From IMG/VR virus record IMGVR_UViG_3300021962_000276, positions 1-37,473 of that record: a stretch of 37,473 bases of DNA; one strand, written 5' to 3'. Shown piece by piece: positions 1-37,473 of the stretch. Origin of the DNA: a virus. The notes under the pieces are model-generated. The model worked only from the letters and a program-made list of their open reading frames with translations. It was not told where the DNA came from and did no database searches. Positions within the stretch are counted from its first letter, which is position 1; each line of letters opens with the position of its first letter. Position numbers and translations under genes: made by a program.

Positions 1-184
1 ATTAATTAAAAATGTATCGGACGCTACAGATAAACTATTAGATCTTCAAAAAAAATTAAAAGACCTTGAAGAAATTTCACCTAAAAAAGGTCCTACTAAT
101 GTGACAAATGCTCTTTTTGTTGGATCTACAGCAGAACTAGCAAAATTAATTAAAGATAATCAAGTTCCTAAAGACAATAAATAA
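1..184 (+). CDS. C-terminal end of an unrecognised protein (5' truncated)
   Basis: An open frame runs in from the left edge, reading from base 2, and stops at TAA 182-184. About 60 residues are visible. The first half (around DKLLDLQKKLKDLEE) is charged and heptad-like, so probably helical or coiled coil. The end is a short conserved-looking segment, LFVGSTAELAKLIKDN. The start and most of the protein lie outside the window. It sits 38 bases before a giant fibre-like gene on the same strand, so a virion role is plausible but is only inferred from context. I do not recognise the family. Confidence 0.6.
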   Translation, partial: LIKNVSDATDKLLDLQKKLKDLEEISPKKGPTNVTNALFVGSTAELAKLIKDNQVPKDNK

Positions 185-222
185 TAAAAAAGTCTTTTGG
201 TGTAATAACATAGGTGGCATAA

Positions 223-3200
223 ATGAATACAGATCCGCTTATTCTGTTAAAGAGATCTTTAGAAAAAGATAAAATCCCAACAATTGCACAACTTGGTCTA
301 GGAGAACTAGCCATCAACCATTTTGATGGTAAAGTATTTGTAAGACAAGATACTCAAGGTGCAGCAGGTATTGCAACTAGAGTAGTTCAAGTTGGTGCCG
401 GAGGAAGTTTAGGAAAAACATATTTTGTTGCTATTACAGGGGATGATGAAAATAATGGATTAAATGAAATTACTCCATTAAGAACAATTAAAGCTGCTGC
501 TGCAAAAGCAATTCCTGGAGATACTATTAAAATTGCTCCTGGAACATTTATTGAAAATAATCCAATAACTCTAAGAAAAAATGTTTCTGTTGAGGGGTAT
601 GAACTTAGAAACTGCCTAGTTACACCACAAAATCCAAGTCAAGATTTATTTTATGTTAGTGATGGTGTTCACTTAACAGACTTAAGTTTTGTTGGTCAAC
701 CAGCAACAAATGGTGCTGCTGTAATCGCATTTCCACCTTTATTAGGAGTTGCAGGAGACAGATATTTTGATGCTGCTAGATTATTAAGATTTAATTCAGA
801 TTTTATTGCTAGAGAAGCAGTAGGATTTTTAACTAGCGGATATAGTGGTCTTGCGGGAAGTCAAAGAGCACAAGATGCTGCTAGACTACTGGATCTAAAT
901 AAAGAATTTATTGCTAGAGAAGCAGTAGGATTTTTAACTAGTGGTTATAGTGGGTATGCTGCAGATCATAGAACACAAGATGCTGCTAGACTAATTGAAC
1001 TCAATAGAGACTTTATTTCTTTTGAGGCAGCAGATTATATTGATAGTGCAGATTACACAAAAATTGGAAACTTAAACGCTACAGAAGAAGCAAATTTAAG
1101 AAGTGATATTAAACTTACTTTAGATGCTTTAATTTATGATTTAATTTCAACTGGAAATGAGAAATCGGTAGGAAATAGCACTAATTTCTTCCAAGGTGGA
1201 TCATTAATTACTAGATTAACTGGTGCTGGATTTTCAGGAGCATTAGTTGATGGATTGGTATATGCTGCAGGAATTGCAACTCATGTAATTAATAATTATC
1301 CTTGGGGAGGGATTACTAGTACTACAACTAATGTAGTTTCTTTTGATTATACCGCTTCTACTGGCGTTGCTACAGTAACTACAAATTCTGATGCAGATGT
1401 TGATGTAGGTAATCCAGTAAGACTTGCAAATATTTCATTTACATGTCCTGGTGGATCTGGTATTACAACAACTATATTCCCAGATCATACAAGAGGAGAT
1501 ACATTTATAGTAGAATCAACTGTTGGTATCAATACCTTCACAATTAATGTTGGTATTTCTACTATTAGTCATACTTATAATAGTGGTGGTACTGTTACTT
1601 CTTTAAAAAATAGAAGCGATTATTCTCAAACATTTAGAGAATCTGTATCTAGAGTAAATTATGGTTGTGTTGCTATTGGAAATTCAATCAATACTTTAAT
1701 TGGTATTACAACTAATGTAGTTTCTGCTGGTAATACTTCTGGTCTTCCTGCAGTAGTTTCAAATGCAATTAATTTATATACAGCAGATTGTGCTGATGAT
1801 GTTAAGGATATTATTACCGCAGTTTCTCATGATTTAAAGGCAAATGGAAATATTAAATCTGTAGGTGCTGCACAATCTTATTTTGTAGGTGGTTCTTTAG
1901 CACATATATCTGAAGCAGGTATTCCTGAGCAAACCATTGATACTCTTCAATATGCTGCAGATATTATGGAGTCTGTAATTAATACCAGACCTTGGGGAAC
2001 AATTCCTGCAGGACAGGATAAAAATATAACTGGATTTGTTTATACTGCATCTACTGGTATTGGAACTATTACTGCAGTTGGTCATGGTGTTACAACTGGT
2101 GATACAATTAAACTAACAGGAATTGCATTTACATGTCCAGGTGGTTCAGGAATTACAACTACTATTTTCCCAGATGGAACTCAAGGTTCATTTTTTGAAG
2201 TAAAAGAATATATTGATGAAAATACAGTTAAAATATTTGCTGGTATTTCTACAATTAATCATACTTATAATACAGGTGGTATCCTTAGAAAGTATGAAAA
2301 TTTCCAAGAAACTTATCAACAAACTTTAGATAATTCTGTTATTCAAGTTCGTGGTGGTTGCGTTGGAGTTGCTAATACAATTAGACAACTTGTAGGAATT
2401 GTAACTCAAGCAATTGGGGTTGGAAATACTAATAGTCTTCCAGGAATTACTACTGGTATTAGACTTGACATGGAAAAGTGTTTTAGAGATGTAAAATTTG
2501 CAATTAAAGCAATTTGTTATGATATAACAAGAGGTGGTAATTCAAAATCAGTATCAATTGGAAAAACTTATTTTGATGCTAATGGTAATAAACTAGGAAT
2601 TCTTGCCGATCCTAATGAATATGAACAAACAGTAATTGCTTTAAATTATTCAAAAGATATTGCAAGAGCGGTTATTAATAATGTCAATTGGGGTAGTAAA
2701 TTAGATCCAATTTGGAGTAGAGATTTTGCTGGGGGTTCTGCCAATATTGGTATTACTACTGTAGATTATGATAAATCTACTGGAATTACAACAATTACTA
2801 CTAATGTTGGACATGGATTAACTACAGGACACTCCGTAAAGTTAGCAGGAATTGCAATGACCTGCCCAGGATATAATTATACTGGTATCGCAGTTACAGG
2901 GTTCCAATATAACAAGTCTACTGGTTTAAGTACAGTATTCTTAGGAACTAATCATTTTGTTAATGAAAATGATTTAGTTTTCTTAGAGAATCTTAAGTTT
3001 AATTGTGGGGATTCGGGTCTTGGTCCTGTAGTCAATATCACTAATGCAGTTTATGATAAAACTGTTGGTATTCTAACTGTTACAACTTCTGCTGCATCTG
3101 GTGTTCATACGGGAGAACCTGTTCAACTGAAGAATATTACATTTACATGTCCTGGTGGATCTGGTATTACAACCACTATTTTCCCAGATGGATCAAGTCC

Positions 3201-5001
3201 AAATTCAATATATGGAACGGATGTATTTAGAGTTGTTCAAGTAAATAATTCCACACAATTCCAAGTTAATGTTGGACCATCTACCATAACTCACACTTAT
3301 AGTAGTGGTGGTACTGCTCAAGCAGGTATAACAACTACTATTTTCCCAGATGGAACTCAAGGTTATTTCTTTAAAGTAGAAGAAATTATCAGCCCTAATG
3401 CGGTAAGTATAGATGTTGGTATTTCTACAATTAATCATACTTATGTGAGTGGGGGAACAATGAGAGTTGGTTATACAACTACTATTTTCCCAGATGGAAC
3501 ACTTGGACCAGTATTCCCTGTTAAAAGATATATTAATAGTACAAAATTTGAAGTTGTTAGTGGTATATCTACAATTGATCACACTTATGTAAGTGGTGGA
3601 ACTGTTGCAAAACAAACTCCTTTCCAAGATTATATTACCCAAATTAGAGATTTAAGTATTCAAACTGATTCTGCTACAGGATATAATAATACAATTAATT
3701 CATGTGCTAATGTAATTTCTGCAGTTAATACTTGTGTTGGAGTTATAACTTCAATTATTGATGAAGGATTTGCTGCTTTTGAATCTCCTTCAAATCCAAC
3801 AGGTATCGTAACTACCTATGAAGGAAATAATGGTGCTGGAAGTGCTCAACCAAATGACCCATCTTTCTCAGCAGGAACTGATGGTCCAGTATTTAAAGGA
3901 CCTTATATAAGAAACTGCACTAACTTTATTCAAGATAGTATTGGAATGAGAATTAATGGATTTGATGCTGAACCTGGAGATCAGGATGAGATTGGTGTTC
4001 AGGGTTCAATGAGCGTTGACTCATTTACTCAGTACAACCAAGGTGGAATTGGAGTTTCTATTAGTAATGGTGCTTATGCTCAGTTAGTATCAATCTTTAC
4101 TATTTGTTGTGATGAAGCAATTGTAACTGAAACTGGAGGACAATGCGACCTAACAAACTCCAATGCTTCCTTTGGAAATAAAGGACTAGTTGCAAGAGGT
4201 GTCGGAGATCAAACTTCAAATTCAATTTACAGATTGACAGCAGAAGTTGTTGAAGAGGTTCCAATTGGTGGAAATAGAGTAATTATTTCTGGAGTAGGAA
4301 CTCAAAGACCATATGATGGTCAAACTATATTCTTCGATAAATTATATCAATCAGTAGAGGCTATTAAAGTTGTGGATGGAGGATCTGGATACACTGGTCC
4401 TGCACCAAGAATTACTATTGCTTCTCCAACTGGTCCAGATGGAATTACTGCCCAAGCAATTCCAATTATAGTTAATGGAGTAGTTGAAAGTATACTAGTA
4501 GCGAACTCTGGTAATCAGTACGAATCTGCTCCTTCTATTACTGTTGATCCTCCAACTGAACCAGGAGGAAGACAAGCAGTTGTAGAAGTAGAAAGAATGG
4601 CACTGAGTTACTATAAAGTTGCTTCGGCAACTTTACCTCATGCAGGTATTTCAACAATTACCTTAAAATCCACTACTCCAACTGTAATTCCAGTTGGTGC
4701 TACTGCATATATAACAAGACAAAGTTTACAAATTGCAACTACAATTTCATTTGAATACATAGGTGCAGGGACAAATATTTTAACTGCTAGACCATCCGTT
4801 GGTGGAGTTACAATTCAAGAAAATGAAGTAGTCATGGAAAATGGAGGACTTGTAGTTTATACAAGTACTGATCAAGCAGGTAACTTTAACATTGGTGATG
4901 GAATTACCATTGACCAAGCAACTGGTACTCTATCAGGTAGGGTATATATCAAATCACTATTCAATAATGTGACACCATTCATTCTCGCACTAGGAGGTTA
5001 A
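223..5001 (+). CDS. Giant repeat-rich tail-fibre-like virion protein
   Basis: A 1592-residue protein preceded by an AGGTGG ribosome site. Residues ~20-45 (LGELAINHFDGKVFVRQD) resemble the short N-terminal domain found in phage fibre and tropism-determinant proteins. Residues ~65-170 (YFVAITGDDENNGLNEITPL, then GDTIKIAPGTF and VSVEGYEL) look like the start of a right-handed beta-helix of the pectin-lyase/DUF1565 type. Then come three 35-residue tandem repeats, two to three copies of an alpha-helical block containing GN.KSVG...YF..GSL, and a long array of beta-rich units with FTCPGGSG, TTTIFPDG and HTY.SGG. The last ~400 residues are non-repetitive beta/Gly-rich. Low Lys/Arg and high Thr/Gly/Ile are typical of extracellular fibres. 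A role in host binding or baseplate decoration is inferred from composition and from the neighbouring fibre gene; no exact family name is certain. Confidence 0.8.
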   Translation: MNTDPLILLKRSLEKDKIPTIAQLGLGELAINHFDGKVFVRQDTQGAAGIATRVVQVGAGGSLGKTYFVAITGDDENNGLNEITPLRTIKAAAAKAIPGDTIKIAPGTFIENNPITLRKNVSVEGYELRNCLVTPQNPSQDLFYVSDGVHLTDLSFVGQPATNGAAVIAFPPLLGVAGDRYFDAARLLRFNSDFIAREAVGFLTSGYSGLAGSQRAQDAARLLDLNKEFIAREAVGFLTSGYSGYAADHRTQDAARLIELNRDFISFEAADYIDSADYTKIGNLNATEEANLRSDIKLTLDALIYDLISTGNEKSVGNSTNFFQGGSLITRLTGAGFSGALVDGLVYAAGIATHVINNYPWGGITSTTTNVVSFDYTASTGVATVTTNSDADVDVGNPVRLANISFTCPGGSGITTTIFPDHTRGDTFIVESTVGINTFTINVGISTISHTYNSGGTVTSLKNRSDYSQTFRESVSRVNYGCVAIGNSINTLIGITTNVVSAGNTSGLPAVVSNAINLYTADCADDVKDIITAVSHDLKANGNIKSVGAAQSYFVGGSLAHISEAGIPEQTIDTLQYAADIMESVINTRPWGTIPAGQDKNITGFVYTASTGIGTITAVGHGVTTGDTIKLTGIAFTCPGGSGITTTIFPDGTQGSFFEVKEYIDENTVKIFAGISTINHTYNTGGILRKYENFQETYQQTLDNSVIQVRGGCVGVANTIRQLVGIVTQAIGVGNTNSLPGITTGIRLDMEKCFRDVKFAIKAICYDITRGGNSKSVSIGKTYFDANGNKLGILADPNEYEQTVIALNYSKDIARAVINNVNWGSKLDPIWSRDFAGGSANIGITTVDYDKSTGITTITTNVGHGLTTGHSVKLAGIAMTCPGYNYTGIAVTGFQYNKSTGLSTVFLGTNHFVNENDLVFLENLKFNCGDSGLGPVVNITNAVYDKTVGILTVTTSAASGVHTGEPVQLKNITFTCPGGSGITTTIFPDGSSPNSIYGTDVFRVVQVNNSTQFQVNVGPSTITHTYSSGGTAQAGITTTIFPDGTQGYFFKVEEIISPNAVSIDVGISTINHTYVSGGTMRVGYTTTIFPDGTLGPVFPVKRYINSTKFEVVSGISTIDHTYVSGGTVAKQTPFQDYITQIRDLSIQTDSATGYNNTINSCANVISAVNTCVGVITSIIDEGFAAFESPSNPTGIVTTYEGNNGAGSAQPNDPSFSAGTDGPVFKGPYIRNCTNFIQDSIGMRINGFDAEPGDQDEIGVQGSMSVDSFTQYNQGGIGVSISNGAYAQLVSIFTICCDEAIVTETGGQCDLTNSNASFGNKGLVARGVGDQTSNSIYRLTAEVVEEVPIGGNRVIISGVGTQRPYDGQTIFFDKLYQSVEAIKVVDGGSGYTGPAPRITIASPTGPDGITAQAIPIIVNGVVESILVANSGNQYESAPSITVDPPTEPGGRQAVVEVERMALSYYKVASATLPHAGISTITLKSTTPTVIPVGATAYITRQSLQIATTISFEYIGAGTNILTARPSVGGVTIQENEVVMENGGLVVYTSTDQAGNFNIGDGITIDQATGTLSGRVYIKSLFNNVTPFILALGG
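769..1083 (+). repeat. Three tandem 105-bp (35-residue) repeats in the giant fibre gene
   Basis: Units begin at 769, 874 and 979, each opening with gatgctgctaga, at an exact 105-base period. In protein they read DAARLL..N..FIAREAVGFLTSGYSG. The first two are almost identical over the second half and the third is degenerate (DAARLIELNRDFISFEAADY). The period is a multiple of three, so the frame is kept. The helical pattern suggests a stacked helical segment between the N-terminal beta-helix and the beta-rich shaft. Confidence 0.9.
1438..3610 (+). repeat. Array of beta-rich modules (FTCPGGSG / TTTIFPDG / HTY.SGG)
   Basis: Modules with the order V.L..I.FTCPGGSGITTTIFPDG, then a variable 20-30 residues, then GISTI.HTY.SGG recur from about 1438, 2128 and 3142. 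Additional half-modules start at about 3331 and 3475, and there is a decayed copy near 2856. An identical 26-base stretch encoding TTTIFPDG occurs at 2155-2180, 3331-3356 and 3475-3500. This DNA-level identity implies recent duplication or recombination between copies. The modules probably form the fibre shaft. Confidence 0.85.
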
Positions 5002-5005
5002 TCAA

Positions 5006-5347
5006 ATGGCAGCAGCAATTGCAATTAACAATTTTAGAACTATTACCCATCAGGCATCAACAGGATCACCAACTGTTGTTTATACAGCTCCAACTGGATA
5101 TACAGCAGTATTCCTATTAGTTCAAGCAGCAAATATCGGACCACAAACAAAAACAATTAGTTTTTATCACAAAAGAGGTGCAGTAACAACAGAAATTGTA
5201 TTGAATTTGCCAATCGCTGCAGGTGATACACTTAATCTATTACCAGGTAAACTGGTTTTAGAAACTGGAGATGCTATTGCTGTTAGCGCCAATACAACTA
5301 CAGACATTAAGTTTATTGCTAGCGTTCTTGAAACATCTAACTTCTAA
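5006..5347 (+). CDS. Small beta-rich putative virion protein
   Basis: A 113-residue protein starting four bases after the giant fibre stop, with GGAGG of the upstream codons acting as ribosome site. The sequence alternates hydrophobic and Thr/Gly residues (VVYTAPTGYTAVFLLVQAANIG, split here for reading; then KTISFYHKRGAVTTEIVLNLPI and LLPGKLVLETGDAIAVSA) and reads as a compact beta-sandwich with no signal peptide or membrane segment. Its position between two fibre-type genes suggests a fibre-associated or capsid-decorating protein. This is inference; I do not recognise a named family. Confidence 0.75.
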   Translation: MAAAIAINNFRTITHQASTGSPTVVYTAPTGYTAVFLLVQAANIGPQTKTISFYHKRGAVTTEIVLNLPIAAGDTLNLLPGKLVLETGDAIAVSANTTTDIKFIASVLETSNF

Positions 5348-5367
5348 TTTGGGGGATTTAAACTATT

Positions 5368-7497
5368 ATGGGAAGAAGAACATTTTTAACTGGAAGAGAA
5401 ACTGAATTAAAAGTAGGAGTTGGTCAGTATTCCGAAAATAGAACCTCTTTAGAAGTTATAGGAAGAGTTGGTATTGCAACTACAAATGCGTCATGCGATT
5501 TAGATGTTAATGGTAATGCTCAATTTCATAATGAACTTAGAGATTATACAAATACGATGGGTGCAGCAAGAAGTGTTTTAACTTCTACTGGTTCTTCAGT
5601 ATTCTGGGATGATGCATTTGATCCCAATGCATTGTTGGGAATTACAGTTCAAGAAGAAGGTGTCACTGTAGGTTCAGCAGGAAGTATTCAAACTTTAAAC
5701 TTTGTAGGATCTCAAGTAACTGCAGAGGGATTTTTGGGTATTGCTACTATTACGGTAGATCCTTTTGAACCAGCAGGAAATAATTATCAAGTACAATTCA
5801 ACCAAGATGGATTTTTTGGTGCAGCGACAAGATTGATTTATAATGATGATTTATTGAGAGTTTCTGTAGGAAGAACAGACACTGGATCATATACATTTAA
5901 TGTTACTGGTCCAGCAGGTTTTTCTAGCGATGTATATACTGAAAGAGTTTTTGTAACAGATAGAACTCCTTCTCTTCCAAATGAACTTGCATCAAAAGAA
6001 TATGTAGATTTATTTGCGACTGCTGCTATTGTTATTCAGCAAGCAGTATCTGTTGCAACTACAGCAAACTTAAATGCTACTTATTATAATGGACCTCTTA
6101 CTGGTATTGGTAATAGTTTAATTGGTATTGGCGCATCTTTGATTGCAAATAGCAATGGTATATTGAATATCGATAATTTTGTACCTGCAGACTCCGATAG
6201 AATTTTAGTAAAAAATCAAACTCTAGAGCAGCACAATGGATTCTATGTTGCAATTTCTACTGGAAGTGCATCAACTCCTTGGATTTTAGAAAGAGCCTTA
6301 GACTTCGATGAACCAACTGAAATTACAGAGGGTGCATTTGCATTCGTTACTAATGGAGATCTTAATGGTGCAAACGGTTTCGTTCTTATTAGTATCGCTC
6401 CACCATTTGATTATGTAGGAACTGGTTATGTCGGTTTATCCAGTTTAACATTCACCCAGTTCTCCGCACCTGGTGAAACTCTTGCAGGACTTGGACTTTA
6501 TAAGACTGGAAATGAAATTAATGTTGGAACAGCAAGTAGTGCGAGAATTGTAGTAAATCAGGATGATATTGATCTTGCTCCAGTAGCAGTATCTGGAATC
6601 ACAACTACATCTAGATTTGATTATTTTGTTTCTAAAGTAAGTGTAGATGGATATGGTAGAGTTGCTGGTTTTACTAGTGCAAGACATCAATTAGCATCTA
6701 CGACAGCAGAAGGAATTGTAAGACTTAGTGGAGATGTATTCCAAGTAAACTCTGGAATTACAACTTTAGCAAATACAGTTTTTGCTAATAATATTACTGC
6801 TTCTGGCGTAATTACTGCTGCATCATTTAGTGGTAATTTTGATAGTACTGGGGGAGATGGTCAAATTAATATTGATAATATTAATGCTGGCATTGTTACT
6901 GCAGGATTTTTCTATGGAGATGGTAGCAATATTACTAATATTTTGACAGGTGTTGGTCTTGCAACTGAAACTGCTTATGTTGGAAGTGGAGCTACAACTT
7001 TAGAGTTTAGGGGTGCTGCAGTTAGTAAAGTTGAGTTATTTGGTCCATCTGGAATTGGTACTATTACAATTGAAGGTGGAAGAAATATTGATGATGTTGG
7101 TAATGCAAATCAAGTTCTTTATAAAGATGCTAGCAATAATGCAACTACATCCGCAAACTTAACATTTAATGGTACAAACTTAGTTTGTGGAGGAACAGTT
7201 ACTGCAAACTCTGATGAATCTTTAAAAGAAAATGTAAAATCAATTGAAGGATCTCTAGAAAAAGTTACTCAACTTCGTGGAGTTGAGTTTGATTATAAAG
7301 AAACTGGAGATCATTCTATTGGATTAATTGCACAAGAAGTTGAAAAAGTTCTTCCAGATCTTGTTTATGAAAGTGATGATGGTATTAAGTCTGTTGCATA
7401 TCAAAATATTGTAGCAGTCCTTATTGAGGCAGTTAAAGAACAACAAGAGCAAATTAATTCTCTTAGAAGTGAAATTAGACTCCTAAAAGGTATCTAA
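5368..7497 (+). CDS. Tail fibre protein with C-terminal S74 intramolecular chaperone
   Basis: A 709-residue protein, ribosome site GGGGG at ~5349. The body is Gly/Thr/Ile-rich and beta-structured, with repeated GIATT/GITT and NI..SG.ITA phrases typical of trimeric fibres. From Ser615 to the end is a Peptidase_S74 auto-processing domain: SDESLKENV with the expected catalytic Ser615-Lys620 dyad, then FDYKETGDHSIGLIAQEVEK and a terminal coiled coil (EAVKEQQEQINSLRSEIRLL). In this family (endosialidase and T5 fibre chaperones) the domain helps trimerise the fibre and then cuts itself off just before the serine. The mature fibre here would therefore be about 614 residues. Its receptor is unknown. 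Confidence 0.92.
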   Translation: MGRRTFLTGRETELKVGVGQYSENRTSLEVIGRVGIATTNASCDLDVNGNAQFHNELRDYTNTMGAARSVLTSTGSSVFWDDAFDPNALLGITVQEEGVTVGSAGSIQTLNFVGSQVTAEGFLGIATITVDPFEPAGNNYQVQFNQDGFFGAATRLIYNDDLLRVSVGRTDTGSYTFNVTGPAGFSSDVYTERVFVTDRTPSLPNELASKEYVDLFATAAIVIQQAVSVATTANLNATYYNGPLTGIGNSLIGIGASLIANSNGILNIDNFVPADSDRILVKNQTLEQHNGFYVAISTGSASTPWILERALDFDEPTEITEGAFAFVTNGDLNGANGFVLISIAPPFDYVGTGYVGLSSLTFTQFSAPGETLAGLGLYKTGNEINVGTASSARIVVNQDDIDLAPVAVSGITTTSRFDYFVSKVSVDGYGRVAGFTSARHQLASTTAEGIVRLSGDVFQVNSGITTLANTVFANNITASGVITAASFSGNFDSTGGDGQINIDNINAGIVTAGFFYGDGSNITNILTGVGLATETAYVGSGATTLEFRGAAVSKVELFGPSGIGTITIEGGRNIDDVGNANQVLYKDASNNATTSANLTFNGTNLVCGGTVTANSDESLKENVKSIEGSLEKVTQLRGVEFDYKETGDHSIGLIAQEVEKVLPDLVYESDDGIKSVAYQNIVAVLIEAVKEQQEQINSLRSEIRLLKGI

Positions 7498-7501
7498 TTA
7501 T

Positions 7502-7539
7502 TTGGAGCAATAAATAGAAAAAAGTATTTGTTGCTCCAA
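7502..7539 (+). promoter_or_regulatory. 15-bp stem-loop enclosing a late promoter and ending at a start codon
   Basis: Bases 7502-7516 pair with 7525-7539 through 15 consecutive positions (14 Watson-Crick, one T.G at 7511/7530), leaving an 8-base loop GAAAAAAG. The 5' arm contains the late promoter motif AATAAATA (7509-7516). The 3' arm ends on the A of the ATG at 7539. A read-through RNA from the upstream fibre gene would fold the translation start into the stem. An RNA begun from the late promoter would start in or near the loop and lack the 5' arm. Confidence 0.8.
7509..7516 (+). promoter_or_regulatory. T4-type late promoter (AATAAATA)
   Basis: Seven of eight bases match the T4 late -10 element TATAAATA, and the motif fits the NATAAATA form reported for T4-like cyanophages. 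It lies 22 bases before the ATG of the DUF6321-type gene, which leaves a leader of roughly 15 bases. It should be read by gp55, encoded at 24004-24483. Confidence 0.65.
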
Positions 7540-8615
7540 TGTTTGATATAGATCCTAAAAAGCACAAATCTGCTCAAAAGCAGGAAAAAATTAGAGGTTT
7601 AACTAAATCTACAAATCCAAATGAAGCGGATGTTGCAAAGAAAAAATTAAGACCATCTGCTTCTATAGATCTTCCTAAAGTTAATAAAGAAGAAGTTAAA
7701 ATAGTAGATAAAATTCTCCAAGAACTTGGAGAAGAGAAAAAAGGTCTTTGGGCAAACATTCATGCTCGTAGAAAGAAAGGTCTTCCCAAAAAGAAACCAG
7801 GGCAAAAGGGATATCCAGAAACCCTTAATATTAAAGAGGGTTTAAAGCAGGCACGCAAAAATGTTGGTGCTTCTAAGTGTTGGGATGGAAAAAAAGTTGA
7901 TCCAAATCAACCAACAAAAATAAAGGGCGGCAAAGAAGTGCCAAATTGTGTTCCAGAGTCACTAACTATTGAGGATGCAGATGGAAACACTTTTGCAGAA
8001 GTTATTGATATTATTAAAGTAAATGAAGAAAGTGAAAAAAAGTATTGTAAAAAATGTAAGAAAAGAGAATCTAGAGATGAGTGTAAATATGGTCCAAAAG
8101 TATGGGACAAAATGACTTCAGATGATGACGATGATGAAGATGATGATATTAAAGAAGCAGTAAAAATTCCTGCTAAGAGTGGTAATTTACTTATGGTTGT
8201 CGTCATGTGGAGAGGAAAAACTTATGGACTAAGAGTTTTCTTCCCACAAACAAAGATGCCTAATAAGAAGGAAGTTGAACAAGAGATTCAAAAAATCTAT
8301 CCAGATTCCAGAGTAACTTATATTCAAAAAGTTGAAAGAGAACCTGGACAACCTTTTCTTCAAGTAGAAGGCGCTGCATGGACAAAAAAAGCGGGAAAGT
8401 CTAAGAGCGGTGGACTTAATGAAAAAGGACGCCGCTCATACGAAAAAGAAAATCCTGGTTCTGATTTAAAGGCACCTTCAAAGAAAGTTGGAAATCCCAG
8501 GAGAGCATCATTCTGTGCGAGAATGACAGGAATGAAGAAAAAGTTAACTTCAAGTAAAACTGCTAACGATCCAGATAGCAGAATCAATAAGTCCCTTAGA
8601 GCTTGGAATTGCTGA
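7539..8615 (+). CDS. Lys/Cys-rich protein with DUF6321-like C-terminus
   Basis: A 358-residue, strongly basic protein. Residues ~65-95 read GLWANIHARRKKGLPKKKPG. A CWDGKK...PNC motif covers 114-137, and a possible metal site CKKC plus C182 lies at 170-182. Acid run SDDDDDEDDD is at 194-203. Residues ~217-266 (MWRGKTYGLRVFF...YPDSRVTYIQ) form a small domain also found in the next gene. Residues ~280-358 (WTKKAGKSKSGGLNEKGR, ENPGSDLKAPSKKVGNPRR, FCARMTGMKKKL, SRINKSLRAWNC) match my memory of DUF6321, a domain common in marine phages and of unknown function. The basic C-terminus suggests nucleic-acid contact. Expression is probably late, from the promoter at 7509, with start-codon control by the stem-loop. 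Confidence 0.85.
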   Translation: MFDIDPKKHKSAQKQEKIRGLTKSTNPNEADVAKKKLRPSASIDLPKVNKEEVKIVDKILQELGEEKKGLWANIHARRKKGLPKKKPGQKGYPETLNIKEGLKQARKNVGASKCWDGKKVDPNQPTKIKGGKEVPNCVPESLTIEDADGNTFAEVIDIIKVNEESEKKYCKKCKKRESRDECKYGPKVWDKMTSDDDDDEDDDIKEAVKIPAKSGNLLMVVVMWRGKTYGLRVFFPQTKMPNKKEVEQEIQKIYPDSRVTYIQKVEREPGQPFLQVEGAAWTKKAGKSKSGGLNEKGRRSYEKENPGSDLKAPSKKVGNPRRASFCARMTGMKKKLTSSKTANDPDSRINKSLRAWNC

Positions 8616-8616
8616 T

Positions 8617-8937
8617 ATGAAAAGTTTTAAAGAGTTTTTATCAGAATCTGTAAATATTTCTGGAGATTTCAACGGAAATCTTTATATTAATTCTCAACAA
8701 GAACAACCTCAACAGGTTGGTGAAAGTTATGTTGCGGATGTTATGTGGATGGGAAATCTTTACAGAATGCAATTAGTAACTAAATCTGGATTACCTTCAA
8801 AACAAGATCTCGGAGAACAACTTCAAAGAGAATATCCTGGAGCAATTGTTCATAACATTTATCCAGCAGAAGAAAAGAATCTAAACATTAAAAATGTTCA
8901 AAGATACCACCCATCAAAACTAGAATGGATTGATTGA
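8617..8937 (+). CDS. Small protein sharing a domain with the preceding gene
   Basis: A 106-residue protein whose ATG lies one base after the upstream stop, so translation is probably coupled. It opens MKSFKEFLSES, an N-terminal style common in small T4-like virion or assembly proteins. Residues ~38-86 (ADVMWMGNLYRMQLV...LPSKQDLGEQLQREYPGAIVHNIYP) align with residues ~217-266 of the preceding protein through MW.G..Y, P.K, YP...V..I. The function is unknown. The shared domain and direct adjacency suggest duplication and perhaps interaction. Confidence 0.8.
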   Translation: MKSFKEFLSESVNISGDFNGNLYINSQQEQPQQVGESYVADVMWMGNLYRMQLVTKSGLPSKQDLGEQLQREYPGAIVHNIYPAEEKNLNIKNVQRYHPSKLEWID

Positions 8938-8940
8938 TTC

Positions 8941-10215
8941 ATGGCACAGTGGAATAAGAATGAACAGGACTATCTAAATCAAGAGAGAAGTCTCTTTGAG
9001 GTTTTTAATATTGCAGATCACTGGGGAAACCAGACGGACTGGAGACCTCAGTTTTCTAATAACAACAGACTTAAGGTTGCTCCGTATCAAACAGTCTTCT
9101 TCAATACTTTCCAATACGGAAAAGAAACTGATGTATGGGATGAAAGAATAATTGGAGTTGGAACTGCAACCCATAATGTGAATAGTAGTAATATTGTAAT
9201 GCAAGTTGGTTCAACTGCAGGAAGTAAAGTTATTAGACAAACCAAGAATGTGATGAGATACATTCCTGGCAGATCCGCATCTCTTGCATTTGCTATTCGT
9301 CTTGAAACGCCAAAAGTAGGAATTCGCAGAAGATTCGGATTGTTTGATGAATATAATGGTGCTTATTTTGAGGATGATGGTGGGACATATGCTTATGTTA
9401 TTCGTAGCACAACATCTGGAATTACTACAGAAACAAGAGTAACCAGAGAAAATTGGAATGGTGAAAAGTTTGATGGAAATGGTTGGACTGGAGTAACTGC
9501 AGATCCAACAAAACAACAAATGATTTCCATCAACTATGAATGGTATGGTGCTGGAATTGTTCAATTCAATTGGTTAATGAAGAATGAAACGATTCATAGT
9601 CATACTTTTGATAACGCAAATACTAATCCATATGTTTGGTGTTCTACTCCATTCTTACCAATTCGATGTGAGATTGAAAATGTAACTGGAGTTGCAGGAA
9701 CTCATTACTTATATCAAGGTTCTAATTCTCTTATTCAGGAAGGAGAACCAGAAAAACTCGGAACACTTTTAAGTATTTCAAATCCCATCACGGGAACGAC
9801 GATGGCACTTGCAAATACATTTTATCCGATTGTAAGTCTTCGTTTAAAGTCAAGTAATCTATCTGCCGTGATGCTTTTAAGATCATTACAAGCAGCAACA
9901 AATGATAATACTAATGTATATTGGAGACTTATTGAAAACGCAACTCTTACTGGGGCAAATTGGACAAACCATCCAGATCCGAATTCATTTATACAATATG
10001 ATACTACTGCGACTGCTTTGAGTGGTGGAACTAGTTTGTTAAATGGATTTGTAGTTGGTGGTGGATCAGCACTGATTGAAATTGATGATAATGCGGCACT
10101 TCAGTTAGGTAGAAGTGGTATTGGTACAATCAGTGATACTTATACACTTGCTTGTGCGAGTCCTAATGTCAACAAAGCAGCACTTGCAGTATTGAACTGG
10201 ATTGAACAAAGGTAA
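8941..10215 (+). CDS. Putative virion structural protein
   Basis: A 424-residue protein starting three bases after the upstream stop. It opens with a hydrophilic arm (MAQWNKNEQDYLNQERSLFE) and continues as a beta-rich protein with aromatic-rich phrases (RFGLFDEYNGAYFEDDGGTY, NYEWYGAGIVQFNWLMKN, PYVWCSTPFLPIRCE) that look like a lectin or jelly-roll-like sandwich. A similar protein is, to my recollection, found next to gene 17 in marine T4-like phages and annotated only as structural. Position between fibre genes and terminase supports a late virion role. No enzyme motif is visible. Confidence 0.75.
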   Translation: MAQWNKNEQDYLNQERSLFEVFNIADHWGNQTDWRPQFSNNNRLKVAPYQTVFFNTFQYGKETDVWDERIIGVGTATHNVNSSNIVMQVGSTAGSKVIRQTKNVMRYIPGRSASLAFAIRLETPKVGIRRRFGLFDEYNGAYFEDDGGTYAYVIRSTTSGITTETRVTRENWNGEKFDGNGWTGVTADPTKQQMISINYEWYGAGIVQFNWLMKNETIHSHTFDNANTNPYVWCSTPFLPIRCEIENVTGVAGTHYLYQGSNSLIQEGEPEKLGTLLSISNPITGTTMALANTFYPIVSLRLKSSNLSAVMLLRSLQAATNDNTNVYWRLIENATLTGANWTNHPDPNSFIQYDTTATALSGGTSLLNGFVVGGGSALIEIDDNAALQLGRSGIGTISDTYTLACASPNVNKAALAVLNWIEQR

Positions 10216-10220
10216 TTTTT

Positions 10221-11870
10221 ATGAGTGATAGTGTATATCTAGGTAATCCTAATCTAAAAAAAGCAAATACTGCAATTGAATTTACTCAAGAACAAATTCT
10301 TGAGTTTGTAAAATGTAAAGAAGATCCAGTATATTTTGCAAATAACTATATCAAGATTGTTTCTCTTGATGAAGGATTAACTCAGTTTCATCCTTATCAT
10401 TTCCAAGAGAGATTGATTACAAGATTCCATGAGAATCGTTTTAATATTTGCAAAATGCCTAGACAGACGGGTAAATCAACAACCGTTGTCTCGTATCTTC
10501 TTCATTATGCAGTTTTTAATGATAGTGTTAATATTGGTATTCTTGCAAACAAAGCAGCGACTGCTAGAGAACTTTTAAGTAGATTACAGACTGCTTATGA
10601 AAATCTACCAAAATGGATGCAGCAAGGTATCATATCATGGAATAAAGGTTCTCTGGAGTTAGAAAATGGCAGTAAGATATTGGCAGCTTCTACATCTGCG
10701 AGTGCTGTCCGAGGCATGTCTTTCAATATCTTGTTCCTCGACGAATTCGCTTTCGTTCCAAACCATATTGCAGACTCGTTCTTTGCATCTGTTTATCCTA
10801 CTATTACTTCTGGTAAAAACACGAAGGTAATTGTAGTATCTACGCCACACGGTATGAATCACTTCTACCGAATGTGGCATGATGCAGAAAAAGGAAAAAA
10901 TGAATATGTCCCAACTGATGTTCACTGGTCAGAAGTCCCTGGAAGGGATGAGAAGTGGAAAGCATCGACTATTGCTAATACTTCAGAGCAGCAGTTCAAA
11001 GTTGAGTTTGAATGCGAATTCTTAGGATCAGTTGATACTCTTATTAACCCCAGTAAACTCAGAACATTAGTATATGATAGTCCAATTAAAAGAAATGCTG
11101 GACTAGACATATATGAAGAATCAAAAGAGAATCATGATTATGTAATTACTGTAGATGTTGCGAGAGGAGTAAGTGAAGATTACTCAGCATTTGTAGTATT
11201 TGATATAACACAGTTTCCCCATAAGATTGTGGCAAAATATAGAAACAACGAGATCAAACCTATGTTGTTTCCAAATATAATCTATGAAGTAGCAAAAAAT
11301 TATAATGGTGCATATATTCTTTGCGAAGTAAATGATATTGGTGATCAGGTAGCATCTTTACTGCATTATGATCTTGAGTATCAAAATGTTTTGATGTGTT
11401 CTATGAGAGGAAGAGCAGGTCAAATAGTCGGACAAGGATTTTCTGGAAAGAAAACTCAACTTGGTGTTAAGATGTCCAAAACTGTTAAGAAAGTTGGATC
11501 TCTTAATCTTAAAACTATGATTGAAGAAGATAAACTTATCTTCAATGACTATGAGATCATATCTGAGTTAACAACTTTTATTCAAAAACACAATTCATTT
11601 GAGGCAGAAGAGGGTTGTAATGATGACCTTGCAATGTGTCTTGTAATATATGCTTGGTTAGTTGCACAGGATTATTTTAAAGAACTTACAGATCAAGATA
11701 TTAGAAAGCGTTTATATGAAGAACAAAAGAATCAGATAGAACAAGATATGTCTCCATTTGGATTTGTAATTGATGGTTTAAACGATGAAGGATCTTTTGT
11801 AGACAGTACTGGAGATAGATGGTTTACCGATGAATATGGTGATATGTCTTATATGTGGGATTATGTATGA
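10221..11870 (+). CDS. 17: Terminase large subunit gp17
   Basis: A 549-residue packaging motor and nuclease. The N-terminal ATPase has Walker A PRQTGKST (residues 80-87), Walker B LFLDEF (171-176) and a coupling motif STPHG (208-212). The C-terminal RNase H-like nuclease has a first Asp in TVDVARG (D312), a second acidic residue in SEDYSAF, and a last acidic pair in CNDDLAM near residue 465. Length is slightly shorter than T4 gp17 (610). It would cut concatemeric DNA and pump it through the portal (gp20, 15133-16815). Ribosome site AAAGGTAA. The stop overlaps the next gene. No small terminase (gp16) is recognised next to it. Confidence 0.97.
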   Translation: MSDSVYLGNPNLKKANTAIEFTQEQILEFVKCKEDPVYFANNYIKIVSLDEGLTQFHPYHFQERLITRFHENRFNICKMPRQTGKSTTVVSYLLHYAVFNDSVNIGILANKAATARELLSRLQTAYENLPKWMQQGIISWNKGSLELENGSKILAASTSASAVRGMSFNILFLDEFAFVPNHIADSFFASVYPTITSGKNTKVIVVSTPHGMNHFYRMWHDAEKGKNEYVPTDVHWSEVPGRDEKWKASTIANTSEQQFKVEFECEFLGSVDTLINPSKLRTLVYDSPIKRNAGLDIYEESKENHDYVITVDVARGVSEDYSAFVVFDITQFPHKIVAKYRNNEIKPMLFPNIIYEVAKNYNGAYILCEVNDIGDQVASLLHYDLEYQNVLMCSMRGRAGQIVGQGFSGKKTQLGVKMSKTVKKVGSLNLKTMIEEDKLIFNDYEIISELTTFIQKHNSFEAEEGCNDDLAMCLVIYAWLVAQDYFKELTDQDIRKRLYEEQKNQIEQDMSPFGFVIDGLNDEGSFVDSTGDRWFTDEYGDMSYMWDYV

Positions 11871-12097
11871 TGGATGTAAATGATCAGTTTGAGATAGAGC
11901 ATTTATATCTCACAGAAAGAATATGTAGAGTATGTGGTGAAAACAAAGATTTAATTGATGGATTTTATAGAACAAGAAAAAAGAAATATAATTCATCTTC
12001 ATACTCATATGAGTGCAAACAATGTACAGTAAAAAGAGTTGTCAGGGAAAGAAAAAATAAATCAGTCTCTTTTGAGTGGGAATACCCTGATTGGTAG
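11867..12097 (+). CDS. Small zinc-finger-like protein overlapping gene 17
   Basis: A 76-residue protein. I prefer ATG 11867 or 11870, which overlap the terminase stop (ATGATG across TGA 11868-11870), over an upstream GTG at 11855; the overlap suggests translational coupling. Two Cys pairs, CRVCGE and CKQC, are 32 residues apart, with FYRTRKKKYNSSSYSYE between, a typical zinc-ribbon spacing. The tail is basic (KRVVRERKNK) and then acidic/aromatic. DNA or RNA binding, perhaps aiding packaging, is inferred. It is not a recognisable gp16. Confidence 0.75.
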   Translation: MMDVNDQFEIEHLYLTERICRVCGENKDLIDGFYRTRKKKYNSSSYSYECKQCTVKRVVRERKNKSVSFEWEYPDW

Positions 12098-12136
12098 TGT
12101 TCATGCACTGTTTCAGCACTTGAAAATATACTTTTG

Positions 12137-12144
12137 AATAAATA
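12137..12144 (+). promoter_or_regulatory. T4-type late promoter (AATAAATA) before gene 18
   Basis: The late -10 element lies 36 bases before the sheath ATG in the longest gap of this block (12098-12180). It is followed by a good ribosome site, AGGAG at 12170-12174. No sigma70 -35 box is visible at the usual distance. Confidence 0.65.
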
Positions 12145-12180
12145 TTTTTTAGTTAAACTGAAATAAAACAGGAGAAAAAC

Positions 12181-14382
12181 ATGGCGACTCCTCAATTATC
12201 TCCAGGCGTACTCGTCAGAGAGGTTGATTTAACAGTAGGAAGAGCTGATAATGTTTTAGATAATATCGGAGGATTAGCAGGTCCTTTTGCACTTGGCCCG
12301 ATTGAAGAACCAATTGACATCACTACTGAACAGGAACTTATCAATGTATTTGGTAAGCCTATTTCAACTGATGGACAGTACGAGTACTGGATGAGCTGCT
12401 CCTCTTTCCTAAGTTATGGAGGAGTTCTTAAGGTTGTTAGAGTAGACGGAGACAACCTAGTAACTGCTAATGCAAAACTATATACTGATGGAGTAACATC
12501 AGTTGTTGGAGATGCATCTTTAAAAATTAAGAACTTTGATGATTATGAACTAAACCATGCTGACGAAATAGCAAATTATGTTTTTGCTGCAAAGTCACCA
12601 GGTTCTTGGGCTAATACCTTAAAGGTTTGTGTTATTGATGATAAAGCAGATCAAATTTTAAATATTGGATCTGGTGTTACATTTGCTGCAGTTGGATACG
12701 GAGTATCTTATACTTTTGGTGCTAACGATATTCTTGCTGGTATTGGTAGAACAGAAGATCTAAATGGAGGATACTTAAAAGGAATTATTACTGAAAAAAA
12801 TGATGCTGCTCAAACAATTTCAGTAAAAGTTCTTTCTAGAGTTTCTGCTGGAGGAACTGAGGTCTTTATTCAATATGGTGCTCGCAATCAGGCAACTGCA
12901 TTTAAACCAGGAAATGTAATTAAATTTGTTAATAATGGATCTCAAGTATCAACAGGTTCCACTGTTCAAATTGGATCTAATACTGTTGCAGTAAAAGATT
13001 GGTACGATCAGCAAGTTTTAGATTTAGATAATACTACAATTTATTGGAGTTCAATTGCTCCAAAACCAGGAACATCATCATTTGCTAGAGATAGATCTGC
13101 ATTCAGCGATGAAATGCACATCGTTGTTTATGATGACGATGGATCTGTAAGTGGTATTTCTGCAAGTATTTTAGAAAAGCATACTGGAATTTCAAAAGCA
13201 AAAGATGCAATTTCTGCAGTAAATTCTCCACAAAGAATTTTCTGGAAAGATTATATTGCAACTTATTCAAATTACCTCTATGTTGGAGATAATCCATCAG
13301 ATGGTTCTGGAAATGAAGATGTAGTACAAACTGGATTTGAAGCAGGTGGATTTACTGGAATTACAACATCAGATGGACTTTGGAATCAACCAGCACAAGG
13401 CATAAGATTCTCTGCTATCGGTAATGCAACTTATACACTTCAAGGAGGTCAAGATTATACTGCTTCTGGTGGAATATCTGCTACTCTCGGAAGTCTAATC
13501 AGTGGATATAGAATCTTCAATAATAAAGAAGAAGTTGCTGTAGATTACTTAATCATGGGTCCTGGACTCAATAATAAGTTTGAATCACAAGCAAAAGCAC
13601 AAGAACTAATTTCTATTGCTAATGCAAGACAAGATTGTATTGCAGTTATCTCTCCACACAGAGCAGATGTTGTAGATATTACTAATTCTGATACTCAAAC
13701 TGATAATGTAATTGAATTCTTCAGTCCTTTACTTTCTTCATCTTATGCAATCTTTGATAGTGGTTATAAGTATACTTATGATCGCTTCAATAATAGATTC
13801 CGTTATATTCCATGTAACGCTGATGTTGCTGGACTTTGCGTAAGAACGAGTATCCAGGCATATCCTTGGTTCTCCCCTGCAGGTCAGCAAAGAGGAACTA
13901 TTAATAGTGCAATTAAACTTGCTTTTAATCCAAATAAGGCACAAAGAGATCAACTTTATCCTCTAAGAATTAATTCTATCATTAACAAACCAGGAATTGG
14001 TATTATTCTCTTTGGAGATAAAACTGCTCTAGGTTATGCATCTGCATTCGATAGGATTAATGTTCGCCGTCTGTTCCTAACAGTTGAGCAAGCACTTGCA
14101 AGAAGTGCAGAGGCACAACTATTTGAACTCAACGACGAAATTACAAGAGCAAACTTTGTAAATATTGTTGAACCATATCTCCGTGAAATTCAGGCAAAGA
14201 GAGGTCTTTACGGATTCCTAGTTGTTTGTGATGAGACTAATAACACTCCTGACATTATTGACAACAACGAGTTCAGAGCAGATATCTATCTGAAACCTGC
14301 TAAGTCAATTAACTATGTAACACTAACATTCGTCGCTACCAGAACGGGTGTAAGTTTTGAAGAAGTTGCTGGTAGAGTTTGA
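12181..14382 (+). CDS. 18: Contractile tail sheath protein gp18
   Basis: A 733-residue protein (T4 gp18 is 659). The N-terminus PQLSPGVLVREVDLTVG is the conserved sheath opening that donates a strand to the neighbouring subunit. The C-terminal third (GIILFGDKTALG, FDRINVRRLFLTVEQALA, FVNIVEPYLREIQAKRGLYG, FVVCDETNN...IDNNEFRADIYLKPAKSINYV in pieces) is the conserved sheath core. The middle is variable and probably forms the surface protrusion. Ribosome site GGAG at 12171. It heads the 18-19-20 run and would polymerise round the gp19 tube. Confidence 0.96.
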   Translation: MATPQLSPGVLVREVDLTVGRADNVLDNIGGLAGPFALGPIEEPIDITTEQELINVFGKPISTDGQYEYWMSCSSFLSYGGVLKVVRVDGDNLVTANAKLYTDGVTSVVGDASLKIKNFDDYELNHADEIANYVFAAKSPGSWANTLKVCVIDDKADQILNIGSGVTFAAVGYGVSYTFGANDILAGIGRTEDLNGGYLKGIITEKNDAAQTISVKVLSRVSAGGTEVFIQYGARNQATAFKPGNVIKFVNNGSQVSTGSTVQIGSNTVAVKDWYDQQVLDLDNTTIYWSSIAPKPGTSSFARDRSAFSDEMHIVVYDDDGSVSGISASILEKHTGISKAKDAISAVNSPQRIFWKDYIATYSNYLYVGDNPSDGSGNEDVVQTGFEAGGFTGITTSDGLWNQPAQGIRFSAIGNATYTLQGGQDYTASGGISATLGSLISGYRIFNNKEEVAVDYLIMGPGLNNKFESQAKAQELISIANARQDCIAVISPHRADVVDITNSDTQTDNVIEFFSPLLSSSYAIFDSGYKYTYDRFNNRFRYIPCNADVAGLCVRTSIQAYPWFSPAGQQRGTINSAIKLAFNPNKAQRDQLYPLRINSIINKPGIGIILFGDKTALGYASAFDRINVRRLFLTVEQALARSAEAQLFELNDEITRANFVNIVEPYLREIQAKRGLYGFLVVCDETNNTPDIIDNNEFRADIYLKPAKSINYVTLTFVATRTGVSFEEVAGRV

Positions 14383-14418
14383 TAATTTTTCATAATAAAA
14401 ACATAGGAGGATCTCAAA

Positions 14419-15102
14419 ATGGCAAACAACAGACCAACACTAAAAAATCTATCCGCCTTTAAAGCAAGACTTGCAGGTGGCGGTGCAAGACCTAACCTAT
14501 TTGAAGTTGCAATTGAAGACTTTCCAGCACAAGTAAGTGCTGCTTGGGATAATGATGCGAAGATTGATTTTAGATTCATGTGCAAAGCAGCGCAACTTCC
14601 AGCATCAAATATTGCAGCAATTGAAGTTCCTTTTAGAGGAAGAACTCTAAAAGTTGCTGGAGATAGAACCTTTGATACTTGGACAGTAACAATTATCAAT
14701 GATGAAGATTTTAAATTAAGACATGCATTTGAAACTTGGATGAATCTTCTGAGCAAACTAGATAATGCTACTGGTGCTTCTAACCCAAACACCTATATGA
14801 AAAATGCTACAATCTATCAACTAGGTAGAAGTAATAGTATTGGTGGTGCTGGTGGAAGAACTGGTGAAGATGCAGGTGGTAATGGTGTTAGAGACAATGT
14901 AAATGCACAAGGACCTGGATTCAGTCCAACTGGTTCTGGCGATACAACAATTCTAAGATCTTATAGATTCTTTGATATTTTCCCAACTAATGTTTCTGCT
15001 ATCGATGTTTCATATGAAACTAGCGATACAATTGAAGAATTTACCGTTGAGTTCCAAGTTCAATACTTTGAAATCAATGATGGTCCTGGAAATGTTGTCT
15101 AA
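14419..15102 (+). CDS. 19: Tail tube protein gp19
   Basis: A 227-residue protein (T4 gp19 is 163), with a strong AGGAGG ribosome site at 14406. The tube fold pattern is visible: PNLFEVAIEDFP, MCKAAQLPASNIAAIEVPFRG, then TFDTWTVTIINDEDFKLRHAFETWM and the closing strand EEFTVEFQVQYFEI. A Gly-rich insertion (residues ~135-175, GGAGGRTGEDAGGNGVRD) explains the extra length. It forms stacked hexameric rings inside the sheath encoded just upstream. Confidence 0.95.
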   Translation: MANNRPTLKNLSAFKARLAGGGARPNLFEVAIEDFPAQVSAAWDNDAKIDFRFMCKAAQLPASNIAAIEVPFRGRTLKVAGDRTFDTWTVTIINDEDFKLRHAFETWMNLLSKLDNATGASNPNTYMKNATIYQLGRSNSIGGAGGRTGEDAGGNGVRDNVNAQGPGFSPTGSGDTTILRSYRFFDIFPTNVSAIDVSYETSDTIEEFTVEFQVQYFEINDGPGNVV

Positions 15103-15105
15103 ATA
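15098..15105 (+). promoter_or_regulatory. Probable late promoter variant (TCTAAATA) before gene 20
   Basis: Seven of eight bases match TATAAATA. It lies across the gene 19 stop and 27 bases before the gene 20 ATG. The same octamer recurs at 20660-20667, before gene 3. Confidence 0.45.
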
Positions 15106-15132
15106 GTAGAATAAGGATATAGTTTATTAATT

Positions 15133-16815
15133 ATGGCAAAACTATTTGGTTTTTCTATTGAAGATGGTGATCAAAAACCCGATAGTGTGATCTCTCCCGT
15201 TCCTCAATCAGATGAGGACGGGATTGATCATTATTTAACTAGCGGGTTTTTTGGTTCGTATGTAGATATTGAAGGTGTTTATAAAACAGAATATGAATTA
15301 ATTCAGCGTTATAGGGAAATGGCACTTCATCCTGAAGTGGACAGTGCCATTGAAGATATTGTTAATGAAGCAATTGTTTCAGATTCTGATGATGTTCCAG
15401 TGCAGATTGAACTATCAAATCTGAAAGCAAGTGATGGTATTAAGAAAAAAATTAGAGAAGAATTTAAAAGAATTTTAGATTTATTAGATTTTAACAAAAA
15501 GTGCCACGAAATATATAAAAATTGGTATATTGATGGAAAAATTTATTATCATAAAGTTATTGACATGAAGCGTCCTCAGGATGGTATCCAAGAATTGAGA
15601 TACATTGACGCTATGAAAATGAAGTATGTAAGAAAGAAAAAAGGTGATTTAAAGAATCAAAATCAATTTGTAAAAAGGAATGTTCAGGATAATCCTTTAG
15701 ACTATGATTTCCCAGAAATTGAAGAATACTTTATTTACAATCCTAAAGTATTAGGAAATACTGCGGGATTTAATTCAAATAACAGTTCTTCTGAAGGAAT
15801 CAGGATTGCTAAAGATGCTATTACATATTGCACCTCAGGACTTGTAGATAGAAATAAAGGAATAACTCTTTCATATCTTCACAAAGCAATTAAATCTCTC
15901 AATCAACTTCGCATGATTGAAGATTCACTTGTTATCTATAGATTGTCTCGTGCTCCAGAGCGTAGAATTTTTTACATTGATGTAGGTAATCTACCAAAAA
16001 TTAAAGCGGAACAATATCTTCGTGATGTAATGATGCGTTATAGAAATAAACTAGTATATGACGCATCAACTGGCGAAATTCGTGATGATAAAAAATACAT
16101 GAGTATGCTTGAAGATTTTTGGTTGCCTCGCCGTGAAGGAGGTAGAGGAACTGAAATCTCTACGCTACCTGGTGGACAAAACCTTGGAGAAATTACTGAT
16201 ATTAATTATTTCCAAGAAAAACTATATCGTTCACTAAATGTTCCATCATCAAGAATAAGTGGAGAAGGTGGATTTAATCTTGGTCGTTCATCAGAAATTC
16301 TTAGAGATGAACTTAAATTCACTAAGTTTGTAGGAAGACTAAGAAAGAGATTTTCTAACATGTTTAGTGACATGTTGAAGACACAACTTATTCTTAAGAA
16401 TATCGTTACCCCAGAAGATTGGGAATTGATGTCTCAACATATACAATATGATTTCTTATATGATAATCATTTCTCAGAACTTAAAGACTCTGAGTTAATG
16501 AATGAAAGATTGGGACTTCTTGCAACTGCAGAACCATATGTTGGTAAGTATTTCTCTCAAGATTATCTAAGAAGAAAGATTCTTAGACAGACTGATGAAG
16601 AAATTGTAGAGCAGGATGAGTTAATTAAAAAAGAAATTAAAGATGGTATAATTCCAGATCCTGCAGAAATGCAAATTGATCCTGCTACTGGACAACCAAT
16701 TCCCGGTGCAGGTGGTGCTGGTGATTTAGGTGCTCCAGTAGTTGAACCCGATTTAGAATCTGAAGGTTCAGCAACACAACTTAGTGGTAAAGATACTAAA
16801 GCAGCAGAGATCTGA
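15133..16815 (+). CDS. 20: Portal vertex protein gp20
   Basis: A 560-residue protein (T4 gp20 is 524). Conserved portal features run in order: HYLTSGFFGSYVDIEG, LIQRYREMALHPEVDSAIEDIVNEAI, the strand pair YIDGKIYYHKVID, RIFYIDVGNLPKIKAEQYL, the FWLPRREGGRGTEISTLPGG loop, and SRISGEGGFNLGRSSEI. The Pro/Gly-rich acidic tail (residues ~505-560) is typical of the cyanophage form. It forms the 12-subunit ring through which gp17 packages DNA and from which the prohead grows. Confidence 0.97.
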   Translation: MAKLFGFSIEDGDQKPDSVISPVPQSDEDGIDHYLTSGFFGSYVDIEGVYKTEYELIQRYREMALHPEVDSAIEDIVNEAIVSDSDDVPVQIELSNLKASDGIKKKIREEFKRILDLLDFNKKCHEIYKNWYIDGKIYYHKVIDMKRPQDGIQELRYIDAMKMKYVRKKKGDLKNQNQFVKRNVQDNPLDYDFPEIEEYFIYNPKVLGNTAGFNSNNSSSEGIRIAKDAITYCTSGLVDRNKGITLSYLHKAIKSLNQLRMIEDSLVIYRLSRAPERRIFYIDVGNLPKIKAEQYLRDVMMRYRNKLVYDASTGEIRDDKKYMSMLEDFWLPRREGGRGTEISTLPGGQNLGEITDINYFQEKLYRSLNVPSSRISGEGGFNLGRSSEILRDELKFTKFVGRLRKRFSNMFSDMLKTQLILKNIVTPEDWELMSQHIQYDFLYDNHFSELKDSELMNERLGLLATAEPYVGKYFSQDYLRRKILRQTDEEIVEQDELIKKEIKDGIIPDPAEMQIDPATGQPIPGAGGAGDLGAPVVEPDLESEGSATQLSGKDTKAAEI

Positions 16816-16821
16816 TAAATA
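16814..16821 (+). promoter_or_regulatory. T4-type late promoter (GATAAATA) before the gp67-like gene
   Basis: The motif overlaps the gene 20 stop codon and lies 25 bases before the ATG of the small core-protein gene at 16847. Confidence 0.6.
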
Positions 16822-16846
16822 ACTGAGAAATTAATTAATATTAACT

Positions 16847-17011
16847 ATGGATGACTTAATGAACATGATTATTGGAGATGAATCTCCTTCAAAAATTAGT
16901 GATGAAATTAAAAATATTCTATTCAATAAAAGTGCAGATAAAATTAATGCGCTAAAACCAACTATAGCAACATCAATGTTTGATGGTATTGTTGGATCTG
17001 AAGAAGAATAA
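16847..17011 (+). CDS. 67: Short prohead core protein, gp67-like
   Basis: A 54-residue frame, ATG 16847 to TAA 17009-17011, reading MDDLMNMIIGDESPSKISDE, then IKNILFNKSADKINALKPTI, then a short tail ending GSEEE. The position between portal and protease genes is that of T4 gene 67. The pattern I..D....I.......KS...I...K..IA...F resembles the N-terminal half of T4 gp67, but the long acidic tail of T4 gp67 is reduced to EEE. In T4 this protein is an internal prohead core component cut up by gp21. No clear ribosome site is visible. Assignment rests on synteny and a weak sequence pattern. Confidence 0.7.
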   Translation: MDDLMNMIIGDESPSKISDEIKNILFNKSADKINALKPTIATSMFDGIVGSEEE

Positions 17012-17021
17012 TAAATAAATA
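17010..17021 (+). promoter_or_regulatory. Overlapping pair of late promoter motifs before the 17044 gene
   Basis: AATAAATA occurs twice in overlap (17010-17017 and 17014-17021), sharing AATA, starting inside the stop of the gp67-like gene and ending 22 bases before the next ATG. Either copy could serve as the late -10 element. Confidence 0.6.
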
Positions 17022-17043
17022 ACTAATAAAGTACTCTTAAACT

Positions 17044-17313
17044 ATGAATAGAACATTACTTTTGGGTGGTGAGTCCGCACTACCAACTACAACTGGTACT
17101 GCTACAAGTTTTTCTCAGGCATCAGCAGTAAGACTTGTCAATAGTTCATCAACTGCTTATTCAGTAGTTGTTGTAGAAACTCAAGGTGGACCTGTTATTG
17201 GTTCCATGACTATGCCTGGTAACTCTGTTGAGATATTGCAAAAGCAATATACTCACTGCATTTATGCAACAAATGCTTCTATTCTAGGTTCACAAGTAGG
17301 ATTTACAAACTAA
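17044..17313 (+). CDS. Small beta-rich protein in the gene 68 position
   Basis: An 89-residue protein with alternating hydrophobic and Ser/Thr residues (AVRLVNSSSTAYSVVVVETQ, IGSMTMPGNSVEILQKQYTH). It sits between the gp67-like gene and the protease, where T4 has gene 68, but it looks like a small beta-sandwich rather than a helical core protein, so I do not assign gp68. Late expression from the double motif at 17010-17021 suggests a virion or decoration role. This is inference. Confidence 0.7.
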   Translation: MNRTLLLGGESALPTTTGTATSFSQASAVRLVNSSSTAYSVVVVETQGGPVIGSMTMPGNSVEILQKQYTHCIYATNASILGSQVGFTN

Positions 17314-17318
17314 CTCCA

Positions 17319-17969
17319 ATGAAACTAATCAGAGAAGAAATCGAAAAGGTAGAGGTTATTACCGAGGAAAAGAACGGTAAGAAAATCCTCTATATCCAAG
17401 GACCTTTTTTACAGACTGAGCAACAAAACCGTAATGGTAGAGTTTATCGTTTAAATGTAATGGAGCGTGAAGTTAAGAGATATAATGAACAGTATATTTC
17501 TAAAGGTCGTGCATTAGGAGAACTTGGTCATCCAGATGGTCCAACCATCAATCTTGATCGAGTTTCACATAAGATTGTTTCTCTTGAACAAAAAGGAAAT
17601 GATTTTATTGGTAAGGCACAGATCCTTTCAACACCAATGGGTAAGATTGCAGAATCTTTACTTAAAGATGGGGTAACTCTTGGAGTTTCATCTCGTGGTA
17701 TTGGTTCACTTCGTCCAACTAAAGAAGGTTATTCTGAAGTTGGTGAAGACTTTATGCTTGCTACTGCAGCAGATATTGTGGCAGATCCTTCTGCACCTGA
17801 CGCTTTTGTTCAGGGAATTATGGAAGGTAAAGAGTGGGTATGGGAAGGTGGAATCCTTCGTGAAAGACTAGCGGAGCAAACTAAGCGTAATATTAATACT
17901 TTAGTTGATCAAGGAAGACTTGAAGAGCATAAGTTAGACTTATTTAATAAGTTTATAAATAGTTTATAA
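17319..17969 (+). CDS. 21: Prohead core protease gp21
   Basis: A 216-residue protein (T4 gp21 is 212). The likely catalytic His is H71 in GELGHPDGP and the serine is S124 or S125 in GVSSRG, a spacing close to the H85/S140 pair of T4. The third acidic residue is probably in ADIVADPSAPDAFV (residues ~151-164). It matures the prohead by cutting scaffold gp22, core proteins and the capsid protein propeptide after L/I-x-E sites; such a site is visible in gp23 here. A late-type motif TATAAATA (17954-17961) lies in its last codons. Confidence 0.95.
   Translation: MKLIREEIEKVEVITEEKNGKKILYIQGPFLQTEQQNRNGRVYRLNVMEREVKRYNEQYISKGRALGELGHPDGPTINLDRVSHKIVSLEQKGNDFIGKAQILSTPMGKIAESLLKDGVTLGVSSRGIGSLRPTKEGYSEVGEDFMLATAADIVADPSAPDAFVQGIMEGKEWVWEGGILRERLAEQTKRNINTLVDQGRLEEHKLDLFNKFINSL
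17954..17961 (+). promoter_or_regulatory. Exact T4 late promoter octamer (TATAAATA) in the end of gene 21
   Basis: This is the only perfect TATAAATA I noted in the window. It lies inside the last codons of the protease gene, 64 bases before gene 22. It may act with the motifs at 17981-17992 to raise gene 22-23 expression, or it may be codon coincidence. Confidence 0.4.
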
Positions 17970-17980
17970 ATTTATATTTT

Positions 17981-17992
17981 AATAAATAAATA
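17981..17992 (+). promoter_or_regulatory. Overlapping late promoter motifs before gene 22
   Basis: AATAAATAAATA contains two overlapping late elements (17981-17988 and 17985-17992) in the gap between genes 21 and 22, 33 bases before the gene 22 ATG. A ribosome site, CGGAGAG at 18014-18020, follows. As no late motif was found just before gene 23, this cluster probably drives both scaffold and capsid genes. Confidence 0.65.
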
Positions 17993-18025
17993 TAGATTAA
18001 AATAGAGGTTAATCGGAGAGTTCTA

Positions 18026-19159
18026 ATGTCCAGTGGAGATCTACAAGAAATGGAAGTAGGCACTAAGCAATCCAAAACCGCCGTTAATTCAGGCGCAAAA
18101 GCATCTGATCCAATGCCAACCATGGCAGATCCTGGAACCCAGTTAGCTAGCGTAGAAGACCTAGGCGGTCCTACTCCAGAAAACTACAAGTCTGACGACG
18201 AATCAGCAAAACTAAAAGATCCTTCAGCAACTCTAAAGCAAGTTAGAGATGTTGTCAACAAGAGTGCAGGCAAAGCAGATGCAATGCCAAAAGGCATGAA
18301 GGAAGATGAAGATCTAGAAGATGAAGAAGTAATTGCTGAAGATGAAGATCTAGAAGATGAAGAAGTAATCTCTGAAGAAGAAAGAGATGAAGATGAGGAT
18401 GAAGATGAGGAAGAGGAAGTAGAAGAAGAGTTCAATATCGAAGAAGATGTTGAAGCACTTCTTGCTGGAGAAGAACTCTCCGAAGAGTTCCAAGAGAAAG
18501 CAAAACTAGTTTTTGAAACTGCTCTAAGAGCAAGAGTTTCAGAGATTCGTGAATCTCTTGAAGCACAATATGAAGAAGTACTTGCAGAAGAAGTTGCTGC
18601 AATTAAGATCGCTCTAGAAGAGCGTGTTGATTCTTACTTAGAGTATGTTGCTGATGAGTGGATGACTGAGAATCAACTAGTAGTCCAGGCTGGTATTAAA
18701 GAAGAACTCTCCGAGTCCTTCATGACCGGTCTAAAAGGACTTTTTGAAGAGCATTATGTAACAATCCCTGAAGATAAATATGATGTACTAGATAGCATGG
18801 TAGAAAAACTTGATGAAATGGAGACAAAACTCAACGAGCAAATTGAGAAGAACATCTCCCTAAACAAGCGTCTCGCAGAGTCGGTTGCTGACGGAATCTT
18901 CGATGAAATTTCAGAGGGCCTCGCTGCTACTCAGAAAGAAAAGCTCGCTTCACTTGCAGAAAGTGTTGAGTTTGAAAGTGAAGAAAAATATCGTGAAAAA
19001 CTAGAGACCCTAAGGGAATCATATTTCCCAACAAATGGAGTTTCTCCAAAGGCACAAACTGAAACCCTCTCTGAGGGAGTAGATTCTGCTCCTGAAACTT
19101 ATAGCAACTCAATGAGTGCTTATTTAAGAGCACTTTCAGTTACTTCGCCAAAAAACTGA
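18026..19159 (+). CDS. 22: Prohead scaffolding core protein gp22
   Basis: A 377-residue, highly acidic, largely helical protein (T4 gp22 is 269). The first ~95 residues are a polar, Pro/Gly-containing arm longer than in T4. Residues ~92-145 are almost all Glu/Asp and contain a perfect 12-residue duplication. The rest is coiled-coil scaffold (EVAAIKIALEERVDSYLEYV, LDSMVEKLDEMETKLNEQIEKN split here) ending with a polar tail. It sits between protease gp21 and capsid gp23 as in T4. It forms the inner core that shapes the head and is then degraded by gp21. Confidence 0.93.
   Translation: MSSGDLQEMEVGTKQSKTAVNSGAKASDPMPTMADPGTQLASVEDLGGPTPENYKSDDESAKLKDPSATLKQVRDVVNKSAGKADAMPKGMKEDEDLEDEEVIAEDEDLEDEEVISEEERDEDEDEDEEEEVEEEFNIEEDVEALLAGEELSEEFQEKAKLVFETALRARVSEIRESLEAQYEEVLAEEVAAIKIALEERVDSYLEYVADEWMTENQLVVQAGIKEELSESFMTGLKGLFEEHYVTIPEDKYDVLDSMVEKLDEMETKLNEQIEKNISLNKRLAESVADGIFDEISEGLAATQKEKLASLAESVEFESEEKYREKLETLRESYFPTNGVSPKAQTETLSEGVDSAPETYSNSMSAYLRALSVTSPKN
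18302..18373 (+). repeat. Tandem 36-bp duplication in gene 22
   Basis: Units 18302-18337 and 18338-18373 are identical over their first 32 bases. Each encodes EDEDLEDEEVI plus A or S. The period is 12 codons, so the frame is kept. It lengthens the acidic tract of the scaffold and is probably a recent slippage or unequal-recombination event. Confidence 0.9.
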
Positions 19160-19173
19160 ATTTAATATTAAAT
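19160..19173. other. 14-bp perfect palindrome between genes 22 and 23
   Basis: ATTTAATATTAAAT begins directly after the gene 22 stop. It is its own reverse complement. It is too short and AT-rich for a terminator and has no T run; it may be an RNA processing or protein site or chance in AT-rich DNA. Confidence 0.35.
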
Positions 19174-19210
19174 CAAACCTAACAAACACACTTTTAAGAG
19201 GTAAAAGCAA

Positions 19211-20611
19211 ATGTTCAGTCAAGAGCATCTGCAGGAAAAGTGGGCACCCCTTCTGAACTATGAAGGCCTTGATACCATCAAGGATTCACACAGAAGATCA
19301 GTAACCGCTCAACTGCTAGAAAACCAAGAAAGATTTCTAAGAGAGCAAAACGATTTTGCAACTTCAGGTTCATTCCTAACTGAGGCTCCAACCAACTCAG
19401 CAGGTACTGGTGGTTATTCAAACACTGGTACTGGTGCTGCTGCTGGTGGTCCTGTTGCAGGTTTCGATCCTGTTCTAATCAGTCTAATTCGCCGCGCAAT
19501 GCCTAACCTGGTCGCTTATGACCTCGCTGGCGTTCAACCAATGACCGGTCCTACTGGACTCATCTTCGCAATGCGTTCACGCTACACCAATCAGAGTGGT
19601 ACTGAAGCATTCTTCGACGAAGCAAATACTGCATTCTCTGGTCAGGACAGCGGATTCAACAACGAAGGTGCATTTACCGATGGAGTTGCTGGTTTCGGTA
19701 CTACTGCTCAGTCAGGTACTAACCCAGGCGTTCTAAACCCAGTTGGTGCTGCTTCATCCCTATCCTACAATGTAGGTCAAGGCATGAACACTGGAGACGC
19801 TGAGAATCTCGGCGTATCTGATCAGTTCAACGAAATGGCATTCTCAATCGAGAAAGTCACCGTAACTGCGAAGTCCAGAGCACTCAAGGCCGAGTATTCA
19901 CTAGAACTCGCTCAAGACCTCAAGGCTATTCACGGTCTAAATGCAGAAGCAGAACTTGCTAACATTCTCTCTACTGAGATCCTCGCTGAGATCAACAGAG
20001 AAGTTATCAGAACCATCTATAAGGTTGCTGAGCAAGGTGCTGCTGTAAATACTGCTACCGCTGGTGTATTTGACCTTGATGTTGACTCCAACGGTCGTTG
20101 GTCAGTTGAGAAGTTCAAGGGTCTACTCTTCCAAATCGAGCGCGACGCTAACGCAATCGCACAAAGAACTCGTAGAGGAAAGGGCAACACTATCCTTTGC
20201 TCCGCTGATGTTGCTTCAGCACTAGCAATGGCAGGTGTACTTGATTACACCCCTGCACTTAATGCAAATCTAAATGTAGACGATACTGGCAATACCTTTG
20301 CTGGTACTTTAATGGGCAAATTCCGCGTTTACATTGACCCATATTCAGCAAATGTATCTGCTCAGCAGTACTATGTTGTAGGTTATAAGGGTTCTTCACC
20401 TTATGACGCTGGACTATTCTATTGCCCATATGTTCCCCTCCAAATGGTTCGTGCCGTTGGTGAGAACACCTTCCAGCCAAAGATCGGCTTCAAGACCCGT
20501 TACGGTATTGTTGCAAATCCATTCGCAGAAGGAACCAACAAGGGTCTCGGTGCTCTTACTCACAACGCAAACCGTTACTACAGAAGAGTACAGGTCAAGA
20601 ACCTCATGTGA
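19211..20611 (+). CDS. 23: Major capsid protein gp23
   Basis: A 466-residue HK97-fold capsid protein (T4 gp23 is 521). The helical propeptide (EHLQEKWAPLLNYEGLDTIK...LLENQERFLREQ) ends in SFLTE|APTN: E58 in the L-x-E context is the expected gp21 cut site. Conserved core phrases follow: PVAGFDPVLISLIRRAMPNL, DLAGVQPMTGPTGLIFAMRS, KSRALKAEYSLELAQDLKAI, TILCSADVASALAMAG, FRVYIDPYSAN and FQPKIGFKTRYGIVANPF. Codon use is visibly more G+C-rich than its neighbours, as expected for the most expressed gene. Ribosome site AGAGG. It is closed by the terminator at 20634-20658. Confidence 0.98.
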   Translation: MFSQEHLQEKWAPLLNYEGLDTIKDSHRRSVTAQLLENQERFLREQNDFATSGSFLTEAPTNSAGTGGYSNTGTGAAAGGPVAGFDPVLISLIRRAMPNLVAYDLAGVQPMTGPTGLIFAMRSRYTNQSGTEAFFDEANTAFSGQDSGFNNEGAFTDGVAGFGTTAQSGTNPGVLNPVGAASSLSYNVGQGMNTGDAENLGVSDQFNEMAFSIEKVTVTAKSRALKAEYSLELAQDLKAIHGLNAEAELANILSTEILAEINREVIRTIYKVAEQGAAVNTATAGVFDLDVDSNGRWSVEKFKGLLFQIERDANAIAQRTRRGKGNTILCSADVASALAMAGVLDYTPALNANLNVDDTGNTFAGTLMGKFRVYIDPYSANVSAQQYYVVGYKGSSPYDAGLFYCPYVPLQMVRAVGENTFQPKIGFKTRYGIVANPFAEGTNKGLGALTHNANRYYRRVQVKNLM

Positions 20612-20633
20612 TCCATTTCACAACTCTTTATCA

Positions 20634-20658
20634 GGGACCCGAAAGGGTCCCTTTTTTT
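20634..20658 (+). terminator. Strong intrinsic terminator after gene 23
   Basis: Stem GGGACCC (20634-20640) pairs with GGGTCCC (20645-20651) around a GAAA tetraloop, followed by seven T. This ends the capsid transcript 23 bases after the gene 23 stop and separates the head genes from gene 3 and the recombination genes. Confidence 0.95.
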
Positions 20659-20659
20659 G

Positions 20660-20667
20660 TCTAAATA
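20660..20667 (+). promoter_or_regulatory. Possible late promoter variant (TCTAAATA) after the gene 23 terminator
   Basis: The octamer is the same as that before gene 20 and is placed directly after the terminator T run. It ends only 11 bases before the ATG at 20679, so the leader would be very short; the call is tentative. Confidence 0.3.
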
Positions 20668-20678
20668 GTTAGAAAAAA

Positions 20679-21245
20679 ATGGCAGATTATAAGGAATATA
20701 ATAATGCTATAGAAAATAGAAATTTTCTATCTGCTTTAGGGTTTAGATTTACCGTAAACAGAGCGCCTAAGGTTGCATATTTTACTAATATTGCTAATAT
20801 TCCAGGTTTAGAACTCGGTGTTGCAAAACAACAAAACTATCTAACAGAAATTCCAGTTCCTGGAGATAAGATAACTTTTGATGATTTTACATTAAAATTT
20901 TTAGTTGATGAAAATCTTGAGAATTATATGGAACTTCAAAAATGGATGAGAGGTTTAGGGTTTCCAGAATCTTTAGATGAAATTTATGACTTGCAAAAGA
21001 ATAATAAAAAATTTTCAGAGAATATTAGAAAGTCCCAAATGAATATCTATTCAGATGGTACTTTGATCGTTTATAATAGTAATCAAAGATATAATTTTGA
21101 AGTTAGATTTAGTTATCTCTTTCCATATAAACTATCACCATTACAATTTGATTCTACTACACCAGATGATCAATACTTTACTGCAGAAGTATCTTTTAAA
21201 TATTTGATGTATAATATAACTGATAAAAACGGAAATACCTTATGA
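20679..21245 (+). CDS. 3: Tail completion protein, gp3 by position, with a tube-like sequence
   Basis: A 188-residue protein (T4 gp3 is 176) directly after gene 23 and before uvsY, the slot occupied by gene 3 in T4-like cyanophages. The sequence pattern is that of a tail-tube fold: FRFTVNRAPKVAYFTNIANIPG, LTEIPVPGDKITFDDFTLKF, LENYMELQKWMRGLGFP, and late strands YNFEVRFSYLFPYKLS and FTAEVSFKYLMYNI. The gene 19 product shows the same order of elements. It probably caps the tube or joins tube and neck. A baseplate tube-initiator role (gp54-like) is the main alternative. Confidence 0.7.
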   Translation: MADYKEYNNAIENRNFLSALGFRFTVNRAPKVAYFTNIANIPGLELGVAKQQNYLTEIPVPGDKITFDDFTLKFLVDENLENYMELQKWMRGLGFPESLDEIYDLQKNNKKFSENIRKSQMNIYSDGTLIVYNSNQRYNFEVRFSYLFPYKLSPLQFDSTTPDDQYFTAEVSFKYLMYNITDKNGNTL

Positions 21246-21679
21246 CATTTGATTTGGAAACAATTCAAAATATGTGGGAGAAGGATTCAAAAATAGATAT
21301 TGATAATTTACATACAGAATCTATTAACATTCCTGTTCTTCACGCAAAATATTTTGATCTTTATAACAATATAATACTTTTAAAGAAAAAAGCAGAGCAA
21401 CAAAGAAAAAATATTCGTCACGAAAGATATGAGTATTATTCTGGAAAGGCAGATGCAGAAGTGTATCAGGAAGATCCTTTTCCTAAAAAAATAAGAGATA
21501 AAGATACTATGCAAAAGTATCTAGATGCTGATGATAAATTGATGAATGTAAATCTCAAAATAGACTACTATGAAACTCTCATAAATTATATTGAGAGTAT
21601 TCTTAAACAAGTCTCTAATAGGACTTATCAGATTAAGAATGCCATCGAATTTATTAAATTCCAGGCAGGTTATGGTTAA
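21242..21679 (+). CDS. uvsY: Recombination mediator UvsY
   Basis: A 145-residue protein (T4 UvsY is 137) overlapping gene 3 by four bases (ATGA). The diagnostic YYSGKADAE (compare T4 YYSGRGDGD) is at residues ~60-68, followed by a basic segment, a DADDKLMNVNLKIDYYETLI helix and the C-terminal IKNAIEFIKFQAG. UvsY loads the UvsX recombinase on gp32-coated single-stranded DNA. It directly precedes uvsW, as in T4 and relatives. Confidence 0.92.
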   Translation: MTFDLETIQNMWEKDSKIDIDNLHTESINIPVLHAKYFDLYNNIILLKKKAEQQRKNIRHERYEYYSGKADAEVYQEDPFPKKIRDKDTMQKYLDADDKLMNVNLKIDYYETLINYIESILKQVSNRTYQIKNAIEFIKFQAGYG

Positions 21680-23144
21680 TAGTGCAGATCTCATTATTTC
21701 AAAGTCTAATGAAGTATATTTAAAAATAGAAACGGAACCTCATATTGAATATGAACTTAGAGATTATTTTAAGTTTGAGGTTCCTAATGCCAAATTCATG
21801 CCTCAATATAGAAAAAGAAATTGGAATGGAGAAATTCATTTATTTGATCCTAGAACCAAACAACTTTATATTGGTCTTTTAGATAAATTAGCAACTTTCT
21901 GCAAAAATTATAATTATACTTATGAGTTTAAAGATAACAAATATTATGGACTTCCATTTGAAATTAATGAACACATTTCAATAGAAGGAGTAAAGGATTA
22001 TATTTCTTCTATTACTCACTTTTCTCCAAGGTCTTATCAAATAGAGGCAGTATATGATGCCCTACGACATAATCGAAAACTTCTGATAAGTCCAACTGCG
22101 TCAGGAAAAAGTTTGATGATTTACGCTGTCTTGCGGTACTATGCGGATAAGAATCAAAAAATTCTGATAGTTGTTCCAACGACCAGTCTTGTAGATCAAC
22201 TAGTCGGTGATTTTCGTGATTACGGATGGGATGCTGATTCATATTGCCACAAGATATACTCTGGTAGAGAAAAGAGAAATGATATGCCAGTTACAGTTAC
22301 TACTTGGCAATCTGTATATAAATTAGAAAGATCTTTCTTTGAAGATTATGATGTAGTTATTGGAGATGAGGCACACTTATTTAAAAGTAAGTCTCTTATA
22401 TCTATAATGACAAAGTTGCATCATGCAAAATATAGATTTGGTTTTACTGGAACTTTAGATGGAACTCAAACTCATAAATGGGTTCTTGAAGGATTATTTG
22501 GACCATCATATAAAGTAACTAGAACATCTGAATTGATGGAAAAAGGACACATATCTAAACTTGATATTAGATGTCTCCTATTAAAGCATAACCCTCAAAA
22601 ATTTGAAACCTATGAAGATGAGATTCAATATTTAATATCTCATGATAAAAGAAATAACTTCATTAAAAATTTAGCAATAGATTTAAAAGGAAATACATTA
22701 GTCTTATTTAATAGAGTGTCTGCTCATGGAGAACCACTTTTTAATAAAATAAATAGTTCTGTTGGTGACACTAGAAAAGTATTTTTTGTTCATGGAGGAG
22801 TTGATACTGAAGAAAGAGAATTAGTAAGAGAGATAACAGAAAGAGAAAACAACGCTATTATTGTTGCCTCTTATGGAACTTTTTCTACAGGTATTAATAT
22901 TAAGAACCTCCATAATGTTATCTTTGCTTCACCCAGTAAATCAAGAATTAGAAATCTTCAGTCAATTGGAAGAGTACTTAGAAAGGGAAAAAATAAAACT
23001 AAAGCTGTCCTCTACGACATCTCTGATGATTGTACATATAAATCATTAAAAAATTATACTCTTAATCATCTAATAGAAAGAATAAAAATATATAATGAAG
23101 AAAATTTTAATTACGAAATATTACCTATTAATTTAAAAGAATGA
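21672..23144 (+). CDS. uvsW: Recombination and branch-migration helicase UvsW
   Basis: A 490-residue SF2 helicase from ATG 21672 (T4 UvsW is 503), overlapping uvsY by eight bases; the frame is open further upstream but only inside uvsY. A small N-terminal domain (residues 1-115, NWNGEIHLFDPRTKQLYIGL) precedes Walker A SPTASGKS (140-147), the DEAH box (232-235), FTGTLDG, then helicase C-terminal motifs GTFSTGINIKN and QSIGRVLRKGKNK. It unwinds R-loops and branched DNA and turns off origin-dependent replication in favour of recombination-dependent replication. Confidence 0.95.
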   Translation: MVNSADLIISKSNEVYLKIETEPHIEYELRDYFKFEVPNAKFMPQYRKRNWNGEIHLFDPRTKQLYIGLLDKLATFCKNYNYTYEFKDNKYYGLPFEINEHISIEGVKDYISSITHFSPRSYQIEAVYDALRHNRKLLISPTASGKSLMIYAVLRYYADKNQKILIVVPTTSLVDQLVGDFRDYGWDADSYCHKIYSGREKRNDMPVTVTTWQSVYKLERSFFEDYDVVIGDEAHLFKSKSLISIMTKLHHAKYRFGFTGTLDGTQTHKWVLEGLFGPSYKVTRTSELMEKGHISKLDIRCLLLKHNPQKFETYEDEIQYLISHDKRNNFIKNLAIDLKGNTLVLFNRVSAHGEPLFNKINSSVGDTRKVFFVHGGVDTEERELVREITERENNAIIVASYGTFSTGINIKNLHNVIFASPSKSRIRNLQSIGRVLRKGKNKTKAVLYDISDDCTYKSLKNYTLNHLIERIKIYNEENFNYEILPINLKE

Positions 23145-23542
23145 TGGAAGATGAATTTTTTGCTTCAATAAAATTAAAGAATGGAGAAGAGATTTTCTCT
23201 AAGGTATCTCCTTCTGACGAAGGAGATAAAGTTATTCTAATATTAGAAAATCCAGTAATAATAAAGGAAATAAAAATTAGATCAGAAACTTCTGGATACA
23301 AAGTAGAACCTTGGATTAAATCATCTTCTCAAGATATTTTTGTTATTAATATGGAAGATGTATTAACCATATCAGAATCTTCTGATAGTTATTTTATTAA
23401 AATATATAATAAATTTTTAAGATCAAGTAGGCCTAATGTAAGTAAATCAAGCACTGATACATTTAAAAATAGAAAGATGGGATATATCTCTAATGTAACT
23501 GATGCTAAAAGTATTCTTGAAAAGATCTATAAGAACAGCTAA
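23141..23542 (+). CDS. Small conserved phage protein, Sm-like N-terminal fold suspected
   Basis: A 133-residue protein overlapping uvsW by four bases. The first ~60 residues (FFASIKLKNGEEIFSKVSPS, VILILENPVIIKE) show the five-strand pattern of small Sm-like barrels. They align loosely with the 96-residue protein at 36151-36441 (KLIRMSSGEDVVTEVLEE, IVVQNAIVAIP). The C-terminus (RKMGYISNVTDAKSILEKIY) is a short conserved-looking helix. The function is unknown. Being cotranscribed with uvsW suggests a role in replication or RNA handling, but this is only context. Confidence 0.75.
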   Translation: MMEDEFFASIKLKNGEEIFSKVSPSDEGDKVILILENPVIIKEIKIRSETSGYKVEPWIKSSSQDIFVINMEDVLTISESSDSYFIKIYNKFLRSSRPNVSKSSTDTFKNRKMGYISNVTDAKSILEKIYKNS

Positions 23543-23603
23543 AGCTCTTTAATATAATTATTTTAAACTCTGACAAAGTTATTATACACAGATTTCAAAT
23601 TAC

Positions 23604-23632
23604 TTGTCAAGTGTTTTTCAAAATGGTATAAT
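23604..23632 (+). promoter_or_regulatory. Near-consensus sigma70-type promoter before the gp55 operon
   Basis: TTGTCA (23604-23609), a 17-base spacer, and TATAAT (23627-23632) form an almost ideal host-type promoter in the 112-base gap 23543-23654. It would drive the cysteine-cluster gene, gp55, gp47, DUF3110 gene and gp46 with the host RNA polymerase, so before late transcription is possible. A CATAAATA octamer at 23648-23655 touches the ATG and is unlikely to be used. Confidence 0.85.
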
Positions 23633-23654
23633 TTAAACAATTCAAACCATAAAT

Positions 23655-24002
23655 ATGAATGATCCAGAGTTTCCTTGTACATTTTGTGGATGCTGTTGTT
23701 CTCATGTGGACATGGCAATAGAAAATGCTAGGAAATCTCCTCATCCGGTTTGGAATAACTCTGCAGAAACTTTTCCTTTCAGTTACGATATAAACGGTAA
23801 GTGTGAAAAACTCATTAATAATAAATGTTCTGTTTATGAAGATAGACCCTTACTTTGTAATTTAAAAAAATTGGGAGAGCTTCTTGAGTTAGATACAAAA
23901 ACATGGTATTACATGGTTTCTAAGTCATGTAATCAACTAATGGATCAAGAAAATGTCCCAGATGAATATAGGATCAATGCAGAAAACATACTTACAAGTT
24001 AA
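23655..24002 (+). CDS. YkgJ-type cysteine-cluster protein (putative metal binding)
   Basis: A 115-residue protein. CTFCGCCC at residues ~8-15, a middle Cys in GKCEKLINNKCSVYEDRPLLC and a late Cys (KSCNQL) give the pattern C..C..CC ... C......C..Y..RP..C seen in the YkgJ (UPF0153) family, thought to bind zinc or an Fe-S cluster. It is the first gene after the sigma70-type promoter and lies one base before gp55. This placement makes an early or middle regulatory role worth testing; the family function is not established. Confidence 0.8.
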   Translation: MNDPEFPCTFCGCCCSHVDMAIENARKSPHPVWNNSAETFPFSYDINGKCEKLINNKCSVYEDRPLLCNLKKLGELLELDTKTWYYMVSKSCNQLMDQENVPDEYRINAENILTS

Positions 24003-24003
24003 A

Positions 24004-24483
24004 ATGTCTAAAGGAAAAAGGTCGGAACATTATGTCAATAATAAAGAATTTTTAGAAGCTCTTATAATTTACAAGAAAAAATTAAAAGATGCTGAAGAGA
24101 AGGGATTGCCAAAACCTGTAATTCCAAGGTATATTGGTGAATGTTTCTTAAAGATTGCAAACCATTTATCATTTAAACCTAATTTTGTAAATTATATCTT
24201 TAAGGATGATATGATTTCAGATGGTATTGAAAATTGTGTTCAATATGTTCACAACTTTGATCCAGAAAAATCAGATAATCCATTTGCATATTTTACTCAA
24301 ATTATTTACTATGCATTTCTTAGAAGGATCCAAAAAGAAAAAAAGCAACTAGAGATTAAAAATAGAATCCTTGAGAAAAGTGGTTATGATCAAGTATTTG
24401 TAGATGATGATTCTAATGGTGGAGGAAATTATAGTGATTATAACAGCATCAAAGATACCGTGTATTCAAAAATGAGAAGTTGA
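24004..24483 (+). CDS. 55: Late-transcription sigma factor gp55
   Basis: A 159-residue protein (T4 gp55 is 185) from ATG 24004; an upstream in-frame ATG at 23953 lies inside the preceding gene and adds unrelated sequence. Matches to T4 gp55 are clear: YVNNKEFLEALI, DDMISDGIENCVQYVHNFDP, NPFAYFTQIIYYAFLRRIQKEKK (sigma region 2-like). It directs RNA polymerase to the TATAAATA-type -10 element, and in T4 acts with gp33 and the sliding clamp gp45 (here 33961-34629). gp33 is not seen in the window. Confidence 0.95.
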   Translation: MSKGKRSEHYVNNKEFLEALIIYKKKLKDAEEKGLPKPVIPRYIGECFLKIANHLSFKPNFVNYIFKDDMISDGIENCVQYVHNFDPEKSDNPFAYFTQIIYYAFLRRIQKEKKQLEIKNRILEKSGYDQVFVDDDSNGGGNYSDYNSIKDTVYSKMRS

Positions 24484-24484
24484 A

Positions 24485-25537
24485 ATGAAAGTTGCAATTA
24501 TTACTGATCAACACTTTGGAGCAAGAAAAAATTCTAAACTATTTCATGACTTTTTTCTAAAGTTTTATAATGATGTATTTTTTCCAACATTGGAAGAACA
24601 GGGTATTACTACAATTATTGATATGGGTGATACATTTGATTCCAGAAAAGGAATTGATTTTTCTTCTCTTGCTTGGGCAAAAGATAATTATTATGATAAA
24701 TTAAAATCTTTAGGTTGCACAATCCATACTATTGTTGGAAATCACACTGCATACTATAAAAATACGAATAAGATTAATGCAATCGATTTATTGCTTAGAG
24801 AATATGATAATGTCATAACTTATTCAGAACCAACAGAAGTTAATATTTGTGGATTAAATATATTATTTTTACCTTGGATCAATGAAGAAAATGAAGAACT
24901 TGCTATTAAAATTATTAAAGAGACAACTTGCAACTGTGCGATGGGGCACCTTGAACTCGCAGGATTTGCTGCTAATCGACAGTGCATCATGGAGCATGGT
25001 CATGACCGCAAGTTATTTGAGAAAATCACCAAGGTATTGTCGGGGCACTACCATACTAGAAGCTATGCTGGAAACATTTTCTACATAGGAAATCCATACG
25101 AAATTTATTGGAACGATACGGAAGATCAAAGAGGATTTGCCATTTTTGATACTGAAACTTTAGAACATGAATATGTAAATAATCCTTATACAATTTTTGA
25201 AACTATTTACTATGAAGATTTAAATTATCAAGTTTTTAATTTTAGTAAATACACAGATAAGATTGTAAAAGTTGTTGTTAGAAAAAATACTAATAAAAAT
25301 AAGTTTGAAAAGTTTATTGATTCTCTTTATAATGCAAATGTTGCTGATTTGAAGATAATTGAAAATTATAATTTTGATGGTTGGTATTCAAAAGAAGAAT
25401 TTAAAAAGGAAATAGAATCGGAAGATACTCTTTCTATTCTTAATACATATATTAGAGAGTCTGATGCAGATCTAGACAAAACAAAACTTTCCGATATTAT
25501 TCGGAACATCTATCAAGAATCTTGTGAGATGATCTAA
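24485..25537 (+). CDS. 47: Recombination nuclease subunit gp47 (Mre11-like)
   Basis: A 350-residue protein (T4 gp47 is 339). Phosphoesterase metal motifs are present in order: D8/H10 in TDQHFGARKN, D49 in DMGDTFDSRK, N86-H87 in VGNHTAYYKN, GHLELAGF near 163, and SGHYHTR. The usual Asp after GNH is Thr, as in some relatives. It pairs with gp46 to resect double-strand ends for recombination-dependent replication and host DNA breakdown. The start is two bases after the gp55 stop. Confidence 0.96.
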   Translation: MKVAIITDQHFGARKNSKLFHDFFLKFYNDVFFPTLEEQGITTIIDMGDTFDSRKGIDFSSLAWAKDNYYDKLKSLGCTIHTIVGNHTAYYKNTNKINAIDLLLREYDNVITYSEPTEVNICGLNILFLPWINEENEELAIKIIKETTCNCAMGHLELAGFAANRQCIMEHGHDRKLFEKITKVLSGHYHTRSYAGNIFYIGNPYEIYWNDTEDQRGFAIFDTETLEHEYVNNPYTIFETIYYEDLNYQVFNFSKYTDKIVKVVVRKNTNKNKFEKFIDSLYNANVADLKIIENYNFDGWYSKEEFKKEIESEDTLSILNTYIRESDADLDKTKLSDIIRNIYQESCEMI

Positions 25538-25538
25538 T

Positions 25539-25808
25539 ATGCATATATTAACAATTCTCGGTGAAGAAGACAGGGGTGCTTACTCAGTAACAGACGAAAA
25601 CGGAGAGCAAATCTTATACATCTTTGAAGAAGAAGATGATGCTTTAAGATTTGCTATGATGTTAGAAGACGCTGGTAGCCCAGAAATGAATGTGGTTGAA
25701 GTTGACGAAGAATTGTTGTATAATGTATGTGATATGCATGGTTATGACTATGCAGTTATAACTAAAGATGACATTGTAGTTCCACCAGATCAATATGATA
25801 GTTTTTGA
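25539..25808 (+). CDS. DUF3110-like protein between genes 47 and 46
   Basis: An 89-residue acidic protein. The central EEDDALRFAMMLEDAGSPEMNVVEVD closely follows the DUF3110 pattern of cyanobacterial and chloroplast proteins (D.D.ARFA.LLE......P.V..). It opens MHILTILGEEDRGAYSV and has no metal or nucleotide motif. It overlaps gp46 by 14 bases, so it is translated as part of the 47-46 unit. The cyanobacterial taxonomic bias of this domain supports a cyanobacterial host. The function is unknown. Confidence 0.75.
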   Translation: MHILTILGEEDRGAYSVTDENGEQILYIFEEEDDALRFAMMLEDAGSPEMNVVEVDEELLYNVCDMHGYDYAVITKDDIVVPPDQYDSF

Positions 25809-27522
25809 AAAAATCAGATGGAAAAATTTTCTTTCTACTGGAAATCATTTTATTGAAGTTGATTTAAATACAGGATCAAACACTTTAATAATTGGGTCTA
25901 ATGGAGCAGGTAAGAGCACAATATTAGATGCTCTTACTTTTGTTCTATTTGGAAAGGCGTTTCGTAAAATTAATAAACCGCAATTATTAAATAGTACAAA
26001 TGAAAAGGACTGTTTAGTAGAAATTGAATTTACAATTGGAACTATTAATTGGAAAGTTGCAAGAGGAATAAAACCATCTGTATTTGAAATTTATAGAGAT
26101 GGAAATTTACTAAATCAAGAATCTTCTAGCGCAGATCAGCAAAAGTTTTTAGAGCAGACAGTTCTAAAAATGAACTATAAATCTTTTACTCAGATTGTAA
26201 TTCTCGGAAGTAGTAATTTTGTTCCTTTCATGCAATTACCTGCAGCTGGAAGACGAGAAGTAATCGAAGATCTTCTTGATATTAAAGTATTTTCTACTAT
26301 GAATACTTTAATAAAAGATAAGATGAGAATTTATAAAGAAGAAATTAGAGTTCTTGATCTAAAAAAAGAATCTCTAAAAGATAAAGTTGATCTTCAAAAT
26401 GGATTTATTGAAGAACTTGAAAATAGAGGTAAAGAAAATATTCAGGATAAAAGAATTTCTATTTTATCATTTACAGAAGATATTGGAAATCTTATGGATG
26501 ATAATCAAAAGATTGAAAAAGAAACTTCTTTATTGCAAGATAAAATTCAAGATTTTTCTGATGCTACAAATAAGTTGCGTAAAATGGGAAACCTGAAGGG
26601 TAAGTTATCTCAAAAGGTGAAAACAATCACAGATGAACATAAATTTTTCAATGAGAATACAACTTGTCCGACTTGTACCCAACAAATTGATGATGAGTTT
26701 AGAAAATCTAAAATAGAGGATGCTAAAAATAAAGCAAAAGAACTTCAAGATGGATATATTGAATTAGAAAATGCTATAAAGTTAGAAGAAAAAAGAGAAG
26801 ATAATTTTATAAAATTATCAAAGCAAATAGTAAATTTAAATCAAGAACTATCAAAAAACAATACAAAAATTTCAGAGTATAATAAAAATATAAAAAAATT
26901 AGAAAATGAAATTATACAGGTAGAAACTCAATTAAAAAATAAAAATGAAGAACATAGAAAATTAGAAGAATACCAAGAAAAATTAGAAAATGTATATGAT
27001 GAAATAGTGGAATTGAAGGAGAAGATGAGACATTATGATTTCTGTCAAAATCTTTTAAAAGATGGTGGAGTAAAAACTAGAATCATTAAAAAATATTTAC
27101 CTATTATGAATGAACAGGTAAATAGATATCTTCAAATGATGGATTTCTTTATTAACTTTACTTTAGATGAAGAATTTAATGAAACGATTCTTTCTCCAAT
27201 TCATGAAGATTTTACTTATAGTTCTTTTAGTGAGGGAGAAAAACAGAGAATTGATCTAGCATTATTATTCACTTGGAGGGAGGTTGCTAAGTTTAAAAAT
27301 TCTACTAATACAAATTTATTGATATTAGATGAAATATTCGATTCTTCCTTAGATGGATTTGGTACGGATGACTTCTTAAAAATTATAAGATTTGTAATTA
27401 AAGGATCTAATACTTTTGTAATTTCTCATAAAGAGTCTCTTCATGATAAATTTGATAATGTAATTAAATTTGAAAAAAGAAAAAATTTCTCATATAAAAC
27501 AATTATACAATGCAAAAATTAA
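25795..27522 (+). CDS. 46: Recombination nuclease subunit gp46 (Rad50-like ATPase)
   Basis: A 575-residue SMC-like protein (T4 gp46 is 560). Walker A GSNGAGKST (34-42), Q-loop region FTQIVILGSSNFVPF, long coiled coil split by the zinc hook CPTC (291-294), ABC signature FSEGEKQR (478-485) and Walker B LLILDE (508-513) are all present. ATP-driven opening of the coil regulates the gp47 nuclease. It overlaps both neighbours, the DUF3110 gene before and the sulfotransferase-like gene after. Confidence 0.97.
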   Translation: MIVFEKIRWKNFLSTGNHFIEVDLNTGSNTLIIGSNGAGKSTILDALTFVLFGKAFRKINKPQLLNSTNEKDCLVEIEFTIGTINWKVARGIKPSVFEIYRDGNLLNQESSSADQQKFLEQTVLKMNYKSFTQIVILGSSNFVPFMQLPAAGRREVIEDLLDIKVFSTMNTLIKDKMRIYKEEIRVLDLKKESLKDKVDLQNGFIEELENRGKENIQDKRISILSFTEDIGNLMDDNQKIEKETSLLQDKIQDFSDATNKLRKMGNLKGKLSQKVKTITDEHKFFNENTTCPTCTQQIDDEFRKSKIEDAKNKAKELQDGYIELENAIKLEEKREDNFIKLSKQIVNLNQELSKNNTKISEYNKNIKKLENEIIQVETQLKNKNEEHRKLEEYQEKLENVYDEIVELKEKMRHYDFCQNLLKDGGVKTRIIKKYLPIMNEQVNRYLQMMDFFINFTLDEEFNETILSPIHEDFTYSSFSEGEKQRIDLALLFTWREVAKFKNSTNTNLLILDEIFDSSLDGFGTDDFLKIIRFVIKGSNTFVISHKESLHDKFDNVIKFEKRKNFSYKTIIQCKN

Positions 27523-28352
27523 TTCCTTTCTGCGGTCTTCCTAGAAGTGGATCTACGCTATTATGTAATGTGTTAGGACAACATCCAGATGTAACTTTAT
27601 CTGCAGATTCTTTATTACCTGCTATAGTTTCTGTAATCATGTCTGAGGCTGAGAAGATAATTCAAGAATCTCAATATGATGCAGATTTTACTTATAAATT
27701 ATTTGATAATTTTGTAGATTCTGGAATCAAATCTTGGGCAAAAAATATATCAGATACAAAATTTTATTTGGATAAATCTAGAGGTTGGTCTGATACACTT
27801 AATTTTTTATTTGGTTTATATCCGGATATTAAACTGATATTCACTATCAGGGATTTGAGAGGAATATATTTATCATTTGATAGACTGTCTCAAGGAAATA
27901 TTTTATCTGGAGGAATAAGTTCTCACTATGATGAAGTAAGTCAACAAAATAATGATGCAGATTTTTTAGAGGAAAGAATAGATTTTTTCTTAAATGGAGA
28001 TATGGTTAAAAAACATCTTAATAGATTGAAAGAAATAATAGATCTTGATAGATGGTATTCTAAAAATATTAAAATTGTTAAATATGAAGACTTTATGCAA
28101 AATCCAAATAAAGTTTTAAAATCTATTTCAAATTTTCTTGATTTAAATGAATTTAATTATGATTTAAATGATATAACTCAAGTCAAGTATAATGATTGCA
28201 TTTATCTTCCATACGGATATCATAAACTGAAAAAAACATTAACGCCAAGTATTCCAAATTACGATGATAAATTAAGGAAGTCTGCTCAAAATAAAATCTT
28301 TAAAGATTATCGCTGGTACTATTCCCTTTTCTATCCAGAGGTGCTAAGGTAG
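27510..28352 (+). CDS. Sulfotransferase-family protein
   Basis: A 280-residue protein overlapping gp46 by 13 bases. The N-terminal phosphosulfate loop is GLPRSGSTLL (residues 9-18), the P-loop-like site that binds the 5' phosphate of PAPS. The 3'-phosphate site is formed by R114 and S122 in FTIRDLRGIYLSFDR. A later ...KIVKYEDFMQNPNKVLKSI segment matches the family (KYEDL..NP...L..I). It would move sulfate from PAPS to a sugar, lipid or protein; the substrate cannot be read from sequence. More AT-rich codon use than neighbours and the absence of a T4 counterpart suggest acquisition. Confidence 0.88.
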   Translation: MQKLIPFCGLPRSGSTLLCNVLGQHPDVTLSADSLLPAIVSVIMSEAEKIIQESQYDADFTYKLFDNFVDSGIKSWAKNISDTKFYLDKSRGWSDTLNFLFGLYPDIKLIFTIRDLRGIYLSFDRLSQGNILSGGISSHYDEVSQQNNDADFLEERIDFFLNGDMVKKHLNRLKEIIDLDRWYSKNIKIVKYEDFMQNPNKVLKSISNFLDLNEFNYDLNDITQVKYNDCIYLPYGYHKLKKTLTPSIPNYDDKLRKSAQNKIFKDYRWYYSLFYPEVLR

Positions 28353-28360
28353 GATAAATA
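28353..28360 (+). promoter_or_regulatory. Late promoter motif (GATAAATA) after the sulfotransferase gene
   Basis: The motif starts at the sulfotransferase stop and ends 10 bases before the ATG of the 73-codon frame at 28371. If used, the leader for that frame would be nearly absent, so the promoter may instead serve the HEXXH-VWA gene with a ~150-base leader. Confidence 0.5.
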
Positions 28361-28370
28361 CTTAAAAACC

Positions 28371-28592
28371 ATGCAAGTCCCAAACTGGAAACACAATTCT
28401 GGGAAACCTCAGAAACGAAAACTTAAACCGCAAGCACTGAGGCAAGCTAAAGCACGACTCGCCCAGTTCAAAAAGCGTCACATGGGTCGCCCAAAAGGCG
28501 ACCTTTCGTTTTATGATGGTCTCATACGAAACAAATTCGATGTCAGTTTCTCACGAAATCAAATCCCAACTTGCCAAACTGCTTGCCACTGA
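28371..28592 (+). CDS. Small basic protein of uncertain reality, overlapping the VWA gene
   Basis: A 73-codon frame with a strongly basic helical middle (KRKLKPQALRQAKARLAQFKKR). Its last ~27 codons overlap the next gene in another frame (from 28513), and that end (FDVSFSRNQIPTC) looks like a by-product of the neighbour. A GC-rich hairpin lies within it. No ribosome site is visible. It may be a small nucleic-acid-binding protein, or the region may be the structured leader of the VWA gene. Confidence 0.45.
   Translation: MQVPNWKHNSGKPQKRKLKPQALRQAKARLAQFKKRHMGRPKGDLSFYDGLIRNKFDVSFSRNQIPTCQTACH
28485..28503 (+). terminator. GC-rich hairpin with short T runs before the HEXXH-VWA gene
   Basis: GGTCGCC (28485-28491) pairs with GGCGACC (28497-28503) around CAAAA and is followed by TTTCGTTTT, ending two bases before the ATG at 28513. 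It may act as a weak terminator or attenuator, or as a leader structure. The T tract is interrupted by CG, so full termination is doubtful. Confidence 0.5.
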
Positions 28593-30726
28593 AGACCTTG
28601 TGGTAGAGCATAAGAAAGTGTCTACCGCTTGCTTCAATGTTCACACTCGTGTCCTGACCCTTCCCTTGTGGGAGAAGGCAAGCAACCTTGTTTATGACCT
28701 TCTAGTTGGTCATGAAGTTGGTCATGCTCTTTTCACTCCAGACGAAGATTGGACAGAGAATGTAAAAGTTCCTCCTCAGTTTGTGAATGTTGTTGAGGAT
28801 GCTCGTGTTGAGAAATTGATGAAACGCAAATACGCTGGTCTTGCTAAGACTTTTTATAATGGATATAAGGAACTGAATGAAGAAGACTTCTTTCAGATTG
28901 CTGATGATGATATGTCCACTTTTAATCTTGCTGATCGGGCAAATTTATATTTCAAAGTTGGTAATTTTATTTCGTTAGATTTTACTCCTGAAGAGAAAGA
29001 AATTATTGACTTGATTGCAGTAACTGAAACTTTTGCTGATGCTCTAATTGCTGCTGAAGAACTTTACAAATATTGCAAAAAAGAAAAGGAACAGCAGCAG
29101 AAAGTTGCTGACTTTGATTCTCATGAGACTCAAGGAAACTCACAATCTCCTGCAAGTGATTTTGTAGAGACTAATGACTCTTCTTCTGAGCAAGATGGTG
29201 AAAGTGATAACTCTTCTGAAAAAGAGTCTGAAGAGTCTTATGGTGGTACTGCTCAAGGTGATGAAACTCCTGTGAAATCTTCTGGTGAAAAGGAAGAACC
29301 TGAAGTTCGCACTGTAGATTCTTTAGAGAAAAGTATTGAAAACTTAGTATCTAATGAATCTTATGATAATGTTTATGTAGAAGTTCCCCAGTTAAATCTT
29401 AATACAGTTATTGGTAAAAATTCTGATGTCCATAAAGATATTGATCAATCTTTTTATCATCAGCAGCAATTTCATAATCAACATGCAAATAATGAAGGAT
29501 ATACTCCTGAAAATCTTTATAAAGAATCTGATACTGAATTCAAGAAGTTCAAGTCTTCTTCTCAGAAAGAAGTTAATTATCTCGTAAAAGAGTTTGAATG
29601 TCGTAAAGCAGCAGATCAATACTCTCGTGCATCTACTGCTCGCACGGGTGTTCTTGATACTACTCGTCTTCACACCTACAAATACAATGAAGATCTGTTT
29701 AAAAAAGTATCTGTGATTCCTGATGGTAAGAATCATGGTCTAGTATTTGTTCTAGACTGGAGTGGTTCTATGGCAGATGTAATGCTTGATACTTGCAAGC
29801 AACTCTTTAACCTTGTTTGGTTCTGCAAGAAAGTTTCTATTCCTTTTGAAGTTTATGCCTTCACTAATGAGTGGCGTCGTGGAGAATATAATTATGAGAA
29901 TGATCACTATATTGCTGCAGATCGCACTCCTCATTATGAGAAAAAAGAAAATCTTCTAATTGTGGATGAGAATTTTTCTATGATGAATATTCTTACTAGC
30001 AAAGTAACTAGTAAAGAACTGGAACACCAACTTCTTAATATTTGGCGTCTTGCTTATTGTTTTGGAAGGTCTTATTATTCTCATTATACTTATTCTAATC
30101 GTTTAAGTCTTTCAGGAACTCCTTTAAATGAAGCACTGATCGCACTTCATCAAATTCTTCCTAAGTTCCAGAAAGAAAACAAACTTCAGAAAGTTCAGTG
30201 TATTGTCTTGACTGATGGCGAAGCAAATCAACTTAATTACCACAGAGAAGTAAAGCGTAACTGGGAAAAAAATACATATCTTGGAAGTGGTTATGTTAAT
30301 CCTAATCTTACATTTCTTCGTGATCGTAAATTAGGTACTACCTACAAAGTTAGTCATGGATATCATGCATTTACTGATACGCTTTTAAGAAATTTAAAAG
30401 ATAAGTTTTCTTGCACAAACTTTATTGGTATTCGTATTATGGAAAGTCGTAATGCCCAAAAATTTATTGGACTTTATCATTCTGAGTCGGATAAACATTG
30501 GGAAAAAATTCAAACTGATTGGAAGAAACTGCGTAGTTTTACTATTATTAATTCTGGTTATGATGCATATTTTGGAATGTCTTCAATTGCTCTTTCTCAA
30601 GATTCTGAATTTGAAGTTGCTGAAGATGCAACCAAGTCTCAAATTAAATCTGCATTTCTAAAATCTCTTAAGACCAAAAAACTAAATAAAAAAGTACTTA
30701 GTGATTTTATTACATTAGTTGTATGA
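28513..30726 (+). CDS. HEXXH metallopeptidase-like / VWA protein (CobT-like architecture)
   Basis: A 737-residue protein (728 if ATG 28540, MSVSHEIKS, is the true start). Residues 66-75 read GHEVGHALFT, a zinc HEXXH site, and NVVEDARVEKLM (92-103) supplies a likely third ligand. A Ser/Glu/Asp-rich linker fills ~200-265. The C-terminal von Willebrand A domain has the MIDAS motif LDWSGSM (414-420), a threonine in SGTPLNEAL and TDGE at 567-570. The layout (N-domain, acidic linker, VWA) mirrors CobT-type partners of MoxR/CobS ATPases, and such an ATPase is encoded at 31634-32725. It probably works with it in metal-dependent remodelling of a phage or host target; the target is unknown. Early codons are G+C-richer than neighbours. 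Confidence 0.85.
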   Translation: MMVSYETNSMSVSHEIKSQLAKLLATEDLVVEHKKVSTACFNVHTRVLTLPLWEKASNLVYDLLVGHEVGHALFTPDEDWTENVKVPPQFVNVVEDARVEKLMKRKYAGLAKTFYNGYKELNEEDFFQIADDDMSTFNLADRANLYFKVGNFISLDFTPEEKEIIDLIAVTETFADALIAAEELYKYCKKEKEQQQKVADFDSHETQGNSQSPASDFVETNDSSSEQDGESDNSSEKESEESYGGTAQGDETPVKSSGEKEEPEVRTVDSLEKSIENLVSNESYDNVYVEVPQLNLNTVIGKNSDVHKDIDQSFYHQQQFHNQHANNEGYTPENLYKESDTEFKKFKSSSQKEVNYLVKEFECRKAADQYSRASTARTGVLDTTRLHTYKYNEDLFKKVSVIPDGKNHGLVFVLDWSGSMADVMLDTCKQLFNLVWFCKKVSIPFEVYAFTNEWRRGEYNYENDHYIAADRTPHYEKKENLLIVDENFSMMNILTSKVTSKELEHQLLNIWRLAYCFGRSYYSHYTYSNRLSLSGTPLNEALIALHQILPKFQKENKLQKVQCIVLTDGEANQLNYHREVKRNWEKNTYLGSGYVNPNLTFLRDRKLGTTYKVSHGYHAFTDTLLRNLKDKFSCTNFIGIRIMESRNAQKFIGLYHSESDKHWEKIQTDWKKLRSFTIINSGYDAYFGMSSIALSQDSEFEVAEDATKSQIKSAFLKSLKTKKLNKKVLSDFITLVV

Positions 30727-31388
30727 AAAAAGATTATTTGGCTGAAAAAAATATTTTAGATAAAGAAAATGATTTTGAAAAATATATTAGAGAAAGATCT
30801 CAAGTAGTTTCAGATTGGTATTATAATTGTTTTTCTATAGATATTGGTTATTTTAGAGAGTCGGCAGTATTCCCTGCTATACAACTAATTGATTTAATGG
30901 AATATACTGTTGGTGCAGAAATAGGAGTTTCTCATGGACATAGTACTATTACTCTTATAGAAAAATGTGATAAATTAAAAACTCTTTATTGTATAGATAA
31001 CTATAAACCATATCAAGATTATTATACTGAAAATTTTTTCGTAGATGAATATGAAATTGCTATTATTAAAAATTTAGCATTTAAGAAAATAAAAAATTCT
31101 AAAAGTAGTGATAAAGTAGTTTTTTATGAAGAGGATAGTAATGTATCTGTAGAAAGGTTTAAAAATGGTGAATTAGATTTTGTGCTTTTGGATGCTCATT
31201 TAAATGCAGAACAAATTAAAAATGATTTGGAAAAATGGTATCCAAAAGTTAGATCTGGAGGTCTAGTTATGATTCATGATACAAATTATCCTTCAGTTTT
31301 GGAAGAAATAAAAATTTTTCTTGATGATATAAAATTCAATGGAAAGTATAGTAATATTATTGATTTATGTTGTTTGATAAAAGAATAA
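30723..31388 (+). CDS. Class I SAM-dependent methyltransferase
   Basis: A 221-residue protein overlapping the VWA gene by four bases. Motif I is GAEIGVSHGHST (residues 64-75). The acidic residue binding the ribose is in LYCIDNY (D92). FVLLDAHL is motif IV-like, and SGGLVMIHDTNYPSV is the post-motif typical of the Methyltransf_24 type O-methyltransferases. The substrate is unknown (small molecule or sugar is usual for the type). Very AT-rich codon use and no T4 counterpart suggest a mobile cargo gene placed between the VWA and MoxR genes. Confidence 0.83.
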   Translation: MKKDYLAEKNILDKENDFEKYIRERSQVVSDWYYNCFSIDIGYFRESAVFPAIQLIDLMEYTVGAEIGVSHGHSTITLIEKCDKLKTLYCIDNYKPYQDYYTENFFVDEYEIAIIKNLAFKKIKNSKSSDKVVFYEEDSNVSVERFKNGELDFVLLDAHLNAEQIKNDLEKWYPKVRSGGLVMIHDTNYPSVLEEIKIFLDDIKFNGKYSNIIDLCCLIKE

Positions 31389-31571
31389 ATGAAAAAATTT
31401 CCTTTAGAGCATGTAGTTAAATATAATACTAAAGAAGTGTGGATTAAATGCTCTAGTAGTATTACTGCTATGGGTATTTCTTCTTTAGTTGAAAAATATT
31501 ATCCAGGATATATTGGAAGAATTGCTACAGATGATTACTTGGATCAACTAAGGAACCAGTTGGCAAACTGA
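31389..31571 (+). CDS. 60-residue protein of unknown function
   Basis: It starts directly after the methyltransferase stop. The sequence MKKFPLEHVVKYNTKEVWIK continues with SSSITAMGISSLVEKYYPGY and ends IGRIATDDYLDQLRNQLAN. Compact mixed alpha/beta, no Cys pairs or membrane segment. I do not recognise it. Its coding quality is good (continuous, low in rare patterns) and it fills the gap before the MoxR promoter region. Confidence 0.65.
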   Translation: MKKFPLEHVVKYNTKEVWIKCSSSITAMGISSLVEKYYPGYIGRIATDDYLDQLRNQLAN

Positions 31572-31604
31572 CCACTACGGGAAGTTCATGACCCCATTTC
31601 GCAC

Positions 31605-31610
31605 TATAAT
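31605..31610 (+). promoter_or_regulatory. Possible sigma70 -10 box (TATAAT) before the MoxR-like gene
   Basis: TATAAT lies 23 bases before the ATG in the 62-base gap 31572-31633. The expected -35 position (31582-31587, AAGTTC) is a poor match, so activity would need an activator or another -35 arrangement. Confidence 0.4.
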
Positions 31611-31633
31611 AACGGAGTTGAAACAAAACACAC

Positions 31634-32725
31634 ATGACACTTTCTTCCGATTACATTCGCACTTCTCTTCAATCCCTTTATGGTAATAATATTACCGGAG
31701 CAGATATTCGTGCTTGGTGTAATATGAATGAATCTAATTATCAAACCGTAACTAATAAACTTGCACAATATAAAACTAGTCGCGGTAAATGGAATCTTGA
31801 AGTCACTCAACAAAAAGTAGAAGAAATCGAGCGTTCTTTCCAAGCCCCTTCTGTTCTTCCTACTTCTGAACAAAATCTTATTCCCGAAAAAGATGATACC
31901 TTCGTCAAGTTTGGTAATTTTTCAGATATTAAAAAAATTATTCAGTCCAGTCTTTTTTATCCTACATTTATTACGGGCCTCTCTGGTAATGGTAAAACAC
32001 TCAGTGTGGAGCAAGCATGTTCTCAACTGAAGCGAGAACTGATCCGTGTTAACATCACCATTGAAACAGATGAAGATGATCTTATTGGTGGTTTCCGTCT
32101 ACTGAATGGCGAAACAGTTTGGCACAATGGACCTGTAATTGAAGCACTAGAGCGAGGTGCTATTCTACTGCTCGATGAGATTGACCTTGCTTCCAACAAA
32201 ATCCTTTGCTTACAATCCGTGCTAGAAGGTAAGGGTGTATTCCTGAAAAAAATTGGTAAGTTTGTAAAACCTGCTTCTGGATTCAATGTAATTGCTACTG
32301 CAAATACCAAAGGCAAGGGTTCTGATGATGGTCGTTTCATCGGTACGAATGTTCTTAATGAGGCATTCTTGGAACGCTTCCCTGTGACCTTTGAGCAGTC
32401 CTATCCTGCCCCTGCAACTGAACAGAAGATTCTGGAAGGCATCGCTCTAGATCTTGGCGTGGAAGACCGTGACTTCTGCAAGCGTCTGGTAGACTGGGCA
32501 GATATCATCCGTAAGACCTTCTACGATGGTGGTATTGAGGAAATCATCAGCACCCGTCGTCTGGTTCACATCATCCGTGCCTACAGCATCTTCCAAGATA
32601 AGGCAAAGGCAATTCAAGTGTGCGTGAACCGCTTTGATGACGAAACCAAGCAAGCATTCCTTGAACTTTATGACAAGGTAGACGCTGATTTCCAAATGCC
32701 TATTGACCAGGAAACGCAATCCTGA
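31634..32725 (+). CDS. cobS: MoxR/CobS-like AAA+ ATPase
   Basis: A 363-residue protein. A small N-terminal domain (residues 1-65) precedes the AAA_5-type core: Walker A GLSGNGKT (115-122), Walker B AILLLDE (176-182), sensor-1 ATAN (221-224), arginine-finger region FLERFP (245-250) and C-terminal lid with ISTRRLVHIIRAY. T4-like cyanophages carry an ortholog usually labelled cobS after the cobaltochelatase subunit. True chelatase activity is unproven. It is most likely the motor for the HEXXH-VWA protein encoded 0.9 kb upstream. Codon use is G+C-richer than the surrounding cargo genes. Confidence 0.9.
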   Translation: MTLSSDYIRTSLQSLYGNNITGADIRAWCNMNESNYQTVTNKLAQYKTSRGKWNLEVTQQKVEEIERSFQAPSVLPTSEQNLIPEKDDTFVKFGNFSDIKKIIQSSLFYPTFITGLSGNGKTLSVEQACSQLKRELIRVNITIETDEDDLIGGFRLLNGETVWHNGPVIEALERGAILLLDEIDLASNKILCLQSVLEGKGVFLKKIGKFVKPASGFNVIATANTKGKGSDDGRFIGTNVLNEAFLERFPVTFEQSYPAPATEQKILEGIALDLGVEDRDFCKRLVDWADIIRKTFYDGGIEEIISTRRLVHIIRAYSIFQDKAKAIQVCVNRFDDETKQAFLELYDKVDADFQMPIDQETQS

Positions 32726-32731
32726 TATAAT
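32703..32731 (+). promoter_or_regulatory. Sigma70-type promoter for pebS and the clamp operon
   Basis: TTGACC (32703-32708), 17-base spacer, TATAAT (32726-32731). It lies over the last codons and stop of the MoxR-like gene. Predicted start is near 32738, inside the following hairpin, about 23 bases before the pebS ATG. Host-type sequence means pebS can be expressed before late genes. Confidence 0.8.
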
Positions 32732-32734
32732 ATG

Positions 32735-32756
32735 GGGAGGTAAGTCCTCCCTTTTT
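32735..32756 (+). terminator. Intrinsic terminator after the MoxR-like gene
   Basis: GGGAGG (32735-32740) pairs with CCTCCC (32746-32751) around TAAGT and is followed by five T. It ends transcripts coming from the VWA-MoxR region, and starts where the sigma70-type promoter would begin a new RNA. Confidence 0.85.
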
Positions 32757-32760
32757 AATT

Positions 32761-33381
32761 ATGGATCTCTGGAAAAATTACAAAAAAGTTTTATTTGAAA
32801 CTTTTCCCGATCTGACCTACCAATCTACTTGGTGCCAGTGGGAGGGTAAAATTAATCTAGATGCAAAACTCTATTCTAGTCCAACCATTTTAAAATCTAG
32901 AGAAGCAGAAATCTGGAATGAAAAGACTTGCATCTATAACAATATAATCTATCCAAAAACAGGTTCTGATTTGCCATGTTTTGGAATGGATCTTATGGGG
33001 TTCTTTGAAAAGAAAGTTGTTATTACTTTTGATTTCCAACATCCTAGAGAGAATTATCTTTTTTCTTTAGGAGATGCTCTTCCAAAATGTGAAGGTGGTA
33101 TTAGGTTTTTTGAACCAGGAAATCATTTCTCAGAACATTTATTTGTCGCCAAGTGTGTAATGAGTGAAGTTGACAACTACCTAGAAGACTTCACCAAATA
33201 CTTGCTTAAATTTAAAGAAATGCTAGACTTAAAGAAACCATCTGGACTAGACACTTCAGAGTATCATGATTTTGATTCTTATATGACAAAACTAGATCCT
33301 GTTGCTGGTTATCTTTCTAGCAACTTTGGAAAAGAAAAATCAGAACAATTTGTAAACGATTTTCTTTTTGAATATGGTTAA
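32761..33381 (+). CDS. pebS: Phycoerythrobilin synthase PebS (phage ferredoxin-dependent bilin reductase)
   Basis: A 206-residue protein that matches my memory of P-SSM2 PebS over its whole length: YPKTGSDLPCFGMDLM, FDFQHPRENYLFS, RFFEPGNHFSE, YMTKLDPVAGYL and FVNDFLFEYG. Key PebS catalytic aspartates D105 and D206 correspond to D77 (FGMD) and D179 (KLDP) here. The enzyme takes biliverdin IXalpha to 3Z-phycoerythrobilin in two two-electron steps from ferredoxin. The N-terminus is about 20-25 residues shorter than P-SSM2; an in-frame stop at 32728-32730 rules out a longer start. No heme oxygenase or ferredoxin gene is in the window. It strongly suggests a cyanobacterial host. Confidence 0.95.
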   Translation: MDLWKNYKKVLFETFPDLTYQSTWCQWEGKINLDAKLYSSPTILKSREAEIWNEKTCIYNNIIYPKTGSDLPCFGMDLMGFFEKKVVITFDFQHPRENYLFSLGDALPKCEGGIRFFEPGNHFSEHLFVAKCVMSEVDNYLEDFTKYLLKFKEMLDLKKPSGLDTSEYHDFDSYMTKLDPVAGYLSSNFGKEKSEQFVNDFLFEYG

Positions 33382-33958
33382 TTCTTGGAGTTTACTTTAC
33401 GACGCTATGTACGGATCTGAAGAAGAAAAAAATTCTCTTGATTGGAATAAAATTTATTCTGGTCAAGATGAAAAATATGAACTAACTGCTGATGGATTTC
33501 TTTGGGCGAAATCTAACGATATTCCTCCAACAGATACATCTAAAAACATTTTTGAATATGGAGATACTTTGTTGAATTTAAATTATCCTATGTCATCTAC
33601 AAATAGTGAAGATAAAATTGATCTAACTTTTGGGTTAAATGCTTCCAATCAAACCAATAAGAATGGTTTTTGGAAATATGAAGAAGATAAAACTCTGAAA
33701 CAAGTTGAAGAGTATCTTGCCAGTACTTATCATTCTCATTACACTTCTGAACAATCTAAAACTCAAACTCTTGATCTGATCGAAAGTATTGGTGATGCAG
33801 AAGCATTTACTCGTTCAAATGCTATTAAATATCTTTCCCGTTTTGGTAAGAAGAATGGTAAGTCTAAAATGGACATTCTAAAAGCAATTCACTATTGCGT
33901 TCTTCTTTATCATTTTGCTGGACTTCACAAAAACACTGTCTCTGATTTTCACTATTGA
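33374..33958 (+). CDS. DUF3310-domain protein
   Basis: A 194-residue protein from ATG 33374, overlapping pebS by eight bases (an in-frame TTG at 33368 is possible but less likely). The C-terminal ~60 residues, HSHYTSEQSKTQTLDLIESI, then AFTRSNAIKYLSRFGKKNGKSKMDILKAIHYC in two parts, fit DUF3310 (SaV-like): HY....D.IE......F..GN.IKYL.R...K.....D..KA..Y. The N-terminal 110 residues are acidic and unrecognised. Domain function is unknown, though it occurs in phage nucleotide-metabolism neighbourhoods. It is translated between PebS and the clamp. Confidence 0.82.
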   Translation: MVNSWSLLYDAMYGSEEEKNSLDWNKIYSGQDEKYELTADGFLWAKSNDIPPTDTSKNIFEYGDTLLNLNYPMSSTNSEDKIDLTFGLNASNQTNKNGFWKYEEDKTLKQVEEYLASTYHSHYTSEQSKTQTLDLIESIGDAEAFTRSNAIKYLSRFGKKNGKSKMDILKAIHYCVLLYHFAGLHKNTVSDFHY

Positions 33959-33960
33959 TT

Positions 33961-34629
33961 ATGAAACTTTCTGATAAAACTCTGTCACTTCTTAAAAACT
34001 TTTCTTCTATTAATCAGTCTCTACTATTTAAAGAAGGAAATAAAATTCGCACAATTTCTGCTATGAAAAATATTCTAGCAGAAGCAACTGTATCGGAAGA
34101 ATTTCCAAAAGAATTTGGTATTTATGATCTGAATCAATTTCTTAATAGTCTTTCTCTTTACCAGTCTCCAGAACTTGATTTTCAAAATGATGGTTATTTG
34201 GTAATGAGAGAGGGTAAAATGCGTACCAAATTCTTTTTTGCAGAATCAAACTTGATTGCATCTCCTCCAGAAAAAGGAATTTCTATTCCATCTGAAGATG
34301 TTTCTTTTGAACTTAATACTCAAGATCTTAATAGTATGCTAAAAGCGGCATCTATCAATCAACTTCCAGATTTGTGTGTCGTTGGTAATGCTGGAGTAGT
34401 TAAATTGGTAGTAACAGATAAAAAAAATGAAACATCTAATGATGTGGATTTAATTGTGGGAGAAACTGATAGTGAGTTTTCTTTTAATTTTAAAGTAGAG
34501 AATATTAAAATTATTCCAGGAACATATGAGGTAACTATTTCTCAAAAACTAATTTCATCATTTACAAGCAAGAATTATGATCTAAAATATTATATTGCTT
34601 TAGAACCAGATTCTACATATAATGATTAA
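33961..34629 (+). CDS. 45: DNA polymerase sliding clamp gp45
   Basis: A 222-residue protein (T4 gp45 is 228) from ATG 33961; an upstream TTG in frame is less likely. MKLSDKTLSLLKNFSSINQS, IYDLNQFLNSLSLY, FNFKVENIKIIPGTYEV and the C-terminal YYIALEPDSTYND align with T4 gp45 (MKLSKDTTALLKNFATINSG, IYDLNGFLGILSL, VVALEADSTHDF). The trimeric ring tethers the polymerase and, in T4, also activates late transcription through gp33 and gp55. Confidence 0.95.
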   Translation: MKLSDKTLSLLKNFSSINQSLLFKEGNKIRTISAMKNILAEATVSEEFPKEFGIYDLNQFLNSLSLYQSPELDFQNDGYLVMREGKMRTKFFFAESNLIASPPEKGISIPSEDVSFELNTQDLNSMLKAASINQLPDLCVVGNAGVVKLVVTDKKNETSNDVDLIVGETDSEFSFNFKVENIKIIPGTYEVTISQKLISSFTSKNYDLKYYIALEPDSTYND

Positions 34630-35194
34630 TGATATATCTGTAATAGATAACTTTTTAAATCCCGATATATTTTCAGAGTTTAAAAAAAGCATAATGAATC
34701 AAACATCATGGTATTTTACTGAAAATATATCTGGTGAAGAAATTAGAGATCCTAGAAAATATTATGGATTTGGATTTACTTTCGTTGAGTTTGAAAATCC
34801 AGATGTATATAAAAAAGTAAGAGGATCTTGGTTTCTTCAAAATTTAAATAATAAAATAATGAAAAGATTTAATTTTAGAACAGTTCTAAGATGTAGGTCT
34901 GATATGACAACCTACAGAGGAGAAGATGATCTAATATTAGATCCACATATTGATTTGGAGGGAAAGCATTATACTACTATTTTTTATTTAAATGAATGTG
35001 ATGCTCCCACCATTATATACAATGAGAAAATAGTTTATGGTGATGTAAAAAACTATTCAGGATCATTGACTGAAAAGAAAAGAGTCTATCCAAAAGAAAA
35101 TAGATTACTCGTATTTAATGGAAACCACATACATACTGGAATGTGTCCCAAAAATACCTCATACAGGATATTAATTAACTCAAACTTTAAATGA
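34622..35194 (+). CDS. 2-oxoglutarate/Fe(II)-dependent oxygenase
   Basis: A 190-residue protein overlapping gp45 by eight bases and gp44 by four. The iron site is H109-x-D111 in DPHIDLEGKHYTTIFYLNE and a distal His (169 or 171) in FNGNHIHTGMC. R182 in TSYRILIN binds 2-oxoglutarate. The N-terminal VIDNFLNPDIFSEFKK is typical of the prolyl-4-hydroxylase-like phage oxygenases. The substrate is unknown; hydroxylation of protein, nucleic acid base or small molecule are all possible. It is wedged between two clamp genes that are adjacent in T4. Confidence 0.87.
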   Translation: MINDISVIDNFLNPDIFSEFKKSIMNQTSWYFTENISGEEIRDPRKYYGFGFTFVEFENPDVYKKVRGSWFLQNLNNKIMKRFNFRTVLRCRSDMTTYRGEDDLILDPHIDLEGKHYTTIFYLNECDAPTIIYNEKIVYGDVKNYSGSLTEKKRVYPKENRLLVFNGNHIHTGMCPKNTSYRILINSNFK

Positions 35195-36141
35195 TGAACA
35201 AAAATGACTTTCTATGGGTTGAGAAATATCGCCCACAAAAAATTGAAGATTGCATTCTTCCATCTGGAACAAAACAAACTTTTCTAGATTTTCTTAAGAA
35301 AGGAGAAGTACCAAATCTTCTTCTTTCTGGTCCTGCTGGATGTGGCAAGACTACAGTTGCTAAAGCACTATGTAATGAACTAGGAGTAGATGTTTACATC
35401 ATCAATGGATCCGACGAAGGTAGATTCCTTGATACTGTCCGAAACAATGCGAAAAACTTCGCTTCGACCGTATCACTTACTTCAACTGCTAAACACAAAG
35501 TCATCATCATTGATGAGGCAGATAACACAACCTCGGATGTACAACTCCTCTTACGGGCGTCTATTGAGGAGTTTGCTGGTAACTGCAGATTCATCTTCAC
35601 TTGCAATTACAAAAACAAAATCATCGAACCACTTCATTCAAGATGTGCGGTTGTGGATTTTACCCTCAAGGGAAAAGAAAAAGCGAAACTTGCTGCTGAG
35701 TTTTATCAAAGACTTCAAGATATTCTAACTTTGGAAAAAGTAGAGTATGAGCAAAAAGTTCTTATTGAGTTAATCAATAAGCATTTTCCAGATTGGCGTA
35801 GAGTATTAAATGAATGTCAAAGATATTCTGTTAGTGGTAAAATTGATTCCGCTATTCTTGCATCTTTTTCTGATATTTCCGTAAATGATCTCACTAAAAA
35901 TCTTAAGGAAAAGAATTTTGCAGAAGTCCGTAAATGGGTCATTAATAATCTTGATAATGACCCTGGGGTACTTTTGCGTCGTATTTACGATGCTCTTTAT
36001 GTATCCCTTGAAAACGCTAGCATTCCTGCTGCTGTGCTTATTATTGCTAAGTATCAGTACCAGATTGCATTTGTTGCTGATCAAGAAATTAACCTTTTGG
36101 CGGCATTGACTGAAATTATGGTAGAATGTGAATTTAAATAG
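35191..36141 (+). CDS. 44: Clamp loader large subunit gp44
   Basis: A 316-residue AAA+ protein (T4 gp44 is 319). LWVEKYRPQKIEDCILP is the conserved opening; Walker A GPAGCGKTT (47-55), Walker B IIIDEAD (105-111), sensor-1 FTCNYKNKI and the SRC arginine-finger motif (150-152) follow. It forms a 4:1 complex with gp62 to load gp45. The small subunit gp62, next in T4, is not recognised downstream in the window. Middle codons (35400-35640) are G+C-richer. Confidence 0.97.
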   Translation: MMNKNDFLWVEKYRPQKIEDCILPSGTKQTFLDFLKKGEVPNLLLSGPAGCGKTTVAKALCNELGVDVYIINGSDEGRFLDTVRNNAKNFASTVSLTSTAKHKVIIIDEADNTTSDVQLLLRASIEEFAGNCRFIFTCNYKNKIIEPLHSRCAVVDFTLKGKEKAKLAAEFYQRLQDILTLEKVEYEQKVLIELINKHFPDWRRVLNECQRYSVSGKIDSAILASFSDISVNDLTKNLKEKNFAEVRKWVINNLDNDPGVLLRRIYDALYVSLENASIPAAVLIIAKYQYQIAFVADQEINLLAALTEIMVECEFK

Positions 36142-36150
36142 GAGAAAAAA

Positions 36151-36441
36151 ATGAATGTAAAACTTATCCGTATGTCTTCTGGTGAAGATGTAGTCACTGA
36201 AGTTCTAGAAGAAAAAGAAAATAGCATTGTAGTTCAAAATGCTATTGTTGCTATTCCTGCTGGAAATAGTCAACTTGGGTTTGCACCTTGGGCACCAATC
36301 CTAAGTCGCTCTAAAAAAGAACTTGAAGTGAATTCAAAGTTCATTGTGTTTATTGCTGATCCAGATGATTCTGTAGTTGAACAATATGAACAAATGTTCT
36401 CACCAATTTCTAAACCAGCAGGCAAAAAACTGATCCTCTGA
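36151..36441 (+). CDS. Small conserved phage protein, Sm-like fold suspected
   Basis: A 96-residue protein with ribosome site GGAG. MNVKLIRMSSGEDVVTEVLE and SIVVQNAIVAIPAGN suggest five short strands as in Sm-like barrels. FAPWAPILSRSKKELEV and VVEQYEQMFSP complete it. It is very similar, as far as I recall, to a protein found near clamp genes of many T4-like cyanophages. It is loosely similar to the N-terminus of the 133-residue protein at 23141-23542. The function is unknown; RNA binding is a guess from fold only. Confidence 0.75.
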   Translation: MNVKLIRMSSGEDVVTEVLEEKENSIVVQNAIVAIPAGNSQLGFAPWAPILSRSKKELEVNSKFIVFIADPDDSVVEQYEQMFSPISKPAGKKLIL

Positions 36442-36459
36442 TTTTTATTTTTTTATATT

Positions 36460-37071
36460 ATGATTAAATTGAATGTATCTAGACTACGCAGTATCACAGA
36501 GCAGACTAAAGTAGGAAAAAGAAAAAAGAAAAAGAATTGGGAAGAATACTGCATAGTATCTTATAGAGAAATGAAATCAATTATTGATCTATGGCAAGAT
36601 CCTAATTTTGATTCTCGCCCTCTTACTAGGAGTTACTATATTAAAGTTTTTGATTGTGCTCAGGTAAACTTTACTGGTCTTGCTAGTGAGAATGCAATAA
36701 AAAATAAGATTGAAGGTAAAAAGGTTGTTTATGATCACTGTCTTTCACCTCAATTCGTGACGAGAATGATCTTGGATAATCCAGATATCTATCTTAAAGA
36801 TTATGAAAGTTTTAGAGATATTTTTTGGGAAAGTTGTAAAACCATAATGGTAACGCAGAAAGAAAATCTAATGCTTTCTTATCTTACCGAGAATGATGGA
36901 TATAGTTATAAGATTCATGTACCAACTCATTTAAAATATAAGCATATGGGAATAAATCTTTTCTTCAGACCGACTATTAATGGTAGGTGGAAAGAAGCTG
37001 TTCCTTTAGATACCAATATTATTGAAGTTCCAGAAAATCTGGTAGAATATGAAAAATACTTTTTGGTTTGA
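36460..37071 (+). CDS. Unknown protein, possibly HNH-nuclease-related
   Basis: A 203-residue protein with a basic start (KVGKRKKKKNWEE). The middle, KKVVYDHCLSPQFVTRMI followed by YESFRDIFWESCKTIMVTQKENLMLS, recalls small phage HNH-type proteins in which a DH pair is followed by a W/F-C...T..EN.. segment. No complete HNH metal site can be drawn with confidence. It does not resemble gp62, which would be expected here in T4 order. No ribosome site is clear. Confidence 0.65.
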   Translation: MIKLNVSRLRSITEQTKVGKRKKKKNWEEYCIVSYREMKSIIDLWQDPNFDSRPLTRSYYIKVFDCAQVNFTGLASENAIKNKIEGKKVVYDHCLSPQFVTRMILDNPDIYLKDYESFRDIFWESCKTIMVTQKENLMLSYLTENDGYSYKIHVPTHLKYKHMGINLFFRPTINGRWKEAVPLDTNIIEVPENLVEYEKYFLV

Positions 37072-37076
37072 TTATT

Positions 37077-37473
37077 ATGTTATCTCCTGAACAAGCAATT
37101 TGGGCAGCAGATCAGTTTATTGATTACTATTCAAAATTTAATAGAATCGATGACTATTTGAGGTATGTAAAGGGCAGTAGAATTCAAGACTCATCTGGAA
37201 AATTATTTGGTCCAGAAGATGAAATATTTTCTAATTTCGATCTTCATCCAAATGATATGAAGTTTTCTATTCATGTTGTAGATACATCTTCAAAACCAAA
37301 ATCAAAATACAATCAAGAATTGTATTCTGAAATTTTGAATGAAACTGCTTCCAATCCTATCGAAGAAGCAATTCCTGGAAGAACTATTAAGTGGATAGTT
37401 ACAGAAGATACTACAAATAAAATTGTTGGAGTTGTTAGATTTGGATCTCCAACAATCAACTCTAAACCAAGAA
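37077..37473 (+). CDS. N-terminal part of a protein cut by the window end
   Basis: The frame opens at ATG 37077, five bases after the previous stop, and runs to the window end (132 codons). It reads MLSPEQAIWAADQFIDYYSK, FNRIDDYLRYVKGSRI, a middle with FSIHVVDTSSKPKSKYNQEL, and GRTIKWIVTEDTTNKIVGVV followed by RFGSPTINSKPR. The last part resembles the start of DUF4338-type domains (R....L....G...G...FGSP), seen in phage and Druantia-type proteins, but this is uncertain without the rest. Confidence 0.65.
   Translation, partial: MLSPEQAIWAADQFIDYYSKFNRIDDYLRYVKGSRIQDSSGKLFGPEDEIFSNFDLHPNDMKFSIHVVDTSSKPKSKYNQELYSEILNETASNPIEEAIPGRTIKWIVTEDTTNKIVGVVRFGSPTINSKPR

Follow-up and report, generated by a model that had tools for sequence, protein, structure and literature searches.

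A putative cyanophage late promoter within a start-codon hairpin, probably in a vestigial small gene

In this study, a stem-loop ending on the start codon of a DUF6321 gene was analysed in a 37,473-nt viral sequence (IMG/VR record IMGVR_UViG_3300021962_000276, taken over its full length and hereafter called the window). The best explanation of the whole, which we consider probable, is that the late promoter for the genes from DUF6321 to terL lies in what is left of a small gene, and that its hairpin was mainly inherited from that gene. Positions 7502-7540 are most likely a decayed relic of a 51-aa open reading frame (ORF) that retained the promoter. The promoter would be the functional core of the element, while an effect of the hairpin on translation from read-through RNA is possible.

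The window is a late structural region of a T4-like cyanophage of the Kyanoviridae type, and among annotated phages Synechococcus phage S-SCSM1 (Kyanoviridae) is most closely related to it. The gene order terS, long fibre, small virion gene, tail fibre, DUF6321 gene, phrog_1742, phrog_1645, terL and sheath is common to both, and the genes from DUF6321 through phrog_1742 and phrog_1645 to terL form one unit, with the DUF6321 gene first (Table 1). The DUF6321 domain makes up the C-terminus of the 358-aa product, and a literature search found no paper mentioning DUF6321. The protein itself is a mosaic, whose modules IDPKKHK..QKQ, GLWANIH and KCWDGKK are reordered in relatives (L085, L087-L091). 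In regard to transcription arriving from upstream, the genes preceding the hairpin are of the late structural type, sigma-70-like sites are no commoner in the window than in its shuffles, and the motif at 176-183 is the likely source of late read-through RNA.

Table 1. Positions of the hairpin, the putative promoters, the relic and the neighbouring genes in the window.
Feature	Position	Strand	Basis or remark
Late-promoter motif AATAAATA	176..183	+	End of partial terS-like ORF, upstream of fibre genes
Upstream tail-fibre gene, S74 chaperone domain	5368..7497	+	Stop 4 bases before 5' arm
5' arm of stem (TTGGAGCAATAAATA)	7502..7516	+	Sequence, folding
Candidate relic of 51-aa ORF, codons 11-23 (W-S-N-K-[Y to stop]-...-S-N)	7502..7540	+	nhmmer profile match
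Putative late (gp55-type) promoter element AATAAATA	7509..7516	+	Matches NATAAATA; aligns with small-ORF invariant block
Loop GAAAAAAG	7517..7524	+	Holds predicted late transcription start near 7523
3' arm (TATTTGTTGCTCCAA)	7525..7539	+	Ends on A of start codon
DUF6321 gene, 358 aa	7539..8615	+	PF19846 E 1.3e-22; PHROGs
terL	10221-11870		PHROGs match

The geometry described in the first-pass annotation proved exact in both sequence and folding: TTGGAGCAATAAATA-GAAAAAAG-TATTTGTTGCTCCAA forms 15 uninterrupted pairs, one of them T.G, around an 8-base loop, and the A of ATG 7539 is the last base of the 3' arm, closing the stem. The strength of this structure is far above chance. The 91 nt at 7480-7570 fold at -26.1 kcal/mol (z -6.4), a value equalled by 0 of 200 shuffles, and the stem-loop ranks as the second deepest locus among all 42-nt segments of the window. 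Perfect stems of at least 15 bp with loops of up to 12 number two in the window, compared with one across eight shuffled windows combined. Hairpins whose stability is about equal to or above that of 7502-7539 were observed within coding regions at 15189-15230 and 8397-8445.

The placement of a late element in the 5' arm by the same annotation was likewise borne out. The octamer matches NATAAATA, the late promoter of the cyanomyoviruses S-PM2 and Syn9 (PMC2984593), and it is conserved in place in relatives, either as the invariant block of a small ORF or, elsewhere, as ATAAATA/CTAAATA 5' of the DUF6321 gene. In the window, AATAAATA ends 22 nt 5' of ATG 7539. ATAAATA is not enriched there (15 observed, 20.4 expected), and it is the position and the comparison with relatives, not the motif count, that point to promoter activity of 7509-7516. 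The RNA is predicted to start near 7523, the seventh nucleotide after ATAAATA, a position occupied by A in 64% of 84 other cyanophage sites.

In relatives devoid of the small ORF (S-SCSM1, S-CAM9, S-PRM1, S-SRM01 and DSL-LC02), the DUF6321 start is preceded at 25-32 nt by CTAAATA or ATAAATA with no hairpin, so the promoter position appears to have been kept amid changing surroundings. At the S-SCSM1 junction, which joins the same genes, the gap is 25 nt long and CTAAATA stands for ATAAATA. The CTAAATA copies (L084:19225, L302:2735, L303:2735 and L306:2964, from S-SCSM1, S-CAM9, S-PRM1 and S-SRM01), which in S-SCSM1 at least contain the TAA of the upstream stop, are possibly a variant late promoter overlapping a stop codon. 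Other arrangements of late-promoter-like motifs were also observed. At L401:397 (+), ATAAATA is directly followed by a hairpin (GGGTA-GAGA-TACCC) and by seven consecutive T, shortly before an ATG, which looks like a promoter with an apparent terminator in its leader. At L409:1471 and L414:1493, the leader has the palindrome AAAGAGACTCTTT after the motif, a short distance upstream of a start codon near a WSxKYKKSI module.

The origin of the element is suggested by a gene family found in relatives. The exact 5' arm occurs at 119 sites in the viral contigs searched, few of which have a similar full hairpin (L211, L264 and, more weakly, L212 and L273), and all of these hairpins lie within a 51-aa ORF, MKTFKQFQEDWSNKYKKSIDCSNPKGFSQRAHCAGRKKRAKGEQTKSKPVE. 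This ORF is widespread in cyanophages directly 5' of the DUF6321 gene, the next ATG being located -1 to +2 nt from its stop in nearly all members, and the complete proteins encoded downstream mostly end with the DUF6321 C-terminus, like ...KGMKSKLTSAETARDPDSNINKALRRWNCN. In phage Bellamy, it is flanked by a putative tail fibre gene on one side and the DUF6321 and terL genes on the other, a location corresponding to that of the gap in the window. A PHROGs search gave no family for it.

Among 70 distinct members, synonymous entropy is about zero at codons 13-19 (AAT AAA TAT AAA AAG AGT ATT) and high around them; Ser codons 12 and 22, together with most others of the small ORF, do vary. In a set of members not picked by the exact arm, 60 of 65 contain the exact block AATAAATATAAAAAGAGTATT, for which the chance expected from window codon usage is about 0.017 per sequence. 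The control was provided by peptides of the WSxKYKKSI type fused inside larger proteins, which vary freely: AGT and ATAAATA are each present in 1 of 47 distinct copies, and Asn is swapped for Glu, Ala or Asp. The fused module, WSxKYKKSIDCxNPKGFSQ, is found in S-CAM9, S-PRM1 and S-SRM01, whereas members of the 51-aa ORF family such as Bellamy gp122 (MF351863) represent the stand-alone form, with whose codons 11-23 window positions 7502-7540 align. With synonymous variation near-absent in the small ORF, variation free in the fused control, and AATAAATA being a cyanophage late promoter, the simplest reading is that the small ORF would carry a late promoter within its coding sequence, at Asn-Lys-Tyr. 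In most members, AATAAATA is situated 108-111 nt before the DUF6321 start. A scan of 16 cyanophage genomes took only intergenic sites or sites at most 10 bp from a gene end (PMC3037559), and a promoter within the small ORF would thus escape it. The synonymous constraint extends 11-13 nt past AATAAATA, through AAAAAGAGTATT (codons 16-19; L299-L301, L308-L387), presumably the first bases of the transcript; at other cyanophage late-promoter-like sites, no consensus matching this stretch was found, except for A at the seventh base.

Similarity to the family was searched for with a DNA profile built from the 65 small-ORF members not selected by the exact arm. The best nhmmer match in the window was exactly 7502-7540 (13.1 bits, E 0.0017), the next reached 2.9 bits, and the best score over 100 shuffled windows was 11.5 bits. 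In contrast to the family members, the copy in the window has a disrupted frame that no longer specifies the protein: an in-frame TAG at 7515-7517 replaces the Tyr codon, one base is deleted in the loop, and the start and the first ten codons are gone. Its last AAT, together with the following G, makes up the new start codon of the DUF6321 gene. Against a relic stand its length of only about 39 nt, the AT-rich nature of the match, the profile margin over shuffles, modest by itself, and the fact that homology stops at the hairpin ends.

According to the history that we propose, an ancestral 51-aa ORF directly 5' of the DUF6321 gene would have borne AATAAATA under strong nucleotide-level constraint. 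In the lineage of the window phage, this ORF would have decayed through loss of its start, the TAG and the frameshift, leaving about 39 bases, while the promoter survived and would now fire about 16 nt upstream of the DUF6321 start codon. The 15-bp hairpin would be mainly inherited, as the codons flanking the promoter are already near-complementary in L211, L264 and L327, and occlusion of the start on read-through RNA would be a by-product and not a selected switch. Of the points on which this history builds, the hairpin, the homology, the constraint on the promoter block and the lack of conserved pairing were shown. The first-pass annotation had taken the exact fit of promoter, arm and ATG as making chance unlikely; the fit is more readily accounted for if the element derives from a conserved coding sequence in which AATAAATA and near-complementary codons were already present. 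On the other hand, the window stem is slightly more perfect than that of any relative, and its pair 11, elsewhere an A x G mismatch, is now A-T, a repair that might be a sign of the hairpin being under selection. In comparison with L211, one mismatch (this pair) was improved and one pair was weakened to T.G, changes compatible with drift or weak selection.

A different proposal, that of the annotation, is a selected switch of the T4 e/soc/I-TevI type, in which the fold hides the DUF6321 start on RNA reading through from the fibre gene and only the internal late RNA is translated. Occlusion of this kind is physically plausible in folding models, and this part of the proposal stood. Besides the location of the promoter in the 5' arm and the end of the 3' arm on the ATG, it is favoured by the opening energy of the region -18 to +12 around ATG 7539: on read-through RNA it amounts to 20.1 kcal/mol, more than for any other of 32 starts in the window, and on RNA starting at 7522-7524 to 3.9-4.0 kcal/mol; an RNA beginning about 7 nt after the promoter element would be without the 5' arm. 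The leaders of T4 e and soc, which share this geometry (PMC3014915), were recovered by the identical folding test as a positive control. The second most occluded start, at 17.4 kcal/mol, is that of ATG 28513, with AAAAGGCGACCTTTCGTTTT at 28490-28515. The part concerning selection fared worse. The 3' arm contains no Shine-Dalgarno sequence and pairs only the A of AUG, although the start region is still strongly occluded in folding. Moreover, the upstream fibre gene is late and structural, and the gene does not lie downstream of early/middle transcription, so that read-through and internal RNA would be made together, unlike in T4 (PMC2988022).

Conservation of the pairing in relatives, whose absence the annotation had named as a refutation of its proposal, was not found either. 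S-SCSM1 lacks the hairpin, and in the small-ORF family pairs 1, 3, 6 and 11 form in 25, 28, 42 and 0% of members, the mean energy of the homologous family being -6.8 versus -19.0 for the window hairpin. No covariation was found in this family, and 17 of 200 permutations of the 3' tails gave a mean energy as low as its own. A strong hairpin with every base of ATAAATA paired occurs at 1 of 70 late-promoter-like cyanophage sites 5' of ORFs and at 1 of 77 ATAAATA sites in 440 kb of cyanophage DNA, in both cases the window site, and since the same test recovers the T4 e and soc leaders, a promoter within a hairpin is not a general cyanophage design. A both-arm pattern run against viral contigs returned two matches, which turned out to be unrelated. 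The exact 3' arm is present in 82 contigs, and in no case does AATAAATA occur within the 45 nt before it; no relatives sharing the window gap were found via the DUF6321 N-terminus or the fibre protein; the sequence with 88% fibre identity (L097) ends inside the fibre gene. No publication describing a cyanophage late promoter within a hairpin came up in the literature search. All in all, no evidence of selection for the hairpin was found, and a selected switch is unlikely, while a T4-lysozyme-style switch in the window phage is possible and probably incidental.

Two further explanations were considered. An intrinsic terminator, or a hairpin stabilising the 3'-end of the fibre transcript, might overlap the next promoter by accident. 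The stem-loop does begin 4 bases after the fibre stop codon and, with its tail TGTTTGATAT, is the top entry of a loose consensus scan for terminator-like structures. An Rfam search of the region gave no match above cut-off, with a weak, sub-threshold likeness to the AT-rich 3'UTR hairpin RF04344 (24.1 bits, cut-off 48.4). Yet the T-tract is poor and interrupted, the scan counts just 4 G-C pairs, termination would fall within the DUF6321 start, and S-SCSM1, with the same gene order, has no hairpin at this place; we regard a terminator as the most improbable of the explanations considered. It is also very unlikely that the element owes nothing to the small ORF and combines an unrelated late promoter with a hairpin that arose by chance or evolved newly. 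ATAAATA does occur often in AT-rich DNA and the shared sequence is short, but the profile of the ORF family puts 7502-7540 first in the window, at the position of the small ORF in relatives, and the match includes seven more bases (TTGGAGC), the A-rich spacer and AGTATT, none of which a promoter and a hairpin need.

An extension of the relic reading can be put forward tentatively, as a rather doubtful idea. Codons 13-19 of the mini-gene would be dual-coding, specifying protein, late promoter and the extra element AAAAAGAGTATT at the 5' end of the transcript of the unit that extends to the large terminase; the window phage would have dropped the protein and kept the DNA element as a start-occluding hairpin, that is, an e-type switch made from a dead gene.

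As regards the broader meaning, the tempting analogy with T4 lysozyme is corrected and replaced by a history that can be tested. A late promoter inside a conserved tiny ORF would feed a unit reaching the packaging motor gene, and would be missed by scans restricted to intergenic DNA. This embedded promoter appears to have outlived its ORF in at least one lineage. The case also illustrates how coding constraint can produce a promoter placed in a hairpin when an RNA switch is not itself selected.

The T4 precedent is as the annotation described it: in e and I-TevI, the 5' strand of the hairpin includes the late promoter, and the start is silenced on early/middle RNA (PMC3014915, PMC2988022). The window element resembles T4 e, soc, 49 and I-TevI in that a hairpin at the start region carries a late promoter in its 5' strand, that the late RNA, here a predicted one, is without that strand, and that the start would be occluded on longer RNA. 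In T4, however, the helix holds the Shine-Dalgarno sequence and/or the AUG, and the longer transcripts are early or middle ones, whereas in the window no Shine-Dalgarno sequence is hidden, the stem takes in a single base of the AUG, transcripts from upstream are late, and relatives do not conserve the pairing. The closer likeness in sequence is to the cyanomyovirus late promoters of S-PM2 and Syn9, with which the element shares the octamer AATAAATA 5' of a late virion/packaging gene, the difference being that in relatives the copy serving the DUF6321 unit would sit inside a small conserved ORF.
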